Below, piece by piece: positions 1 to 64,000 of a DNA stretch of 64,000 nt. The position numbers were made by a program, and so were the translations under genes. Source of the stretch: Euryhalocaulis caribicus (GTDB lineage Bacteria > Pseudomonadota > Alphaproteobacteria > Caulobacterales > Maricaulaceae). The stretch's first letter is position 1. Each line of letters begins with the position of its first letter. Under the pieces are notes generated by a model. The model was not told where the DNA came from and did no database searches. It saw only the letters and a list, made by a program, of their open reading frames with translations. Where the stretch lies: positions 1 to 64,000 of the forward strand of contig NZ_ASJA01000015.1 of assembly GCF_000412185.1 (NCBI RefSeq). The letters are read 5' to 3'.

Positions 1-475
1 CCATCGTCAGGCGCGGGTTCAGCGTGGACTGCGCCAGATCGTCGCGGAAGCGCTCTCCGGCCTCGAATTCGGCCCGGGTGAGGAATTGTTCAGCCGGATT
101 TCCCGCTGGATCGAACAATCGGCCCAGCGGAGATTCGTCCCGGTTGACCCGCACCGGACGGCGGACGCCGCAGCGGTCCTTGCGGGTCTCCTCCGCCATA
201 TTGCGGTGCTGGGCCTGATGCGCGTCACGGCCGGCGCTCAGACGCAGCAGGCGCGCCCGGCCCTCGGCGGTAATGACGCGGCGCTCCGCGTCGCCGCTGA
301 TTGCGCCATCGGCCAGCAAGCCGCCGGCCTCCGCGTCGCTCAGGCGGCAGACCGGCCGCCGCCGCCGGTCGCCCGCCGGATAAACGGCCCAGTCTCCCCC
401 GCCCGGCATCGGCATCAGCGCCGCCCCGCCCACGGCAAGCCGCCGCAAGGCGCGGTCCGCTCTGCGGCCGCTCAT
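1..475 (-). CDS. DUF6456 domain protein, C-terminus beyond window
   Basis: The minus-strand frame stays open from an ATG at 475 to the window edge, giving 158 visible residues and no stop. Near the visible end it carries the DUF6456 signature: ESPLGRLFD, then an FLTRAEFEAGERFRDD stretch. DUF6456 proteins are alphaproteobacterial proteins of unknown biochemical role, and from memory are often found beside a short DnaA-domain-IV-like protein, as here. The start overlaps the stop of that upstream gene by four bases (ATGA), so translation is probably coupled. The family assignment rests on recognised motif wording, not on a search. Confidence 0.8.
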   Translation of the reverse strand, partial: MSGRRADRALRRLAVGGAALMPMPGGGDWAVYPAGDRRRRPVCRLSDAEAGGLLADGAISGDAERRVITAEGRARLLRLSAGRDAHQAQHRNMAEETRKDRCGVRRPVRVNRDESPLGRLFDPAGNPAEQFLTRAEFEAGERFRDDLAQSTLNPRLTM

Positions 476-804
476 GGCGCGGGGGCCGCGCGCAGGCAGT
501 CCTCCAGCGCGTCCAGCTGCGCGTCCAGCGCCGGATCGTCCCGCGCGTCCTCAATCCTGTGGCAGGCATAGGCCGCCGTGGACCGGTCGCGCCCGAACGC
601 CATCGCCACGCGCGCCAGGTTCATGCCGAACCCGACATGCGCCAGATACATCGCCACCTGCCGCACGCGCGTCAGGTCGCGCCGTCCGCCGCGCCGCTCC
701 TCGGCCACCGCGTCCAGCGGCGCCCCGAACGCATAGGCCGCCGCCGCCAGCGCCAGCTTCGCCCGCGCCATATCTTCATTCACCGTTTCCGCCGGATTTG
801 TCAT
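472..804 (-). CDS. DnaA domain IV-like helix-turn-helix protein
   Basis: A short protein of about 110 residues. Its middle part (RQVAMYLAHVGFGMNLARVA followed by FGRDRSTAAYACHRIED) matches the DnaA C-terminal DNA-binding fold, including the R-x-x-A-M-Y-L helix and the GRD-x-S-T recognition helix. No AAA+ ATPase domain is present, so it is not DnaA itself but a stand-alone DnaA box-binding-like domain. I prefer the ATG at 804 because GGAGG lies 11 bases upstream; an in-frame ATG at 822 would add six residues. It overlaps the downstream DUF6456 gene by ATGA, and the two likely form one operon. DNA binding is inferred from the fold; the target is unknown. Confidence 0.8.
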   Translation of the reverse strand: MTNPAETVNEDMARAKLALAAAAYAFGAPLDAVAEERRGGRRDLTRVRQVAMYLAHVGFGMNLARVAMAFGRDRSTAAYACHRIEDARDDPALDAQLDALEDCLRAAPAP

Positions 805-881
805 TCCAGTCTTTTCCTCCATTCAGACCCACATAATAGGCCGGAATTCCAAAAGCGAGGAAAATAATCACAATTATATAC

Positions 882-910
882 TTTACAAACCCAACTGATT
901 CGTCTATGTT
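882..910 (+). promoter_or_regulatory. Putative sigma-70 type promoter of the transposase
   Basis: A TTTACA hexamer (882-887) and a TATGTT hexamer (905-910) are separated by 17 bases, 23 bases ahead of the transposase ATG. The region is AT-rich against a GC-rich background. The fit is reasonable but untested; the -10 hexamer sits inside the inverted repeat at 901-923. Confidence 0.4.
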
Positions 911-923
911 AGGGTCATAGACG
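901..923 (+). repeat. 8-bp-arm inverted repeat before the transposase
   Basis: CGTCTATG (901-908) and CATAGACG (916-923) are perfect reverse complements around a 7-base spacer. The repeat covers the proposed -10 hexamer and its right arm touches the GGAG ribosome-binding sequence (923-926). In RNA it could form a hairpin that limits transposase translation; in DNA it could be an operator. Confidence 0.6.
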
Positions 924-933
924 GAGAAGAGTT

Positions 934-1854
934 ATGTCACTGCTTTCAAAGCCATATTTCCACGACGAGAAGGCCGCTTTCGAGAAGCTGGAATCCATCG
1001 TCTGGCCGCGCGGTCCCGTTTGCCCGCATTGTGGAAACAGTGATAGGATTTACGTCCTAAATACGGCGCGCATGGGTTTGAAGAAGTGCGGCGAGTGCCG
1101 GAAGCAGTTCACGGTGCGCGTTGGCACGGTGTTCGAGGCGAGCAAGGTTCCGTTGCACAAGTGGATGCAGGCGACCTACCTGATGGTGTCGAGCAAGAAG
1201 GGCATCAGCGCCCATCAGCTTCACCGCATTCTGGAGGTCACCTACAAGACGGCTTGGTTCATGGCGCACCGCCTGCGCGAAGCGATGCGAGAGGGCCGCT
1301 TGCTTCCGCCTCTGGGCGGCAAGGGCAAGAACGTTGAGGCTGACGAGACGTATATCGGCAAGAAGGACTCGCGCCGCGGCATGGGCGGCAAGCGTCAGGG
1401 CGGCGCTTACAAGGTGCCGGTTCTGGCTCTGGTAGAGCGCGGCGGCAAGGTTCGCAGCTTCGCGATGGACGCGGCCAACAAGCGCAATGTCGGTGAACTG
1501 GTTCGCCGCAACATTCTGAACGAGACGACGCTCCAGACGGACGAGAGCAATCTCTATGTCGAGGTCGGCCAGCGTTTCGCCCGCCATGAAACGGTGAAGC
1601 ACTCGGACGGCGAGTATGTTCGCGGCGATGCCTACACGAACACGGTCGAGAACTATTTCTCGGTCTTCAAGCGCGGCATGAAAGGCGTCTATCAGCACTG
1701 CGCTGAGAAGCACCTGCACCGTTATCTGGCGGAGTTCGATTTCCGCTATAACGCGCGCACGGTGAGCGATGTGGAGCGCGCTGAGAACGCGCTAGCGGGC
1801 ATCGTTGGCAAGCGGCTCAAATACCGAGGGGGAGTTGATTTCCGAGCGGCCTAG
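934..1854 (+). CDS. IS1595-family (ISXO2-like) transposase
   Basis: This 306-residue protein has the IS1595/ISXO2 layout. An N-terminal zinc ribbon is formed by C30/C33 and C52/C55 (CPHCG, CGECR). A middle helix-turn-helix region with the KGISAHQLHRIL and KTAWFMAHRLREAM stretches follows, then a DDE-type catalytic domain with D137 (ADETYIGKK), D203 (TDESNLY) and the N236/E239 region (YTNTVENYFS). The C-terminal HLHRYLAEFDFRYNAR stretch is typical. The gene is intact, with GGAG before its ATG. I could not define terminal inverted repeats or a target duplication, so element boundaries are unknown and it could be a domesticated single copy. Base composition is lower in GC than its neighbours. 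Confidence 0.9.
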   Translation: MSLLSKPYFHDEKAAFEKLESIVWPRGPVCPHCGNSDRIYVLNTARMGLKKCGECRKQFTVRVGTVFEASKVPLHKWMQATYLMVSSKKGISAHQLHRILEVTYKTAWFMAHRLREAMREGRLLPPLGGKGKNVEADETYIGKKDSRRGMGGKRQGGAYKVPVLALVERGGKVRSFAMDAANKRNVGELVRRNILNETTLQTDESNLYVEVGQRFARHETVKHSDGEYVRGDAYTNTVENYFSVFKRGMKGVYQHCAEKHLHRYLAEFDFRYNARTVSDVERAENALAGIVGKRLKYRGGVDFRAA

Positions 1855-1985
1855 CTGGCGTATTCTCCTAATGCGCCGCAGATAGAGAATTCTACCGAAT
1901 TGGTTGAATTTTTAAGAATGAGTCTCTAGATTCACATCTGCGTGTTCACAAAGCCGGCCATGAGCCGGTGGCGTAACCGACTGAG

Positions 1986-2012
1986 CGGCCCCGAAAGGGG
2001 CCGTCTCTATTT
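1986..2012. terminator. Hairpin between converging genes, possible bidirectional terminator
   Basis: CGGCCCC (1986-1992), a GAAA loop (1993-1996) and GGGGCCG (1997-2003) form a perfect seven-pair stem with a stable tetraloop, followed by TCTATTTCT. It lies between the converging transposase and DUF3800 genes. The T-run is weak on both sides, so termination is plausible but not certain. Confidence 0.55.
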
Positions 2013-2816
2013 CTAGAGCCTGACAATGCCGTCTCTAATTACGCCGCGAGACACGTTGGTGTTGATAAGCGTGGCGGGAATCTCGTCATAAGCGGCGCTC
2101 CAATTGTATTTGACTTGCCATGGGGTCAAGTCCCGGCGCTCGGATTTCACCTTAAGGAACGCAACGTAGGCGACTATGTCAGCGGTTTGGGTGAACCAGC
2201 AGTGTTTTGAATCTTTGTCGTTCCCGTCTTCAAAAAACATGCTTAGAGGCAGGTTCCGGGTCCTGGTGCCGAACAAGCTTCCGGTGGGGAGGAAAACCTG
2301 AGCTTTGCGGTATAAGGTGCGATATTCGGGATGCCCCCGGTCAAAGAACGTCAAAGCCACGCGCTGATTCTTGTCGCAGTAGGTTCGCATGCGCTGGAAA
2401 AGGGCGACCATGACGGCTTCGAGGCGCTGATTACCGTAGAGGTGTTGGGGGCCTCGATGGACTGACGCCGACATGATCGATTGGCTGGGAAGAAAATCGA
2501 TAGTTTGAAGCGCCTCATTGTATGCTCCGCGGGCCTTTGCCCGGTCAAAATTGTGTTTGCCTTTCCTGTAATTGCCGCGCCCAGAGGCTAGTTTATGACC
2601 GTGGAGTTCTTGGGTTGTTGGGATATCAAGCGACCTTTTCAGGCCACGCCGCCAGTCTCGCGCCCCCTCCCAAGTCGCCTGCCAAACGATGGTCCAATTG
2701 CCATCAATGTTGCGGAGAAATGGGACTCGGATTGCGGTCGTGACGTATGTTTTCTGATCGTGTGATTCATCAATATAAAAGATGTCGATTCCGCCGGGAG
2801 GCAATTGCATGACCAA
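2013..2816 (-). CDS. DUF3800 domain protein
   Basis: A 267-residue protein opening with IDIFYIDESHD, the acidic signature of DUF3800 (D16, E17 and D20 in this numbering). Later acidic elements (FFDRGHPEYR; TQTADIVAYVAF) also fit that family, whose members are thought to have an RNase H-like fold and often sit in mobile or defence-related regions. Nuclease activity here is only inferred. The start is probably TTG at 2816, preceded seven bases upstream by GAGAGGG; an ATG at 2810 is the alternative but has poor spacing. Either start overlaps the oppositely oriented 49-aa ORF, so each gene's leader lies in the other's coding sequence. The gene belongs to the accessory patch beside the transposase. 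Confidence 0.8.
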   Translation of the reverse strand: MVMQLPPGGIDIFYIDESHDQKTYVTTAIRVPFLRNIDGNWTIVWQATWEGARDWRRGLKRSLDIPTTQELHGHKLASGRGNYRKGKHNFDRAKARGAYNEALQTIDFLPSQSIMSASVHRGPQHLYGNQRLEAVMVALFQRMRTYCDKNQRVALTFFDRGHPEYRTLYRKAQVFLPTGSLFGTRTRNLPLSMFFEDGNDKDSKHCWFTQTADIVAYVAFLKVKSERRDLTPWQVKYNWSAAYDEIPATLINTNVSRGVIRDGIVRL

Positions 2817-2958
2817 AAAAGAACCCTCTCAATCTGACAAATTCAAAGAGGCCGCTCGCGAGCATGAATGCGACGAGAGCGAGGAACGCTTTGAGCGGGC
2901 GTTAAGGCGGATCACGCCAGCGCCGCCGAAGCCCAAGGAGTCTGGCCAAGACGAATGA
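2809..2958 (+). CDS. Small charged protein, 49 aa
   Basis: Reads MTKKEPSQSDKFKEAAREHE and continues to a stop at 2956-2958. It is hydrophilic, rich in Glu, Lys and Arg, probably helical in the first half (FKEAAREHECDESEERFERAL) with a Pro-rich tail. A very good ribosome-binding sequence, GGGAGG (2796-2801), sits seven bases before the ATG. From memory it resembles a recurrent family of short proteobacterial proteins beginning QSxKFKEAAREL, but I cannot verify that. The start is head-to-head with DUF3800 and its stop overlaps the next ORF by ATGA. Function unknown. Confidence 0.65.
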   Translation: MTKKEPSQSDKFKEAAREHECDESEERFERALRRITPAPPKPKESGQDE

Positions 2959-3194
2959 TTGCCTCTCTCGCTGTTTCGCCAGAGCAAATACGCTACTGGA
3001 CGGAGCACGCGCTTGGCTGCTTGGAAGAGCTGGATAGGGATACGGCGATAGAGGAGGTTCGGCATGATCTGGAGGCGATTGAACGCTACCTAGACGCGCT
3101 CTCGTTTGCAGATGATCCCGTGCTTGTATCGGGAGCTTGTGGGATCAAACCGGGGGTCAGGCTCGAACTTCTCGTCAAGGATCACGACGCCTAG
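2955..3194 (+). CDS. Small hypothetical protein, 79 aa
   Basis: Begins with an ATG that overlaps the preceding small ORF's stop (ATGA), suggesting translational coupling. The first 50 residues look like real protein, with amphipathic helices (SPEQIRYWTEHALGCLEELD and IEEVRHDLEAIERYLDAL). The last third lies antisense to the end of the WYL-like gene for about 105 bases and is less convincing. No signal peptide or membrane segment. No function can be assigned. An AAGGAG lies 14 bases upstream, which is rather far. Confidence 0.45.
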   Translation: MIASLAVSPEQIRYWTEHALGCLEELDRDTAIEEVRHDLEAIERYLDALSFADDPVLVSGACGIKPGVRLELLVKDHDA

Positions 3195-3410
3195 CATTTT
3201 GTTCGGGTCATAAGACCTCTGCTCCCAGCCCGTTGCTGCCTTCTTGCGTCCGCCTGCCAACGTGGTCTGTCTGTCGGCTTTGGCGTAGTGGACAATATCA
3301 GGCGCAAATTTCCGCTTTTCGAGCGTCGGTTCGTAGGTGAACTCAATGAGCCGATTCTGTTTGATGGCTTCGCAAATGGTTTGTTCGTGCACGCCGTTCC
3401 GCATTGGCAT
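3090..3410 (-). CDS. WYL-like small protein
   Basis: A 106-residue protein with the opening TICEAIKQNRLIEFTYEP, the hallmark start of WYL-type ligand-binding domains (x-x-A-I-x-x-x-R-x-I-x-F-x-Y). A GGRKKAATGWEQRSYDPNKM region and an EKFEPDPRFD end correspond to the R-x-x-R-x-D-R-I and final segments of that fold. No helix-turn-helix is attached, so it is a stand-alone domain and not a classical WYL transcription factor. It converges on the 79-aa ORF with a 105-base overlap. The AT-rich stretch 3480-3580 upstream probably holds its promoter. The family call is from pattern memory and is moderate. Confidence 0.7.
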   Translation of the reverse strand: MPMRNGVHEQTICEAIKQNRLIEFTYEPTLEKRKFAPDIVHYAKADRQTTLAGGRKKAATGWEQRSYDPNKMLGVVILDEKFEPDPRFDPTSSRYKHGIICKRERV

Positions 3411-3622
3411 TCTCCGGTTAGGAATGCAGTCCGCGAAGCGCCTCTAAAATGGCGTGAGGCGAATCACCGTTTGCACCCCTAGATTGATGAAATACCAGAT
3501 ATCACAAGATGTAGGGGTTCGCGAAGTATATAATCCGCAAAATAATCCTATTATCCACGCAGGGATAATCCCAAAGGCCTGAAATGCTTGAGGTTCGGAT
3601 CAGATTTTACGGTGGAAAAAGC
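3411..3622. other. AT-rich intergenic stretch with short hairpin
   Basis: No gene is seen in this 212-base gap. It separates the start of the WYL-like gene from the stop of the PAS gene, and is much richer in A and T between 3480 and 3580 than the rest of the window. It holds a 7-bp-arm inverted repeat (ATTATCC at 3550-3556, GGATAAT at 3563-3569). It may mark the right edge of the accessory patch and should contain the WYL-like gene's promoter. I found no direct repeat matching the left edge. Confidence 0.4.
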
Positions 3623-4120
3623 CTAGCCGGCCCACGCGATTGCGGGCGTGTGAAGGGATTCTTCAAACGGGCGGAAAACGTCGTGGCCCAGCACCATATG
3701 GTCGCGGCCGTCATCGGAAGTCAGGGGAAGGCGCACCCAGAAGCGGGCGATGGCGCGTTCCTCGCCGCGCCAGCAGACGCGCTGCGCCCCGCAGACCGGG
3801 CGCAGGGTCTCGCGGGCAAGATCCAGCGCGCGGCGCCAACTGCGGCCTGTCTCGCCCAGCGGCAGATCGTCTATGACGGCGCCGCTGATTTCTTCGCCCA
3901 GCGCCTCATAGAACCGCGTTCCCGCAAGTCGAATGCGCCACTGGCCCTGCTTGATTTCGAATACGCTCAGGCCCGGCAGCAACCGCGGCATCTCGCCAGG
4001 GTCGAGTGCTTTCCTGTTGGGCGGCTGATCATCTTCAAAGCTGTCGCGCCACCAGTCATGCAAGGCGCGATGCTCGTCCAATACCAGCTGAGCACGAAAT
4101 AGACTTCCACGCGCGGACAT
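3623..4120 (-). CDS. PAS_5-type sensory domain protein
   Basis: A 165-residue cytoplasmic protein. Residues about 20-90 show the PAS_5 pattern common in alphaproteobacteria: LHDWWRD near the start, then DPGEMPRLLPGLSVFEI, then WRIRLAGTRFYEALGEEISG. No output domain is attached, so it is a single-domain PAS protein whose partner and ligand are unknown. The gene points the same way as mucR but is separated from it by a terminator and 177 bases, so it is probably transcribed alone. Confidence 0.8.
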   Translation of the reverse strand: MSARGSLFRAQLVLDEHRALHDWWRDSFEDDQPPNRKALDPGEMPRLLPGLSVFEIKQGQWRIRLAGTRFYEALGEEISGAVIDDLPLGETGRSWRRALDLARETLRPVCGAQRVCWRGEERAIARFWVRLPLTSDDGRDHMVLGHDVFRPFEESLHTPAIAWAG

Positions 4121-4241
4121 GAGTCCTCGCCGACCCCCCGATTAGTGCTTCGGCTAAGTTGCGAATCACTATTCAGTGATTTGGGGACTCTTGGCAAGAG
4201 TCCGATTCGCATTCTGATTCAATGAATGAATCGAAATAAAA

Positions 4242-4268
4242 AAAGGGCGGCCCGCCGGACCGCCCTTT
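4242..4268 (-). terminator. Intrinsic terminator of mucR
   Basis: AAAGGGCGG (4242-4250) pairs with CCGCCCTTT (4260-4268) around a GC-rich loop. On the minus strand the stem is followed by a T-rich run (complement of the A-run 4235-4241), 30 bases past the mucR stop. This is a classic Rho-independent terminator for mucR. Confidence 0.85.
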
Positions 4269-4297
4269 CGCAATAATATCAACGGATTTCGCCGCTG

Positions 4298-4693
4298 TTA
4301 TTTTTTCGCCTTGCGGCCCAGGCCCATTTTCTTGGCCAGTTCGGAGCGTTGCTTGGCGTAATTGGGCGCGACCATCGGATAGTCGGCCGCCAGGCCCCAC
4401 TTCTCGCGGTATTCCTCGGGCGACATGTCGTACTTGGTGCGCAGGTGGCGCTTCAGCGACTTGAACTTTTTCCCGTCTTCCAGGCAGACGATATAGTCCG
4501 GACTGACGGATTTCTTCAGCGGGACGGCCGGCTCCAGCGGTTCCGGCTCAACATGTCCGGCCTCGATCTGGCTGAGGGCTTCGTGAACGCCGCGGATCAG
4601 CTCCGGCAGCTCGGTCGAGGGCACGACATTATTTCCGACATAGGCGGAAACCACGTCAGCCGTCATCTCGATTAGTGCGTTATTATCGTCCAT
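4298..4693 (-). CDS. mucR: MucR/Ros-family zinc-finger transcriptional regulator
   Basis: A 131-residue protein with the diagnostic MucR/Ros zinc-finger region: [20 protein letters not shown] followed by the [12 protein letters not shown] segment, then a basic C-terminus ([11 protein letters not shown]). The N-terminal third is acidic, as in MucR proteins that oligomerise. MucR regulators silence AT-rich promoters and control envelope, motility and cell-cycle genes in alphaproteobacteria. It is divergent from prfC across a 290-base region of unusually low GC, which fits the autoregulated promoter typical of the family. A strong terminator follows. Confidence 0.92.
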
Positions 4694-4983
4694 TATTGTG
4701 AACCTGTTCGTTTTAGAAAGACGGGGGGAACGTAGTCTTGGGGTCCGGCCCTGACAAGTATTTCAATGTCGCACTTACAGCTAAAAACCAAATAAAATTG
4801 CAGTGAGGACGCCGCGGAGGTTCTTTCGGCGTATTTTAGAAAGTGAGTTAAGGTTTGATTGCTGTATTCGAAAGCACGCAAAGCGTGTTGAAACAGAAAA
4901 ATTGAACCGCCCTTCGCCATTGCGGCAGGCCCGCCCGGTCTGTAATGCGGTCGCGGTTCCAATCACGGTTCTACTTACACCCT
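4694..4983. other. mucR-prfC divergent intergenic region
   Basis: A 290-base AT-enriched region between divergent mucR and prfC. It must carry both promoters; no hexamer pair stands out. A TTAAGGTTTGATTG stretch near 4847-4860 loosely resembles a degenerate CtrA box, but the match is poor. AT-rich tracts such as these are the usual targets of MucR itself. Confidence 0.4.
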
Positions 4984-6585
<1,602 letters not shown>

Positions 6586-6664
6586 TTAAAAATATTTGCC
6601 GCGCGGAGACCGTTTTGTCGTGGTTGCGCGTTATATTCCCCGTCGATTGCGATCGGGGGCGATC

Positions 6665-7270
6665 ATGAAACATTTGTTTGCGGCGTGCATGGGCGCGCTT
6701 CTTCTTTCCGGGTGCGGACAGGTTGGCGATAAATTCGGCGAACTGGCCGAACGCGGCCGGATCTATGCGGAGCGTATCCGCGTGCTGATCGCGGGCGAGG
6801 ACGTGCCCAATACGAACAATAGCGATCAGGACGGAGCCGCCCGCGCGGCAAGCGATGGCCCGGCGGCGCCGGACAACGCGCCGCTCTTGCCGGCGCGACT
6901 GGCCTTCGGGGCCGATGGATGGTTCGTCTGGGCCAGCTGGCATTATCACCAGTCAGGGCTGGTCTGCGCGCCGAAGCTGGGCGAGTTCACCTTCTCAAGG
7001 GCCAGAAGCGGCGATGACGCCGCCGCCTGGTGCACCTATTACGGGACGGAATTCCAGACGCTTCGCCTGTCTCATGACGGCAAGGCGGAGGCCTATGGCG
7101 AGGCCGCGGCGCTGTCGCGCGAATTCGACAATGCTTCGGGCGGCGCCTTGCGGGTGGAGTGTGAATGTGAATCGCCCCGCCATGACGCCGCGTTCGAGAC
7201 GGCGGCGGAGGAAGCGCGCCGTGCGCAGCTTGCCTTCGACAAGCGCGACAGGCTATCGGGAGCGACGTGA
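6665..7270 (+). CDS. Putative lipoprotein
   Basis: A 201-residue protein with a lipoprotein signal: MKHLFAACMGALLLSGC with the acylated cysteine at residue 17. The mature part has six or more cysteines (VCAP, WCTYY, VECECESP), which suggests disulphides in the periplasm. No known domain is recognised. The start at 6665 is chosen because it gives the signal sequence. Its stop overlaps the next gene through GTGA, so the two are co-translated and probably work together. Confidence 0.7.
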   Translation: MKHLFAACMGALLLSGCGQVGDKFGELAERGRIYAERIRVLIAGEDVPNTNNSDQDGAARAASDGPAAPDNAPLLPARLAFGADGWFVWASWHYHQSGLVCAPKLGEFTFSRARSGDDAAAWCTYYGTEFQTLRLSHDGKAEAYGEAAALSREFDNASGGALRVECECESPRHDAAFETAAEEARRAQLAFDKRDRLSGAT

Positions 7271-8103
7271 CCGCCGCTCTACTGGCCCTTCTTCTTCTGC
7301 AACAGGACGCGACGGGCGACCGCATCGGTGCCCGCGCCGCCCCGGAATCTCTGGTCTGCCCGGAGACTCTGGGCGCGTTTTCGCGCGATGCGGCGTCTGA
7401 AACGGGCGATTTCTGCGCCTATTCCCACCCCTCCGGCGCCGATGCGCGCATCTGGCTGCAGGATGCCGCCGCCCCGGCGGATGAGGCGGCGGACCGGGTG
7501 GCGACGCTTCTGGACCGCCGCACCCCGCAACCCTTTGACGGGCGCGTCCTGCATCTGGGCGAAACCGACGCCGGGGACCTGCGAGAGGAGGTCTGGCTGG
7601 CCGCGTTCGGGGGCCGTGAAATCCTGATTCGCAGCCGCTACGCCATCCCCGGCTTCGCCCGCGCGCCGCTGATCGCGTTTGGCGAGGCGTTTTCGCTTGA
7701 GAACGGCCTTGTCCCGGAAACAGAAACCGCCGCCGCGCCGGGCGATTGCCCGGCTCCGCCGGACGGTTTCACGCGCGAAGAACGCCTGACCGGCATTCAG
7801 GCCGGGGCCGCGGCGCGCTGGAGCTGCGCCTATGTCAGCGGCAATATCTTCGGATTCTATTACGCCCCCATCGATTCAAGGCTGGCCCATGAAGGGTTTG
7901 ACGGCCAGCTTTCAGACGGGGCGGAGGCCGTTTCGGCGCCCGCGCCCATGCCCGCGGCGGAGCGTCTGGTGATCGACCAGCAGGTCTATCGCGGCCAATG
8001 GCTGCGCGGGGAGGGGCCGGACGCCCGGGCGCTGGAAATCGACTGGGAAACGGCGGAAGAAACGCCGCAGGCGGCGGCGCTGGCGCGGGCGCTGGGCTTC
8101 TAG
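7267..8103 (+). CDS. Hypothetical exported protein
   Basis: A 278-residue protein starting at a GTG that overlaps the upstream lipoprotein gene. The N-terminus (TAALLALLLLQQDATG) looks like a short signal peptide, so export is likely. The remainder has scattered cysteines (LVCPETLG, DFCAYSHP, GDCPAPPDG, WSCAYVSG) and no domain that I recognise. It ends in a CTAG that is simultaneously the stop of the convergent DUF2336 gene. Function unknown; pairing with the lipoprotein suggests an envelope role. Confidence 0.6.
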   Translation: MTAALLALLLLQQDATGDRIGARAAPESLVCPETLGAFSRDAASETGDFCAYSHPSGADARIWLQDAAAPADEAADRVATLLDRRTPQPFDGRVLHLGETDAGDLREEVWLAAFGGREILIRSRYAIPGFARAPLIAFGEAFSLENGLVPETETAAAPGDCPAPPDGFTREERLTGIQAGAAARWSCAYVSGNIFGFYYAPIDSRLAHEGFDGQLSDGAEAVSAPAPMPAAERLVIDQQVYRGQWLRGEGPDARALEIDWETAEETPQAAALARALGF

Positions 8104-9185
8104 GCGGCTTCGGTTTCCGCCGCTTTGCGCACTTTCCAGAACCGCATCACGCGCTCCGCCGCCTCGCGCGGGGTCTCGTCATAGACTTTGCCCAGCGACT
8201 GGGCGTGGCCAAGATCCGGCCCGCCTTCGCCGGCGCGCAGCAGCGCCAGCGTCACGAACAACGACCGGTCCAGCCCGGCGGCCTTGCAGACCAGCGCCAG
8301 CGGTTCCTGCGACGGGTTGCGGAACACCGAACGCGCGGCGTTGAAATCAATCTGCGCGGTGTCGGCGAAAGCGATCAGGAAGCGCGTTTCCTCGCCGTCG
8401 CGGAGCTGGCGGGCCAGGAAGCTGGCGTCGACCTGTTTGCGGAGCTTGGCGTTGCGCACGAATTTGCGCGCGTCCTCGTAATCGGCGGGCAGGGAGTCGT
8501 CCGGGCGGGCGCGGCGGTTTTTCAGCGCGCCTTCCAGCTCCGACTCGCTAAGCGCCTCATTACGCTCAAGAATTTTCTGTTTCAGCCGGTCCTCGACGAA
8601 GGCGTACATCTCGTTCAGGAGGTCGGGCGGCAGGCTGGCGCGCTGCACCAGGGGGCCGTGCAGGATGGTGGCGTCCTGCGCCCGGTCGACCAGTGTTTCC
8701 ATGGACTTGCGGGAAATCGCGGCGCCTTCGTTGGAGGCGAGGCGGGCGAGGGTTTCGTCATCGCCGCGCTGGACCACCGCGTCCGAAACCGCTTCGGGGA
8801 CATGGTCGCGCCCGGCTATGGCGAGCAGGTGTTCCTGACCGCGGGAATGGGCGATGGTGACCAGGTCGTCGTCCTTGAGGGCGAAGGATTTCTGCAGGAC
8901 TTTCCCGGCGACGGAGATCTGTTCGTCCGAGGCCAGTTGGCGGACGAGGCGGTAGGGCGCATCGGGCGTATCGGCAAAACGCTCGGCCAGCTCGATCCGC
9001 ACTTCCTCGGCCATTTCCTGCGAAACGGAGGACAGGATGACGTCGAAATCCTCCGATTCCTGCGCGCTGCGGTCCTGATCGCTGGTTTCGAAGAACAGGT
9101 CGGTGACTTCACGCAGCAGCACGCGGCGCTTGTCGCTGGACTTTTCCGCGGCGAGCGCGGTGAGGGATTGCAGCGTTGACGGCAT
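8100..9185 (-). CDS. DUF2336 domain protein
   Basis: A 361-residue, largely helical protein with repeated short helices of the HEAT-like kind (RLVRQLASDEQISVAGKVLQ; ALKDDDLVTIAHSRGQEHL; DETLARLASNEGAAISRKSM). This is the pattern of DUF2336, a family restricted mostly to alphaproteobacteria and of unknown biochemical role. It is cytoplasmic, with no signal or membrane segment. Its stop shares a CTAG palindrome with the convergent upstream gene. It is divergent from the GTA cluster, with 444 bases in between. Confidence 0.85.
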   Translation of the reverse strand: MPSTLQSLTALAAEKSSDKRRVLLREVTDLFFETSDQDRSAQESEDFDVILSSVSQEMAEEVRIELAERFADTPDAPYRLVRQLASDEQISVAGKVLQKSFALKDDDLVTIAHSRGQEHLLAIAGRDHVPEAVSDAVVQRGDDETLARLASNEGAAISRKSMETLVDRAQDATILHGPLVQRASLPPDLLNEMYAFVEDRLKQKILERNEALSESELEGALKNRRARPDDSLPADYEDARKFVRNAKLRKQVDASFLARQLRDGEETRFLIAFADTAQIDFNAARSVFRNPSQEPLALVCKAAGLDRSLFVTLALLRAGEGGPDLGHAQSLGKVYDETPREAAERVMRFWKVRKAAETEAA

Positions 9186-9629
9186 GATTGGCGGCCCCGG
9201 GCATTGGCGTCTGTACGGGGGTGTAAGCCAGGGGTCGTAAAGAAAGCGTCGCCGGAAAGGGCAAAAGTGAGTGTTTTTCGCCCCGAAGAGCGAAATACCA
9301 GCGCGGAAATCTCACTGAAAATGAAGCGGCGCCGACCGGTCGCGCAAAAGCGGCGAGCCGCCCAGAAACGCCGCGCGCAGAACCCGGTCAGCGCCTGTGT
9401 ATGTCAACGCCGAGACGCCCTGCGAGTTTCGCGCAAATCTGTCCAATCACAGTCTGGCCCCTGAAAAAGCGGGGACGTTGCCGCCGTTTTCCACGCGGCG
9501 AGATCTCCAAAACCTAGCGTTAACAATGGCTTGCCGGAAAAGAGCCGCCCGCAACCAGACCGGCTGCGCGGCGGGCGCAAGATTGTCGCGGTGCGGGCGA
9601 GACCCGCGTGAGGAGGGAGTTCAAGGATC
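9186..9629. other. Intergenic region ahead of the GTA cluster
   Basis: A 444-base non-coding stretch between divergent DUF2336 and the first GTA gene. It should hold the promoter for the packaging genes. Seen here: a small inverted repeat (TTTCGC 9276-9281, GCGAAA 9290-9295) and a single GTTAACAATG (9519-9528) that resembles a CtrA half-site about 100 bases before the first gene. No -35/-10 pair is obvious. GAGGAGGGAGTTCAAGGA immediately before the first ATG gives a strong ribosome-binding region. Confidence 0.45.
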
Positions 9630-9929
9630 ATGACGATCTCGACAAGCCGGCAGCGGCGCAAGCGCGTCGCGTCAAAAATCATGGATGCGGTGGAAGCCGC
9701 GCTGGAGGCGGACACGGCCGCCGAGGCGGAGAAATGGGCCAAGACCCTGACCGTGCTGACCGGGGCGATGAAGTCGGCGGGGGGCCTGTTGCCCGAGCCG
9801 GCGGAGACGCCGGACGCGCCGGACCCGGCGCGGGAGCGCAAGCTGAAGGAAGAATTCAACGCCGAGGTGGACCGTCTTGTCGAACAGCGAATCCGGGAAC
9901 GGCAGCAGGCTGGATCTCAGCGAGGCTGA
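9630..9929 (+). CDS. GTA small terminase-like protein (orfg1)
   Basis: A 99-residue charged, helical protein in the orfg1 position. Its length and its place immediately before the large terminase fit the GTA TerS, which binds DNA and hands it to the packaging motor. Features are a basic N-terminus (SRQRRKRVASKIMDAVEAAL) and a C-terminal helix rich in Glu and Arg. The sequence family is poorly conserved, so the call depends mainly on position. It overlaps the large-terminase start by about 50 bases in another frame. Confidence 0.75.
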   Translation: MTISTSRQRRKRVASKIMDAVEAALEADTAAEAEKWAKTLTVLTGAMKSAGGLLPEPAETPDAPDPARERKLKEEFNAEVDRLVEQRIRERQQAGSQRG

Positions 9930-11148
9930 ACGCGGCGCGGTCCGCCGCGACTGGGAAGTCTGGCGGGCCGGGCATCAGGTTCCGCCGCGGGGCGGCTGGC
10001 GCATCTGGCTGATCCTGGGCGGGCGCGGCGCGGGCAAGACGCGGGCCGGGGCCGAGTGGGTGCGCGCGGCCGTGGAGGCCGAGCGGGCGGGCCGCATCGC
10101 CCTGATCGCGCCGACTTTCGAACTGGCGCGGGAGGTGATGATAGACGGGCCGAGCGGGTTCCGCGCCATCGCCCCGGCAAAGGCGCGGCCGCGCTATGTG
10201 GCCTCCCGCCATGCGCTGGAATGGCCGAACGGGGCGGTGGCCAGCGTGTTCTCCGCCGAGGATCCGGACTCCATAAGAGGGCCGCAGCACGATCTGGCCT
10301 GGGGCGACGAGTTTTGCGCCTGGCCCCGGGCGCAGGCGGTGCTGGACATGGTGCGCATGGGGCTGCGCGTGGGCGAGGATCCGCGCTGTCTTCTGACCAC
10401 CACGCCGCGGCCGATCCCGGCGCTGAAAGCCCTGCTGGCGTCCGGCGAGACGGTGGTGACGCGCGGGCGGACGGACGAGGCGAACTTCCTGCCCGAAGCC
10501 TTCCGCGCGGCGATGCGCGAAGCCTATGGCGGCACGGCGCTGGGCGCGCAGGAGCTGGACGGCGAGGTGGTGGAGGACCGCGCCGGGGCGCTGTGGACCC
10601 ACGCCATGCTGGAAGCTGCGCGGGGGGAAGCGCCGGCGCGGCTGGACCGCATCGTGGTGGCGGTGGACCCGCCGGTGACGGGCGGCCCCCGCGCCGATGG
10701 TTGCGGCATCGTGGTGGCGGGCGCGGCGGGCGAGGGACTGGCGCGGCGGGCCTTCGTGCTGGCCGACGCCAGCGTGCAGGGGCGGTCCCCCGACGGATGG
10801 GCGCAAGCTGTGGCGGCGGCGTTCGAGGCGTGGGAGGCGGACCGCGTGGTGGCCGAGGTAAACCAGGGCGGCGACCTGGTGACGCAAGTCTTGCGCAGCG
10901 CCGCGCCCAACCTGCCCGTGACCACCGTCCGCGCCAGCCGTGGCAAGGCGGCGCGGGCCGAACCCGTGGCGGCGCTTTATGAGCAGGGGCGCGTGACCCA
11001 TTGCGGCGTGTTCGGGGCGCTGGAGACCGAGTTGCGGGCGCTGGGCACGGAGGCGGCCTGCGCCGACGACCGCGCCGACGCGCTGGTCTGGGCGCTGAGC
11101 GAGCTGATGCTGAACGCCCCGCCGGAGCCGCGGGCGCGGTGGTTGTGA
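9877..11148 (+). CDS. GTA large terminase, DNA-packaging ATPase/nuclease (orfg2)
   Basis: Motor protein that translocates and cuts host DNA during head filling. The ATPase has a Walker A motif GGRGAGKT at residues 48-55, a Walker B region LAWGDEFCAW, and a C-motif TTTPRP. The RNase H-like nuclease has its acidic residues in VAVDPPVTG, VAEVNQGGD and DDRADALVWAL. The 423-residue length is normal for GTA TerL. The start is taken as TTG at 9877, inside orfg1; a slightly different start cannot be excluded. Downstream, the expected neighbour orfg3 is displaced by 2.8 kb of unrelated genes. Confidence 0.95.
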   Translation: MSNSESGNGSRLDLSEAERGAVRRDWEVWRAGHQVPPRGGWRIWLILGGRGAGKTRAGAEWVRAAVEAERAGRIALIAPTFELAREVMIDGPSGFRAIAPAKARPRYVASRHALEWPNGAVASVFSAEDPDSIRGPQHDLAWGDEFCAWPRAQAVLDMVRMGLRVGEDPRCLLTTTPRPIPALKALLASGETVVTRGRTDEANFLPEAFRAAMREAYGGTALGAQELDGEVVEDRAGALWTHAMLEAARGEAPARLDRIVVAVDPPVTGGPRADGCGIVVAGAAGEGLARRAFVLADASVQGRSPDGWAQAVAAAFEAWEADRVVAEVNQGGDLVTQVLRSAAPNLPVTTVRASRGKAARAEPVAALYEQGRVTHCGVFGALETELRALGTEAACADDRADALVWALSELMLNAPPEPRARWL

Positions 11149-11231
11149 GGGGCGCGCAGGCGGGCATTTGGAAGCTGATTTACGCGCGGTTTGGATGTAG
11201 TCTTCGCCTGTAACGATGGGGAGACTATTTC

Positions 11232-11720
11232 ATGGCGCGTATGACGATCAGTCTGGGCGGCGTTACGGCTGCGATGGCTCTGGCGGTTGCGCCGGGCGCC
11301 CTTGGGCAGGACAGGGACGGCGAACCGGAAACCGGAAACGCCGAACTTCTGGCGCTGAATACGGCGCTGTTTGAATCCATGATCGTGGAGCGGGACGCGG
11401 CGCTGTTCAACGAGACCGCGGCCGAGGATTTCCGCGTGCTGGCGCCCGGCGGCATGGTCGAGGGGAAGGCGCAGGCGGCCGCCGGGGTGGCGGCGTGGGA
11501 CGCCTCGGGCATTACAGTTTCCGGCGAGGAGGTGGTTCGTCAGGGCGATCTGGCGATTGTGACCGGGCGGCTGGACATTGACGGAGTCATGAAGCCGGTC
11601 GGGCGGTGGGGACCGCTGAAGCATATGTCCGTGTATCAGCAGACGGATGGCGAATGGCGACTGGTTTCGCGGTCGCTAACGCCGTGCGCAGAGATGCTGA
11701 TCAAGCTGGACCGCTGTTAG
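11232..11720 (+). CDS. Exported NTF2-like (DUF4440/SnoaL-type) protein
   Basis: A 162-residue protein with a signal peptide (MTISLGGVTAAMALAVAPGALG) and a mature part of NTF2-like design: LNTALFESMIVERDAALFNE, then a FRVLAPGGMVEGKAQ segment, then HMSVYQQTDGEWRLVSRSLT at the end. Such cone-shaped folds bind small ligands or act as enzymes; the substrate is unknown. It has no phage counterpart and lies between GTA orfg2 and orfg3, so it is a host gene or an insertion within the cluster. Confidence 0.8.
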   Translation: MARMTISLGGVTAAMALAVAPGALGQDRDGEPETGNAELLALNTALFESMIVERDAALFNETAAEDFRVLAPGGMVEGKAQAAAGVAAWDASGITVSGEEVVRQGDLAIVTGRLDIDGVMKPVGRWGPLKHMSVYQQTDGEWRLVSRSLTPCAEMLIKLDRC

Positions 11721-11901
11721 AGGCGCGGGCCGCTTACGGGTTCCGGGCGATGGCGCGGGAATGTGAAGACCGGTTTCCCGGTGAGCGATTGGCGCGGCCG
11801 GGGTGAACGTCCTGTCCGAGGCTGCCGGAACGACAGGACAGGACGGGACGGATTTCCCCTGTCCTTGGAAATACAGTTCGCTGGATCAGGACGGCTAGGC
11901 G

Positions 11902-12855
11902 TTATGTCTCCGGCTTCGCCTTTGCGCCTTCGGCCGGGAGGTCCGTGCGGATCACCACGCCGATATCCAGAAGGCGCCAGTTGTCGCTTTCCATAAGCTG
12001 TTCAGCTATGGCGGTGGGGAGGTGATGCGCATCGGCCGGTTCGATGCTGACGCGGATATAGCGGCCGGTCTCCCGCATCTGGACGTGGACATTGCCGTAG
12101 CGGTTCTCCAGTGACTGACGGATGCGCCGGGCGTCTGGATCGATTTCGCCCGATTCCAGTTTGCGCGGGGCGCCGTCCAGCAGCGCGGCGATGGACAGAC
12201 GGACGCCATTAATCCCGTCGCGCAAGATAGAAAAGGAGATCGCAAGGGCCATGGCCGCATCCGCCCACCATAGGCCGAGCGCGATGCCAACAATGCCGAT
12301 TACGCCTGCCAGACCCGTCTGCCAGTCCGCGGCATTCATCTGCGCGTCGGTATAAAGCACCTTGTCGTGAATTTGGGCGGCGACCTTGCGCTTCATGCGC
12401 CCCAAGATGACCGGCGGGATGACGGAGAAGATTAGCGCGGCGATCATCAGCCACCCTAGCCAGACCTGATGACCGAGCAGAGTCCATGAGCCAAGCGTGG
12501 GGTGTTCGCGCATGATGAGGGTCTTGCCACCTTCATAGAACAGGAAGCCGCCCATTACAGTGAGCGCGGCAGCGGAGAAGAAGAAGGCGAGCGTCCCCGC
12601 CCGCTGAAACCCAAAGGGGAATTTCTCTGTCGAGGGCTGTTTTTCCTGCCAGCGTGTGAACAAGAAAAAGGCCGGGGGCAGGAGAGACAGCATGTCTTCT
12701 ATCCAGGCGGTGCGGAAGGCTTGCGAGCCGCCTGCGACAAGACCCATCACGGCCACGATCAAGGCCAACCAGAACAGCGACCACCATTCCAGCCTTTCGC
12801 CGCGCTTCAGCGCGTCGCCGACGCTTCGTGGATGGTCGGGCTTGCATTCGCTCAT
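11902..12855 (-). CDS. Cation diffusion facilitator (CDF) family transporter
   Basis: A 317-residue inner-membrane protein with about six membrane segments followed by a cytoplasmic ferredoxin-like domain. Metal-site candidates are the WIEDML element in the second helix pair and YTDAQMNAADWQ in the fifth segment, though the usual HxxxD pattern is not perfect. CDF proteins exchange Zn2+, Mn2+ or Fe2+ for protons. The ATG at 12855 is chosen since it overlaps the upstream lipoprotein's stop (ATGA). The pair forms a minus-strand operon lodged inside the plus-strand GTA cluster. Confidence 0.85.
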   Translation of the reverse strand: MSECKPDHPRSVGDALKRGERLEWWSLFWLALIVAVMGLVAGGSQAFRTAWIEDMLSLLPPAFFLFTRWQEKQPSTEKFPFGFQRAGTLAFFFSAAALTVMGGFLFYEGGKTLIMREHPTLGSWTLLGHQVWLGWLMIAALIFSVIPPVILGRMKRKVAAQIHDKVLYTDAQMNAADWQTGLAGVIGIVGIALGLWWADAAMALAISFSILRDGINGVRLSIAALLDGAPRKLESGEIDPDARRIRQSLENRYGNVHVQMRETGRYIRVSIEPADAHHLPTAIAEQLMESDNWRLLDIGVVIRTDLPAEGAKAKPET

Positions 12856-13274
12856 GACGCGTCTGCTTCGGTCTGCATCAGAAAGATATTGACGCGCAGC
12901 AACCATGCGTTCTCACCCGCGCGGACGGCCCAGACGGGCGGTTTGGCGTCCGGCGCAGCCCTCGGCCCGGCGGGATGGCTGAATCCTGCTTTCATGAAGG
13001 GCGTGTTCTTCGGGAGTGAAGCGACGATATCCAGCTCACCTCTCTCCAGCTTCCTCATCAGAGCGTGAGCGTCACCGGTCTGTGTAACGAGCTCGGCGTC
13101 CATTTCGCTGGCGAGCGCCTGAAGCTTTGCGCGGTCGTCGGCAAGGCCGGCTACGCCTGCCACCAGGCCGGCGCGGAGCTGGCCACCCTCAACCGCTTTC
13201 AGGGTGGAGTGCGGATCCCTCGGCGCGCCGCAGGCGGCGAGCCCCAAGCCGAGCACAAGAAGCAGAATCCTCAT
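12852..13274 (-). CDS. Solute-binding-like lipoprotein
   Basis: A 140-residue lipoprotein: MRILLLVLGLGLAAC gives a clear lipobox, with ATG at 13274. The rest resembles one lobe of a family 3 extracellular solute-binding protein (LRAGLVAG, LERGELDIVASLPKNTP, WAVRAGENAWLLRVNIFL), but is much shorter than full binding proteins of about 250 residues. It is co-transcribed with the CDF transporter via ATGA and may present metal or sense it at the membrane. This shortened form could be a normal variant. Confidence 0.65.
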   Translation of the reverse strand: MRILLLVLGLGLAACGAPRDPHSTLKAVEGGQLRAGLVAGVAGLADDRAKLQALASEMDAELVTQTGDAHALMRKLERGELDIVASLPKNTPFMKAGFSHPAGPRAAPDAKPPVWAVRAGENAWLLRVNIFLMQTEADAS

Positions 13275-13460
13275 GGTTGCGTAAACGCGCAATCGCCGGA
13301 CCGGGTTCAAATGGACCTGGTTACGGGGAAAAGAAACGATTTTTCCCTACTCTTTGCGTGCATAACCGCAGCGTTTTCAGCTGCCTGCAAGTTTATCGCC
13401 GGGAAAAATCAGACCGGGACGGGCGCGGCGCTATATTCGGCAGGCTCGCGGGATTGGGGG

Positions 13461-13835
13461 TCAGGCGGCTTCCGCCTCGTTCAGCCAGGCGCGGGCTTCG
13501 GCTTCGGTGTAGAAATCGGTGATGCGGATGCCGAGATTTTGCAGGTTCCAGCACACCATCGAGGACACCAGGAAAGCCGGATTGACAATGACCGCCGTGT
13601 GGCGGCCTTCGAAGGCTGCGGTGAAGCGGGAGATGGAGCGTGCGAACTCGATCTCCTCCCAGGTGTCGGAGTCGGTGTCGACGCCGGACAGGTCGATAAT
13701 CGTATAGGGGCAGGCGGCGCGGGTTTCGGGCTTCGAGAGGGCCTCCATCACGGCCATTCTGTCATCCATCGTCATGACGCCGCTAAGGCTGGCGCGGGCA
13801 AGACCCTTGCTCTGATCTATGACGATCTCATGCAT
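13461..13835 (-). CDS. STAS/SpoIIAA-like domain protein
   Basis: A 124-residue cytoplasmic protein with an alternating strand-helix pattern of the SpoIIAA/STAS-like fold: MHEIVIDQSKGLARASLSG, then PYTIIDLSGVDTDSDTWEE, then HTAVIVNPAFLVSSMVC. The C-terminal FYTEAEARAWLNEA segment is characteristic of such single-domain proteins. The role may be membrane association or protein-protein switching; no partner kinase is nearby. Divergent from GTA orfg3, with 138 bases of shared upstream region. Confidence 0.75.
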   Translation of the reverse strand: MHEIVIDQSKGLARASLSGVMTMDDRMAVMEALSKPETRAACPYTIIDLSGVDTDSDTWEEIEFARSISRFTAAFEGRHTAVIVNPAFLVSSMVCWNLQNLGIRITDFYTEAEARAWLNEAEAA

Positions 13836-13973
13836 GGCGATCCTCGTTTGCCGGGCGCGCTTCTCTTTGACTTGTCCACAGCCTCGCCCGGCAATGGTTA
13901 AGAGGGTCCGAACGCCGCTGTCATCGGGGCGCCGAATAGGTCAGTAAAAACAAATAAATAACAGGAGTAAGCG

Positions 13974-15137
13974 ATGCTGGGTCTGATGCAGCGCGCGTTT
14001 CAGCGCGCGCCGGCGGCGAAACAGGGCGCGGGCGGTCTGGTGGCGCTATCGGCGCCGGGCGCGCCGGTGTGGACGCCGCGCGATTACGGCAGGATGGCGC
14101 GCGAGGGCGTGGCGGCGAACCCGGTGGTCCATCGCTGCGTGCGGATGATCGCCGAAGGGGCGGCGGGCCTGCCCTTCCTGGTTCGCCGGGACGGGACGCG
14201 CGCGGCGGCGGACGATCCGGCGGCGGCGCTGCTGGCCGCGCCGAACCCGGGCGAGAGCGCGCCGGAATTGTTCGAGACGCTTTACGGGCACTTGCTGACC
14301 GCGGGGAACGCCTATCTGGAGGCGGCGGCGCTGGATGGCGCGCCGCGGGAGCTTTACGCGCTGCGGCCCGACCGGATGCGGGTCCGCGCCGGGACGCGCG
14401 GCTGGCCCGAGGGCTGGGATTACAGCGCCGGCGGGCGGACCGTGCGGTTCACGCGGGATGCGGCCAGCGGGCGCTCGCCCATCCTGCACCTGAAACTGTT
14501 TCACCCGGCGGACGATCACTACGGGCTGTCGCCGCTGGAGGCGGCCGCAAAGGCGGTGGACATACACAATGCCGGGGCGGGCTGGACCAAGGCGCTGCTG
14601 GACAATGCGGCGCGGCCCAGCGGCGCGCTGGTCTATTCGGGCGGCGACGGGCGTCTGACGGGGGACCAGTATGAACGGCTGCGCGCGGAGCTTTCCGACG
14701 CGCACCAGGGGGCGGCGAATGCGGGGCGGCCGCTGGTGCTGGATGGCGGGCTGGACTGGAAGCCGCTGTCGCTCTCGCCCGCCGAGATGGAGTTCCTGGA
14801 GGCGCGGCGGGAGGCGGCGCGGGAGATCGCGCTGGCCTTCGGCGTGCCGCCCATGCTGCTGGGCATTCCCGGTGACAATACCTACGCCAATTACCGCGAG
14901 GCGAACCTGGCGTTCTGGCGGCAGGCGGTGGTTCCGCTGGCCCGCAAGACGGCGCGGGCGCTGACGCTGTGGGCGCGGCCGTGGTTTGGCGAAGGCGTGG
15001 AGATTACCGCGGACGAGACGAAGACGCCGGGCGTAGAGGCCGACCGGGCGGCGGAATGGAAACGCGTGGCGGAGGCGGATTTCCTGAGCGATGCGGAGAA
15101 GCGCGCGGCGCTGGGGCTGGAAGGAGACGGGCAATGA
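13974..15137 (+). CDS. GTA portal protein (orfg3), HK97 family
   Basis: A 387-residue portal of the HK97 type, forming the dodecameric DNA channel at one head vertex. Recognisable parts are NPVVHRCVRMIAEGAAGLPFLV near the N-terminus, ETLYGHLLTAGNAYLE, HLKLFHPADDHYGLSPLEAA and FGVPPMLLGIPGDNTYANYREA in the clip/stem region. ACAGGAG precedes the ATG with normal spacing. It overlaps g3.5 by ATGA. A TTAACCAT-like element lies about 75 bases upstream on the other strand, in the region shared with the divergent STAS gene. Confidence 0.95.
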   Translation: MLGLMQRAFQRAPAAKQGAGGLVALSAPGAPVWTPRDYGRMAREGVAANPVVHRCVRMIAEGAAGLPFLVRRDGTRAAADDPAAALLAAPNPGESAPELFETLYGHLLTAGNAYLEAAALDGAPRELYALRPDRMRVRAGTRGWPEGWDYSAGGRTVRFTRDAASGRSPILHLKLFHPADDHYGLSPLEAAAKAVDIHNAGAGWTKALLDNAARPSGALVYSGGDGRLTGDQYERLRAELSDAHQGAANAGRPLVLDGGLDWKPLSLSPAEMEFLEARREAAREIALAFGVPPMLLGIPGDNTYANYREANLAFWRQAVVPLARKTARALTLWARPWFGEGVEITADETKTPGVEADRAAEWKRVAEADFLSDAEKRAALGLEGDGQ

Positions 15138-15427
15138 GCAAGGTGTTGCCGGCGCGCGAACGCTGGCGGCTGGAGCGACAGGTGACGCTGGGCGTGATCA
15201 TGGCGATGACGGTTCAGGCGGGCGCGGCGCTGGTCTGGGCCGGGTCGGCGGGCGAACGCCTGAGCCAGCTGGAGCGGCGGGCCGACCTGGCGCAGCCGCT
15301 GGGCGAGCGGCTGGCCCGGATCGAGGCGAAGGTGGAGCTGTCCGGCGCGGCGCTGGCGCGGATTGAAGCCCGATTGTCGCCAAACAGTAATGATACGGGA
15401 CTGGCCGAGACGCGTGCGGACCAATAG
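15134..15427 (+). CDS. GTA orfg3.5 small membrane-associated protein
   Basis: A 97-residue protein in the g3.5 position. It has a basic N-terminus (SKVLPARERWRLERQ), one hydrophobic segment (VTLGVIMAMTVQAGAALVWAG) and a coiled-coil-like C-terminal half (ERLSQLERRADLAQ, ERLARIEAKVEL). RcGTA has a small ORF at this place with unknown function. It starts within the portal stop (ATGA), so it is translationally coupled to the portal. The next GTA gene is displaced by an unrelated exported protein. Confidence 0.75.
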   Translation: MSKVLPARERWRLERQVTLGVIMAMTVQAGAALVWAGSAGERLSQLERRADLAQPLGERLARIEAKVELSGAALARIEARLSPNSNDTGLAETRADQ

Positions 15428-15468
15428 GTTCCGCCGCGCGAGAGAAACAAATTGAAGGTTTGACTCGA

Positions 15469-16146
15469 ATGAAGAACGTAATTTTCGCCAGCGCCGCGGC
15501 GCTGGCCGTGTCCGCCGCGCCGGCTCTGGCGCAGGACGATGGCGCGGCCCAGTCCCAGCTGACGCCGGCCCCGGCCGAGCAGGGCGCTGCGCAACAGCAA
15601 ATGTCCCCCGAGCAACAGCAGGCTGCGCAAATCGTGCAGGGCTACATGGTGATGAAAGCCGTGGACGCCTATTCGCAGAAATGCGGCGCGTTTCCGGCGG
15701 GCGAACAGGCCATCCTGAACAGCCAGATGGATGAGGTCGAGGCGCGTCTGGCCGAAGCCGAGATCGATCTGAGCGCCGATGTGCAACAGGCGGTTTCCGG
15801 CGCCGAGGCGGCTGAATGCGGCCAGGGCGAGTATCAGCAGATGTACGAAGCGGTGGGCGGGCAGCTCTCCGTTCCGGTCGACGTGCTGGTTCTGGGCATC
15901 GCCGCGGTGGAGGATTCCTGCCGCGCCAAGCTGCTGGATGTCGATAGCGACGCCAGTTTCGATGCGCTGGTGACGGCCCGTCAGGCCAATTATGAAGGCC
16001 CGATGCCGGAAAATCTGAAACAGGGCGTCACCCAGACCAGCGCCCAGCTGACCCAGCTTTGCGCCTCCGAGGACGCGGAGATGGTGGCGAACGCCAAGGG
16101 CAGCGTGGAGATCGCCGCGGTTCAGGCCGCGCTCGACGCGCAATAG
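15469..16146 (+). CDS. Exported hypothetical protein, Gln/Ala-rich
   Basis: A 225-residue protein with a clean signal peptide (MKNVIFASAAALAVSAAPALAQ, cut after ALA) and a Gln/Ala/Pro-rich N-terminal linker. The rest is helical with four or so cysteines (KCGAFP, AECGQGE, DSCRAK, QLCASE) that could pair in the periplasm. No domain recognised. It is not a GTA component in other genomes that I know of and has its own strong terminator, so it is best read as a host gene inserted between orfg3.5 and orfg4. Confidence 0.7.
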   Translation: MKNVIFASAAALAVSAAPALAQDDGAAQSQLTPAPAEQGAAQQQMSPEQQQAAQIVQGYMVMKAVDAYSQKCGAFPAGEQAILNSQMDEVEARLAEAEIDLSADVQQAVSGAEAAECGQGEYQQMYEAVGGQLSVPVDVLVLGIAAVEDSCRAKLLDVDSDASFDALVTARQANYEGPMPENLKQGVTQTSAQLTQLCASEDAEMVANAKGSVEIAAVQAALDAQ

Positions 16147-16176
16147 GCTTTGCCTGACAACTGAATAGCTTATCGG

Positions 16177-16213
16177 AAACCGGCGGCGCGGAATGCGCGG
16201 CCGGTTTTCTTTT
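16177..16213 (+). terminator. Intrinsic terminator after the exported protein
   Basis: AAACCGGC (16177-16184) pairs with GCCGGTTT (16200-16207), with an inner GCGC/GCGC extension, and is followed by TTTTCTTTT. A strong Rho-independent terminator 31 bases past the stop at 16146 and just upstream of the prohead protease gene. Confidence 0.85.
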
Positions 16214-16232
16214 GCGCGAAGGAAAATCGCCG

Positions 16233-16658
16233 ATGACGAAGATTGCCGGTTACGCCTCCCTGTTCGGGGCGGCGGACCTTGCGGGCGACGTGGTGCGCCC
16301 GGGCGCGTTTGCCGCCGCGCTGATGCGGCGCGGGACGGGCGGGGTGCGGATGCTGTTCCAGCACGAGGCCAGCGAGCCGGTGGGCGTGTGGCGCGCGATC
16401 CGGGAAGATTCCCGCGGCCTGTACGTGGAGGGCGAGCTGCTGGCCGCCGGACCGCGGGGAGAGACGGCGGGCGCGCTGGTTCGGGCGGGGGCTCTGGATG
16501 GCCTGTCCATCGGCTACCGGCCGACCCGGATGCGGCGCGGGCCGCGGGGGCGGGAGCTGCTGGAGCTGGATCTGTGGGAGGTCTCCATCGTGACCTTCCC
16601 GATGTTGCCCGGAGCGAGGCTCCGACTGATCGAAACCGAAGACGTGATGGCGGCCTGA
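16233..16658 (+). CDS. GTA prohead protease (orfg4), HK97 type
   Basis: A 141-residue serine protease that trims the capsid delta domain during head maturation. The catalytic residues of the HK97/herpes assemblin fold are all visible: H44 in MLFQHEASEPVG, S92 in DGLSIGYRP and E116 in LWEVSIVTFP. The ATG at 16233 begins MTKIAGYASLFG, the usual N-terminus of the family; GAAGGA lies upstream. A terminator-like hairpin overlaps its stop codon. It precedes its substrate, the major capsid gene. Confidence 0.95.
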   Translation: MTKIAGYASLFGAADLAGDVVRPGAFAAALMRRGTGGVRMLFQHEASEPVGVWRAIREDSRGLYVEGELLAAGPRGETAGALVRAGALDGLSIGYRPTRMRRGPRGRELLELDLWEVSIVTFPMLPGARLRLIETEDVMAA

Positions 16659-16672
16659 GAGCCGCTTTTTTT
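16650..16672 (+). terminator. Terminator-like hairpin overlapping the orfg4 stop
   Basis: GCGGC (16650-16654) and GCCGC (16661-16665) frame a six-base loop that contains the protease stop codon, followed directly by seven Ts (16666-16672). The stem is short (five pairs), so it may act as a partial terminator or attenuator between protease and capsid genes. Confidence 0.6.
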
Positions 16673-16696
16673 GTGCCTGGAAACAAGGAGAGACCA

Positions 16697-17923
16697 TTGA
16701 AACAGGACGCCAAGACGATTGCCGCCTCGCCGGAGACCAAGGCGGCGCACCATGATTTCCTGAGCGCCTTCGAGGCGTTCAAGGCGGCCAATGACGAGCG
16801 GCTGGCCGAACTGGAGAAGAAGGCCGCCGCCGACACGCTGCTGGAGGACAAGGTCGGGCGGATCGACGATGCGCTGACCCGTCAGAAGGCGGCGCTGGAC
16901 CGCATGGCGCTGGACGCCGCGCGGCCCGATCTGGGCGAGGCGAAATCGGCCGGGCCGAGCGAGGCCAAGGCCGCCTTCGACGCCTATGCCCGGCAGGGCG
17001 ACGCGGCGCGCCTGATGCAGGTGAAATCTCTGTCCGCCGGGTCGGACGCCGATGGCGGCTATGTGGTCCCCGAGGAGACCGAGCGGACCATCGAGGCGCG
17101 GCTGGCCGAGGCCTCGCCCATCCGCGCCATCGCCAGCGTGCGGCGCATCTCCGCGGGGACCTACCGCAAGCCGGTGAGCTTGGGCGGGGCGGCGTCCGGC
17201 TGGGCGGGCGAGACGGCGGCGCGGCCGGAGACGGACTCCCCGACCATGGACTTGCTGGAATTCCCGGCGGCCGAACTCTACGCCATGCCGGCGGCGACCC
17301 AGAGCCTGCTGGACGATGCGCTGGTGGATCTGGACGACTGGCTGGCCGGCGAGGTGCGCGACGTGTTCGCGGCGCAGGAAGGCGCGGCGTTCGTCAGCGG
17401 TGACGGGGTGAACAAGCCCAAGGGATTCCTGAGCTATGACGTCGCCGCCGAAGGCGCGCAGGACTGGGGCGAGCTGGGCTATCTGGCGACGGGCGTGGAC
17501 GGCGATTTTGCCGCCTCCGACCCGCTGGATGACCTGATCGAGTTGATCTATGCGCCCAAGCCCGGCTACCGCGCCAATGGGCGGTTCGTGATGAACCGGC
17601 GCACGGTCTCCAGGGTGCGGCGCTTCAAGGACGCGGACGGGAATTATGTCTGGCGGCCAGCGGCGGAGGCGGGGCAGGCCTCGACCCTGCTGGGCTATGC
17701 GGTGAGCGAGGCGGAGGACATGCCGGATGTCGGCTCCGACGCCATGGCCATCGCATTCGGCGATTTCCGGCGCGGCTATCTGGTGGTGGATCGCCAGGGC
17801 GTGCAGGTGCTGCGCGATCCCTACAGCGCCAAGCCGTACGTCCTGTTCTACACGACCAAGCGCGTGGGTGGCGGCGTGCAGGACTTCGACGCGATCAAGC
17901 TGCTGAAGTTCGGCGTCTCCTGA
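16697..17923 (+). CDS. GTA major capsid protein (orfg5), HK97 fold
   Basis: A 408-residue HK97-type capsid protein. Residues 1 to about 110 form a helical delta/scaffold segment (HDFLSAFEAFKAANDERLAELEKK and following) that the protease removes. The mature part starts near VKSLSAGSDADGGYVVP, the conserved N-arm, and continues through the E-loop and P-domain to AYVLF-like C-terminal strands (KPYVLFYTTKRVGGGVQDFDAIKLL). The start is TTG at 16697, preceded by a strong AAGGAG at 16685-16690; no ATG fits. The gene is bracketed by terminator-like hairpins on both sides, an unusual setting for the most abundant GTA protein. Confidence 0.95.
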   Translation: MKQDAKTIAASPETKAAHHDFLSAFEAFKAANDERLAELEKKAAADTLLEDKVGRIDDALTRQKAALDRMALDAARPDLGEAKSAGPSEAKAAFDAYARQGDAARLMQVKSLSAGSDADGGYVVPEETERTIEARLAEASPIRAIASVRRISAGTYRKPVSLGGAASGWAGETAARPETDSPTMDLLEFPAAELYAMPAATQSLLDDALVDLDDWLAGEVRDVFAAQEGAAFVSGDGVNKPKGFLSYDVAAEGAQDWGELGYLATGVDGDFAASDPLDDLIELIYAPKPGYRANGRFVMNRRTVSRVRRFKDADGNYVWRPAAEAGQASTLLGYAVSEAEDMPDVGSDAMAIAFGDFRRGYLVVDRQGVQVLRDPYSAKPYVLFYTTKRVGGGVQDFDAIKLLKFGVS

Positions 17924-17953
17924 GACCGAGCCAGCGCGATCCACGAACAAGGA

Positions 17954-17988
17954 CCCCGGACGGGAAACCGTCCGGGGCTTTTTATTTC
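17954..17988 (+). terminator. Strong intrinsic terminator after the capsid gene
   Basis: CCCCGGACGG (17954-17963), a GAAA tetraloop and CCGTCCGGGG (17968-17977) make a perfect ten-pair stem, followed by CTTTTTATTT. It is a textbook Rho-independent terminator, 30 bases after the capsid stop and ending one base ahead of the orfg6 start codon. Confidence 0.95.
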
Positions 17989-18543
17989 ATGACATTGAAA
18001 ATCATCACGCCGCCGGCCGCGGAGCCTGTCTCCCTAGCCGAGGCGAAGACCTATTTGCGGGTCGATCATGACGCGGAAGACGCGCTGATCGGCGCATTCG
18101 TGACCGCCGCGCGGCAACGCGTGGAGGCGCTGACCGGGCGGGTCCTGATTTCGACGCGGCTGGTGGAGGTCCGCGATGGCTGGGCGATGAGCAGCCAGCA
18201 CGCGCTGCCCGCCGCACCGGTGAGCGAGGTTCACGAGATCCGGCTGCTGACGGCGGACGGAACGGCGGAGACGGTTGCCCCGGCGGACTGGTACGCGGAC
18301 CTGAAGAGCGATCCGGCGCGGCTGGTCTCGCTGAAAGGGATATGGCCGCGCGTCAGGCGCGAGGCCGGGGGAATCGAGATCGAGTTCACCGCGGGCTATG
18401 GCGCGGCGGCGGAGGAGGTTCCGGCGCCGCTACGCCAAGCGGTGCGGGCGCTGACGGCCGAGGCTTATGAGGGGCGCGGGGCGGAGGCGATGCCGCTCTC
18501 CGTCCAGGCGCTGATCGCCCCCTATGCGCTGGCGCGGCTGTGA
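17989..18543 (+). CDS. GTA head-tail connector (orfg6), gp6/phiE125 gp8-like
   Basis: A 184-residue adaptor that docks beneath the portal. The opening ITPPAAEPVSLAEAKTYLRVDHDAED, followed by IGAFVTAARQRVEALTGRVLI, is the signature of the phage gp6/phiE125 gp8 connector family. The later FTAGYG and PAPLRQAVRALTAEAY segments also fit. It starts at an ATG immediately after the capsid terminator's T-run, so it has almost no leader. Its stop overlaps the next gene by GTGA. Confidence 0.9.
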   Translation: MTLKIITPPAAEPVSLAEAKTYLRVDHDAEDALIGAFVTAARQRVEALTGRVLISTRLVEVRDGWAMSSQHALPAAPVSEVHEIRLLTADGTAETVAPADWYADLKSDPARLVSLKGIWPRVRREAGGIEIEFTAGYGAAAEEVPAPLRQAVRALTAEAYEGRGAEAMPLSVQALIAPYALARL

Positions 18544-18854
18544 GGGCGGACCTGAACCGGCGGGTAAGCCTGCTGGCGCCGGTGCGCGCGGCGGCGCCAG
18601 GCGGCGGGGCGGCGCTGAGCTTCGACGAGGTTGGCGTCGTCTGGGCCGCGATTGCGGCGGAGAGCGCGCGCGAGCGCGGGCGGTTCGAGACGCTGCAGAC
18701 CGCGACGCGGTTTTCCGTGCGTATCCGGCACCGCGGCGACGTGAAGCCCGGCTGGCGCGCGGGCTGGGCCGGGCGGGTGCGGCGCGTGACGGCGGCCTAT
18801 GACCCGGACGGGTCGCGGCAATTCCTGATCCTGATCTGTGAGGACGAGACATGA
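18540..18854 (+). CDS. GTA head-tail joining/closure protein (orfg7)
   Basis: A 104-residue protein of the SPP1 gp16-like head-closure family: ADLNRRVSLLAPVR at the N-terminus, WAAIAAESARERGRFE in the middle, and a final YDPDGSRQFLILICEDE strand pair. It starts with GTG inside the orfg6 stop and ends inside the orfg8 start (ATGA). Acts as ring between connector and tail terminator in GTA particles. Confidence 0.85.
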   Translation: MRADLNRRVSLLAPVRAAAPGGGAALSFDEVGVVWAAIAAESARERGRFETLQTATRFSVRIRHRGDVKPGWRAGWAGRVRRVTAAYDPDGSRQFLILICEDET

Positions 18855-19246
18855 GTTCGGCATTCGCCGTTCAGCGGGCGTTGCATGAGGCGCTGTCCGC
18901 GGACGCCGGCGTGACCGCCCTTCTGGGCGATCCGCCAAGACTGTGGGACCGGCCCCCGCGCGAGGCGTTTTTCCCCTTTGCCAGCTATGGCGGGACGCGC
19001 AGCGAGGAATTGCCCGACGGGCTGCAGGCGCACCGGATGACGCTGTTCGCCTGGTCCCGCGAGACGGGGCGGGAGGAAGCGGCGTCCGTGATCGCGGCGA
19101 TGCGCAGCGCGCTGCACCATGCGGCGCTGACGCTGGAAGACGGGACGTTGGTCAGTTTGCGGGCGGTCTATTCCGACGTGCTGAAGAGCGACGGACGGAC
19201 CTTTCAGGGCGTGCTGCGGCTGCGTGCCGTCACGGAAGCGGAATGA
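18851..19246 (+). CDS. GTA tail terminator-like protein, DUF3168 (orfg8)
   Basis: A 131-residue DUF3168 protein, the usual orfg8. Visible features are FAVQRALHEALSADAGVTALLG at the start, FPFASYGGTRSEE in the middle, and the C-terminal DGRTFQGVLRLRAVTE strand. Such proteins cap the tail tube at the head-proximal end. Coupled to orfg7 by ATGA. An 83-base gap with a palindromic repeat follows before the tail-tube gene. Confidence 0.88.
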   Translation: MSSAFAVQRALHEALSADAGVTALLGDPPRLWDRPPREAFFPFASYGGTRSEELPDGLQAHRMTLFAWSRETGREEAASVIAAMRSALHHAALTLEDGTLVSLRAVYSDVLKSDGRTFQGVLRLRAVTEAE

Positions 19247-19279
19247 GCGCCTTTCGGCGAGATTTTCTTGAAGGCTGGG

Positions 19280-19300
19280 TCCTCCGGTCAAGCCGGAGGA
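19280..19300. repeat. Short palindromic repeat element between orfg8 and orfg9
   Basis: TCCTCCGG (19280-19287), loop TCAAG, CCGGAGGA (19293-19300) forms an eight-pair hairpin, embedded in GCTGGG...TGACAGCGG. The wording resembles dispersed palindromic repeats that I recall as common in intergenic regions of alphaproteobacteria. Only one copy was noticed in this window, so the dispersed nature is unproven. Confidence 0.55.
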
Positions 19301-19328
19301 TGACAGCGGAAGTTTGGGGAGTGGGCTT

Positions 19329-19745
19329 ATGACCGCGCAGGCGGGGAAGGACATGCTGATCAAGATCGGCGACGGGGCGGCGGAGGAGAGTTTCGCGACG
19401 CTGGCGGGGCTGCGGGCCAGGACGATCAGCCTGAATGCGAGGACGGTGGACGCGACGGATGCGGACAGCGCCGGCGGGTGGCGGGAATTGCTGCCCGGGG
19501 CCGGGGTGAAATCGGCGAGCGTGTCCGGGACGGGGATCTTCCGCGACAGGGCTGCGGACGAGACGGCGCGGACGGTGTTCTTCGCGGGCGAGGCGCGGCG
19601 GTTCCAGCTGGTCATCCCCGATTTCGGGGTGCTGGAGGGGCCGTTCGTGATCGCGGCGCTGGAATATTCCGGGCGGTTCGACGGCGAGGCGCAGTATGCG
19701 CTGACGTTGGCCTCGGCCGGCGAGATCGGGTTCTCGGCGCTGTGA
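19329..19745 (+). CDS. GTA major tail-tube protein (orfg9), TP901-1 family
   Basis: A 138-residue tail-tube protein. TAQAGKDMLIKIGDG opens the first strand, RTISLNARTVDATDADSAGGWRELLPGAG is the highly conserved family stretch, and FVIAALEYSGRFDGEAQYALTLASAGEI closes it. Stacked hexamers of this protein form the tail around the tape measure. The ATG at 19329 gives the conserved N-terminus; GGGGAG lies upstream. Overlaps orfg10 by GTGA. Confidence 0.93.
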   Translation: MTAQAGKDMLIKIGDGAAEESFATLAGLRARTISLNARTVDATDADSAGGWRELLPGAGVKSASVSGTGIFRDRAADETARTVFFAGEARRFQLVIPDFGVLEGPFVIAALEYSGRFDGEAQYALTLASAGEIGFSAL

Positions 19746-20035
19746 CGAACGGCGCGCGGGGAGAAGTGCAGGTCGAGATTGGCGGCGTCTCGCGCAGGCT
19801 GTGCCTGACGCTGGGCGCGCTGGCGGAGATCGAGACGGTGCTGGAGGCGGACGGGCTGGAGGCGCTGGGCGCGCGGCTGTCCCGCCTGGGCGCGGCGGAT
19901 CTGGACGTGGTGCTGCGGGCGCTGCTGCGCGGCGGCGGCGAGGCGGCGCTGGCCGGTCAGGCGGAGGCGCTGAACATCAATCCGAAAGAGGCGGCGCGGG
20001 GCGTGGCGGAGGCGTTCCGCCGGGCTTTCGCGTGA
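19742..20035 (+). CDS. GTA orfg10, tail assembly protein
   Basis: A 97-residue protein of the GTA-family orfg10 type, with GEVQVEIGGVSRRLCLTLGALAEIE at the N-terminus and a C-terminal NINPKEAARGVAEAFRRAF segment. It is thought to be a tail assembly chaperone together with orfg10.1, similar to the G/GT pair of lambda. It begins with GTG within the orfg9 stop, so it is too short and too embedded to stand out by itself. Ends at a GTGA overlap with orfg10.1. Confidence 0.85.
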   Translation: MTNGARGEVQVEIGGVSRRLCLTLGALAEIETVLEADGLEALGARLSRLGAADLDVVLRALLRGGGEAALAGQAEALNINPKEAARGVAEAFRRAFA

Positions 20036-20217
20036 ACGCGGTCTGGCGCGGGGCGTTGCGTGCCGCCGCCGGGATGGGGCTGACGCCGGAGGCGTTCTGG
20101 CGGCTTTCGGTGGCAGAGTGGCGGGCGTTGAACGGCGAAGGCGGCGGGCTGAAGCGCGCGGCGTTTGAGGCGCTGGCGGCGCGGTTTCCCGACAAGGAGG
20201 ATCAAGGCGGTGAGTGA
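20032..20217 (+). CDS. GTA orfg10.1, phage tail assembly chaperone-like
   Basis: A 61-residue protein starting at GTG within the orfg10 stop. VWRGALRAAAGMGLTPEAFWRLSVAEW matches the tail assembly chaperone family (DUF2376 type) that follows orfg10 in GTAs. The C-terminus is basic. Its last seven bases overlap the GTG start of the tape-measure gene. Short but strongly supported by order and motif. Confidence 0.82.
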   Translation: MNAVWRGALRAAAGMGLTPEAFWRLSVAEWRALNGEGGGLKRAAFEALAARFPDKEDQGGE

Positions 20218-20722
20218 CGGATACGGGGCCGAGGAGGCCGAAGCGGCGGGCGATGCGCTGCTGGTCATGGCGGAAGGGCCGGCGCGGGAGTCGGCGGAAC
20301 TGATCTCGGCGGCGTTTCGCGAGGCGGGGCGGGAGATCGAGGACGCGCTGGCCGGCGCGGCGCGGACGGGGGAGTTTTCGTTCAAGGTGATGGCGGCCTC
20401 GATACAGGCGGAGTTGTCTTCGCTGGCGATTGAGCGGTTTGTGCGCGCGCCGCTGAATTCGCTGGCGGACGGGCTGATGGGCGCGCTGCCGTTTGCCGGC
20501 GCGCGGGCCGAGGGCGGGCCGGTGGTTCCGGGCGGGGCGTATCTGGTGGGCGAGCGCGGACCGGAAGTGTTTCGGCCCGCGAGCGCCGGGGAGATTGGCG
20601 GCGCAGCGCCAAGCGTGACGGTGAACGTAAATGCGCCGCCGGGCGGCGGCGGGCGCGTGGACGAGCGGGCGCTGGCGGCGCAGGTGGCGCGGCTGGCCGC
20701 GCGCGGGATGCGGAGGCTCTGA
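20210..20722 (+). CDS. GTA tape measure protein (orfg11), short form
   Basis: A 170-residue protein in the tape-measure position. The first half is a long helical stretch (AALISAAFREAGREIEDALAGAAR-like pattern); the C-terminal half contains FAGARAEGGPVVPGGAYLVGE and GPEVFRPASAGEIG, the conserved end of GTA and phage tape measures. Start is GTG at 20210 with AAGGAGG at 20194-20200. It is shorter than the roughly 220 residues I recall for RcGTA, which would predict a short tail. Joins orfg12 through TGATG. Confidence 0.88.
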   Translation: MSDGYGAEEAEAAGDALLVMAEGPARESAELISAAFREAGREIEDALAGAARTGEFSFKVMAASIQAELSSLAIERFVRAPLNSLADGLMGALPFAGARAEGGPVVPGGAYLVGERGPEVFRPASAGEIGGAAPSVTVNVNAPPGGGGRVDERALAAQVARLAARGMRRL

Positions 20723-21354
20723 TGACAGCGTTTCACGAAGTGCGGTTTCCCTTCTCCATCGGGTTCGGCGCGAGCGGCGGGCCAGAGCGGCGCACGGAGA
20801 TCGTCACGCTGGGGTCGGGCAGGGAGGAGCGGAATACGCCGTGGGCCCGCTCGCGGCGGCGCTGGGATGCGGGGCCGGGCGTGAAGACGCTGGACGCGCT
20901 GCACGAGGCGCTGGCGTTCTTCGAGGCGCGGCGCGGGGCGCTACACGGATTCCGTTTCCGCGACCCGCTGGACCACAAGAGCTGTGCGCCGTCGGCGGCG
21001 GCGGGGGCAGAGGATCAGCGGATCGGGACGGGCGATGGAGAGACGCTGCAGTTCCGGTTGAGCAAGGTTTATGAGAGCGGCGGAGCGAGCTGGACGCGCG
21101 AGATAGCCAAGCCGGTTGAGGGGAGCGTTCGCGTGGCGGTGGACGGCGTGGAGCTGAATGCGGCGGCGTTCAGCGTGGATGCGGCGGCCGGGGTCGTGAC
21201 GTTGTTGCAGGCGCCGGAGAATGGCGCGGCGGTAACGGCGGGGTTCGAGTTCGATACGCCGGTGCGGTTCGACACCGACCGGTTCGAGGTGACGATCGAG
21301 GCGTTCCGCGCCGGGGCGCCGGTCAGCCTGCCGGTGATCGAAATTCTTTCGTGA
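20722..21354 (+). CDS. GTA distal tail protein, DUF2460 (orfg12)
   Basis: A 210-residue DUF2460 protein. FHEVRFPFSIGFGASGGPERRTEIV at the start, ALAFFEARRGALHGFRFRDPLDHKS, and the final FEFDTPVRFDTDRFEVTIEAF are the conserved blocks. In RcGTA the equivalent forms the ring at the distal tail end, joining tube and baseplate hub. It overlaps orfg11 by one base. The next GTA gene, orfg13, is 1.6 kb away because two unrelated genes intervene. Confidence 0.93.
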   Translation: MTAFHEVRFPFSIGFGASGGPERRTEIVTLGSGREERNTPWARSRRRWDAGPGVKTLDALHEALAFFEARRGALHGFRFRDPLDHKSCAPSAAAGAEDQRIGTGDGETLQFRLSKVYESGGASWTREIAKPVEGSVRVAVDGVELNAAAFSVDAAAGVVTLLQAPENGAAVTAGFEFDTPVRFDTDRFEVTIEAFRAGAPVSLPVIEILS

Positions 21355-21420
21355 TTGTCATTTTACGGAGCGCCGGGAAGCGGCGATGATCGCGCCTCAA
21401 ATCAATGGGGGAGAGACGCG

Positions 21421-22029
21421 ATGCGCATTCTGACCGGGGCTTTGCTGGCGGCGGGACTCGCTGCGCCGATGGCGGCACAGGCCAAGACCGAACAATTCAC
21501 CACGCAGGGCTATTCGATCAGCCAGAGTTACGAGATTGCGGCCGATCCGCAGACCGTGTTCGACGCGGCGACGGGCGATGTCTCCGGCTGGTGGGATCAC
21601 AGCTTCTCCCGCGGATTCGGGATGGATCCGGACGAGTTTTACCTGGAGCCGAAAGCGGGCGGGCATTTCATTGAACGCTTCGGGGATGGCGCGGAAGTGC
21701 TGCACGCGACCGTGATCTATGTGAAGCCGGGCGAGGCGCTGCGCTTTGACGGGCCGCTGGGCTTCAACGGCAACGCGATGAATTTCGTGGTCAGCTACAA
21801 GCTGTCGCCGACCGAGGCGGGGACGCAGTTCGACGTGCTGGTGAATATCAGCGGCCAGATCAACGAGCAGGGCGCGCAGGCCGCCGCCGGGGTGTGGGAC
21901 CACTTCATCGGCGACCGCCTGAAGACCTATGTCGAGGCGGGGTGTCATGAACGCCCGGATGAGCCGTGTTCGGCGTTTGAGGAGTCAGGCGTTGAAGAGG
22001 GCGAGGACGAGGGTGACGCTGAGCAGTGA
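21421..22029 (+). CDS. Exported SRPBCC-family (START-like) protein
   Basis: A 202-residue protein with a signal peptide (MRILTGALLAAGLAAPMAAQA) and a SRPBCC/polyketide-cyclase type fold: QSYEIAADPQTVFDAATGDVSGWWDHSF, then FIERFGDGAEVLHATVIYVKPGEALRFDGPLG. These helix-grip folds bind hydrophobic ligands. The C-terminal 16 residues are strongly acidic and lie antisense to the end of the AEC transporter (45-base overlap). Sits between orfg12 and orfg13; not a phage gene. Confidence 0.82.
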   Translation: MRILTGALLAAGLAAPMAAQAKTEQFTTQGYSISQSYEIAADPQTVFDAATGDVSGWWDHSFSRGFGMDPDEFYLEPKAGGHFIERFGDGAEVLHATVIYVKPGEALRFDGPLGFNGNAMNFVVSYKLSPTEAGTQFDVLVNISGQINEQGAQAAAGVWDHFIGDRLKTYVEAGCHERPDEPCSAFEESGVEEGEDEGDAEQ

Positions 22030-22923
22030 GAGCAGCGTTGTCACCGTGATCGCGGCGGCAATGGTGTTCTGATAGACGCGCTCATGCGCGGTCTGGACGA
22101 AGACGGCGACGGCGGTCGGCATTGAGGTGAACAGCACAGCCGCGCCGGTCTGTTCCGGAGTCGCGCCGATCAGGATCATGCCGAGCCAGGTGAGACCGGG
22201 CATGGCGATCAGCTTCATTAATGTGATGGCGGTAAGCCGCCCTGCACGCTCGGCCACCGGGCCGCGCGGGGCGACGGCGAGGCTGACGCCCAGCGCGAAC
22301 AGCGCGGCGGGACCGGCGGCGCGGCCCAGCAGGCGGAAGAAATTTTCCGCCGGCTCCGGGACCGGCAGGCGCAGCATGGCGACCAGAAAGCCGAGGATCA
22401 TCGCCAGCACGATGGGATTGCGGGCGACCCGGCGCAGGGCGTCCGCGCCCGCTTTCAGGGAAACGCCGGTCTGGCCGTCTTCCGGGGCGGTGATGAAGGC
22501 CGCGCCGAGGGCGATGATCACGATCCCCTCGCACAGCATCAGCAGAAGATAGGGCGCGCCCCATCCCTCGATCGTCAGGACGATGGGCAGGCCGAGGAAC
22601 ACCGCATTGCCGAGCGTGGAGCCGAAGGCGTGCGCGCCGGCCTCTCTCAGCGAAAGGCCGAACAGGGTGCGCGCCATGATCAGGCTGACGAAGAAAATAC
22701 CCACCGCGATGCCGAGATAGACGCCCGTGAAGGGCAGATCGGCGAGGCCGGGCGGCGGGTTCGTGGCCGCGAAGATGAACAGCGCGGCGGGCATGGCGAA
22801 CAGGAAAACGAACCGGTTGAGCGCCTGCGCCTGGTCGCCGGCGATCAGGTTCGCGCGCCCGGCGAAAAAGCCGAGCGCGATGATGGCGAAAACCGGAAGG
22901 GCCTGAGCGAGCGCGGGAAGCAT
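21985..22923 (-). CDS. AEC (auxin efflux carrier) family transporter
   Basis: A 312-residue inner-membrane protein with about ten hydrophobic segments in two groups of five, as in AEC permeases. Family features are PVFAIIALGFFAGRANLI at the N-terminus, a GNAVFLGLPIV element in TM4 and LFTSMPTAVAVFV near the C-terminal half. AEC proteins move small organic acids or similar solutes; substrate unknown. The real start is the ATG at 22923; the frame stays open upstream only as antisense of orfg13. Its last 45 bases overlap the convergent SRPBCC gene. Confidence 0.88.
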   Translation of the reverse strand: MLPALAQALPVFAIIALGFFAGRANLIAGDQAQALNRFVFLFAMPAALFIFAATNPPPGLADLPFTGVYLGIAVGIFFVSLIMARTLFGLSLREAGAHAFGSTLGNAVFLGLPIVLTIEGWGAPYLLLMLCEGIVIIALGAAFITAPEDGQTGVSLKAGADALRRVARNPIVLAMILGFLVAMLRLPVPEPAENFFRLLGRAAGPAALFALGVSLAVAPRGPVAERAGRLTAITLMKLIAMPGLTWLGMILIGATPEQTGAAVLFTSMPTAVAVFVQTAHERVYQNTIAAAITVTTLLSLLSVTLVLALFNA

Positions 22924-22980
22924 TGCGCGACCCGCATAGCGTGGCGGGGCCGCCGCCGGAAGCATCAAGAGGAAAATTAG

Positions 22981-23865
22981 ATGAGACAGATACCGGACGC
23001 CCTTCAGGTGAAGCTGGGGGGCGGGGTGACGACTCTGTGCTGGTGCTGGCGGGTGGAGCGCCGCGACGGGGCGGTGTTCGGGTTTACCAGCCATGACCGG
23101 GACCTCAGCTTTGACGGCGCCGATTACCGGGCGCGGGGCGGGTTCGAGCCGGGCGATATCCGGCGGGAGCTGGGCCTGAGCGTGGATGCGGGGAGCGTGC
23201 TGGGCGCGCTGAACGATGACGCGATCACCGAGGCCGATATCGCCGCCGGGCTGTGGGACGAGGCGGCGGTGACGGTTTTCCGTTTGGACTGGACGGCGCC
23301 GGAGCATCGCTATGCGGCCTGGCGCGGCGAGATCGGGGAGACGCGGCGCGGGGCGCTGGCCTTCGAGGCGGAGCTGCGCGCGCCCTCGCACCGCCTGACC
23401 CAGACGACGGGGCGGGTTTATTCGCGGCGGTGCGACGCGGATGTGGGGGATGCACGCTGCGCCGCGGATCTGGACGATCCGGCTTTCAAGGCCAGCGGGA
23501 CTGTTGAGACGGCGACAGGGGCGCGGGCGTTCGAGGCGGCGGGGCTGGCGGCCTTTGCGCCGGACTGGTTCTCGCGGGGGCGGCTGACCTTCGCGACGGG
23601 CGGGAATGCCGGGCTGTCCTTCGAGGTGGAGGCGCAGGCTGGGGCCAGCTTGACCCTGCGGCGGGCGCCGCCTCAGACCTTGGCCGAGGGCGATGCGTTC
23701 ACGGTCACGGCGGGGTGCGACAAGCGGTTTGCGACGTGCCGGGAGAAGTTTGGCAACGGGCTGAACTTTCGCGGGTTCCCACACATGCCGGGCAATGACG
23801 CGCTGATGGCCGGCCCGCGTGCGGGCGGGACCCATGATGGCGGGTCGCGCGGGATCGGCGCATGA
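22981..23865 (+). CDS. GTA baseplate hub protein, DUF2163 (orfg13)
   Basis: A 294-residue hub protein of the DUF2163/phage BR0599 family. LCWCWRVERRDGAVFGFTSHDRDL at the start and CDKRFATCREKFGNGLNFRGFPHMPGND at the end are diagnostic. The four conserved cysteines (RRCDAD, ARCAAD, AGCDKR, ATCREK) match those that I recall as iron-sulphur ligands in the RcGTA hub. The ATG directly follows the AEC promoter region, so this gene may depend on its own promoter in the 22924-22980 gap. Coupled to orfg14 by ATGA. Confidence 0.93.
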   Translation: MRQIPDALQVKLGGGVTTLCWCWRVERRDGAVFGFTSHDRDLSFDGADYRARGGFEPGDIRRELGLSVDAGSVLGALNDDAITEADIAAGLWDEAAVTVFRLDWTAPEHRYAAWRGEIGETRRGALAFEAELRAPSHRLTQTTGRVYSRRCDADVGDARCAADLDDPAFKASGTVETATGARAFEAAGLAAFAPDWFSRGRLTFATGGNAGLSFEVEAQAGASLTLRRAPPQTLAEGDAFTVTAGCDKRFATCREKFGNGLNFRGFPHMPGNDALMAGPRAGGTHDGGSRGIGA

Positions 23866-24308
23866 GCCGGGCGGCGATACTGGCCGAGGCGCGGGACTGG
23901 CTGGGCACGCCCTATCGGCATCAGGCAAGCGTAAAGGGCGCGGGCGCGGATTGTCTGGGGCTGGTGCGGGGCGTGTGGCGCGGGGTGTATGGCGCAGAGC
24001 CGGAAACGCTGCCGCCCTATACGCCGGACTGGGCGGAGCGCGGCGGGGCGGAGACGCTGCGCGACGGGGCGCGGCGGCATTTGCGCGAGATCGCGCTGGA
24101 GGCGGCGCGGCCGGGGGACGTGATCCTGTTCCGCATCGCGGCGGGCGCGCCGGCCAAGCATTGCGCGATTTTGAGCGACGGGACGGCGGAGGCCGGGCGG
24201 ATCATCCATGCCTATTGGGGACGGGCGGTGACCGAGACCTGGCTGACGCCGTGGTGGCGGCGGCGCGCGGCCTGCGCATTTCGTTTTCCTGACATGGGGG
24301 CGGCCTGA
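23862..24308 (+). CDS. GTA NlpC/P60 peptidoglycan peptidase (orfg14)
   Basis: A 148-residue cysteine peptidase of the NlpC/P60 class. The catalytic cysteine is C31 in GAGADCLGLVRGVW; the histidine is in APAKHCAILSD. The opening ILAEARDWLGTPYRHQAS is typical. In RcGTA the equivalent is a tail-tip enzyme that helps the particle cross the recipient's cell wall. It overlaps orfg13 by ATGA and orfg15 by TGATG. Confidence 0.94.
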   Translation: MSRAAILAEARDWLGTPYRHQASVKGAGADCLGLVRGVWRGVYGAEPETLPPYTPDWAERGGAETLRDGARRHLREIALEAARPGDVILFRIAAGAPAKHCAILSDGTAEAGRIIHAYWGRAVTETWLTPWWRRRAACAFRFPDMGAA

Positions 24309-27300
24309 TGGCTTCACTGGTACTGGGCGCGGCGTGGTCCGCGCTGGGCGGGGCTTTGCTGCCCGGCTCGGTCTCGCTGTTCGGGGCGAGCGTTTCTGGC
24401 TCGACGCTGGGCGGGTTTGCCGGGGCGCTGGCTGGATCGGCCGTCGATGCGGCGTTCACCCGGCGCGACGTGGAGGGGCCGCGTCTGGAGGCGCTGCAGA
24501 TCCAGAGCTCGACCGAGGGCGCGGGAATGCCGGTCGTCTACGGGACGATGCGGGGGGCCGGGCAGGTGATCTGGGCGGCGAACTTCAAGGAGCATGTCAG
24601 CGAGGAGTCCGGCGGCAAGGGCGGACCGGAGGTGCGGGAATATTCCTATTCGCTGAGCTTCGCGGTGGCGCTGGGCGAAGGCGAGATCGGCGGGGTGGGG
24701 CGAATCTGGGCGGACGGGGCTCTGATGGATTTGTCGCGCGTTGCCTGGCGGCTTTATCGCGGGACGGAGGACCAGGCGCCGGACGCGCTGATCAGCGCGG
24801 TCGAGGGGGAGGCGGCGTCAGCCTATCGCGGGACGGCCTATGTGGTGTTCGAGGATCTGGACCTCTCGGCGTTTGGCAATCGCATCCCGAATCTGAGCTT
24901 CGAGGTGACGCGCCAGCCGCCGGTCGCGGCGGACGGGCCGCCGCGCATGGAGCAGCTGGTGCAGGGCGTGGCGATGATCCCAAGCTCGGGGGAGTTCGCC
25001 TATGCGACCAGCAAGGTGCTGCGGGAAGCCGGTCCGGGCGAGAGCGTGGCGGAGAACGTCAATAACAGCCGGGGACTGCCGGATATTGTCGCATCGCTGG
25101 ACGATTTGCAGGCGCAACTGCCGAACTGCCGGTCGGTGACGCTGGTTGTCTCCTGGTTCGGGACGGACTTAAGGGTTGGCGAATGCGAGATCCGGCCCGG
25201 GGTGGAGTTTGACGCGAAGATCACCAGGCCGCGGAGCTGGGTCGGCGGCGGGGTGGCGCGGGACGAGGCGCACGTGGTCTCGCGGATCGGGGGGCGGCCG
25301 GCCTATGGCGGGACGCCGGCGGACTGGAGCGTGGTTCAGGCAATCCGTGAGATGAAGGCGCGTGGGCTGGAGGTGGTGTTCTATCCCTTCATCCTTATGG
25401 ACGTGCCGGCGGGGTCTGGCCTGCCCGATCCCTACGGGCGAAACGAGCAGCCGCCTTACCCCTGGCGCGGGCGGATCACGCAGCATCCGGCGGCGGGGGA
25501 GGCGGGATCGCCGGACCAGACGGCGGCCGCCGGGGCGCAGGTTGCGGCCTTCTTTGGCGACGCGGCGGGCGGGGATTTCGACCTGTCGGGGGAGCAGCCG
25601 GTCTATGCCGGGCCCGAGGAATGGTCGTTCCGGCGGATGATCCTGCATTACGCCCATCTCTGCGCGCAGGCGGGTGGGGTGGACGGGTTCATGATCGGGT
25701 CCGAGATGGTCGGGCTGACCACGATCCGGGACTCAGCGGATCAATACCCGGCGGTGGATGCGCTGAAGGCGCTGGCGGCGGACGTGCGGGCGATCCTGCC
25801 GGGGGCGGAGATTTCCTACGCAGCGGACTGGACGGAATATTTCGGTCACCAGCCGCAGGACGGGTCGGGCGACGTCTTCTACCACCTCGACCCGCTGTGG
25901 TCGGACGCGAATATCGATTTCGTGGGGATCGACTGGTACGGGCCGCTGTCCGACTGGCGCGACGGCGGGGGACATGCGGACGCCGCCCTCTCCGACACGA
26001 TCTACCGGCTGGATTATTTGCAGGGGCAGGTGGAAGGCGGGGAGGGCTATGACTGGTTCTACGCCGGCGCGGGGGATCGTGACGCGCAGGCGCGGACCGC
26101 GATCACGGACGGGGCTTACGGGGAGCCGCACGTCTTCCGCTACAAGGATATCCGGAACTGGTGGTCGCGGCCGCATCATGACCGTCCCGGCGGCGTGCGG
26201 GCGGCGCAGGCGACGGGGTGGGTTCCGGAATCCAAGCCGATCCGGTTTACGGAGATCGGATGCCCGGCGGCGGACAAGGGGTCAAACCAGCCAAACGTTT
26301 TTTACGACCCGAAAAGTTCTGAATCGGCGCTGCCCTATTATTCGGACGGGTCGCGGGATGACCTGATCCAGCGGCGCTATATCGAGGCGATGCTGGATTA
26401 CTGGGCGCCGGAGCATGGGCGGAATCCGGTCTCTGCCGTCTATGACGGACCGATGGTGGCGCTGGCAGGCGCGCATGTCTGGACCTGGGACGCGCGGCCC
26501 TATCCGGACTTTCCGGCGCGGGAGGAGATCTGGACGGACGGCGATAACTGGCGGCTGGGCCACTGGCTGACCGGGCGCGCGGGACGGGCGCTGCTGGCCG
26601 ATGTGGTGCGGGATATTTGCGGCCGCGCCGGGTTGGTTGAGATCGACGTGGATAGCCTGGACGGACTGGTCGCCGGATACATGCTGAGCGGTCCGGCAAC
26701 GGGACGCGATGCCTTGTCGCCGCTTATGAACGCCTATGGTTTCGACATGAATGACCGGGCGGAGGCGACGGCGTTCCTGCCGGCGTCCGGCGGCGGCGCG
26801 ATAGCGCTTTCCATGAACGATCTGGTGTTGCCCGATCGCGGCAGCGTGTTCGAGATCGAACGCGCCCAGATGAGCGATCTGCCGCGAGAGGCCCGTGTCA
26901 GCTTTATTGACGAGGGGCGCGGGCATCAGCCGGGCGGCGTCTCCGCCCTGAACCGGGATGCGGAGAACAGGCGGGCGATTCGATTGAACCTGCCGCTGGT
27001 GCTGGACGAGCGGCAGGCCGAAGACGTGGCGCAGCGGGCGTTGACCGTGGCGCTGGGCGAGGCCGAAACGCTGACATTGCGAGCGCCGCCGTCACGGGCA
27101 GCTCTGGAGCCGGGTGACCGTGCGATATTCGCGGATCGTGTCTGGAGACTGGCCGGTCTGGAGGGCGGGGTGGCTGGCGCGGCCGTCCTGAAGGGCGACA
27201 CGGGCGGGGCCTTGAACCGGATGTCCGGACCAGAGCCGGGTGTGATTGAAGATCCGGTCACGCCCTACAGCCCGCCATTGGTCTGGTTGATCGACGCGCC

Positions 27301-28201
27301 CTTGTCGGATGTTGAAGACGATGCGGCGCCGCGAATTGCGGTGAGCGCGAAACCCTGGCCCGGTGCGGCGCTGATCTGGGCCGGGCCGGATGATGACAGC
27401 CTGACGGGGCGGGCAATTGCCGACCGGCCCGCCATGATGGGCGAACTTGTCTGGGATTTGTGGCATGGGCCGGTCGGCCGTTGGGACGAAGGTAACCGGA
27501 CGCGTATCCGGCTCTATTCCGGCATGCTTTCCAATGAAGAGGCGTTGCGCGTGTTGAATGGCGCGAACCGCATCGCGATAGAATCGCCCGATGGCGAGTG
27601 GGAAATCCTGCAGGCGCGGAACGCGCTGCTGGTCACGCCGGGAGTCTTTGAAATCTCCGGTCTGTTGCGTGGGCTGGCGGGCACGGAAACGGCGATGGGC
27701 GCGCCGGTGACGGCCGGGGCGCGGGTCGTGGTTCTGGACCCGGCGCTGGAGCGGCTGGACGTTTCCGGCCTTTCGCGTCAGGTCCCGCTCAGCCTGGCGG
27801 CCGGGGCGCCCGCGCTGAGCCCGTATGACGAGGGCGCGACGCTGACAGGCGCGAACTGGACCGGATATGCGCTGCGTCCCTTGTCGCCCGCGCATTTGAG
27901 GGGCGTGCGGACGGCGGAGGGAATTGAGATTTCCTGGACCCGGCGGACCCGCATCGGCGGCGATGACTGGGCTGCGCCGGACGTTCCGCTGGGTGAGACA
28001 ATGGAGGCTTATGCGGTCGAGATCATCAAGGACGGGGAGGCAGCATTGACGCTGAACGCATCCGCGCCACGGGCGTTATTGGCGAATGCGCAGGAAATCG
28101 CGCTGTTTGGCGCCGCGGCGAGCGCGCTGGAAATCCGCGTTTCCCAGCTTTCCGGCCAGTGGGGCGCCGGCGCGCCGGCGGCGCGGGTTCTTTATCTCTA
28201 G
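24308..28201 (+). CDS. GTA baseplate 'megatron' host-specificity protein (orfg15)
   Basis: At 1297 residues the largest protein here. The N-terminus is alanine/glycine-rich and hydrophobic (LVLGAAWSALGGALLPGSVSLFG), followed by tail-tip J-like segments (GMPVVYGTMRGAGQVIWAANFKEHV; REYSYSLSFAVALGEGEIGG). Residues about 430-740 form the GTA TIM-barrel-like domain, with YAHLCAQAGGVDGFMIGSEMVGL, SYAADWTEYFGH and VGIDWYGPLSDWRDG. The C-terminal third is the Rcc01698-like tail domain. The frame is intact throughout. It forms the baseplate spike that contacts the recipient. It ends the cluster; a DnaJ-like gene follows. Confidence 0.95.
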   Translation: MASLVLGAAWSALGGALLPGSVSLFGASVSGSTLGGFAGALAGSAVDAAFTRRDVEGPRLEALQIQSSTEGAGMPVVYGTMRGAGQVIWAANFKEHVSEESGGKGGPEVREYSYSLSFAVALGEGEIGGVGRIWADGALMDLSRVAWRLYRGTEDQAPDALISAVEGEAASAYRGTAYVVFEDLDLSAFGNRIPNLSFEVTRQPPVAADGPPRMEQLVQGVAMIPSSGEFAYATSKVLREAGPGESVAENVNNSRGLPDIVASLDDLQAQLPNCRSVTLVVSWFGTDLRVGECEIRPGVEFDAKITRPRSWVGGGVARDEAHVVSRIGGRPAYGGTPADWSVVQAIREMKARGLEVVFYPFILMDVPAGSGLPDPYGRNEQPPYPWRGRITQHPAAGEAGSPDQTAAAGAQVAAFFGDAAGGDFDLSGEQPVYAGPEEWSFRRMILHYAHLCAQAGGVDGFMIGSEMVGLTTIRDSADQYPAVDALKALAADVRAILPGAEISYAADWTEYFGHQPQDGSGDVFYHLDPLWSDANIDFVGIDWYGPLSDWRDGGGHADAALSDTIYRLDYLQGQVEGGEGYDWFYAGAGDRDAQARTAITDGAYGEPHVFRYKDIRNWWSRPHHDRPGGVRAAQATGWVPESKPIRFTEIGCPAADKGSNQPNVFYDPKSSESALPYYSDGSRDDLIQRRYIEAMLDYWAPEHGRNPVSAVYDGPMVALAGAHVWTWDARPYPDFPAREEIWTDGDNWRLGHWLTGRAGRALLADVVRDICGRAGLVEIDVDSLDGLVAGYMLSGPATGRDALSPLMNAYGFDMNDRAEATAFLPASGGGAIALSMNDLVLPDRGSVFEIERAQMSDLPREARVSFIDEGRGHQPGGVSALNRDAENRRAIRLNLPLVLDERQAEDVAQRALTVALGEAETLTLRAPPSRAALEPGDRAIFADRVWRLAGLEGGVAGAAVLKGDTGGALNRMSGPEPGVIEDPVTPYSPPLVWLIDAPLSDVEDDAAPRIAVSAKPWPGAALIWAGPDDDSLTGRAIADRPAMMGELVWDLWHGPVGRWDEGNRTRIRLYSGMLSNEEALRVLNGANRIAIESPDGEWEILQARNALLVTPGVFEISGLLRGLAGTETAMGAPVTAGARVVVLDPALERLDVSGLSRQVPLSLAAGAPALSPYDEGATLTGANWTGYALRPLSPAHLRGVRTAEGIEISWTRRTRIGGDDWAAPDVPLGETMEAYAVEIIKDGEAALTLNASAPRALLANAQEIALFGAAASALEIRVSQLSGQWGAGAPAARVLYL

Positions 28202-28282
28202 CGTCCTTGCGCTTATCTCTTGGCGCTTGCGGCGCGCGCTATTCCGGGCGTTATTTCTGAGAGATCAGGCGAGAGGACATCT

Positions 28283-29221
28283 GTGGCGGACGATCCGTAC
28301 AAACTTCTGGGCGTTTCCAAAAACGCCAGTAAAGACGAGATACGGAAAGCGTACCGCAAGCTCGCCAAGGAGCTGCACCCTGACGTGCGGCCGGGCGACA
28401 AGGCGGCCGAGGACAAGTTCAAGGCCGCGACCACGGCTTTCAATATTCTGAGCGATCCCGACAAGCGGGCGCGCTTTGACCGCGGCGAAATCGACGCCGA
28501 GGGCAATGAGCGCGGCCCGTTTGCAGGCGGCGGCCCGCGTCCGGGCGGCCGGCAGCAGGGGTATAGCTATAGTTCCCACGGCGCCGGGCCGGGCGGCGGC
28601 GGATTCGAGGATATCGGCGATATTTTCGCCGACTTGTTTGGCCGTGGCGGCGGTGGCGGCGGGCCGGGCCGGGGCCGCGGCGGGTTCCGCACGCGGGGAG
28701 ACGATGTGCGCTACAAGCTGGACGTGGATTTCCTCGACGCGGCCAAGGGCGCGACCAAGAGCGTGACCATGGCGGACGGGAAATCCCTCAATTTGAAAAT
28801 CCCCGCCGGCATCGAGACCGGAAAGACGCTGCGCCTGAAGGGACAGGGTCATCCGGGGGCGGGCGGCGGTCCGTCCGGCGATGCGCTGGTCGAGGTACGC
28901 GTGAAGGATCATCCCACGTTCACGCGCGAGGGCGATGATATCCGCGTCGAATTGCCGATTACCTTGAAAGAGGCGGTCGAGGGCGCGAAGGTCGCCACCC
29001 CGACGATTGACGGGGCGGTGAACATCACCGTGCCGAAAAACTCCAACACAGGCTCGGTGCTGCGGTTGCGCGGCAAGGGCGTTGAGCGGCAGGGCAAAAG
29101 GGGCGATCAGTTTGTACGCCTGAAAGTCGTGTTGCCCGATAATGATCCGGAACTGGCCCGATTCGTGGAAGGCTGGACGCCAAAAGGCGATTACAACCCG
29201 AGGAAAGGCATGGCCGGCTGA
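28283..29221 (+). CDS. DnaJ-class (CbpA-like) chaperone
   Basis: A 312-residue Hsp40. The J-domain occupies residues 1-70 (DPYKLLGVSKNASKDEIRKAYRKLAKELHPDVRPG with the HPD motif), followed by a long Gly-rich linker and two C-terminal substrate-binding domains (IPAGIETGKTLRLKGQGHPG; PTFTREGDDIRVELPITLKEAVEGAKV). There is no zinc-finger domain, so it is CbpA-type and not DnaJ proper. The GTG at 28283 (VADDPYKLLG) with GAGAGGA upstream is preferred; longer starts run into non-conserved sequence. Starts 81 bases past the GTA cluster. Confidence 0.92.
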   Translation: MADDPYKLLGVSKNASKDEIRKAYRKLAKELHPDVRPGDKAAEDKFKAATTAFNILSDPDKRARFDRGEIDAEGNERGPFAGGGPRPGGRQQGYSYSSHGAGPGGGGFEDIGDIFADLFGRGGGGGGPGRGRGGFRTRGDDVRYKLDVDFLDAAKGATKSVTMADGKSLNLKIPAGIETGKTLRLKGQGHPGAGGGPSGDALVEVRVKDHPTFTREGDDIRVELPITLKEAVEGAKVATPTIDGAVNITVPKNSNTGSVLRLRGKGVERQGKRGDQFVRLKVVLPDNDPELARFVEGWTPKGDYNPRKGMAG

Positions 29222-29275
29222 GGCCTGAACCCTCCGTTCAGCGTTCATTCAGCGGCAAAGGCCGATAACAACCGC

Positions 29276-29611
29276 ATGAAGCTTGTAACCCTCATATCTG
29301 CAGCCTTTCTGACGGCGGCGTCCCTATGCGGGACGGCGGCGGCCGGATCGCAGGATATGTACGCCCAGATGCGCAGCACCTGGAGCGCCGATCAGGCGCG
29401 GAACGCGCAGGAGGAAGGCCGTGTCCTTCCGGCCAGCCAGATCATCCGTATCGCCCAGGCGCGCCATCGCGGCAGCCAGGTTCTGGATGTTTCGCTGAGC
29501 GGCGGACGCACGCCGGTCTATACGGTCATCCTGAAGACACGCGACGGGCGGCGGGTTGATGTTACTCTGGATGCGCGCACTGGGCGTATTCTCTCAGAAC
29601 GCGGGGCCTGA
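29276..29611 (+). CDS. Exported PepSY domain protein
   Basis: A 111-residue periplasmic protein: signal peptide MKLVTLISAAFLTAASLCGTAAAG, then a PepSY domain (LPASQIIRIAQARHRGSQVLDVSLSGG followed by YTVILKTRDGRRVDVTLDARTGRIL). PepSY domains are thought to inhibit or sense peptidases. It lies three bases before the response regulator gene, a common alphaproteobacterial grouping in which the PepSY protein is part of the PhoPQ-like operon. Confidence 0.9.
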   Translation: MKLVTLISAAFLTAASLCGTAAAGSQDMYAQMRSTWSADQARNAQEEGRVLPASQIIRIAQARHRGSQVLDVSLSGGRTPVYTVILKTRDGRRVDVTLDARTGRILSERGA

Positions 29612-29614
29612 ACG

Positions 29615-30292
29615 ATGCGTGTGCTTGTTGTTGAAGACGATCCGGACCTGTCCCGCCAGCTAGGCCGGGCGCTGGAGGATTCGGGTTACGCCGTGGACCT
29701 CGCCGCCGATGGCGAGGACGGGCATTTCTTGGGTGAAACCGAACCCTATGACGCCATCGTTCTGGATCTGGGCCTGCCCAAGATCGACGGCGTGACGGTG
29801 CTGGAACGCTGGCGCCGCGAAGGCAAGGCGACGCCGGTGCTGATCCTGACCGCGCGCGACCGCTGGAGCGAGAAGGTGGCCGGGTTCGACGCCGGCGCGG
29901 ACGATTACCTGACCAAGCCGTTTCATACGGAAGAATTGCTGGCCCGGCTGCGAGCGCTGATCCGCCGCGCGGCGGGCCATGCGACGCCGTTGCTGGAAGT
30001 GGGCGACCTGTCGGTGGATACGCGCGCGGCGCGGGCCTATGTGGCGGGCGAGCCGATCCGGCTGACCTCTCACGAATTCAAACTGTTACAATATCTGGCG
30101 CACCATCCGGGCGAAGTGGTTTCGCGCGGCGAACTGGTCGAGCATATCTACGATCAGGATTTCGACCGCGATTCCAATACGATCGAGGTGTTCGTCGGAC
30201 GCCTGCGCAAGAAGATCGGCTCTGACCGGATCGAGACCGTGCGCGGCCTTGGCTATCGCCTGGTCGCCTCGGAGGGCGCGGCGACGGCGTGA
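29615..30292 (+). CDS. OmpR/PhoP-type response regulator
   Basis: A 225-residue regulator: receiver domain with the phosphoacceptor D51 (IVLDLGLPK), acidic pair E7-D9 and K in LTKPFHTEELLARL, then a winged-helix DNA-binding domain (IRLTSHEFKLLQYLAHHPGEVVSRGELVEHIYD; VFVGRLRKKIGSDRIETVRGLGYRL). It is in an operon with the PepSY gene upstream and the kinase downstream (GTGA overlap). Closest in style to PhoP-like regulators that respond to envelope or Mg2+ stress. Confidence 0.93.
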   Translation: MRVLVVEDDPDLSRQLGRALEDSGYAVDLAADGEDGHFLGETEPYDAIVLDLGLPKIDGVTVLERWRREGKATPVLILTARDRWSEKVAGFDAGADDYLTKPFHTEELLARLRALIRRAAGHATPLLEVGDLSVDTRAARAYVAGEPIRLTSHEFKLLQYLAHHPGEVVSRGELVEHIYDQDFDRDSNTIEVFVGRLRKKIGSDRIETVRGLGYRLVASEGAATA

Positions 30293-31671
30293 AGCGCGGC
30301 CGCTCGCTTGTCGCGCGGCTGATTGCAGCCGGCGCGCTGTGGGCGGTGGTCTTGCTGATTGCCGGCGCGATTGGCCTGACGGCGTTTTACCGGGCCTCCG
30401 TCTATCGCGGGCTGGATGATGACCTGACCGCGGTCATGGATGCGCTGATCGCCTATTCCGAGACCGATGAGGCGGGGGATTTGAGCGTTTCGCGGCGATT
30501 TGCCGATCCGCGCTTCGATCAGGTGTTTTCCGGACGCTACTGGCAGATTGCGTCGGCTTCGGGCGAAGGCCTGACGCCAGAAGCGCGCTCGCGCTCGCTC
30601 TGGGACGAGTATCTGGACCTGCCTGCCGCGGAGATCGAGCGCGTTCTGGCCACGCCCGGCCAGCACCAGATCATTCAGATCGAGGGTCCCTCGCAGGAAC
30701 CGCTGCGGGTGATGGCGGAGGCCGTGACCCTTCCGGCCCGAGAAAACGCGCTGGTCTTCATAGCGGCGGCGGACAAGACGGCCGCCGACCGGGCGGTGCG
30801 CAATTTCTCCATCGCTTCGGCCTGGATCCTCGCCTCGTTCGGGGCGGCGCTGATCATCGCCTTGATCATACAGGTCCGGGTCGGGCTGGCGCCGCTGTTC
30901 CGCATGCGGCAGTCAGTGGCGAAAATCCGCGAGGGCGAGCAGGATCGGCTGGCGGCAGATTATCCCAATGAAATTGCGCCGCTGGCCGAGGAACTCAATT
31001 CTCTGATTGCGCACAATCAGGAAGTCGTCGAGCGGGCGCGGACCCATGTGGGCAATCTGGCGCATGCGCTGAAAACGCCCATCGCGGTTCTGTTGAATGA
31101 ATCGCGCAGCGGAGAGTCCGTGCGCTCCGAAATCGTTCACCGGCAGGCGGACGCCATGTCCCGTCAGGTCGATCATCATCTGCGGCGCGCCCGCGCGGCG
31201 GCGCGCGGCCGGGCGGCGGGCGCCGTTCCGATGGAGCCGGTGATTGACGACCTGACCCGCACGATCAGCCGGATCTATGCCGGGCGGGGGGTAAACATCT
31301 CCGCCCTGACGGAGGACGGGCTGCGCTTCCGGGGGGAGCGGCAGGATCTGGAAGAGATGATCGGCAATCTGGTGGAGAATGCCGCGAAATGGGCCAAGGG
31401 GCAGGTGCGGGTCAAAACATCCGCCATCGATGACCAGATTTTCCTGCTGCAGGTGGACGATGACGGACCGGGCCTGGCGCCCGAGCAACGCGAGGAAGCC
31501 CTGAAGCGCGGCGGGCGGCTGGATGAAACGGCGCCGGGTACGGGGCTGGGCCTGGCCATCGTGACCGATCTGGCGCGCGCCTATTCCGGGTCTCTGGAGC
31601 TTGAGGAATCGGCGCTGGGCGGGTTGCAGGCGCGGCTTCTTCTGCCGCGCGGCGGCGTAAAAGCCTATTAA
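30289..31671 (+). CDS. PhoQ-like sensor histidine kinase
   Basis: A 460-residue membrane kinase. Two membrane segments (about residues 8-30 and 170-195) bracket a periplasmic sensor. A HAMP-like segment, then the phosphoacceptor region NLAHALKTPIAVLLNESRSG, follow; the ATPase domain has N, G1 and G2 boxes (GNLVENAAKWA, DDDGPGLAPEQ, GTGLGLAIV). The A-H-x-L-K-T-P form is the PhoQ-type H-box. Starts with GTG overlapping the response regulator stop. Confidence 0.92.
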   Translation: MKRGRSLVARLIAAGALWAVVLLIAGAIGLTAFYRASVYRGLDDDLTAVMDALIAYSETDEAGDLSVSRRFADPRFDQVFSGRYWQIASASGEGLTPEARSRSLWDEYLDLPAAEIERVLATPGQHQIIQIEGPSQEPLRVMAEAVTLPARENALVFIAAADKTAADRAVRNFSIASAWILASFGAALIIALIIQVRVGLAPLFRMRQSVAKIREGEQDRLAADYPNEIAPLAEELNSLIAHNQEVVERARTHVGNLAHALKTPIAVLLNESRSGESVRSEIVHRQADAMSRQVDHHLRRARAAARGRAAGAVPMEPVIDDLTRTISRIYAGRGVNISALTEDGLRFRGERQDLEEMIGNLVENAAKWAKGQVRVKTSAIDDQIFLLQVDDDGPGLAPEQREEALKRGGRLDETAPGTGLGLAIVTDLARAYSGSLELEESALGGLQARLLLPRGGVKAY

Positions 31672-31729
31672 CGAAAACCGTATAGAAAAACAGGCCTTTG
31701 ATAGATATTCGAGTTGAAGCGGTCTGTTT

Positions 31730-33091
31730 ATGGGTTCGCCGTCGCCCCGCGAAAAACAGCTTATGGCGTTTCTTGGAACCTTGCCTGCCGACATGGCGGG
31801 CAAGCTGTACGAGGCGTGCGACGCCGCGCGGCAAAACGGCGACGATTCCCTGCCTTTCGACCTGATCTGCGATGCGCTGAGACCGGCCGAGCCGGATTTG
31901 TCCGAGCATATCCTGTTCGGGCCTGCCGCGCCGCTGGTGACCGAAGACGCCGGCGCGCCGGCGGCGGGCGCCATCCTGAAATCCTCTCTGGAGCCGTTCG
32001 AGGCGTTTGCCCGTTCGGCCGCCGGGGCCATCGTTTCCGATCTTGAGTCCGGCGCGCGGTCGCGGATCGCCGGGCGCGGCGTTCTGGGCGCGGCCCTCGT
32101 CGAGGTTTTCGATGCGAAAATGGAGGACCCGGACGGCCGAAACGCTTTCATCAAAATGTTTGGCGGCGAACGCGGCGCGGCCGATGCGCGCAAGATGATC
32201 ACCTTGCTCTGCGCCGAGCCTGAACTTTCCGAAAACCTCTACGACCTACCGGACTACATCAAGGACATCGATGACGACATGCTGGCGGCGCTGCGCGCCT
32301 GTCACGAGGCCGTGGTTGCGAAGGAGCCGCGTGCGGAGCTTCTGCTGATGTTCCTGCTCATGGAGCGGCTGGACCAGCACTGGATGATCCTGCGCGTGGC
32401 CAAGGCCATTTCAAACAAGCAGGACGATTTGCTGTTCAGCCGCACGGAGTTTTCCGTGATCGGGGAAATGCTGCTTGATGAGGCGGCGGAAGCCGTTCGG
32501 CGGTTGCAACTGGATTCCCGGACGGCCGTGGAGCCTGACAAGGTCATAGGCGCGCTGGACGGATTTGCCGCCATTACCCAAGGCATGACGCGTGAGCTGG
32601 GCATCCGCAAGGACGGCGAATGGGGCAAACGGCTGCATAAAATCCGCCACGACGCAGCTTCCAATATGGAAGACATGTGCCGTGAAACGCCCGATGCGAT
32701 CGATAAGGCTCTGCCCCTGCGCCGGGTGAAGCTGGACGGCAATATTCCAGCCAACCGGCCCGATACTTCCCGTAAACCCAAACCGGAAATCGCCGAACGC
32801 GCGGTGGCGCTGTGCGATGTGCTGCGCCGGTGCCGCAGTCACGCCAATGCGGCGGCCTTTGCTTCCGCGCGTGTGAGGATGTTCGAAGAGGCGGAAAGGC
32901 GCTTGGACGATTACAGCGCCAGCCTGATCGACGTGATCCATGAGGCGGGCGCCGAGGAGATGCAGAACCTCAAACCGTGGATTGCGCTGACGGGCCGTGC
33001 GATCCTGGCGCTGTCGGGCGAGGATTCTCACGCGGTGTTCCAGCGCCGGGCCTCGGCCGCTGCGGGCAAATCGTCGCAAGACGCAGCCTGA
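31730..33091 (+). CDS. Conserved hypothetical protein, 453 aa
   Basis: A mainly helical cytoplasmic protein with no signal or membrane segment. It contains several helix-rich stretches (LMFLLMERLDQHWMILRVAKAIS; FSVIGEMLLDEAAEAVRRLQLD; RVRMFEEAERRLDDYSASLIDVIHEAG) and no catalytic motif that I recognise. Codon use and base composition match its neighbours, so it looks native. It starts 58 bases after the PhoQ-like kinase and may be read from the same promoter. I cannot name a family. Confidence 0.7.
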   Translation: MGSPSPREKQLMAFLGTLPADMAGKLYEACDAARQNGDDSLPFDLICDALRPAEPDLSEHILFGPAAPLVTEDAGAPAAGAILKSSLEPFEAFARSAAGAIVSDLESGARSRIAGRGVLGAALVEVFDAKMEDPDGRNAFIKMFGGERGAADARKMITLLCAEPELSENLYDLPDYIKDIDDDMLAALRACHEAVVAKEPRAELLLMFLLMERLDQHWMILRVAKAISNKQDDLLFSRTEFSVIGEMLLDEAAEAVRRLQLDSRTAVEPDKVIGALDGFAAITQGMTRELGIRKDGEWGKRLHKIRHDAASNMEDMCRETPDAIDKALPLRRVKLDGNIPANRPDTSRKPKPEIAERAVALCDVLRRCRSHANAAAFASARVRMFEEAERRLDDYSASLIDVIHEAGAEEMQNLKPWIALTGRAILALSGEDSHAVFQRRASAAAGKSSQDAA

Positions 33092-33130
33092 GCATTTTCC
33101 CGCCGCCGAAAGCGGGATACATCCACCCGC

Positions 33131-33772
33131 ATGGCTGAAAACAACAAGCCGATAGCTTTGGAAGACCGGGGCGAGACGGGCGAGAAACTGTTCTCTCCCA
33201 GCGCCGGACGCAACAAGGACGTGATCGCGGAGACGCTGGGCGAGCGTCTGGCCAGGTCTTCCCGGATTCTGGAAATCGGATCGGGGACCGGCGAACACGC
33301 CGAGGCGGTTTGTCTGAAGCGTCCCGATCTCCGCTGGACGCCCAGCGATCCGGATGCGCGGTCCCGCGCGTCCATCGCGGCGCGCGCTCGGGAAATCGAT
33401 AATCTGGCCCCGCCGCTGGCCCTGGATCTTCTGGACCAGGGCTGGATGGTGGCGGCGCCGGAGTGCGATGCGCTGGTCTGTATCAATGTCATTCATATTT
33501 CCCCGTTCGAAGTGACCCGCGCGCTGGCCGGTTTCGCGGCCTCGCGCCTGCCCGGGGATGGCTGCGTCATTCTCTATGGGCCTTTCCTGGAGGGCGGGCG
33601 TTCCGCGCCTTCAAACCTGACCTTCCGCGACGATCTGCAACGCCGTGATCCGCAATGGGGCGTTCGGGAGCTGGACGACGTCAAAGCCGTGTTCGCCGGA
33701 AAGGGATGGCGGCTGGATGAGCGGATCGCGATGCCGGCAAACAATCTCACGCTGGTCTTCAAGCCGGACTGA
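33131..33772 (+). CDS. DUF938 class I SAM-dependent methyltransferase
   Basis: A 213-residue protein with the DUF938 signature: KLFSPSAGRNKDVIAETLGERL, then the SAM-binding ILEIGSGTGEHAEAV, then TPSDPDARSRASI, INVIHISPFEVTRAL and the final PANNLTLVFKPD. These are methyltransferases of unknown substrate, cytoplasmic. It joins ccmI through a TGATG overlap, so it is at least co-translated with the cytochrome c maturation genes. Confidence 0.92.
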   Translation: MAENNKPIALEDRGETGEKLFSPSAGRNKDVIAETLGERLARSSRILEIGSGTGEHAEAVCLKRPDLRWTPSDPDARSRASIAARAREIDNLAPPLALDLLDQGWMVAAPECDALVCINVIHISPFEVTRALAGFAASRLPGDGCVILYGPFLEGGRSAPSNLTFRDDLQRRDPQWGVRELDDVKAVFAGKGWRLDERIAMPANNLTLVFKPD

Positions 33773-34689
33773 TGGCGCTGTTCTGGGTCATTTCATTGCT
33801 GGGCGCGGCCCTTGCCGGGTTGGCCTTCATCGCTCCGCTGGGACGCCGGCGGGGCGTGATGCCTGTTGCCGCCGCCATTGCCGGGGTCGTGGCGCTGGCG
33901 GTTCTGATTTACCTGCCGGGCGGCCGGCCCGGCATGGAGGGCGCGCCGTTCGCCGCCGCGCAGGCCGAGCGCGCCAGCCAGAACCCCGAAGAAATGACCG
34001 ATGAGGAGCGTTTCAAGCGTCTCGAGGACATGGTTGCCGAAACGCCTGAAGATCCGGCGGCGCTGCGTTTCTATGCGCGCGAGCTGTTGCGGCGGGAGCG
34101 GGCGCTTGAAGCGGTTGAAACCTATCGCGAGCTGGCGGGGATAGAGCCGACCGCCGCCAATTTCACCGAGATGGGCGAAGCGATCATCGTTCTCAACGAA
34201 GGGCAGTTGACCCCCGAGGCGCGCGCGGCGTTTCGCAGAGCGCTGACGCTGGACCCCCAAAGCCTCTCCGCCGCCTTTTATCTCGCCGCCGCCGATTATG
34301 ACGAGACGCCCAATGCCGAGACCGCTCTGGCGCTGGCCGAAACACCGGCCCGCGCGGCCGCGGACGATCCGCGAGGCGCGCAACTGGCCGCCGCCGCGGC
34401 AGCCCGGCTGACGCAACCGCGCATGGGGCCGCAAACCGGGGACGGCGCGCCGCCGCCTTCTGTCGAGGCAATGGTAGGCCGGCTGAAAACGCGCGCAGAG
34501 GCCAACCCCGACGATATCGGACTGTGGCTGTCGCTGGCGCGCGTGCAGAGCGTCACCGGGAACCGGGATGCGGCGCTTGGGGCGTTAAATGAGGCCCGGA
34601 TGCGGTTCGGCGACCGGTCCGGAGCGGCGCAGACAATAGAGGCTGTCCGCACGCAGATTGAGCGCGCGCCGGCGGAGAACGCCCGATGA
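33772..34689 (+). CDS. ccmI: Cytochrome c maturation protein CcmI
   Basis: A 305-residue membrane protein. Two N-terminal membrane segments (LFWVISLLGAALAGLAFIAPL and VMPVAAAIAGVVALAVLIYLPG) flank a short loop, and a periplasmic TPR domain follows (EDPAALRFYARELLRRERALEAVETYREL; WLSLARVQSVTGNRDAALGALNEA). CcmI binds apocytochrome c and delivers it to CcmF/H. In most alphaproteobacteria ccmE would come next, but here ccmF starts inside the ccmI stop (ATGA). Confidence 0.93.
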   Translation: MALFWVISLLGAALAGLAFIAPLGRRRGVMPVAAAIAGVVALAVLIYLPGGRPGMEGAPFAAAQAERASQNPEEMTDEERFKRLEDMVAETPEDPAALRFYARELLRRERALEAVETYRELAGIEPTAANFTEMGEAIIVLNEGQLTPEARAAFRRALTLDPQSLSAAFYLAAADYDETPNAETALALAETPARAAADDPRGAQLAAAAAARLTQPRMGPQTGDGAPPPSVEAMVGRLKTRAEANPDDIGLWLSLARVQSVTGNRDAALGALNEARMRFGDRSGAAQTIEAVRTQIERAPAENAR

Positions 34690-36587
34690 TTGCGGAGATC
34701 GGCCGGTTCGCGCTTTCTCTCGCCCTGGCGCTGGTGCTGGCGCAGATGCTGTGCGCGCTGATCGGCACACGCCGTGACAGCGCAGTCTGGGAGGCGCTTT
34801 CACGCCGCGCGGCCGCGTTGGTTTTCGTATCTCTGGCTGCGTCTTTCGCCTGCCTCATCACAGTTTTCGTGCAGTCCGACTTCTCGGTCGAGAACGTCTT
34901 CATGAACAGCCATTCGGCCAAGCCGCTGGGCTACAAGATCGCCGGCGCCTGGGGCAGTCATGAAGGCTCCATGGTGATGTGGTGCGCCGGGCTGGCCGGT
35001 TATTCGGCGGCGCTGGCGCATTTCTATCGGGGACCGCTGGCCACGCGGGCCTTGATTGCGGCGGGCGGCGTGCTGGTCCTGTTTCTGGTCTTCACGATTT
35101 TTGCGTCCAATCCGTTTGACCGGATGTCGCCGGTTCCGCTGGAGGGGCGCGGACTCAATCCGCTATTGCAGGACCCGGCGCTGGCGGCGCATCCGCCGCT
35201 TCTCTATCTGGGCCTCACTGGCTTGCTGGCGCCCTTTGCGCTGTCGGTGGCGGCGCTCTGGCGAGGCCGGTCGGGCAAGGAATGGGCGCAGGCGGCGCGG
35301 CCCTGGACGCTGGCGGCGTTCACCGCGCTGACGGTCGGAATCACGCTGGGCTCCTACTGGGCGTATTACGAGCTGGGCTGGGGCGGCTGGTGGTTCTGGG
35401 ATCCGGTCGAGAACGCCTCCCTGATGCCATGGCTGCTGACCGCCGCGCTGTTGCATTCCTTGGTGGTGTCGGCAGGCCGCAATGCGCTCACCGGATGGAG
35501 CCTGTTCCTGAGCATCAGCGCATTTTCGCTGGCCATGCTGGGCCTGTTCCTGACCCGGTCGGGCGTACTCACATCGGTTCACGCATTTGCGCTGGATCCC
35601 CGCCGCGGTGTTCTGTTGCTGAGTATTCTTGCGGTTGCGGGCGGCGGTGCGCTGGCCCTGTTCGCGCTGCGCGCGCCGCAAATCTTCAAGGACAAGGTGA
35701 AGTTTGACCCGGTCAGCCGGGAAGGCGCGCTTATCCTGAATAATGCCCTGCTGACCATGGCTGCGGCGATCGTTCTGCTGGGTACGCTGTATCCGCTGAT
35801 TTTGCGCACTGCGTCCGGGGACGACGTGGCGGTCGGCGGCCCATATTTCGAATTGACGGTGGGGCCGGTCATGGCGCTGGCCCTGCTGATCCTACCCGTT
35901 GCGCCGTTCCTGCGCTGGCGTCAGGGCGGGTGGGGCGAGGTGCGCCGCCGGTTGCTTTATGGCGGGATTGGCGCACTGGCGGCGCTGGCGGGAATTATCC
36001 TGATTGCCCGCGATGCGCCCCTTGGCGCGGCGGTGACGGCGGCGCTGGCGGTATGGGTGATGGCCGGCGCGCTGAGTGATTTTGCCACGCAAAGGCGGCA
36101 ACCCGGGACGCTGGGCCGGGGATTGGCGCATTTCGGCGTCGGCCTGTTCCTGCTAGGAGCGGCGGGCGATACCGGGTTTTCGATAGAGCGTTCCACGGCG
36201 CTGACGCGCGGGGAGAGTTTCGAGGCTGCGGGCCGCACCGTGACGCTGGAGACCGTGCGGCGCGCGGATGGCGCGAACTATCTGGCCGATGAGGGCGTGC
36301 TGACGGTCACAGGCGCTGGTCGACAGTTCCAGATGACGCCCGAGCGGCGATATTTCCCGACCGCCGACCAGACAACGACCGAAGTGGCGCTGCGGCGCAG
36401 CCTTCTGGGAGATTATTACGTCGCGCTTGGTCAGGCGCGTGAACGCGAGAATGGCGAGATCGCCTGGGTCATACGCGCCTCCAATCATCCGTTGGTCTGG
36501 ATGGTCTTTGCCGGAGCCTTTCTGACCGCCGCGGGCGGGCTGGTCTCCACCGGATCGCATGTCCGGCGTAGGAGGCGGGCCTCATGA
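34686..36587 (+). CDS. ccmF: Cytochrome c haem lyase subunit CcmF
   Basis: A 633-residue multi-pass inner-membrane protein with about 15 segments. The tryptophan-rich haem-handling motif is present (LGWGGWWFWDPVENASLMPWL), as is the conserved GSHEGSMVMWCAG stretch. CcmF passes haem from CcmE to apocytochrome c together with CcmH. Length is typical. ATGA overlaps with both ccmI and ccmH show a tightly coupled operon. Confidence 0.96.
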   Translation: MIAEIGRFALSLALALVLAQMLCALIGTRRDSAVWEALSRRAAALVFVSLAASFACLITVFVQSDFSVENVFMNSHSAKPLGYKIAGAWGSHEGSMVMWCAGLAGYSAALAHFYRGPLATRALIAAGGVLVLFLVFTIFASNPFDRMSPVPLEGRGLNPLLQDPALAAHPPLLYLGLTGLLAPFALSVAALWRGRSGKEWAQAARPWTLAAFTALTVGITLGSYWAYYELGWGGWWFWDPVENASLMPWLLTAALLHSLVVSAGRNALTGWSLFLSISAFSLAMLGLFLTRSGVLTSVHAFALDPRRGVLLLSILAVAGGGALALFALRAPQIFKDKVKFDPVSREGALILNNALLTMAAAIVLLGTLYPLILRTASGDDVAVGGPYFELTVGPVMALALLILPVAPFLRWRQGGWGEVRRRLLYGGIGALAALAGIILIARDAPLGAAVTAALAVWVMAGALSDFATQRRQPGTLGRGLAHFGVGLFLLGAAGDTGFSIERSTALTRGESFEAAGRTVTLETVRRADGANYLADEGVLTVTGAGRQFQMTPERRYFPTADQTTTEVALRRSLLGDYYVALGQARERENGEIAWVIRASNHPLVWMVFAGAFLTAAGGLVSTGSHVRRRRRAS

Positions 36588-36964
36588 TTGCCGTTCTGGC
36601 CGCCATCCTGCTGGCTTCGGCCCCGGCGCTCACTGAGACGGAACAGGAGCGCGCCAACGCCCTGATGGACGAAATCCGCTGTGTGGTGTGCGAGGGCCAG
36701 CCGATATCCGAATCCAATGCCGGTCTTGCTCAGGACATGCGCGTAAAAGTGACCGAACTGGTCGGCGAGGGGCGCAGCGACGCCGAGGTGCGCGACTGGA
36801 TCGCGGACCGCTACGGGGAAAGCGCCTTGTTACGTCCCCGGGCGCGCGGCGCGGGCTGGTTCCTGTGGGTCACGCCGCTGCTGCTGGCGGCCGCGGCCCT
36901 GTTCTTTGTGCTGCGCCTCATGCGCGTTGACCGCAATGTGAACAGGCCTGATCCCGACGCGTGA
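36584..36964 (+). CDS. ccmH: Cytochrome c maturation thiol oxidoreductase CcmH
   Basis: A 126-residue protein: short signal segment, periplasmic domain with the redox pair C33-V-V-C36 (EIRCVVCEGQPISESNAGLAQDMR) and a C-terminal membrane anchor (AGWFLWVTPLLLAAAALFFVLRLM). It keeps the CxxCH haem-binding cysteines of apocytochrome c reduced. It is the short CcmH form, without a fused CcmI domain, consistent with separate ccmI here. Overlaps ccmF by ATGA. Confidence 0.96.
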   Translation: MIAVLAAILLASAPALTETEQERANALMDEIRCVVCEGQPISESNAGLAQDMRVKVTELVGEGRSDAEVRDWIADRYGESALLRPRARGAGWFLWVTPLLLAAAALFFVLRLMRVDRNVNRPDPDA

Positions 36965-37008
36965 GAATTTCCTGTTACAAGGCGTCCTGAAGGAACTGAG
37001 GACAGGTC

Positions 37009-38244
37009 ATGGCGAATTCCAGGAAAGTTGAATTTACCGGCGCGCTGGGCGAAACGCTGGCCGCGCGACTGGACTTCCCGGAAGACGGTCTTATCCGCGG
37101 CTACGCCATTTTCGCCCATTGCTTTTCCTGCTCGAAAAATGTCCGCGCGGCGCATTTTGTCTCGCAGGCGCTGGCCGATCGCGGGGTGGCGGTCCTGCGG
37201 TTCGATTTCACGGGGCTGGGCCAGTCAGAGGGCGACTTCGCCAACACGAATTTTTCCTCCAATGTCGAAGATCTGGAGAAGGCCGCGGCGTGGCTGACGG
37301 AAAATGAGGGCGCGCCGTCCCTGCTGGTCGGTCACAGCCTTGGCGGCACGGCCTGCCTGGTCGCCGCCAGCCGCATCGAGAGCGTCCGGGCCGTCGCAAC
37401 GATCGGCTCGCCCGCCGATGCCGCGCACGTGGTTCACAGCTTTGCCGATCAGGTGGACATGATCGAGCAGGACGGGATTGCGAAAGTTTCTCTGGCGGGG
37501 CGGCCCTTCCAGATCAAGAAGCAGTTCCTGGAGGATATTGGCGGCCAGAACGTGGAGACGGCGGTCTCGAAACTGCGGGTCGCGCTGTTGTTCTGTCATT
37601 CGCCGCTGGATGAACAGGTCAGCATCGATAACGCGTCGCGGCTGTTTGCCGCCGCGCGCCACCCGAAAAGTTTCCTGAGCCTGGACAACGCCGATCACCT
37701 GCTGACCGGGGAGGCGGACGCGGAGTACGCGGCGGGCGTTATCGCGGCATGGGCCGCGCGCTTCGATCTGAACGCCGATCTGGAGGCCGAGATCGCCGAG
37801 GCGGAAGAGGGGCCGGAGCGGGTGCTCGCCGAGGAAACGGGAAAAGGGAAATTCCAGACCCGCATCACGGCCGGTAAACATGAATTCCTGGCCGACGAGC
37901 CGGAACGGATCGGCGGGCTGGATTCAGGCCCCGACCCCTATGAACTTCTGGTGTCCGCGCTGGGCGCCTGCACGTCCATGACTGTTCGGATGTATGCGGA
38001 GCGAAAGGAATGGCCGTTGAAATCGGTTTCCGTGTCCCTGCATCACCAGAAAGACTACGCCGATGACTGTGACGGTTGTGTTCAGGGCGAACCGCGAAAG
38101 CTGGATATCATCACCCGGGAATTGCATCTCGAAGGTGATCTGAGCGCTGAGCAGCGTGAGAAACTTCTTGAAATCGCTGACAAATGTCCGGTTCACCGGA
38201 CGTTGAACTCACCGGTGATAATCCGCACAAGGCTGGCGACTTGA
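37009..38244 (+). CDS. Bifunctional alpha/beta hydrolase - OsmC fusion protein
   Basis: A 411-residue fusion. Residues 1-250 are an alpha/beta hydrolase with the nucleophile elbow GHSLGGTAC, an acid in the FCHSPLDEQVSIDNA region and a histidine in SLDNADHLLTG. Residues about 275-411 are an OsmC/Ohr-like domain with two cysteines (LVSALGACTSMTVRMYAERK; DKCPVHRTLNSPVIIRT). Such proteins are known in many bacteria and are thought to act on peroxides or thioesters. It sits between ccmH and degP, a place where no gene is expected from the rhizobial order. Confidence 0.9.
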   Translation: MANSRKVEFTGALGETLAARLDFPEDGLIRGYAIFAHCFSCSKNVRAAHFVSQALADRGVAVLRFDFTGLGQSEGDFANTNFSSNVEDLEKAAAWLTENEGAPSLLVGHSLGGTACLVAASRIESVRAVATIGSPADAAHVVHSFADQVDMIEQDGIAKVSLAGRPFQIKKQFLEDIGGQNVETAVSKLRVALLFCHSPLDEQVSIDNASRLFAAARHPKSFLSLDNADHLLTGEADAEYAAGVIAAWAARFDLNADLEAEIAEAEEGPERVLAEETGKGKFQTRITAGKHEFLADEPERIGGLDSGPDPYELLVSALGACTSMTVRMYAERKEWPLKSVSVSLHHQKDYADDCDGCVQGEPRKLDIITRELHLEGDLSAEQREKLLEIADKCPVHRTLNSPVIIRTRLAT

Positions 38245-38375
38245 AACATCGTCTTGCCTTACTGATTTGTAAGCTACCGGAAAGATGACTGAAATCCGTT
38301 GTGTTCCAACGTCACCGGCAACTCGGGGGGCGTGTGCACGTCTAGTAATTCCGACGAAGGGATCGAATATCCAGA

Positions 38376-39902
38376 ATGTTTAGAAGCAAGAATTTCCGCC
38401 GCATGCAGACCGCCGGCGTCTCCGCCGCCGCCATCGCTCTGGCCGCTTTTGGCGGTGCCGCGATCGCCAGCGCGCAGAATACGGATTCGGCCCCGGCGCT
38501 GAGCGGCACGATGCAGAACGGCGCGCCGTTCAGCTTCGCTGACCTGATCGAACAGGTCAGCCCGGCCGTCGTCTCGATCGAGGTCGAGGCGGAAGTCGAA
38601 AACCCGTTCGCCAATCCCGATTTCGACCTTGAAGCCCTGCCGCCCGGTTTCCGCGAGTTCTTTGAAGAATTCCGTCGCCGCACGCCGGACAGCGATGAAG
38701 AGACCCGCCGCGCCCGGGGCGCGGGGTCCGGTTTCTTCATCTCGGCCGATGGCCTGCTGGTGACCAATTATCATGTGGTTTCAGAGGCGGACGACATCAC
38801 GGTCAGCCTGAAGGACGGCCGTGAATTCCCGGCCGAAGTGGTCGGGCTGGACCAGCCGACGGACCTTGCCGTCCTGCGCGTCGAGGGCAGCGATTTCCCG
38901 CATGTCGCCTTCGACCAGGATCCGAACCTGCGCGTTGGCGACTGGGTTGTCGCCATGGGTAATCCGTTCGGCCTGGGCGGCACCGCGACGGCGGGCATCG
39001 TTTCCGCTTCGGGCCGCGAGATAGGCGGGGCCTATAACGGCTTCATCCAGATCGATGCGCCGATCAACCGGGGCAATTCCGGCGGGCCGCTGTTCAATAT
39101 CGACGGCCGCGTCGTGGGCGTGAACTCACAGATATTCTCCCCCACCGGGGGCAATATCGGCATCGGTTTCGCGATCCCTTCCAGCGCCGCCAGCAATATT
39201 GTCGACCAGCTGGTGCAGGAAGGCCGCGTGGTTCGCGGCTGGCTGGGCGTGACTATCCAGAATCTGGCCGAGGACGTGCCCCAGGCGCTGGGCCTGGACG
39301 ATGACGAAGGCGCTATCGTGACCGACGTCGTCAATGGCAGCCCGGCGGAGAAGGCCGGCATCCAGTCTGGCGATGTCGTTCTGGAAATGAACGGCGAGAA
39401 GGTCGAGAGCAGCGTCGACCTGACGCGCCGCGTCGGCAATCTGGCCGTGGACGAGCGCGCCACTTTCCGCGTTCTGCGCGATGGCCGCGAACGCACGATC
39501 CGCGTGGAAATCGGCGAACGTCCCGATGCGGATACGCTGGCCGAGCTGAGCCAGGGCCCGCAGCAGGAGGACAGCTCCCCGTCAGAGGACGGCGAAGCGG
39601 AAATCCTGGGCGTTACCCTGACCGAGCTGGACGCGGAAACGCGCGAAGCGCTGGGTCTGGACAGCAATATCCGCGGCGTCGCCGTGGCCAATGTCGGCGG
39701 CGGCAGCGAGGCAGCCGAAAAGGGCCTGCGCCGCGGCGAAGTGATCCTGGAGGTCAATGGCAACGCCGTGAACGGCGCCAGCGACTTCACGCAGGCGATT
39801 GAAGAGGCCCGCGCCAATAACCGTTCGGCGGTTCTGGTGCGCGTGCTCAATCCGCAGGGACGGCGCTACATCGCCCTGTCCGTGGCGGATGAGGACGAAT
39901 AA
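38376..39902 (+). CDS. degP: DegP/DegQ-type periplasmic serine protease (Do family)
   Basis: A 508-residue trypsin-like protease-chaperone. After a basic N-terminus the hydrophobic segment TAGVSAAAIALAAFGGAAIASAQ is a signal peptide. The catalytic triad is H133 (TNYHVVS), D163 (TDLAVLR) and S235 (NRGNSGGPLFN). Two PDZ domains follow (about 285-375 and 410-500; GWLGVTIQNLAED, GVTLTELDAET). It degrades misfolded envelope proteins. An in-frame ATG at 38403 is an alternative start. A clear terminator follows. Confidence 0.94.
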   Translation: MFRSKNFRRMQTAGVSAAAIALAAFGGAAIASAQNTDSAPALSGTMQNGAPFSFADLIEQVSPAVVSIEVEAEVENPFANPDFDLEALPPGFREFFEEFRRRTPDSDEETRRARGAGSGFFISADGLLVTNYHVVSEADDITVSLKDGREFPAEVVGLDQPTDLAVLRVEGSDFPHVAFDQDPNLRVGDWVVAMGNPFGLGGTATAGIVSASGREIGGAYNGFIQIDAPINRGNSGGPLFNIDGRVVGVNSQIFSPTGGNIGIGFAIPSSAASNIVDQLVQEGRVVRGWLGVTIQNLAEDVPQALGLDDDEGAIVTDVVNGSPAEKAGIQSGDVVLEMNGEKVESSVDLTRRVGNLAVDERATFRVLRDGRERTIRVEIGERPDADTLAELSQGPQQEDSSPSEDGEAEILGVTLTELDAETREALGLDSNIRGVAVANVGGGSEAAEKGLRRGEVILEVNGNAVNGASDFTQAIEEARANNRSAVLVRVLNPQGRRYIALSVADEDE

Positions 39903-39914
39903 CCGCAGCTCGGG

Positions 39915-39947
39915 GGACGGCGGACAAATCGCCGTCCCTCATTTTTC
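39915..39947 (+). terminator. Intrinsic terminator of degP
   Basis: GGGACGGCG (39915-39923) pairs perfectly with CGCCGTCCC (39931-39939) around a seven-base loop, followed by TCATTTTT. It lies between the degP stop and the ribosome-binding GGAGG of the next regulator gene, so degP and the two-component pair are probably separate transcripts. Confidence 0.88.
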
Positions 39948-39959
39948 CGGGGAGGATTT

Positions 39960-40631
39960 ATGCGCATTCTGGTGATCGAGGACGATCATGTCGCCGCGAG
40001 CTATGTCCTGAAAGGACTGGGCGAGAGCGGCCATATTGCGGATCACGCCCCGGATGGCGAGACCGGGCTGAACATGGCGCGCGACGGACGTTACGACGTT
40101 CTGGTCGTGGACCGGATGCTGCCCGCCATGGACGGGCTGAAGGTTATCGAGACGTTGCGCATGGAAGGCGACCAGACACCGGTTCTGGTGCTGTCCGCGC
40201 TCAGCGAGATTGACCAGCGCGTGGAGGGTCTGCGCGCCGGCGGCGACGATTACCTGACCAAGCCCTACGCCTTTGCCGAGCTTCTGGCCCGGGTGGAGGC
40301 GCTGGTGCGCCGCCGCGATCCCGGCGCGGTGCAGACTCGGCTGCAAGTTGGCGATCTGGAAATGGACCTTCTGGCCCGCACCGTAACGCGCGGCGGCGAG
40401 GAAATCCTGCTTCAGCCGCGCGAATTCCGCCTTCTGGAATTTCTCATGAAACACGCCGGACAGGTGGTCACCCGCACCATGCTTCTGGAGAAGGTCTGGG
40501 ATTATCATTTCGACCCCCAGACCAATGTGATCGACGTCCACGTCTCACGCCTGCGCGGCAAGATCGACAAGCCCTATGACCGCTCCATGCTCCACACGGT
40601 CCGGGGCGCGGGATACCGGCTGCAGGCATGA
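39960..40631 (+). CDS. OmpR-family response regulator (downstream of degP)
   Basis: A 223-residue regulator with receiver phosphoacceptor D51 (VLVVDRMLPAMDG), an LTKPYAFAELLARVEAL switch region and a winged-helix output domain (LLQPREFRLLEFLMKHAGQVVTRTMLLEKVWDYHFDPQTN; SRLRGKIDKPYDRSMLHTVRGAGY). GGAGG precedes the ATG. Placement between degP and glnE is the place of feuP in Rhizobiales. Target genes are unknown. Confidence 0.93.
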   Translation: MRILVIEDDHVAASYVLKGLGESGHIADHAPDGETGLNMARDGRYDVLVVDRMLPAMDGLKVIETLRMEGDQTPVLVLSALSEIDQRVEGLRAGGDDYLTKPYAFAELLARVEALVRRRDPGAVQTRLQVGDLEMDLLARTVTRGGEEILLQPREFRLLEFLMKHAGQVVTRTMLLEKVWDYHFDPQTNVIDVHVSRLRGKIDKPYDRSMLHTVRGAGYRLQA

Positions 40632-42028
40632 CGCAGCGTCGCGCGTTTCTACGCACGACGACCTTCCGCATCACCCTGCTGGCCGCGGGTCTTTTTGCGG
40701 TCTTCGTCTCCATCATCCTCGCCTATGTCTATTCGGCGACGGCGGGCGCCATGGCGCGCCAGGATTCGCGCGCCATCGAGACGCAGGCCGAAGACATGGT
40801 GCGCGCTTACCGGCGTTCCGGCCTGAATGGTCTGAACCGCATCGTGGTGGAGCGCAGCGTTGGCGCGTCCGAAGACCTCTATTTGCTGACCCGGCCCAAC
40901 GGACAGCGCATTTCCGGCAATCTCAGCGCCCTGCCGGAGGACCGGCCGGACGACGACAGCCAGTTCGGCTTTACCTACCAATATCCCACTGAAGACGATG
41001 AAACCGTCGAGCGCCGGGCCAAGGGGCGCATGGTGCGCCTTCTGGGCGGCTATCAGATTCTTGTCGGCCGCGATGTCGAGGAAAACGCCCGCTATGTGCG
41101 CCGCGTCACCGACGCCATCTGGACCGGGTCGGCGCTGGTTCTGGCGTTCGGTGTCCTTCTGGGCGGCTTTGTCAGCCGCCGTTTCGCCCAGCGACTGGAT
41201 GACCTGAACACGGTCGCGCGCGAGGTCACGGCCGGAAACCTCACCGCCCGCGCGCCCCGTAATCACTCCGGCGACGAACTGGATGAGCTGTCCGCCAATC
41301 TCAATGAAATGCTCGACCGGATCGAACGGCTGACCACCGGCCTGCGTCATGCCGGCGACTCCATCGCGCATGACCTTCGCTCGCCCCTGACCCGGTTGCG
41401 CAACCGCATGGAGGACAGTCTGCGGGAGGCGGAGCGGGGGGCCGATTGCCAGGAAGCCCTGCAACAGGCGCTGGATGACGCGGACGGCCTGCTGAACACG
41501 TTTGCTTCAGTCCTGAAAATTGCGCGGCTGGAAGCGGGGGAACGGCGGGAGCAGCTCTCCATCATCGATCCGCAGCAAATCATCGAGGACCTGGCCGAGC
41601 TTTATGAGCCGGTGGCCGAGGATTCCGGTCTGTCCTTCACCTCCGACATGGAGGAGGGGCTGACAATCCGCGCCGATCGCGGCCTGCTCTCGCAGGCGCT
41701 GGCCAACCTCCTCGACAACGCCATCAAGTATGCGCCGGAAGGCGAGGCCATCGCGCTTCGCCTGCGCAAGGCCAGCGACGGCCGCGCGGAGATTTCGGTG
41801 ACCGATACCGGGCCGGGCATACCCGCCGATGCGCGGGAGCGCGTGAAGAAGCGTTTCGTGCGGCTGGATGAATCGCGAAGCGCGCAAGGCTCGGGGCTCG
41901 GCCTAAGCCTGGTGCAGGCGGTGGCCGACATTCACGGGGCGGAATTCACCCTGGAAGACGGGCCGGGGTCCTCGACGCTGGAAGCGCCGGGACTGCGCGC
42001 CGTGCTGACCTTTCCCCGCGCGCGATAG
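40628..42028 (+). CDS. Sensor histidine kinase (partner of the degP-linked regulator)
   Basis: A 466-residue membrane kinase: N-terminal membrane segment (FRITLLAAGLFAVFVSIILAYVY), periplasmic sensor of about 120 residues, second membrane segment (WTGSALVLAFGVLLGGFV), HAMP, then the H-box RHAGDSIAHDLRSPLTRLRNRM and an ATPase domain (LANLLDNAIKYAP, DTGPGIPADAR, GSGLGLSLVQA). Overlaps the regulator by ATGA. FeuQ-like by position. Confidence 0.93.
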   Translation: MTQRRAFLRTTTFRITLLAAGLFAVFVSIILAYVYSATAGAMARQDSRAIETQAEDMVRAYRRSGLNGLNRIVVERSVGASEDLYLLTRPNGQRISGNLSALPEDRPDDDSQFGFTYQYPTEDDETVERRAKGRMVRLLGGYQILVGRDVEENARYVRRVTDAIWTGSALVLAFGVLLGGFVSRRFAQRLDDLNTVAREVTAGNLTARAPRNHSGDELDELSANLNEMLDRIERLTTGLRHAGDSIAHDLRSPLTRLRNRMEDSLREAERGADCQEALQQALDDADGLLNTFASVLKIARLEAGERREQLSIIDPQQIIEDLAELYEPVAEDSGLSFTSDMEEGLTIRADRGLLSQALANLLDNAIKYAPEGEAIALRLRKASDGRAEISVTDTGPGIPADARERVKKRFVRLDESRSAQGSGLGLSLVQAVADIHGAEFTLEDGPGSSTLEAPGLRAVLTFPRAR

Positions 42029-42073
42029 ACAATCCCCCTTGCGTCCTGCGCGCCGTCCGCCACCCTTGGGCGT

Positions 42074-44959
42074 ATGACGCATGCGCCTCTCCACAGCCTG
42101 ATCGCCGCCGCGCCCGAGCCGCATGATGCAGGGTTCGCCGACGACCTGCTTGGCGAACTCTCCATTGAAATTCCGGGCGGCGCGGAAGACCTGCTGCGCG
42201 GCGTCTTTGGCTGTTCCCCTTATCTTGCGCGCATTTGCCGGACGGACCCGCAGCTCCTTACCGACGTTCTGGAGCGCGCGCCGCAGGAATCCCTGGACGC
42301 GGCCCTTACGGCTTTCGCGCGCGCCGGGCGGATCGCCGAAGATGAGGACGCGCTGAACAGGGATCTGCGCGCCGCTAAGCGCCGGCTCCACCTGCTCGTC
42401 GCCCTCTCCGATATTGGCGGGATCTGGGATCTGGACGCGGTCAGCCGCGCGATGAGCGATGGCGCGGATGCAGCCATTCAGGCTGCGTTCCTGGCGCATG
42501 CGCGATTCATGGCGGAACGCGGACGCATTGCGGAAGACGCCGTGACGGATGAGGGGCTGGCGGGATTGTTCATCGTGGCGCTGGGCAAGCTCGGCTCCCG
42601 CGAACTCAATATTTCCAGCGATGTGGACCTGGCCGTATTCTTCGACCGTCAGCGCCTGCTGGATCTGGGTGTCGAGGAGCCGGGCCGGCTCTGCACCCGC
42701 CTGACCCGTCGCGCGGTGGGCGCGCTGGATGAACAGACGGCGGACGGCTATGTGGCGCGCGTCGATCTGCGCCTGCGGCCGGACCCGGCCTCGACCCCGC
42801 TGGCGCTGTCCGTTGAAGCGGCGGCCAATTACTATGAATCCTTTGCCCAGACCTGGGAGCGCGCGGCCTGGATCAAGGCGCGCGCCTGCGCCGGGGACAC
42901 CGTGACGGGGCAGGAATTCATGCGCCGCATGTTTCCCTTCGTCTGGCGGCGCTCGATGGATTACGGCGCGGTCGAGGAAATCGAAAATCTGATGCGCCAG
43001 ATCGAGGCGGCGGCCGGGCGGCATGACGAACCGGCCGGATTTGACCTGAAGCGCGGCCCGGGCGGCATCCGTCAGATAGAGTTTTTCGCCCAGACCCAGC
43101 AATTGCTGCATGGCGGGCGGGACGCTTCGCTGCGCACGCGCGCGACCTTGCCGGCGCTTGCCGCGCTGCGGGCGCGGGGTGATGTGGACGCCCGGACCGA
43201 AGCGCGTCTTCGTGAAATCTATGAGGCGCTGCGCATCACGGAAAACCGGCTGCAGATCATTGAAGACCAGCAAACCCATGACGCGCCGGAAGATGACGAC
43301 CGCCGCCGCCGTCTGGCGCGGTTGTGCGGCCGTGAATCGCTGGCGTCGTTCGATGCCTGGCTGGCCGGGGATACGGCGGCCGCGCGCGAGATTTGCGAAG
43401 GCCTGTTTGAACCGGTGGAGCGCGACCCGCGGGAGGCGGACCTGATTTTTGACGGGCCGGACCCGGCGGACGCCACGGTCAAACGCCTGAAAGAACTGGG
43501 GTTCAACAACCCCGAACAGGTCTGGGAGACTGTACGCGGCTGGCTGATCGGAAAGCCGCGCGCCACACGGTCCGAACGCGCCCGCCGGATCATGCGGGGG
43601 CTGGCCCCGCGCATCGTTCTGGCGGTCGCGGAGACCGGCCACCCCAATACGGCGTTCCTGCGGTTCTCGGAGTTTCTCAACGGCTTGCCCGCCGCCGTGA
43701 ACATCCTGTCGATGTTTGAGCGGGAGCCGAAATTGCTCACCGACATCGTGGACGCTCTGGGTCTGGCGCCGCGTCTGGCGAAATCGCTCGCTTCCCGTCC
43801 GGAAGCGCTGGAAGCCTTCGTGGCGCCGGGCGTAGACGCGCTGGAATTCGAGAACCTGCGCGAGGAAGCGCAGAAGGTCGTCGAGTCGGCGCGCGATTTC
43901 GAAGAAGCTCTGGACAATACCCGCCGTTTCGCCCGCGAAACTCTGTTGCGCGTGGGGATTGAAGCCCTGCGCGATCAGGCGGCGGCCGGGGAGGCGGGCC
44001 GCGCCCGCGTTCGCGTGGCGGAGGCGCTGGTCGCGGCTCTGCTCCCTTCCGTCCGGCGGGAGATAGAGCGGCTTTACGGCTATCTGGACGCCCGCGTCGC
44101 CCTGATCGGCATGGGCAGTTTCGGCGCGGGGGAAATGACCTACGCGTCCGATATTGACCTGATGATGGTGTATGAGGCGGGTGAACAGTCTGAATCCGTA
44201 GACGGTCCCCGCAGTCTGACGCCGGAGACCTGGTGCGCGCGCCTCATGCAACGTCTGGTCAGCGCGCTGTCGGTGGAAACCTCCGAAGGCCCGCTGTTCA
44301 ATGTCGATCTGCAATTGCGGCCTTCCGGCAATGCCGGGCCGGTGGCGGTGCGGCTGGGCGCGTTCCATCGCTACTACCAGCGGGAAGCCTGGACCTGGGA
44401 AATGATGGCGCTGACGCGCGCCAGAATGGTTGGCGGCGATCCCGCCCTGTCGGACGAGGTGGCCGATCTTTTGCGGAACCTGCTGCGGAGCAAGCGCGAT
44501 ACCCGCGAAACCGCGAAAGATGTCGCGGACATGCGCCGCCGCCTCTCGCGTGAAAAACCGTCCCGCGGCTATTGGGATCTGAAACGCGCGAAGGGCGGAC
44601 AGATCGATCTGGAGTTTACGGTCCAGTATCTCCAGCTAATTCACGCGCATGAAATCCCTGACGTCCTCAGCCCGTCGCTCTTCGAATCCCTGAACGCCCT
44701 GGCTGATGCGCACATCCTGACGCAGGAGGAAGCCGGTGCGATGGCGCACGCCGCGCGGCTGAATCTGGATCTGGGTCAGCTCTTCGCATTGGCGGTGGAA
44801 ACCCAGTTCGACCCTGAGACAGCGCCGGAAAAACTGAAAATGCGCGTGGTAAAAGCCAGCGGGGCCGACTCTTTCGCCGATCTGGAAGCCATGCTGGACC
44901 GTTACCGCCTCATGACGCGGCAGGCGTATGAACGCATTGTCCTATCCGCAGCCGGCTAG
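42074..44959 (+). CDS. glnE: Bifunctional glutamine synthetase adenylyltransferase/deadenylase
   Basis: A 961-residue enzyme that adds AMP to, and removes it from, glutamine synthetase in response to PII and glutamine. Both nucleotidyltransferase domains are evident: the N-terminal deadenylase region (LGKLGSRELNISSDVDLAVFF) near residue 180, and the C-terminal adenylylase region (MGSFGAGEMTYASDIDLMMVYE) near residue 685. Helical linkers carry PxxxRAxxxR-type segments. Length is normal. It follows the two-component pair in the order of Rhizobiales genomes. Confidence 0.97.
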   Translation: MTHAPLHSLIAAAPEPHDAGFADDLLGELSIEIPGGAEDLLRGVFGCSPYLARICRTDPQLLTDVLERAPQESLDAALTAFARAGRIAEDEDALNRDLRAAKRRLHLLVALSDIGGIWDLDAVSRAMSDGADAAIQAAFLAHARFMAERGRIAEDAVTDEGLAGLFIVALGKLGSRELNISSDVDLAVFFDRQRLLDLGVEEPGRLCTRLTRRAVGALDEQTADGYVARVDLRLRPDPASTPLALSVEAAANYYESFAQTWERAAWIKARACAGDTVTGQEFMRRMFPFVWRRSMDYGAVEEIENLMRQIEAAAGRHDEPAGFDLKRGPGGIRQIEFFAQTQQLLHGGRDASLRTRATLPALAALRARGDVDARTEARLREIYEALRITENRLQIIEDQQTHDAPEDDDRRRRLARLCGRESLASFDAWLAGDTAAAREICEGLFEPVERDPREADLIFDGPDPADATVKRLKELGFNNPEQVWETVRGWLIGKPRATRSERARRIMRGLAPRIVLAVAETGHPNTAFLRFSEFLNGLPAAVNILSMFEREPKLLTDIVDALGLAPRLAKSLASRPEALEAFVAPGVDALEFENLREEAQKVVESARDFEEALDNTRRFARETLLRVGIEALRDQAAAGEAGRARVRVAEALVAALLPSVRREIERLYGYLDARVALIGMGSFGAGEMTYASDIDLMMVYEAGEQSESVDGPRSLTPETWCARLMQRLVSALSVETSEGPLFNVDLQLRPSGNAGPVAVRLGAFHRYYQREAWTWEMMALTRARMVGGDPALSDEVADLLRNLLRSKRDTRETAKDVADMRRRLSREKPSRGYWDLKRAKGGQIDLEFTVQYLQLIHAHEIPDVLSPSLFESLNALADAHILTQEEAGAMAHAARLNLDLGQLFALAVETQFDPETAPEKLKMRVVKASGADSFADLEAMLDRYRLMTRQAYERIVLSAAG

Positions 44960-45026
44960 CGACGGAATTGAGCGCTCCGCCCGTTAAAGGCCATGAGGGA
45001 TATAATTCTCGTAAGGAGCAAGCCTC

Positions 45027-45509
45027 ATGGAAAAGGCAATCTTGTTGGGCGCGGCGAGCGCCATTCTTCTGGCCGCGGGCGCGGCGCAGGCGGCCGGACC
45101 GCGCGGTCATCATGGACACGCGGGCGGCGGCATCATGCTGAAAGCGGCCGACGCCAATGGCGACGATGCGGTAACGCAGGAAGAAGCCGCCTCCCTGCAG
45201 CAGGAAATGTTCGCCTGGATGGACCGTAACGGCGATCAGGTTCTGGACGACGCGGACCAGTCGCCGGTCATGCAGCGCCTCAAGGCAATGCGCGAGGACA
45301 GCGAAGACGGCGACGAGCCACGCCGTCAGCGTGATCGCGAGATTGACGCAAATGACGATGGCCAGGTGACCTGGGCCGAGTATTCAGCGCATCATCAGGC
45401 GCGGTTTGCCGAAATGGACGCCAATGACGACGGGCAGGTGACCATGGAAGAAGCCAAGGAAAACATGCCCGACCGCCGCAAGCGTTTCTTCAAGCGCGGT
45501 GACCGCTAG
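45027..45509 (+). CDS. Exported EF-hand protein
   Basis: A 160-residue periplasmic protein with a signal peptide (LLGAASAILLAAGAAQAA), a His/Gly-rich segment (RGHHGHAGGG) that might bind metal, and four EF-hand-like loops: DANGDDAVTQEE, DRNGDQVLDDAD, DANDDGQVTWAE and DANDDGQVTMEE. Loops 1, 3 and 4 have the full Ca2+-ligand pattern; loop 2 ends in D in place of E. It is 41 bases ahead of the proposed start of an ECF sigma factor gene and is probably in the same operon. Confidence 0.9.
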   Translation: MEKAILLGAASAILLAAGAAQAAGPRGHHGHAGGGIMLKAADANGDDAVTQEEAASLQQEMFAWMDRNGDQVLDDADQSPVMQRLKAMREDSEDGDEPRRQRDREIDANDDGQVTWAEYSAHHQARFAEMDANDDGQVTMEEAKENMPDRRKRFFKRGDR

Positions 45510-45550
45510 GGCCGCAATCGCTGACGCGCTTCGAGAGGAGAGACAGTCCT

Positions 45551-46111
45551 ATTCGCGATCACGACGCGTCTCTTCTCTCCCGCGCCGCGGCGGGCGACCG
45601 TCGCGCGGCGGCGGACCTGGTGTCCGCCCATACGCCGCGCCTGATGGCGCTCGCCCGGCGCATGCTGCGTGACGAAGCCGAGGCGGAAGACGTGGTGCAG
45701 GAGAGTTTCATCCGTCTGTGGCGCATGGCGCCGAACTGGCGTTCCGGCAAGGCGCGGCTGTCCACATGGATGCACCGTGTCGCGCTCAATCTTTGTTATG
45801 ACCGCTTGCGCAAGGCCAGACCGGTTGATGAGGAAGCGCCCGACATTGCCGATGACGCGGATGGTCCCGCGCAGGCGCTGCATCAGAACCAGCTTTCGGC
45901 GCGCGTTCACAGCGCCATTCAGAACTTGCCGCCCCGGCAGCGCGCGGCCATCGCCCTCTGCCACTTTGAGGAAATGAGTAATATCGAGGCCGCCGAGATT
46001 CTGGAAATCAGCGTCGAGGCCGTGGAATCGCTGCTTTCCCGGGCCCGCCGCGCCCTTAAAGCCTCGCTCGCCGCAGAGGCGGGCGCCTGGATGGAGAGAA
46101 TGGAGCCATGA
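45551..46111 (+). CDS. ECF-type RNA polymerase sigma factor, apparent ATT start
   Basis: Region 2 (DVVQESFIRLWRMAP; STWMHRVALNLCYDRLRK) and region 4 (IQNLPPRQRAAIALCHFEEMSNIEAAEILEISVEAVESLLSRARRAL) are clear. The first canonical in-frame start is GTG at 45620, but that would remove the conserved ECF N-terminus. The frame upstream, with no stop, encodes RDHDASLLSRAAAGDRRAAA, which is exactly what such sigma factors have. Its best start is ATT at 45551, ten bases after a strong GAGAGGAG (45533-45540). No in-frame ATG, GTG or TTG exists there. Coupled to the probable anti-sigma gene by ATGA. Confidence 0.85.
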   Translation: MRDHDASLLSRAAAGDRRAAADLVSAHTPRLMALARRMLRDEAEAEDVVQESFIRLWRMAPNWRSGKARLSTWMHRVALNLCYDRLRKARPVDEEAPDIADDADGPAQALHQNQLSARVHSAIQNLPPRQRAAIALCHFEEMSNIEAAEILEISVEAVESLLSRARRALKASLAAEAGAWMERMEP

Positions 46112-46551
46112 TGATCCGCAAGACCCTCACGCCGGAACGGGCCAGAGCCATCCTGGAGGCCTATGGCGCCGAGCCCGCCCGCTGGCCGGCGGCCGAACGC
46201 CGCGCCATGCGCCGCGCGCTCAAGGGCGACGCCGATCTACAGGCGGCGGCGCGTGAAATGGCGGCCCTGGATGCGGTTCTGGCGACGGATCGTCCCGGCC
46301 GCGATGTCCCGGCGCTGGAAGCGCGCATTCTCGCCGCCGCGCCAGCTCCGGCGGCGGTTTCGAATCCGTTCGCAAGCCGGCGCCAGATTCCCGCATTTGC
46401 GGCCGCAGCGGCGCTGATGGTCGGATCTCTGGCCGGTTTCGGCGGGGCGCTGGTTTCTCCGCAGGCGTCCGACCCTGCGGCTGATGTTATCGCCAATGCG
46501 TTCGCCAATCCGGACGCGGTCTTTGAAATTGAACTGGATGCTGAGGTCTGA
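46108..46551 (+). CDS. Probable anti-sigma factor, single-span membrane protein
   Basis: A 147-residue protein with a cytoplasmic N-terminal part (TPERARAILEAYGAEPARWPAAERRAM, followed by ALDAVLATDRPG), one membrane segment (IPAFAAAAALMVGSLAGFGGALV) and a short periplasmic tail. The Glu-Pro-x-x-W-P-x-x-E-R motif is common in small proteins encoded with ECF sigma factors. It overlaps the sigma gene by ATGA. Anti-sigma function is inferred from topology and context. Confidence 0.7.
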   Translation: MMIRKTLTPERARAILEAYGAEPARWPAAERRAMRRALKGDADLQAAAREMAALDAVLATDRPGRDVPALEARILAAAPAPAAVSNPFASRRQIPAFAAAAALMVGSLAGFGGALVSPQASDPAADVIANAFANPDAVFEIELDAEV

Positions 46552-46553
46552 GA

Positions 46554-47123
46554 ATGAGCGGATTTCGATTGACGCCCCTGACCGGGCTGCTGCTGGCCTC
46601 GCTGCTGATCAATGGCGTGTTTCTGGGCATGGCGATTGCCGACCGTCTGGACGGGCCGCGGCGCGGGCCGCCCGAACACATGGACCGCACCTCCTTCGTC
46701 ATTGGCGCGTTCCTTCGCGCCGCGCCGGAAGACAAGCGCGAGGCGATGGAGGATGAAATCCGCGCGCATTTCCGGGAAGCCATGGCGACGCGGCGGCGCG
46801 TCTGGGAGGCGCAGAAGGATGTCTATGCGGCGCTGGTGGCGGATCCGTTTGACCGGCCGCGCGCAGAAGCGGCGCTGGAAGCGGCGCGTGAGGCGGGCCT
46901 GCTGGTCGACGTGAAGGGGCACGAAATCATGCTCGACCTCGTGGAGGATCTGGATGCGGAGACGCGCAAGAAGGCGCTGGAAGCCGGCTTTGGCGGTGAT
47001 TTCCGCAAGCGCATGCACCGCGGCGGGCCGCGCCGCCACGAACGCGGCCATGATGGCGGACCTACCGAAGGCCCGCCGCCGGAAGGTCCCCGTCCTGACG
47101 GTCCCCCGCCGGACCGTCGCTAA
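46554..47123 (+). CDS. Periplasmic heavy-metal sensor-like protein (CnrX/ZraP/CpxP type)
   Basis: A 189-residue protein with an N-terminal membrane anchor (LTGLLLASLLINGVFLGMAIA) and a helical periplasmic hook-like domain (SFVIGAFLRAAPEDKREAMEDEIRAHFREAM; RRRVWEAQKDVYAALVADPFD). The tail is rich in His, Arg, Gly and Pro (MHRGGPRRHERGHD). CnrX-like proteins sense metal and work through a membrane anti-sigma factor, which fits its place two bases after the anti-sigma gene. Ends in a CTAA shared with the convergent kinase gene. Confidence 0.85.
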   Translation: MSGFRLTPLTGLLLASLLINGVFLGMAIADRLDGPRRGPPEHMDRTSFVIGAFLRAAPEDKREAMEDEIRAHFREAMATRRRVWEAQKDVYAALVADPFDRPRAEAALEAAREAGLLVDVKGHEIMLDLVEDLDAETRKKALEAGFGGDFRKRMHRGGPRRHERGHDGGPTEGPPPEGPRPDGPPPDRR

Positions 47124-49837
47124 CCGGTGCGCGCGCCCCAGTTCTGCGGGGTGCCGCTGACGAATTCGTCTTCATCAGCGTCCGCGGGTTCTTCCTCCAG
47201 GACATAATCACCGGGCGTATCCGCCTCGGGATCGCTCCCGGCCTTTATGTCTGCGGCGGCGATTTCATCGTCGGTCTCGTGGATCAGCTCGCGCTCCCAT
47301 GCGCGCGCCTCGGTCTCGCTGACCGGCTCCACGGGTTCGGGCGGCAGGGTGAACACGATGGTCGTGCCCTCGCCGATGCTGGAATCGATGTCCAGCGTTC
47401 CTCCATGCATCTCCACCAGCGATTTTGACAGCGCCAGGCCCAGCCCCGAACCCTGATGGGATTTGGAGTGCTGGCTCTCGATTTGCTCGAACGGCCGCGC
47501 CAGTCGCGGAATATCCTCGTCGGCGATGCCGATGCCGCTATCGCTGACCCGCACTTTCACGCCTTCCTCGTGCGGATGGGCGCTGATCTCCACGCGGCCG
47601 CCCTCGGGCGTGAATTTCACGGCATTGGACAGCAGGTTCAGGATGACCTGTTTTATGGCGCGCGGGTCGGCCTCGATCCGCGGCAGGTCGCCCAGCTCCA
47701 TTTTCAGCTCCAGACCCGCCTCCTGGGCCCGGCCGCGCATCAGGCGGGCGCACTGCTCCACGATCTCGTCGGGATAGATCAGCTCGGTCTGAAGCTGCAG
47801 CTTCCCGGCCTCGATCTTGGACATGTCCAGAATGTCGTTGATCAGCGCCAGCAAGTGCTGCCCGCTGGAAAGAATGTCCCGCACATATTCCTGATAGCGG
47901 TCATCGCCCAGCGGCCCGAACATCTGCTTCAGCATGATTTCCGAGAAGCCGTTGATGGCGTTCAGCGGCGTGCGCAGCTCGTGACTCATATTGGCCAGGA
48001 ACTCGCTCTTGGAGCGGTTGCCTTCCTCGGCCCGGATCTTCTCCGCCTCATATTTCCGCGCCAGCTCCTTGATGCGTTGCTGGCTGCGCTGCAGGTCTTC
48101 GTAATTGCGCCGCAGCTGGCCTTCGGAATCCTTGAGCTTGACCTCCTGACGCTTGATGGAGGTGATGTCCGCGCCGACCGAGACGAGGCCCCCGTCGCGC
48201 GTCCGCCGTTCGGAATAGTGGATCCAGCGGCCGTCCGTCAGCTCCATCTCCTGAACTTCGTCGCCCTCGTCATTGGGGCGCACTTCCTTGATGGCTTCCT
48301 GCGCCGCGGCCTCGACCATGTCGTAATGCACGCCCGGTTTCAGGACGTGATCGCCCAGCTGGAAGAAGTCGCGGAACTTGCGGTTCCACAGCACCAGCCG
48401 CTGCTTGGCGTCCCACAGCACGAAGCTCTCGGACATGGATTCCAGCGCCGCGCGAAGCCGGCCTTCCGCCGCCGCGATGCGCGCCTGCGCGCCCTTCTGC
48501 TCGGTGATGTCGATGGCCACGCCCACGATGCGGCCGCGCTCATCGTCGCTGCCCGTCCATGGCCGCCCGCGCGCATGCAGCCAGACCGGCAGGTTGGCGG
48601 CGCGGAACTCCACGTCCACGGACTGCGCCCCCGCCGCGCCGCGAAGCGCCATGCGCAGACGGTCGCGGTCCTCGCTGCGGACCAGTGACAGAAACTCCGC
48701 CCCCGACAGGCGCGACCCGCCGGCCTTGCCCAGCATCCGGCCCAGCGAATCCGTGAGGTAAACCGTGTCGGACGCCACGTCCCAGTCCCACACGCCGCAA
48801 CGCGCGCCCTCGATGGCCAGCCGGAAGCGGACCTCCGAGTCCTGCAGCGCCTGACGGGTGGAGCGTATATTGCTCATCTGGTTCAGCAGAACGCCGGAGA
48901 GCCCGCCGGCAATGATCACCGGCGCCAGAGCCATCAGGCCGTACCAGATCATCAGGGACCGCCAGGCCGCCTGATTGATAACGGGCTGACCGGCGACATA
49001 GGCCAGCGCATTGAGGCCGGGCAGGGACGCCACGCCGACCGCGGCTTTCTCGCCGCCCACATTCCCGTCATCAAACACCGCCGCGCCGCCCCTGGGGACA
49101 GAGCGCACATCGTTCGCGCCAACCCCGAACGCGGCCGGGGCCGTCGCCCCGCTGGTGCGTCCGGCGGGTTTCACCGCCAGCAGGGCGCCGTCGGGCGCGG
49201 AAAACGCCATTACCCGCCCGTTATTGGGCGCGGGCAGCAGCGGCGCGGGATCAAGCACGGCCAGAAGCGCGCCCTGGCCCAGCGTCTCATTGCGCACGGC
49301 AATCGCCATCACCAGCGCGCGTTCGCCGTCAATCGTCACCGCCGCCACGCCGGATTCGGTCAGCAGGGCCTGCTCGGCCGCCGTTTCGTAGTCGGGCGTC
49401 AGATTGCCCCGCGTCGCGGCGGCCACGCGGCCGCCCTCGCCATAAAGGATCAGCGTTTCTACCGCGTCAGGCTCGACGGCGCGGGTAATCACCGCGTTCA
49501 TCCGGCCGGCCCCGTCTGTCTCGGCCAGTTCCCGCGCGGCGGCGTCCAGTCCGCCCCGCGCTTCCATCAGATTGCTGTTAATGCGTTCGGCGGCATAGGC
49601 GGCGGCGCGGGCAAAGTTCAACTCCGCCTCGGCGACCAGTTCGCCATGTTCCTTGTGCAGCCTCAGGCCGACCACGGCGATGAACGCCACCGTGAAAAGC
49701 AGGACAAAAATCAGGATCATGCGCGCCTGATCGCCCAGCGCCGCTTCTTCGTCGCGCCGGCTCTCGGGTGATTTTAATTTCGCTTCGCGCTTCTGGGGCT
49801 TAGACCCTGAAGGCGGCTTAGCCCTTTTAGCCGCCAT
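47120..49837 (-). CDS. PleC-like hybrid-less PAS sensor histidine kinase
   Basis: A 905-residue inner-membrane kinase. The N-terminus is Lys-rich; membrane segments lie near residues 38-58 and 290-315 around a large periplasmic sensor. Two PAS domains (about 335-455 and 460-575), a coiled coil, then SEFLANMSHELRTPLNAINGFSEIM, the H-box almost word for word as in Caulobacter PleC, follow. The ATPase domain has NLLSNAVKFTP, DSGIGIADEDI and GSGLGLALSKSL. Unusually, about 65 acidic residues follow the ATPase domain. PleC proteins control DivK phosphorylation and polar development. A receiver protein gene lies just upstream. Confidence 0.88.
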   Translation of the reverse strand: MAAKRAKPPSGSKPQKREAKLKSPESRRDEEAALGDQARMILIFVLLFTVAFIAVVGLRLHKEHGELVAEAELNFARAAAYAAERINSNLMEARGGLDAAARELAETDGAGRMNAVITRAVEPDAVETLILYGEGGRVAAATRGNLTPDYETAAEQALLTESGVAAVTIDGERALVMAIAVRNETLGQGALLAVLDPAPLLPAPNNGRVMAFSAPDGALLAVKPAGRTSGATAPAAFGVGANDVRSVPRGGAAVFDDGNVGGEKAAVGVASLPGLNALAYVAGQPVINQAAWRSLMIWYGLMALAPVIIAGGLSGVLLNQMSNIRSTRQALQDSEVRFRLAIEGARCGVWDWDVASDTVYLTDSLGRMLGKAGGSRLSGAEFLSLVRSEDRDRLRMALRGAAGAQSVDVEFRAANLPVWLHARGRPWTGSDDERGRIVGVAIDITEQKGAQARIAAAEGRLRAALESMSESFVLWDAKQRLVLWNRKFRDFFQLGDHVLKPGVHYDMVEAAAQEAIKEVRPNDEGDEVQEMELTDGRWIHYSERRTRDGGLVSVGADITSIKRQEVKLKDSEGQLRRNYEDLQRSQQRIKELARKYEAEKIRAEEGNRSKSEFLANMSHELRTPLNAINGFSEIMLKQMFGPLGDDRYQEYVRDILSSGQHLLALINDILDMSKIEAGKLQLQTELIYPDEIVEQCARLMRGRAQEAGLELKMELGDLPRIEADPRAIKQVILNLLSNAVKFTPEGGRVEISAHPHEEGVKVRVSDSGIGIADEDIPRLARPFEQIESQHSKSHQGSGLGLALSKSLVEMHGGTLDIDSSIGEGTTIVFTLPPEPVEPVSETEARAWERELIHETDDEIAAADIKAGSDPEADTPGDYVLEEEPADADEDEFVSGTPQNWGARTG

Positions 49838-49924
49838 TTTCCCCCGAATCCCTGATCGATGATTTCTCGAATCATTACCCTAACTATAGGGCGGGGCGGG
49901 GAATAGTGTCGACGGGGGAATGCG

Positions 49925-50452
49925 CTATGCGGCCTCGCCGCCCGTTAAATTTTCGCCATCCCCTTCGTCATCCTCACGCCGCGCGGGACCGTTATAGGGG
50001 GCGGTCTTCTTGCGCCGCCGGTCGGGGCCGAAAAACTCTTTGGTGCGCACAAAGGGACGCGGGTGATCGATGACATTGGCGACCTTGCGGAACAACTCGT
50101 TCGCGGTAACCGGCTTGACGCAGAATTCCGTCACGCCGTGATCGCGGGCCTCCTCCACGCGCGTGCGCTCCGCATAGGCGGACAGCATGACGATCGGCAG
50201 GTAGGGGTTGGGGGCCTCGTCGCTTGTGCGGACGCGGGTCACCAGATCCAGTCCGGTCTCGTTATCCAGAAGATAGTCGACGACCACGAAATCAACCGGC
50301 TCGTTGCGGATCGTCTCGAACGCCTCATTGACGCTGCGCGCTTCGTAAAACTGCTTGATGCCGAACCCGCGCAGGATCGTTTTCACGATCTGCAGCATGT
50401 GAGCGTTATCGTCCACGATCAGGACGCGCAGAACATCCAGTTTTGCGGTCAT
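49925..50452 (-). CDS. Single-domain receiver protein with charged tail
   Basis: A 175-residue protein: CheY-like receiver (acidic pocket D14/D15, phosphoacceptor D59 in FVVVDYLLDNETG, lysine in FCVKPVTANELF) followed by a 45-residue charged tail with FFGPDRRRKK and YNGPARRE repeats. No DNA-binding or enzyme domain. It is upstream of the PleC-like kinase on the same strand, 87 bases away, and may be its partner, but it is longer than DivK. The GPDRRR motif is recurrent in alphaproteobacterial receiver proteins. Confidence 0.88.
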   Translation of the reverse strand: MTAKLDVLRVLIVDDNAHMLQIVKTILRGFGIKQFYEARSVNEAFETIRNEPVDFVVVDYLLDNETGLDLVTRVRTSDEAPNPYLPIVMLSAYAERTRVEEARDHGVTEFCVKPVTANELFRKVANVIDHPRPFVRTKEFFGPDRRRKKTAPYNGPARREDDEGDGENLTGGEAA

Positions 50453-50544
50453 CTTGCTGTTTCCGCGTTCTCAGGTCCGGTCAGATTGCGCAATTCTAGG
50501 ATGAAAATTGCTTCCCGCCGGTTAAAACCGGGGCCGCGCAGCCG

Positions 50545-51108
50545 CTATTCCGCCGCCGTGCGCGCTGCGGCCGGCGCCGGGGTTTCATCAATATATTCCA
50601 GGATGCCTTTCGCCTCGGTGGCCAGCGCCTCGACTTCGGCCGGAACATCGCCGGGGCTGGACCGCACGATCTGCACCAGTTCGCGGGCCACGCGCGCCAG
50701 CCGCAGACCGGAGGTCATCACCCGGGCCTGAAATTCTATACGGTGCGGGTCGCGGTCATATTCCTGCCCCGGCACGCGCCAGCCGCCCCAGTCCTTTTCA
50801 TCGGTAACCACAACGGGAAACGTGCCCGGATAGGGGTGACCGGCGCTGGATTCGGCGTCATGCCACTTGTTCTTGGCGCGCATCAGCCGCCAGTTTTCCT
50901 TGCTGGCGTTCTCGGTGTCGCCGCCGCGCGTTTCAGGCTGGGAAAGCTCGGCTTCGGAAAAATCCCGGCCCAGGCCGCAATCATAATAAACGCGTACAGG
51001 CTCGGGCACGTCGCGCACCCATTGCGGTTTGACCTGTTCGATCACCGCCCATGTTCCCACAGGTTTCACGTAAACCCGCTGGTTCTTATGGAAATTCGCC
51101 TTCGCCAT
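50545..51108 (-). CDS. Conserved hypothetical protein, 187 aa
   Basis: Opens with FHKNQRVYVKPVGTWAVIEQVKPQW, an SH3-like beta segment, followed by VRVYYDCGLGRDFSEAEL and a Trp-rich middle (NWRLMRAKNKWHD; KDWGGWRVPGQEYDRDPHRIEF). The C-terminal half is helical (RLARVARELVQIVRSS). Cytoplasmic, no membrane segment. From memory such proteins are common hypothetical proteins in Caulobacterales-like genomes. It precedes the receiver gene on the same strand. Confidence 0.75.
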   Translation of the reverse strand: MAKANFHKNQRVYVKPVGTWAVIEQVKPQWVRDVPEPVRVYYDCGLGRDFSEAELSQPETRGGDTENASKENWRLMRAKNKWHDAESSAGHPYPGTFPVVVTDEKDWGGWRVPGQEYDRDPHRIEFQARVMTSGLRLARVARELVQIVRSSPGDVPAEVEALATEAKGILEYIDETPAPAAARTAAE

Positions 51109-51166
51109 GGCCCGCCTCGCCCGTTTATGGAGGCGGGAAGCTTACGCGGGTTCGCTTGACGCCCGG

Positions 51167-51892
51167 TTAAGCCGATTGTTCGGATTCCTGTCCTTCACTG
51201 GTCTCGATATCCTTCTCCGCCAGAATCCGGCGCGCTTTTCGCGACACCAGCCAGACCGTGACGCCCGTGGCCAGCAGCCCCAGCGTCAGGATAACCGCCC
51301 GCACAAAGCCCACCCCCGCGCCGGCGGCGCCGCCCAGCGACCCGATCCAGACATAAAGAAGCGTGCCCGGGATGATCCCGAAAAAAGTGGCGAACACGAA
51401 GGCCGGAAAGCCCAGTGAGGTGCCGCCCAGCGCCCAGTTCTGAAGACTGAACGGCACGACCGGCGACAGACGCAGCAATATGGCGATGCGCCAGCCTTCA
51501 TCGCCGATTGCGTGATCCACCGCTTTCAGTTTCGGGCGATTGGCGATCAAATTGCGGATGCGTTCGCGGAACAGATAGCGCCCGCTCAGAAAGGACAGGG
51601 ACGCGCCCAGCGTCGCCCCGATCACCACCAGTGGCGCGCCCCACAGGCCATAGGCCACGCCGGCGGCCAGCGTCAGCAACGCGCCAGGAACCAGCGCGAA
51701 GACCGATATTGCATAGACCAGAATGAAAATGATCCACCCGGTCGGCCCCAGATCCCGCACCCACAGGCGGAACGATTCCACCCACTGATTCAGGGGGAAG
51801 AAGGACCACGCGGCCGCCAGTCCGGCGACCGCCAGAACGGCGATGGTCAGATAGAGGAAAGTCTTTCGCTTGGCGGGCTGTTCCTGGGTCAT
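51167..51892 (-). CDS. TVP38/TMEM64 (DedA-like) membrane protein
   Basis: A 241-residue inner-membrane protein with about six segments. The VTT-domain features are present: FALVPGALLTLAAGVAYGLWGAPLVVIGATLGASLSFLSGRYLFRERI and ILLRLSPVVPFSLQNWALGGTSLGF, then a FGIIPGTLLYVWIGSL stretch. The family is linked to lipid scrambling or transport; the substrate is unknown. Stands alone between opposite or separately promoted genes. Confidence 0.92.
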   Translation of the reverse strand: MTQEQPAKRKTFLYLTIAVLAVAGLAAAWSFFPLNQWVESFRLWVRDLGPTGWIIFILVYAISVFALVPGALLTLAAGVAYGLWGAPLVVIGATLGASLSFLSGRYLFRERIRNLIANRPKLKAVDHAIGDEGWRIAILLRLSPVVPFSLQNWALGGTSLGFPAFVFATFFGIIPGTLLYVWIGSLGGAAGAGVGFVRAVILTLGLLATGVTVWLVSRKARRILAEKDIETSEGQESEQSA

Positions 51893-51975
51893 GCCCCTTA
51901 ACTAGAGCGCGGGCGCGGGCCGCGCCAGCGCCTCACACGCCGCGTGCCGGTATTGTGATCGCCCGTTATCGGCCC

Positions 51976-53289
51976 CTAGAAAATGATGAACAGCCCGACC
52001 GCCAGAACCAGCCCGGCCAGAGGCAGGATCACCGTCAGCGCGCCCACTGGTCCATAGGCGCGGGCGTGCGTTTCGCCGCAAATGGCGCGAATGGTCGTCA
52101 CCACGTATCCGTTGTGCGGCAGGCTATCCAGCGCGCCAGAGGCCAGCGCCGCCACCCGGTGCAATTCGCCCGGCTCCACGCCCGCATCGATATAGCCCGG
52201 CGCGATCAGGGGCAGGGCGATGGTCTGCCCGCCGGAGGCCGAACCCGTCAGGCCGCAGATCACCGTCACCGCGATGGCGGCCCCGATCAGCGGGTCGCCC
52301 GGAATGGCGGTCACAACGCCCAGCGCCTGCTGGAAGGCCGGCGTCAGTTGCGCCACCGTGCCGAACCCGACCACGGCGCAGGTATTGGTAATGGCGATTA
52401 CCGCGCCGGTCGCGCCGACGCCGAACGCCTTGGGCATCTGCATCCGGTGCCGCCAGCCAATGGCCAGCGCCGCCAGCGTGCCAAGGCCCAGCGCCAGAAC
52501 CAGCGCGTATTTGCCCAGCATGTCGTCGGTCAGGTTGAACGCGGCCAGCACGATGATCAGCGGCACAAGGCTCAGGACCGGGTGCGGCAGCGGGCCTTCA
52601 TCCCGCTCAACATGATCGCCCAGCGCCCCCTCGAACGTCTCACCATTGGCGACCGCGCGCCTGACCATGCGCTGCAGCCAGATATATCCGGTGATTGCCA
52701 GCAGCACGGCCACCACGGCGGAAACCCGCCAGCCCGCCATGGCGGTCGTGCCCAGAAATTCGATCGGGATCAGGTTCTGGATTTCCGGCGACCCGGCGGA
52801 GGTCATTGTGAAGGTGACTGAACCGAAGCACAGCGCGGCGGGAATGAAACGGTGCGGCAGATTGGCGTCGCGGAACAGGCTGACCGCCATGGGATAGACC
52901 GAAAACGCCACGATAAAGACGCTCACCCCGCCATAGGTCAGCGCCGCGCAGGCCGCCACCACGGCCAGAACGGCGTAGCGCACGCCCAGCCGCTCGATGA
53001 TGAATTTCGCCGCGCTGTCCGCCGCGCCGGACGCGGACATCACCTCGCCGAAGATCGCGCCCAGCAGGAACATGAAGAACCAGTCGGCGAAAAAGCCGGT
53101 GAAGCCCCGCATGTAAGCGGTCACGTAATCGGGGGCGTCGGCGTCCGCGAAGGGCGGCATCATCGCCACGCCGCTCGTGATGGCGACCAGCGCGGCGCTC
53201 ACCGTCGCGGCGATGATGATGTGCACGCCCCGCATGGTGAGCAGGATCAGCAGGCCCAGCCCTGCAATGAGTCCGATTGCGCTGATCAC
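51976..53289 (-). CDS. GntP-family gluconate:H+ symporter-like permease
   Basis: A 437-residue permease with about 12 membrane segments. The opening GLIAGLGLLILLTMRGVHIIIAATVSAALVAITSG, FMFLLGAIFGEVMSASGAADSAAKFI and the C-terminal DSLPHNGYVVTTIRAICGETH match GntP-type carriers. It is expected to import gluconate-like sugar acids or hydroxyacids. The C-terminal G-x-x-D-x-x-P-H-N-G element is as I recall for this group. No regulator or kinase gene is adjacent. Confidence 0.9.
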   Translation of the reverse strand: MISAIGLIAGLGLLILLTMRGVHIIIAATVSAALVAITSGVAMMPPFADADAPDYVTAYMRGFTGFFADWFFMFLLGAIFGEVMSASGAADSAAKFIIERLGVRYAVLAVVAACAALTYGGVSVFIVAFSVYPMAVSLFRDANLPHRFIPAALCFGSVTFTMTSAGSPEIQNLIPIEFLGTTAMAGWRVSAVVAVLLAITGYIWLQRMVRRAVANGETFEGALGDHVERDEGPLPHPVLSLVPLIIVLAAFNLTDDMLGKYALVLALGLGTLAALAIGWRHRMQMPKAFGVGATGAVIAITNTCAVVGFGTVAQLTPAFQQALGVVTAIPGDPLIGAAIAVTVICGLTGSASGGQTIALPLIAPGYIDAGVEPGELHRVAALASGALDSLPHNGYVVTTIRAICGETHARAYGPVGALTVILPLAGLVLAVGLFIIF

Positions 53290-53489
53290 GTGAAGTCCCC
53301 CTCAATTCCACACGCTCTGGCGGCGCGTCTCCCTTTGCAAGGGATAGGGGCGTCAGCGAAACGGGGCAAGCATCCGCGCCTCACACAGCCCCGGACGCTT
53401 GCATCAAGGCTTCACGCTGCCGTGCAATGCTTCTTGCGGTAGAATGGTCCGGAGGCGAAACGCGCCTGGCCCTGCAAGGAGTTTTCTGG

Positions 53490-54443
53490 ATGACCGCTTC
53501 AAAGAACACGAACGCGGCCTGGCCGCCCCTGCCATATTCCGATTGGTCAGAGACCGCGGCGGCGCTTCATCTGTGGACGCAAATCGTCGGCAAATACCGG
53601 TTCTCTCATACGCCGTGGGTCAATCATTCCTGGCATGCCACGCTCTATGTCTCCCCGCGTGGTCTGACGACCGGCCCGGTGCTGGACGACGGGCGGTCGA
53701 TTGTCCTCACCTTCGACCTGCGGGAACACCGGCTGGTGGCCGAAACACCGGATTCGACCCGCGACTTCCCGCTTGAGTCGATGAGCGTCGCCGAGTTCCT
53801 TCACCGCACGGCCGGACTGGTTGAATCGGCGGGCGGGCGAATGGACATCCACGGCGCGCCGAACGAAATCCCTGAGGCCATTCCCTTCAGGCAGGATCAG
53901 CAACCGCGTCCCTACGACGCTGAAGCGGTCGAGCGGTTTCACCGCGCTTTGCTCAGCATCAGCGGAGTCTTCGAAAAATTCCGTACGGGATTTCTTGGAA
54001 AGGTCTCGCCGGTGCACCTGTTCTGGGGATCGTTTGATCTGGCCGTCACCCGTTTCTCCGGCCGCAAGGCGCCGCTTCATCCCGGCGGCGTTCCGGCCTT
54101 GCCCGATGACGTCACGCAGGAAGCGTACAGTCACGAAGTCTCGTCCGCGGGATTCTGGCCCGGCGGGGGCGGGGTGGATGAACCGATGTTCTATTCCTAC
54201 GCCTACCCGACGCCCGATGGCTTCTCCGAACGCCCGGTCGAACCGGACGCCGCCCGCTATGAGTCCGCGCTCGGAGAGTTCCTGCTGCCTTATGAAGCTG
54301 TCCGCGCCAGCGCCACGCCGGAAGCCGACCTGCTGGCCTTCCTGCAATCGACCTACGCGGCCGCCGCCGATCTGTCAGACTGGGATAGACAATCTCTGGA
54401 ATGCGAACTCGGCGCTCCGCGGGTCCCGCGCAGGATAGCGTGA
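53490..54443 (+). CDS. DUF5996 family protein
   Basis: A 317-residue cytoplasmic protein with the DUF5996 wording: WPPLPYSDWSETAAALHLWTQIVGK, then NHSWHATLYVSPRGLTT, SFDLAVTRFSGR and HEVSSAGFWPGGGG. Its function is unknown; the many conserved Trp and His residues suggest an enzyme. ATG at 53490 with AAGGAG just upstream is chosen; the frame extends further only through non-conserved sequence. Probably single-gene transcript. Confidence 0.9.
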   Translation: MTASKNTNAAWPPLPYSDWSETAAALHLWTQIVGKYRFSHTPWVNHSWHATLYVSPRGLTTGPVLDDGRSIVLTFDLREHRLVAETPDSTRDFPLESMSVAEFLHRTAGLVESAGGRMDIHGAPNEIPEAIPFRQDQQPRPYDAEAVERFHRALLSISGVFEKFRTGFLGKVSPVHLFWGSFDLAVTRFSGRKAPLHPGGVPALPDDVTQEAYSHEVSSAGFWPGGGGVDEPMFYSYAYPTPDGFSERPVEPDAARYESALGEFLLPYEAVRASATPEADLLAFLQSTYAAAADLSDWDRQSLECELGAPRVPRRIA

Positions 54444-54544
54444 CGGGTGGTCCTCCCGCCTCCGGCGTTCCAGGGGTGGATTATAAAAGGATGGTCGGGG
54501 TATAGGCTGACGCGCCTGCGAGGCGTTCGCCAGTTACGAAAGTG

Positions 54545-55552
54545 ATGCCCTTAACCGACCAAGATAACCCCGCGGCTCTCGACCGCCGTTTTTCCATTGC
54601 TCCGATGATGGACTGGACGGACCGGCATTGCCGGTATCTGCACCGGCTCATCACGAAGCGGGCGCTGCTTTATACTGAAATGGCGGTCGATCAGGCGCTG
54701 ATCCATGGCGACGCCACGCATCTGATTTCCTTCGATCCGGACGAACAGCCCGTGGCGTTGCAACTTGGCGGCTCCACGCCGGCCGATCTCGCCCGCGCCG
54801 CCCGCATCGGCGAGAATTTCGGCTATCGCGAGATCAATCTGAATGTCGGCTGCCCCTCGGACCGGGTCCAGTCCGGCCGCTTCGGCGCCTGCCTGATGCG
54901 CGAACCGGATCTGGTCGCCGATTGCATCAAGGCGATGCAGGACGCGGTCTCCGTTCCGGTCACCGTAAAATGCCGCATCGGCGTCGATGAGCAGGATCCG
55001 CGCGAGGCCCTGTTCGGCTTTGTGGAGACTGTCGCGGCGGCGGGCGCGGACGTGTTCATCGTCCATGCCCGCAAGGCGTGGTTGAAGGGCTTGTCGCCCA
55101 AGGAAAACCGCACCGTCCCGCCGCTGGATTATGGCTTGGTGCGCGATCTGAAGCGGGAACGCCCGGACCTCTCCATCAGCCTCAATGGCGGCCTTGCCAC
55201 GCTGGATCAGTGCATGGATGAGGGCGCGGGGCTGGATGGCGTCATGGTTGGCCGCGCCGCCTACCAGACCCCGTGGATGCTGCGCGATGTCGACGCCCGC
55301 GTCTTCGGCGGCGATCACGCGCCGGAGCGCACGGAGATCGCCGCCCTCTACGCCGATTACATCGATTGGCGGATGGGGGAGGGCGTGCCCCTGCGCGCCA
55401 TGACCCGCCACATGCTGGGCCTCTATCATGGCGAGCCGGGCGCGCGGGAGTTCCGCCGTATCCTGACGGTCGAGCCGGGGCGGCCCGGCGCCGGGCCCGA
55501 AGTCGTCACGCGCGCCCTGGCGGCCGTGGATTCCCGCGCCGCGGCGGCCTGA
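54545..55552 (+). CDS. dusA: tRNA-dihydrouridine(20/20a) synthase DusA
   Basis: A 335-residue FMN enzyme that reduces U20/U20a of tRNA. Features are FSIAPMMDWTDRHCRYLHRLI at the start, YTEMAVDQALIHGD, the NLNVGCPSDRVQSGRFGACLM stretch with the catalytic cysteine, VKCRIGVDEQDPRE and HARKAWLKGLSPKENR. These are DusA-specific. ATG at 54545 is preferred over the GTG one codon earlier. TauE follows after six bases. Confidence 0.97.
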   Translation: MPLTDQDNPAALDRRFSIAPMMDWTDRHCRYLHRLITKRALLYTEMAVDQALIHGDATHLISFDPDEQPVALQLGGSTPADLARAARIGENFGYREINLNVGCPSDRVQSGRFGACLMREPDLVADCIKAMQDAVSVPVTVKCRIGVDEQDPREALFGFVETVAAAGADVFIVHARKAWLKGLSPKENRTVPPLDYGLVRDLKRERPDLSISLNGGLATLDQCMDEGAGLDGVMVGRAAYQTPWMLRDVDARVFGGDHAPERTEIAALYADYIDWRMGEGVPLRAMTRHMLGLYHGEPGAREFRRILTVEPGRPGAGPEVVTRALAAVDSRAAAA

Positions 55553-55558
55553 CGCTTC

Positions 55559-56377
55559 ATGACGCCCGACATCATCTTCCTCATCGCCGCGCTGATCGGC
55601 GCGGGTCTGTTCGCCGGTCTGGTGGCCGGGCTGTTTGGCGTCGGCGGCGGCGTGGTGATCGTGCCGGCGGTCTATTACGCGCAGGCCGCGCTCGGCTATC
55701 CGGAGGAAACCCGGATGCACGTGGCGGTGGCCACCTCGCTCGCCACCATCATCGCCACCTCCATCCGCTCGGTCATGGCGCATAACAAAAAGGGCGCGGT
55801 GGACTGGCATGTTCTCAGGGCCTGGTCGCCCTGGATCGTGCTGGGCGCGCTGGCGGGCGCGTTCGTGGCCGATATGACGCCGGGCCGGGCGCTGACCGCC
55901 TTCTTCGGCGCTGTCGCCATGCTGATCGCCGCGCAGATGTTCTTCGGCCGCCCCGGCTGGCGATTGGCGGACGAACTGCCGGGCGGCCTGCCGCGCGCCG
56001 GCATGGGCACCGGGATGGGGCTGGCCTCGGCAATGATGGGGATTGGCGGGGGCACGTTCGGCGTCCTGCTGATGACGCTCTGCGGCCGCTCGATTCACAA
56101 GGCGGTGGGCACGGCGGCGGGCTTTGGCGTCGCCATCGGCGCGCCTGCGGCGCTGGGCTTTGTCATCGCCGGCTGGGGCGTGGCAAACGTGCCGCCCGGC
56201 TCGCTCGGCTATGTCTCCGCGCCGGGCTTTTTCTTCATCGCCACGCTGACCGTCCTGATGGCCCCGGTCGGCGCGGCGCTGGCGCACCGGCTGGACGGCA
56301 ATCTGCTGCGCCGCCTGTTCGCCATCGGCCTGACCGTGACGGCCTTTTCACTGCTTTATGAAGCCTTGGCGGGATAG
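55559..56377 (+). CDS. Sulfite exporter TauE/SafE family protein
   Basis: A 272-residue membrane protein with about eight segments. GLVAGLFGVGGGVVIVPAVYYAQ and MGLASAMMGIGGGTFGVLLMTLCG are the two G-rich repeat motifs of the family, placed in the two halves. It probably exports a sulphur-containing or organic anion. Starts six bases after dusA. Its last 22 bases overlap the convergent VOC gene. Confidence 0.93.
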   Translation: MTPDIIFLIAALIGAGLFAGLVAGLFGVGGGVVIVPAVYYAQAALGYPEETRMHVAVATSLATIIATSIRSVMAHNKKGAVDWHVLRAWSPWIVLGALAGAFVADMTPGRALTAFFGAVAMLIAAQMFFGRPGWRLADELPGGLPRAGMGTGMGLASAMMGIGGGTFGVLLMTLCGRSIHKAVGTAAGFGVAIGAPAALGFVIAGWGVANVPPGSLGYVSAPGFFFIATLTVLMAPVGAALAHRLDGNLLRRLFAIGLTVTAFSLLYEALAG

Positions 56378-56784
56378 GCGCGGATGATGCCGTCCGCGTC
56401 CGGCGTCCATTGCGGGTTATAGGCGATTTCCCAGTAATGCCCGCTCGGGTCGGCGAAGACGCCGGAATAGCCGCCCCAGAATTGTTTTTCAGGCGGCCGA
56501 GCCGCCCGCGCGCCCGCCTCCAGCGCGGCGGCGTATTCGGCGTCCACCGCTGCCTCGCTCTCCACGTTCAGCGCAAGAAAGGACGGGCCGAACCCGTCAA
56601 CCTCGCCGCCGACCTCTTTGGCCAGCGCCGCTTCGGGGTGGAGGAACACCAGAATTCCCGCCGCCTGATAGACGGCGTAATCCTCGCCGCCCGTCCCTTT
56701 TTCCCAGCCCAGCCGGTCGAAAAAGGCGACGGAGTCGTCCAGATCCTTCACCCCCAGCGTGATCAGGTTCACCTGTTGGCGCAT
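56356..56784 (-). CDS. VOC (glyoxalase/bleomycin resistance-like) family protein
   Basis: A 142-residue protein with the paired beta-alpha-beta-beta-beta modules of the VOC fold: INLITLGVKDLDDSVAFFDRLGWEK in the first and WGGYSGVFADPSGHYWEIAYNPQW in the second, where FADPSGHYWE carries the usual metal-binding Glu. Substrate unknown. It is upstream of the aspartic protease on no shared operon, since both run on the minus strand with this gene downstream by 13 bases. Confidence 0.92.
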   Translation of the reverse strand: MRQQVNLITLGVKDLDDSVAFFDRLGWEKGTGGEDYAVYQAAGILVFLHPEAALAKEVGGEVDGFGPSFLALNVESEAAVDAEYAAALEAGARAARPPEKQFWGGYSGVFADPSGHYWEIAYNPQWTPDADGIIRAYPAKAS

Positions 56785-56797
56785 AGCGCATCTCCGT

Positions 56798-57505
56798 TTA
56801 CTGCCGCAGGATCAGCGATTCCTGCGTCGCCTCGTAACGCGAGAGCTGGCCAAGGAAGCTCATCCCCAGCAGGGACTGCGTCAGCACGTCGTTCTGCGGC
56901 ACCACGGCGGCGACATTGGTCACCCGCACATTGCCGATCTTAACCTCGTCCAGCCGGATCAGCGCGCCGCGCGTCTCGCCATTGGCCGTCATCATGCGCT
57001 GGGTGTAGCGCAGCTCGTCGAAATCGATGCCCAGCCGCCGCGCATCGCCGCGGGTCAGCACCACCGCGCTCGCCCCGGTATCCACCAGAAAGCGCACGCG
57101 CGTGCCGTTCACCGTGCCTTCCGCCCAGAAATGCCCGTCCAGCGCCCGCCGGACAGAGGCCGCGCTGCCGGAATTGGGCTCGCCCGGCGGCGCGGTCACC
57201 GTTCCGGGGGAAAGCTCCGCCATCACCCGGTCGGTGATGGGCCGGAAGGTGTCGCGCATGGAATAGGCGACCACGAGGACCAGGATGATCACCGCCCAGA
57301 CCAGCAGCGATTTCAGCGCATTGCCCGGCGTCTGCCGCCACCCCACGAACAGCGCCACCAGCAACAGCGCCAGCCAGCCCACGCGATAGGCCAGCGGCTC
57401 GCTTAGCCCACCCTCCATCGCGCCGGGGGCCAGAACGCGCGCGGCCAGCACGGCGATCAGGATGATCGCCACGATCAGCGCGCCATATCCGATTACCCGG
57501 CTCAT
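56798..57505 (-). CDS. TIGR02281-type membrane aspartic protease (clan AA)
   Basis: A 235-residue protein with three N-terminal membrane segments (VIGYGALIVAIILIAVLAARVLAPG and following) and a retropepsin-like periplasmic domain with the active-site motif FLVDTGASAVVL, a flap region and the SLLGMSFLGQL C-terminal strand. One DTG per chain, so it should work as a dimer. It overlaps the upstream DUF1289 gene by ATGA. Confidence 0.93.
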   Translation of the reverse strand: MSRVIGYGALIVAIILIAVLAARVLAPGAMEGGLSEPLAYRVGWLALLLVALFVGWRQTPGNALKSLLVWAVIILVLVVAYSMRDTFRPITDRVMAELSPGTVTAPPGEPNSGSAASVRRALDGHFWAEGTVNGTRVRFLVDTGASAVVLTRGDARRLGIDFDELRYTQRMMTANGETRGALIRLDEVKIGNVRVTNVAAVVPQNDVLTQSLLGMSFLGQLSRYEATQESLILRQ

Positions 57506-57711
57506 GAGTCTTCCCGCATGGCGTAGAATTCCGCCTCCAGCCGCTTCGCGCGGCTCTCAAGCCCGTCCATTACCGCCTGCCGTTCGTCCTCGGTCATTTT
57601 CGACCACCGTCCGATTTCTTCCAGGGATCGCCAGCACCCCACGCAATGGCGCAGCTTCGGATCTACGAAACAAACATTGATACAAGGCGAAGAGGCGGGC
57701 GGCGCTTTCAC
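57502..57711 (-). CDS. DUF1289 domain protein
   Basis: A 69-residue protein with the DUF1289 cysteine pattern SPCINVCFVDPKLRHCVGCWRSLEEIGRW, probably a small metal-binding domain. Widespread in proteobacteria as a Fe-S or Zn protein of unknown role. It starts at GTG (57711) overlapping the lipoprotein stop by one base, and its stop overlaps the aspartic protease start. Confidence 0.94.
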   Translation of the reverse strand: MKAPPASSPCINVCFVDPKLRHCVGCWRSLEEIGRWSKMTEDERQAVMDGLESRAKRLEAEFYAMREDS

Positions 57712-58190
57712 TATATCGAGGCGGGCCGCAGATTGAGCAGCACGGTGCGCGCATCATGGGCGTTGCCGTTATTGGGGATGGACCCGCTGCCCAGCACGAT
57801 TTCCAGGGAGGCTTCGGTTTCCGCCCGTCCGCTGAAGGACCGGTTCGCGCCCAGGCCAAAACCGGATCCGCCGCCGCCGAACCCGGCCCCGATGGAAAGG
57901 CCCGTGCCGCCGGCCCGGGATTTTGTCGCATGGCGGTTGGTCACGATGAACCAGTCATGCCCGCGCTCCAGGGTCAGTTCCGCCGCGCGCACCAGCGCGA
58001 AATCCTGCACGCGCTGCATGCTGTCGCCGGACGTGCCCGTATAGGTCACGCGGAAACGGGTGTTTTCGATCTGTGTCTGGCTGAAGCCGGGATCGCCCGG
58101 ACCCGCCGACGGCCCGTATGCGCTCGGCGCGGTTGCGCAGGCGGCAAGCAGGGAAAGGGCGGCCAGGGCTGTCAGTTGTTTGAACATCAT
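57711..58190 (-). CDS. CC0125/CC1285 family lipoprotein
   Basis: A 159-residue lipoprotein. MFKQLTALAALSLLAAC is the lipobox signal; the mature part has FRVTYTGTSGDSMQRVQDFALVRAAELTLERGHDWFIVTNR, the conserved block of the CC0125/CC1285 family named from Caulobacter crescentus. A Gly-rich stretch follows. Function is unknown. The tandem ATGs at 58190 and 58187 are both possible; GAGG lies just upstream. Confidence 0.9.
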   Translation of the reverse strand: MMFKQLTALAALSLLAACATAPSAYGPSAGPGDPGFSQTQIENTRFRVTYTGTSGDSMQRVQDFALVRAAELTLERGHDWFIVTNRHATKSRAGGTGLSIGAGFGGGGSGFGLGANRSFSGRAETEASLEIVLGSGSIPNNGNAHDARTVLLNLRPASI

Positions 58191-58233
58191 GTCCTCAAGG
58201 CTAGCCGGCGGCTTTGTCAAAGATAGGGCGGCG

Positions 58234-59214
58234 TCAGGCGTTTCGCCACGCCGCAATGATCTCGTCGGCCGCCGCCCCGGCGGGAACCGTCCCGGACGCC
58301 ACGTCATCCTCGAGCCTTTTCAGGGCGTCTTTTGCCCCGCCATCGGCTTCGAACGCCTCCATGACGCGCTCTTCCAGCATGGCTTTCAGCCAGGATACGC
58401 GCTGATCCCGCCGCCGCGCCTCGAATTTTCCGGCCTCTTTCATGGCCGCGCGGTGGGCCTCCACGGTCTCCCAGACCTCGCCGATCCGCTCTTTCTTCAG
58501 GGCTGAACAGGTCAGAACCGGCGTCTGCCAGACCGTCTCGCCCGGCTGCAATATGTGGATCGCCGCTTTCAGGTCCTTCGCCGCGCGCCGCGCCCGTTCG
58601 GCGTTGTCGCTGTCGGCCTTGTTGACCACCAGAATGTCGGCGATCTCGATAATCCCCTTTTTCACGCCCTGCAGCTCGTCGCCCGCGCCGGGCAGCATCA
58701 GCGCCAGAAACGTGTCCGTCATGTCGGCGGCCAGCGTTTCGGACTGCCCGACGCCCACCGTCTCCACGATCACCACGTCAAACCCGGCGCCCTCGCAAAT
58801 CAGGATCGCCTCCCGCGTCTTGCGTCCGGCCCCGCCCAGTGCGCCCGATGACGGGGAGGGACGGATGAAGGCGTCCGGGTCGGCCGCAAGATCGGGCATC
58901 CGCGTCTTGTCGCCCAGGATCGATCCCTGCGTGCGGGAGGAGGAGGGATCAATCGCCAGCACGGCCACTTTCATCCCCTGACCGGTCAGGAACGTGCCCA
59001 GCGCCTCGATGAAGGTGGATTTGCCCACGCCCGGCGGCCCGGTAATCCCGATGCGTTTCGCCGCCCCGGCGCAATCGGCCAGGGCGGTCAGTACGGATTG
59101 CGCCGCCGCCCGGTGTTCTGGGCGGGTGGATTCCGCCCATGTGATCGCACGCGCCAGCGCCGCGCGGTTTCCCGCGCGCACATCGGCGGCCAGTGAATCG
59201 GGATCGGCGGTCAT
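58234..59214 (-). CDS. meaB: Methylmalonyl-CoA mutase-associated GTPase MeaB
   Basis: A 326-residue G3E-family P-loop GTPase that loads and protects adenosylcobalamin in methylmalonyl-CoA mutase. The Walker A motif is GITGPPGVGKSTFIEAL near residue 60; VLAIDPSSSRTQGSILGDKTRM, a Walker B region VIVETVGVGQSE, and NKADSDNAERA follow. Its client mutase is encoded 4 kb further on the same strand at the window edge. Confidence 0.96.
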   Translation of the reverse strand: MTADPDSLAADVRAGNRAALARAITWAESTRPEHRAAAQSVLTALADCAGAAKRIGITGPPGVGKSTFIEALGTFLTGQGMKVAVLAIDPSSSRTQGSILGDKTRMPDLAADPDAFIRPSPSSGALGGAGRKTREAILICEGAGFDVVIVETVGVGQSETLAADMTDTFLALMLPGAGDELQGVKKGIIEIADILVVNKADSDNAERARRAAKDLKAAIHILQPGETVWQTPVLTCSALKKERIGEVWETVEAHRAAMKEAGKFEARRRDQRVSWLKAMLEERVMEAFEADGGAKDALKRLEDDVASGTVPAGAAADEIIAAWRNA

Positions 59215-59247
59215 GGGCGCGAGCCTAGCGGCGCGCGCAGTCCCCTC

Positions 59248-59583
59248 CTAGCCCAGCGTCACCGCCGTGCCGGAGACGCTGACCATCAGCATGCCGGATC
59301 CGCCCTCGCGGGCGATGGATTCATAGTCGATGTCCACGCCCACCACGGCGTCTGCGCCGCGGCTCTGCGCCTCGCGCGCCATCTCGTCCAGCGCGATCTC
59401 CCGCGCCTCGCGCAGGGATTTTTCGTAGGATCCGCTGCGCCCGCCGACGATGTCGCGGATACCGGCGAAGAAGTCCCGGAACACGTTCGCGCCCAGAATG
59501 GCCTCTCCGGTGACGATGCCTTTGTAGTCCGTAATGGTTTTTCCCGGAATGCCTTCGATCTTGGGCGTGGTTGTAATGATCAT
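59248..59583 (-). CDS. YbjQ/UPF0145 family protein
   Basis: A 111-residue protein with the UPF0145 blocks: [36 protein letters not shown], then [22 protein letters not shown] and [14 protein letters not shown]. Forms homopentamer-like rings in known structures; function unknown, sometimes called heavy-metal-binding. Seven bases after the small membrane protein gene, so the two are likely co-transcribed. Confidence 0.95.
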
Positions 59584-59590
59584 GGTTTCC

Positions 59591-59863
59591 TCAAAGTCCT
59601 AGATTTTCGGCCACTTCCAGCCAGTGAAATATTCCCAGCACGAAAATAATCATGCCCACAACCGCGGCGGTAAGCGCGACGGAGATCAGCACCTGAAGCG
59701 GCGTAATCCCTTCGATCATGCCGCCATGCAGCACGTCTTTCGAATAGCCGGCGCTATAGTCCAGTTGCGATTTGGAACGGAATTTCTGGCAGCGCGGCTC
59801 ATAGGAAGTGTGCTGGCTGTAGCTGATGGGGCCGAAACGGCGCTGGGGGCGTCTGCGTGACAT
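59591..59863 (-). CDS. Small hypothetical membrane protein
   Basis: A 90-residue protein with a basic N-terminus ([10 protein letters not shown]), a Ser/Tyr/Lys-rich middle and one hydrophobic segment near the C-terminus ([25 protein letters not shown]). No family recognised. It precedes ybjQ by seven bases on the same strand. Confidence 0.65.
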
Positions 59864-59934
59864 GTCTGCATACTAGGCCGCCCCGCCGCTGCGCGCAGGG
59901 GTGAAAAAAGCCCCGTGATTCCCGTCCCGCCCCT

Positions 59935-59952
59935 TGAGTGAGTGCTCACTCA
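59935..59952. promoter_or_regulatory. TetR-type operator palindrome upstream of the SDR gene
   Basis: TGAGTGAG-TG-CTCACTCA is a perfect inverted repeat with 8-base arms and a 2-base spacer, 51 bases before the SDR start codon. This is the typical size and wording of TetR-family operators. It also lies close to the start of the divergent small membrane gene (59863), so it could control both directions. No TetR gene is seen in the window. Confidence 0.7.
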
Positions 59953-60002
59953 CACTATCTGAACAGCCTTGCCCGAAATATCTTAGTATGAGGTTGTTCC
60001 CC

Positions 60003-60737
60003 ATGAATATTGAAAACAAGGTTGTTCTCGTCACCGGCGGCAGCAGCGGCATCGGCGAAGCCATCGCCCGCCGCCTTGCCGATTCCGGCGCGAAAGTCAT
60101 GTTGACCGCCCGGCGCGAAGATCGCCTGAAAACAATCACCGATGAAATCGTCAAGAAAGGCGGCCAGGCGGCCTACAAGGCCGGTGACGTCACCAATCCG
60201 GACGCGCTGAAGGCGGTCGTGGCCGAGGCGGAAGAGAAATTCGGCCCCGTGGACGTGCTGGTGAACAATGCCGGCCTGATGCCGCTATCGCCTGTCAGCG
60301 CCCTGAAGACCGATGAGTGGAACACGATGGTGGACGTCAACATCAAGGGCGTCCTGAACGGCATCGCGGCCGTCATGCCAGGCATGAAGGACCGCGGCAA
60401 AGGCCACATCATCAATGTTTCGTCCGTCGCGGGTCATCTGGTCTTCCCGGGGTCCGCAGTCTACAGCGCCACCAAGTTTGCCGTGCGCGCGCTGTCTGAA
60501 GGGCTGCGGCAGGAAAACCCCGGCACGCTGCGCGTGACCAATGTCTCGCCCGGCGCCGTGGCGACGGAGCTTCCCTCCACCATCACCGATGAGGAAGCGA
60601 AAAAGATGATCGATTATATCACCGATATCGCCATCGACGCGGACGCCATCGCCCGCGGCGTGGCCTACGCCATCGGCGAGCCTGACGATGTCAGCGTGAA
60701 CGAACTGATCATCCGGCCAACCAGGCAGGAACTCTAG
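60003..60737 (+). CDS. SDR-family NAD(P)-dependent oxidoreductase
   Basis: A 244-residue classical short-chain dehydrogenase. The cofactor motif [19 protein letters not shown] is at the N-terminus, [14 protein letters not shown] in the middle, and the catalytic Tyr-Lys pair is Y154/K158 ([13 protein letters not shown]). An Arg pair after strand 2 (TARRED) suggests NADPH. Substrate unknown. The ATG at 60003 gives the canonical N-terminus; an earlier TTG would overlap the operator. Probably TetR-regulated. Confidence 0.94.
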
Positions 60738-60810
60738 CCGGCGCCATTGCCGCAAAGTTGATTGTGCGCGTGTCCCCCTCGTGGTTCCATTCGCCGCGGG
60801 GGGGATCGCC

Positions 60811-61215
60811 ATGACAGAAGCTGAAATTCTCACTCAGATTGCGGCCGCGCGGGCCCACATGGACATGGCGCTGGGCCAGCTGATCGCGCTGCACCTGGCC
60901 ATGGTGGTCGGAATTTTCTACTTCCTCCATCGCGCCGGACTGGCGCTCAAGATTGGAGTGTTCATACTCTACGCGCTGGGCTGGTACATCCTCGTCACCT
61001 CGGTCAGCGTGACCAGCCAGCACCTCTTCGGCCTTTATCAGGACTTGCAGGGGACCGGCGAACAAATATCGCGGGGATCGGGCCAGCTCTTGCGCGCTGT
61101 CGGCTCGCCTTGGATGACGGCCTATGTGGTCGCATTCAATGCCGCGAATCTGCTGCTTCTCACCGGCACATTCGGTTTCCTCTTTTTCTGGAAGCGCAAC
61201 GACAATCCCGTCTAG
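60811..61215 (+). CDS. Hypothetical membrane protein
   Basis: A 134-residue protein with three hydrophobic segments (LIALHLAMVVGIFYFLHRAG; LKIGVFILYALGWYILVTSVSV; AFNAANLLLLTGTFGFLFFW). No family recognised. ATG at 60811 with a GGGGGGA upstream is preferred to the GTG-type start further up. Its stop is a CTAG shared with the convergent GFA gene. Confidence 0.7.
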   Translation: MTEAEILTQIAAARAHMDMALGQLIALHLAMVVGIFYFLHRAGLALKIGVFILYALGWYILVTSVSVTSQHLFGLYQDLQGTGEQISRGSGQLLRAVGSPWMTAYVVAFNAANLLLLTGTFGFLFFWKRNDNPV

Positions 61216-61625
61216 CTCAACTGCTCTTCAAACAGTTCGCAGGTCGCGGGAAACTTCACCCAGCCGTGCCGGGTGCCGGTCCAGACCGCCCGTTCGGGCG
61301 GGGGAAAATCCGGGTCCGCGAAACACCCCACCGGCACGCCGACAATATCGGCGGCAAATTCACCGGTGAAATAGACGCTGGTCCCGCAGGACGGGCAGAA
61401 GTGAAACGTCACCCGGCGTCCGCGCTGCGATCGGCGCTCGAACGCTTTTGACTCGCCTTCGATATGCACCTGGCCGGATGAAAAATAGGCGTTCACGCCA
61501 AACACGCTGCCTGTGCGGCGCTGGCATTGCGTACAATTGCAGGCCGCAACGCCGTCCGGTTCGCCGCGCGTGCGCGCAACCAGCGCGCCGCAGGCGCAGG
61601 ACGCGGTGCGGCTTGCCCCGGTCAT
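61212..61625 (-). CDS. GFA-family (glutathione-dependent formaldehyde-activating type) protein
   Basis: A 137-residue zinc protein with the GFA cysteine pattern: SCACGALVA, CNCTQCQRRTGSVFG and FHFCPSCGTSVYF. Many family members bind two zinc ions; substrate here is unknown. Start overlaps the stop of the upstream histidine kinase gene by ATGA, an odd pairing. Confidence 0.92.
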   Translation of the reverse strand: MTGASRTASCACGALVARTRGEPDGVAACNCTQCQRRTGSVFGVNAYFSSGQVHIEGESKAFERRSQRGRRVTFHFCPSCGTSVYFTGEFAADIVGVPVGCFADPDFPPPERAVWTGTRHGWVKFPATCELFEEQLS

Positions 61626-62614
61626 TCCTCGCGCGGCGCCGGGATGGCGATTTCACAGACAAGGCCCGTCGGTTCGAATTTCCGTTCGATAGTCGCGCCC
61701 AGTTGCGACTTGGTGAATTGTTCGATCACCAGGCTTCCGAATCCGCTTTTATCCGGCGCTTTCAGGCCCTTCATCCCCGCCTCGCGCCAGGTCACCCGGA
61801 AGCCGCCATCGCTGTCGCGCTCGGTCCAGTTGATTTCCAGCGCGCCTTCTTCCCGTGACAGCGCCCCGTATTTCGCCGCATTGGTCGCCAGTTCATGAAA
61901 CGTCATGGAAAGCGATTGCGCTTCACGGGGGTTCAGCGTCACGTCCGGGCCTTCAATGGCGATGCGCGTCCGGCGGTCATCGCGATAGGGCGCCATCTCG
62001 TTGGACAGCAACGCCTCCATCGTGGTGCCGTCCCATTCCCCTTCCGACAGCAGGCCGTGCGTGCGCGAAATGGAATCAATGCGCGCGCTGAACCGTTCCG
62101 TGAAATCTTCCATGGAATGGCTGCTCATCGCCGTGCGCCGGCCGATCGCGGTGATCACCGCCAGCAGATTCTTCACCCGGTGATCCAGCTCCGCCGAAAT
62201 CACCGCGGCATGACGCTCGGCCTCGACCTCCCGTGAAACGTCCAGCGCATGATGCAGACAGAAAGCCGGGCGTCCTTCCTGGTCATAAATGGGCGTGTTG
62301 GTGACGTTCCAGTAGATGTCGACAGTCTCTCCCCGCTTTCCCTTCTCGGCGGGAATTGCGAACAACTCCTTGTCCAGCCGGTTTTCCTCGCCGCCCAGGG
62401 CGCGTTTGATCGAATCGCGGAATTTTTCCTCGCGTTCCGGGCTTTCGGGAAAGGCCTCGAAAACATATCGGCCCTGCAAGTCTTCCCAGTGCGTGCGGGT
62501 GACGTCGAGATAGGCCTGATTGGCGCCCACGATATTCAAATCACGATCAAGGATCATGAAAGGCGTGGGCAGCGTGTCGAAAACACGTCTGAAATCTATA
62601 TTTCTGGTCGGCAT
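61622..62614 (-). CDS. PAS - HWE-type soluble sensor histidine kinase
   Basis: A 330-residue soluble kinase. An N-terminal PAS domain (DTLPTPFMILDRDLNIVGANQAYLDVT and following, to about residue 130) is joined to an HWE/HisKA_2-like module: SAELDHRVKNLLAVITAIGRR with the phosphoacceptor His, then MTFHELATNAAKYGALS, and the WREAG motif. In alphaproteobacteria such kinases often feed the PhyR-NepR-EcfG general stress response. Overlaps the GFA gene by ATGA. Confidence 0.92.
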   Translation of the reverse strand: MPTRNIDFRRVFDTLPTPFMILDRDLNIVGANQAYLDVTRTHWEDLQGRYVFEAFPESPEREEKFRDSIKRALGGEENRLDKELFAIPAEKGKRGETVDIYWNVTNTPIYDQEGRPAFCLHHALDVSREVEAERHAAVISAELDHRVKNLLAVITAIGRRTAMSSHSMEDFTERFSARIDSISRTHGLLSEGEWDGTTMEALLSNEMAPYRDDRRTRIAIEGPDVTLNPREAQSLSMTFHELATNAAKYGALSREEGALEINWTERDSDGGFRVTWREAGMKGLKAPDKSGFGSLVIEQFTKSQLGATIERKFEPTGLVCEIAIPAPREE

Positions 62615-62756
62615 GCGCGGCTTCTCAAATCCTGGGCGGCGGGAGCCATGCCGGAGCCTTCGCGGCTCAGACCTCCCCCAAAAGTCTAATCACGCTGGCG
62701 GCGCGTTCCAAGCAAATCGCGAAACCGGGATGAATAGCAAGTGCGATTGGACAAGC

Positions 62757-62776
62757 TTGCTCTTAATGTAGAGCAA
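62757..62776 (-). terminator. Weak hairpin after the lysoplasmalogenase gene
   Basis: TTGCTC (62757-62762) and GAGCAA (62771-62776) form a six-pair stem with an eight-base loop right after the minus-strand stop at 62777. No clear T-run follows on the minus strand, so a terminator is possible but weak. Confidence 0.35.
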
Positions 62777-63433
62777 TCAGCGGGCCTGCCCGCCCTGCAT
62801 TGCCGCGAAACCGAGCGTCAGCAGGATCTGCGCGGCCACATAGCTCGCCCAGATTCCGGGGTCGAAAAATGCCTCCGGCAGGCCGTTCTCCGGCTTGAAG
62901 GCGCGAATGGCGATCAGGCTGTCCGAAATGATGAACAGCGCCGCCCCCGCGGGCAGCGCCAGTCCGCGCGACGGCGCCCACAGCGCGGTCACGGCCATTG
63001 CCGCAATCGCGCCCGTATAGGCGATGACAGGGATGCGCATGTCGCCCAGATCGGCCCATAGATAGACCGGCATGGCGACGACCAGCGCCCCCAACAGCGC
63101 CAGCCCGGCCCAGGTCCAGCCGCTCTTTCGCGCCCCTTCGCGCCGGATCGCCCGTACAAAAGTCGCCAGATAGATCAGGTGCGCGACAAGAAACGCCGAA
63201 AGCCCCGCCGCCATCGGCGCCAGATCCATCAGAACATCGCCCACCGCGGACATCCCCAGCCCCGCCGCGAACAGCGCGCTATCGGGAACAGGCAGGCGGA
63301 ACGCATAGATCGCCAGCACGACAATCCCGCTGGCTTTCAGAATGGCGGCGGCTTCGGGGGGCATATTGCTCCCGAAAAGCCAGTAAAGGACGCCTAAAAC
63401 CGGCGCCAGAAGCAGCAAAACATGTCGATTCAA
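62777..63433 (-). CDS. Lysoplasmalogenase-like (YhhN) membrane protein
   Basis: A 218-residue protein with about eight membrane segments in the YhhN/TMEM86 pattern: VLGVLYWLFG at the start, GIVVLAIYAFRLP, ALFAAGLGMSAVGDVLMDL, FLVAHLIYLATFVRA and PAGAALFIISDSLIAI. These conserved D and S positions match the family, which hydrolyses lysoplasmalogens or related ether lipids. In bacteria the substrate is not clear. Confidence 0.92.
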   Translation of the reverse strand: MNRHVLLLLAPVLGVLYWLFGSNMPPEAAAILKASGIVVLAIYAFRLPVPDSALFAAGLGMSAVGDVLMDLAPMAAGLSAFLVAHLIYLATFVRAIRREGARKSGWTWAGLALLGALVVAMPVYLWADLGDMRIPVIAYTGAIAAMAVTALWAPSRGLALPAGAALFIISDSLIAIRAFKPENGLPEAFFDPGIWASYVAAQILLTLGFAAMQGGQAR

Positions 63434-63474
63434 GCGCCAAACCTCCCCGTTCCGGCGTCAAAACCTGCGCAGAA

Positions 63475-64000
63475 TCAGCGCGTCAGGGCTTTGATAAGCT
63501 CCATACTGGCCTCCGCAATCACCGTCCCGGGGCCGTAAATCGCCGTCGCGCCGGCTTCGTAAAGCGCATCATAATCGCCCGGCGGGACCACGCCGCCCAC
63601 CACAATGCGGATATCCTCGCGCCCTTCTTCGCCCAAAGCAGCCTTCAATTCGGGCACCAGAGACAAATGTCCGGCGGCAAGCGAGGACGCGGCGACGACA
63701 TGCACGTCATTTTCCACCGCCTGCCGCGCGGCCTCCTCCGGAGTCTGGAAAAGCGGGCCGATATCCACGTCCCAGCCGAGGTCGGCAAAGGCGCTGGCAA
63801 CCACTTTCTGGCCCCGGTCATGGCCGTCCTGGCCCATCTTGGCGATCAGGATGCGCGGGCGCCGGCCTTCCTTCTCCGCAAAGGCGTTCGCGGCCTCGCG
63901 GGCCTGTTTGACCAGCGCGTTATCGCCCGCCTCGGCGGCGTAAACGCCGGTCACCGCCCTGGTCTCAGCGACATGGCGGCCCCACGCTTTTTCCAGAGCA
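63475..64000 (-). CDS. Methylmalonyl-CoA mutase, C-terminal part (window edge)
   Basis: The frame is open to the window edge, giving the last 174 residues. [20 protein letters not shown] is the end of the catalytic barrel; the cobalamin-binding domain follows with the B12 motif [14 protein letters not shown], then [22 protein letters not shown] and the [10 protein letters not shown] end. It isomerises methylmalonyl-CoA to succinyl-CoA. The MeaB GTPase gene 4 kb away on the same strand serves this enzyme. Confidence 0.94.

Follow-up and report, generated by a model that had tools for sequence, protein, structure and literature searches.

The ECF σ factor gene of the window, a 64,000-nucleotide stretch of the Euryhalocaulis caribicus genome, is best read as beginning at an ATT codon (45551–45553, + strand), an assignment that is well supported by comparison with relatives. 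The codon lies behind a strong Shine-Dalgarno (SD) sequence (GAGAGGAG, 45533–45540, +) that is predicted to be paired with the first codons of the gene. Non-canonical start codons are already known in sigR, infC and pcnB; what is new here, in work that is computational throughout, is AUU/AUC initiation in an alphaproteobacterial σ family together with a candidate hairpin that hides the SD. Among the best matches listed from the open-licence literature, no alphaproteobacterial σ gene started by AUU or AUC was reported.

The explanation that we consider moderately probable is that IF3-limited and hairpin-throttled translation from AUU 45551 keeps the σ factor below its putative anti-σ factor. 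Within this explanation, the position of the start, the recurrence of AUU/AUC and the stronger adjacent SD are supported by sequence comparison, the hairpin is a folding prediction, and we infer IF3 control, low output, the σ/anti-σ stoichiometry and an opener of the hairpin.

The start codon of the σ gene

The σ gene (45551–46111, +) ends in TGA and is of the SigV type by its neighbour. Its product contains both of the domains that characterise ECF σ factors, region 2 (Sigma70_r2, PF04542, E 2.5e-22) and region 4 (PF08281, E 4.6e-16), and the NCBIfam model PRK05602 matches above its cut-off from residue 2 of the ATT-started protein. Alignments to the two top-scoring solved structures (6in7 and 8z6g), and to CnrH (4cxf), start with query residue 3 against chain residue 5 or 6, so that the protein would be expected to begin close to the residue encoded by the ATT.

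An earlier note on this DNA had proposed that the N-terminus is encoded upstream of the first canonical codon, and this was confirmed: the frame is intact and open from stop to stop (45503–46111), and it contains no ATG, GTG or TTG ahead of the GTG at 45620–45622 (+), which is codon 24 of the gene. The SD that the note had placed ten bases ahead of the ATT was likewise recovered, and the anti-SD pairing score is −8.8 kcal/mol for ATT 45551 versus −5.0 kcal/mol for GTG 45620, where the pairing stems from a CGGCGGC run. A start at the GTG was rejected, as it has the weaker SD and costs 23 conserved N-terminal residues, including G15 and A19, which are invariant in a 13-sequence alignment (A1). 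The lost residues lie ahead of the Pfam region 2 match, which begins at residue 23, and the region 2 model would therefore survive such a truncation. CTG 45521, a near-cognate codon within the open frame, was also rejected, falling outside the two best-scoring non-canonical candidates listed.

Relatives of the σ factor were found in 120 of the 137 family genomes (E 1e-25 or better, one match per genome), and 128 loci were compared, comprising 104 of these 120 matches and 24 loci from the order. The codon homologous to ATT 45551 is ATG in two relatives that are 57–58% identical (L012 and L013) and in five further named loci (L136, L138, L142, L150 and L152), and is TTG in L015 and L135. Because some homologues have ATG at this codon, the position of the start is fixed, and the assignment to ATT made in the earlier note is well supported, even though ATT itself is known at this codon from one genome. 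The only other genome of the same genus (L035) has GCC here, and its likeliest start is a GTG seven codons upstream of the homologous position, with no clear SD. Two patterns had been named as arguing against the ATT, namely homologues that all begin at the GTG position or that all have ATG at the 45551 codon; neither was seen among the homologues read, some of which have the ATG whilst the same-genus locus does not. Across 127 loci the modelled starts are 63 ATG, 30 GTG, 17 TTG and 17 ATH.

Recurrence of ATT and ATC starts

ATC behind an SD is present in all six genomes of Oceanicaulis (g14), in both genomes of g15 and in the single genome of g13. In these three genera the codon is followed by the N-terminal motif RPxLxVIxG, in a looser form in g15, and preceded by AGGGAGG, AGGGAG, GGGGAGGG or CGGAGA. 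When aligned by the same motif, the loci of g4 and g10 carry ATG or GTG at or beside the ATC codon. ATG, GTG and ATC at one homologous codon would form a natural series for testing start-codon control. A separate lineage (G123, locus L064) has ATT behind AGGGGAGA.

Conservation in the five ungapped Oceanicaulis sequences rises towards the proposed signal, with pairwise identity of 0.34 at −60 to −31, 0.49 at −30 to −14, 0.94 in the SD and 1.0 at the ATC. After the ATC identity is 0.90 and codon positions 1 and 2 are more conserved than position 3, a coding-type bias that is absent ahead of the ATC in these five sequences. The nine ATC starts have stronger SDs than a set of fifteen ATG/GTG starts at the homologous position, of which g4 supplies 14 and g10 one (p 1.7e-4, uncorrected for relatedness). 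On a tree of the 128 proteins the ATT/ATC label requires four changes, which may be gains or losses, and at least three of these are forced by well supported branches.

An SD scoring −8 or better precedes 335 of 18560 internal codons (1.8%) in the 128 loci. For ATT and ATC codons taken together, 11 of 696 internal positions have such an SD, compared with 11 of 83 in the start region (Fisher p 2.8e-6, from counts that are not independent because the sequences are related). These 11 start-region hits are not identical to the 11 loci counted as ATT/ATC starts (L005, which is the window, L039, L041, L045, L050, L053, L064, L083, L087, L088 and L095), since they include L104, which was not counted as a start, and lack L095. 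In three of the 11 counted loci (L005, L039 and L041) there is no ATG, GTG or TTG between the upstream stop and the conserved region; the others have a GTG or TTG well upstream, or, in L050 and L095, a TTG that follows within a few codons, and the ATT/ATC start in these eight loci rests on alignment and on the SD. The features known from sigR and infC, a start codon other than ATG, GTG or TTG behind a strong SD, are recognised here by sequence and comparison only.

Six other non-canonical picks of the start model (L011, L042, L069, L104, L127 and L131) were set aside, as a canonical codon was available or the SD was weak. At another locus that was not counted (L133, G111:C38) CTG is the sole near-start codon; the frame opens immediately behind the stop codon of the EF-hand frame upstream, which leaves only three codons ahead of the conserved region.

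The gene for IF3 itself appears to use a related start. A PF00707 match was obtained in 10 of the 11 genomes searched, with none found in G003, and the start region could be read in seven of these ten loci (L215, at G000:C13, L222, L223, L225, L227, L228 and L230), the search motif having missed the other three. In all seven, infC apparently starts at ATA behind GGAG or AGGAG, and all seven come from genomes with an ATT/ATC σ start, the genome of the window among them. These genomes thus apparently employ AUH initiation.

A predicted hairpin over the Shine-Dalgarno sequence

The ribosome-binding site had been described in the earlier note as good, which is true of the strength of the SD but not of its predicted accessibility, as folding places it almost entirely within a 12-bp hairpin (including one G-U pair). 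The 5’ arm (45533–45544, +) covers the SD, the 3’ arm (45568–45579, +) lies in codons 6–10 of the σ gene, and ATT 45551 sits in the loop; the mean predicted probability that the SD is unpaired, P(unpaired), is 0.003. Two rare codons contribute to the 3’ arm, TCT (5.6% of Ser codons in the window) and CTT (11.8% of Leu codons), along with CTC, a less common one (14.6%). Synonymous resampling of codons 2–24 with window codon usage produced a 12-bp helix once in 2000 trials and equally low accessibility in none of 300, codon permutation matched the hairpin in none of 100, and the window came 2 of 200 when only the codon usage of the σ gene was applied; these p-values are post hoc, as the tests were prompted by a hairpin that had already been spotted. 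Folding of the region as a whole is predicted to be moderately unusual against dinucleotide shuffles (z −2.3, 4 of 200 as low), as is that of a longer stretch (z −2.7, 3 of 200 as low).

Among 44 gene models of the window, which are proxy open reading frames and may include the GTG-started σ frame, one has an SD that is equally hidden, and the median P(unpaired) is 0.38. Strongly hidden SDs are also predicted for the gene models at 33859 (+) and 6665 (+), with P(unpaired) of 0.000 and 0.017 respectively.

A stem is also predicted in five Oceanicaulis genomes, where UGUCAGGG, in the SD region, is paired to CCCUGACA/G within the coding sequence. The nine outer pairs persist in all five genomes, two of them despite a change on one side; further in, several pairs are lost in one or two of the sequences, and no compensatory changes or covariation occur among the five. 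The Pro codon within the stem is CCT in all five, against 2 of 36 other Pro codons of these genes, and the five SDs rank 0, 1, 5, 16 and 20 of 200 for hiding amongst synonymous variants. In the sixth Oceanicaulis genome (L087) the SD is not hidden (P(unpaired) 0.37, rank 64). In L087 and L095 it is the ATC start region, rather than the SD, that the folding prediction places within a long GC-rich stem or at its margin. Across the family, the SD is unusually hidden (p ≤ 0.025) in 10 of 127 loci, four of them ATT/ATC loci, where 3.2 are expected; a family-wide hairpin is thus unsupported, and the structure would be limited to certain lineages at most.

Sequestration of the SD by pairing is familiar from the mRNAs of other σ factors, such as the RNA thermometers and SD-sequestering leaders of rpoH and rpoS, and the SD hairpin of rpoS is opened by small RNAs. 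The stem in the window differs from these leaders in being nearly perfect and predicted to be stable to 65 °C, with P(unpaired) for the SD of 0.0017 at 28 °C, 0.0056 at 45 °C and 0.03 at 65 °C. The SD is therefore predicted to be sequestered as in a thermometer, without opening in the physiological range, and a simple RNA thermometer is ruled out by the predicted melting. Since the hairpin is shut even at 65 °C in the model, translation would be nearly abolished at equilibrium. As long as the 3’ arm is still to be transcribed the predicted P(unpaired) is 0.58, and it falls to 0.003 afterwards; as melting is not predicted, this leaves co-transcriptional loading of the ribosome or a trans-acting opener.

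A rival reading has a different emphasis, in which the hairpin is an active switch, opened by a small RNA, by a protein or during transcription, and AUU merely sets a floor. We regard this as possible, though doubtful: the calculated loss of accessibility upon completion of the 3’ arm and the presence of the stem in the five Oceanicaulis genomes both favour it, whilst no trans-acting partner is known, no Rfam family matched in 45300–45800 (best E 2.3), and the predicted insensitivity to heat argues against it.

The locus, its precedents and a proposed mechanism

The σ gene is flanked upstream by a CaBP-like EF-hand gene (45027–45509, +; Pfam) and downstream by a putative anti-σ gene (46108–46551, +) that overlaps the σ stop codon in an ATGA. 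The latter matches NCBIfam NF052375 at E 5.9e-9, below the cut-off, matched no Pfam family, and is followed by a Metal_resist (PF13801) membrane protein (46554–47123, +; E 1.2e-22). In a pattern search, an open reading frame with an EF-hand pattern ends upstream of the σ gene in 121 of 128 loci, and the σ stop is part of an ATGA in 78 of the 128 and of a GTGA in 16. A downstream protein with a hydrophobic segment and a YG..RWP..ER-like motif, named from the printed sequences, is present in 10 of 12 printed loci, the window included; in L035 and L013 the script chose another frame. Relatives of the σ locus were found in Phenylobacterium (L135) and Asticcacaulis (L140). In these two, a candidate anti-σ factor with one hydrophobic segment also adjoins the σ gene.

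The EF-hand, ECF σ and putative anti-σ genes form a conserved locus that is probably orthologous to cabp-sigV of Caulobacter, in which a periplasmic EF-hand gene likewise lies directly upstream of an ECF σ gene. In Caulobacter, sigV is served by a separate promoter that lies within cabp, 87 nt ahead of the start codon of sigV, the two genes are reported to give monocistronic transcripts, and the anti-σ factor of SigV is left open (PMC13171946). An unusual start codon or a hairpin, as proposed for the window, is not mentioned in the part of that paper available here, and it names no anti-σ factor there (PMC13171946), whereas a candidate adjoins the σ gene in the window; the conserved locus thereby offers a candidate anti-σ factor for the SigV system.

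The closest precedent for the start itself is Streptomyces sigR, which begins at GTC behind an extensive ribosome-binding site and is repressed by IF3, and whose regulon becomes constitutive when a canonical codon is introduced; its anti-σ factor RsrA is reported to be in excess (PMC5472188). The same paper makes the point that start prediction relying on ATG, GTG and TTG misplaces such starts (PMC5472188). From the portion of the paper available, sigR-rsrA resembles the σ gene of the window in its non-canonical start, its extensive ribosome-binding site, its ATGA overlap with the anti-σ gene and the conservation of the start within a genus (PMC5472188). It differs in using GTC rather than ATT or ATC, in belonging to an actinomycete, in having a zinc-containing redox anti-σ factor and in resting on experiments, where the start in the window rests on sequence comparison; an SD hairpin, predicted in the window, is not mentioned in that portion (PMC5472188). 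AUU initiation as such is documented for E. coli infC and pcnB, with IF3 discrimination and autoregulation in the case of infC (PMC9410913), though neither gene encodes a σ factor.

By analogy with sigR, the σ gene may be under IF3 control, and the suggestion in the earlier note that a poor start codon provides low-expression control is plausible, sigR being a direct precedent. That a similarly weak start is found in several relatives suggests that a very low output of σ factor would be deliberate. In the mechanism that we favour, the σ factor would be translated from AUU 45551, where initiation would be disfavoured by IF3, and pairing of the SD with codons 6–10 would allow very little σ factor per transcript, in this genome and in Oceanicaulis. 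The strong SD would have two roles, compensating for the weak codon and forming one arm of the throttle. The putative anti-σ factor, encoded by the ATGA-overlapping gene, could then be made in excess, and the ECF regulon would stay off until an envelope or calcium signal frees the σ factor. Recurrent AUU/AUC starts in one σ family, kept wherever relatives permit a comparison, could turn the single case of sigR into a more general means of setting the σ/anti-σ ratio.

A broader version, that a double translational lock of an IF3-discriminated AUU/AUC and an SD hairpin with the first codons has evolved repeatedly in this envelope/calcium-stress ECF σ family, is put forward tentatively and seems rather unlikely. 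If true, σ output would report the state of the ribosome and IF3, or co-transcriptional folding, in addition to the signal received by the anti-σ factor.

Neutral drift is an unlikely competitor: the ATT would have arisen without regulatory consequence and been rescued by the strong SD, and the hairpin would form by chance between an SD rich in purines and codons rich in pyrimidines. Start codons do vary across the 127 modelled loci, most of which do not have an unusually hidden SD. Against this, all nine genomes from the three genera retain ATC, where a single substitution would bring back ATG, the combination of weak start and strong SD recurs in separate lineages, and the hairpin is built from rare codons. 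A sequencing or assembly error masking an ATG at 45551 is very improbable; ATT at this codon is known from one genome and L012 and L013 have ATG, yet the frame is intact, and the hypothesis is made less likely by ATC or ATT at the likely starts of ten other genomes. Initiation at GTG 45620 or CTG 45521 can be given hardly any weight, since the merits of a canonical codon with an undamaged Pfam domain, or of a near-cognate in the open frame, are set against the loss of residues 1–23 and the weaker SD in the first case and, in the second, added residues that by eye are unlike those of L013 or L035.

Further upstream in the window, an 821-residue open frame (41903–44368, − strand) runs antisense to a 961-residue open reading frame (42074–44959) and probably merely shadows coding sequence of high GC content.
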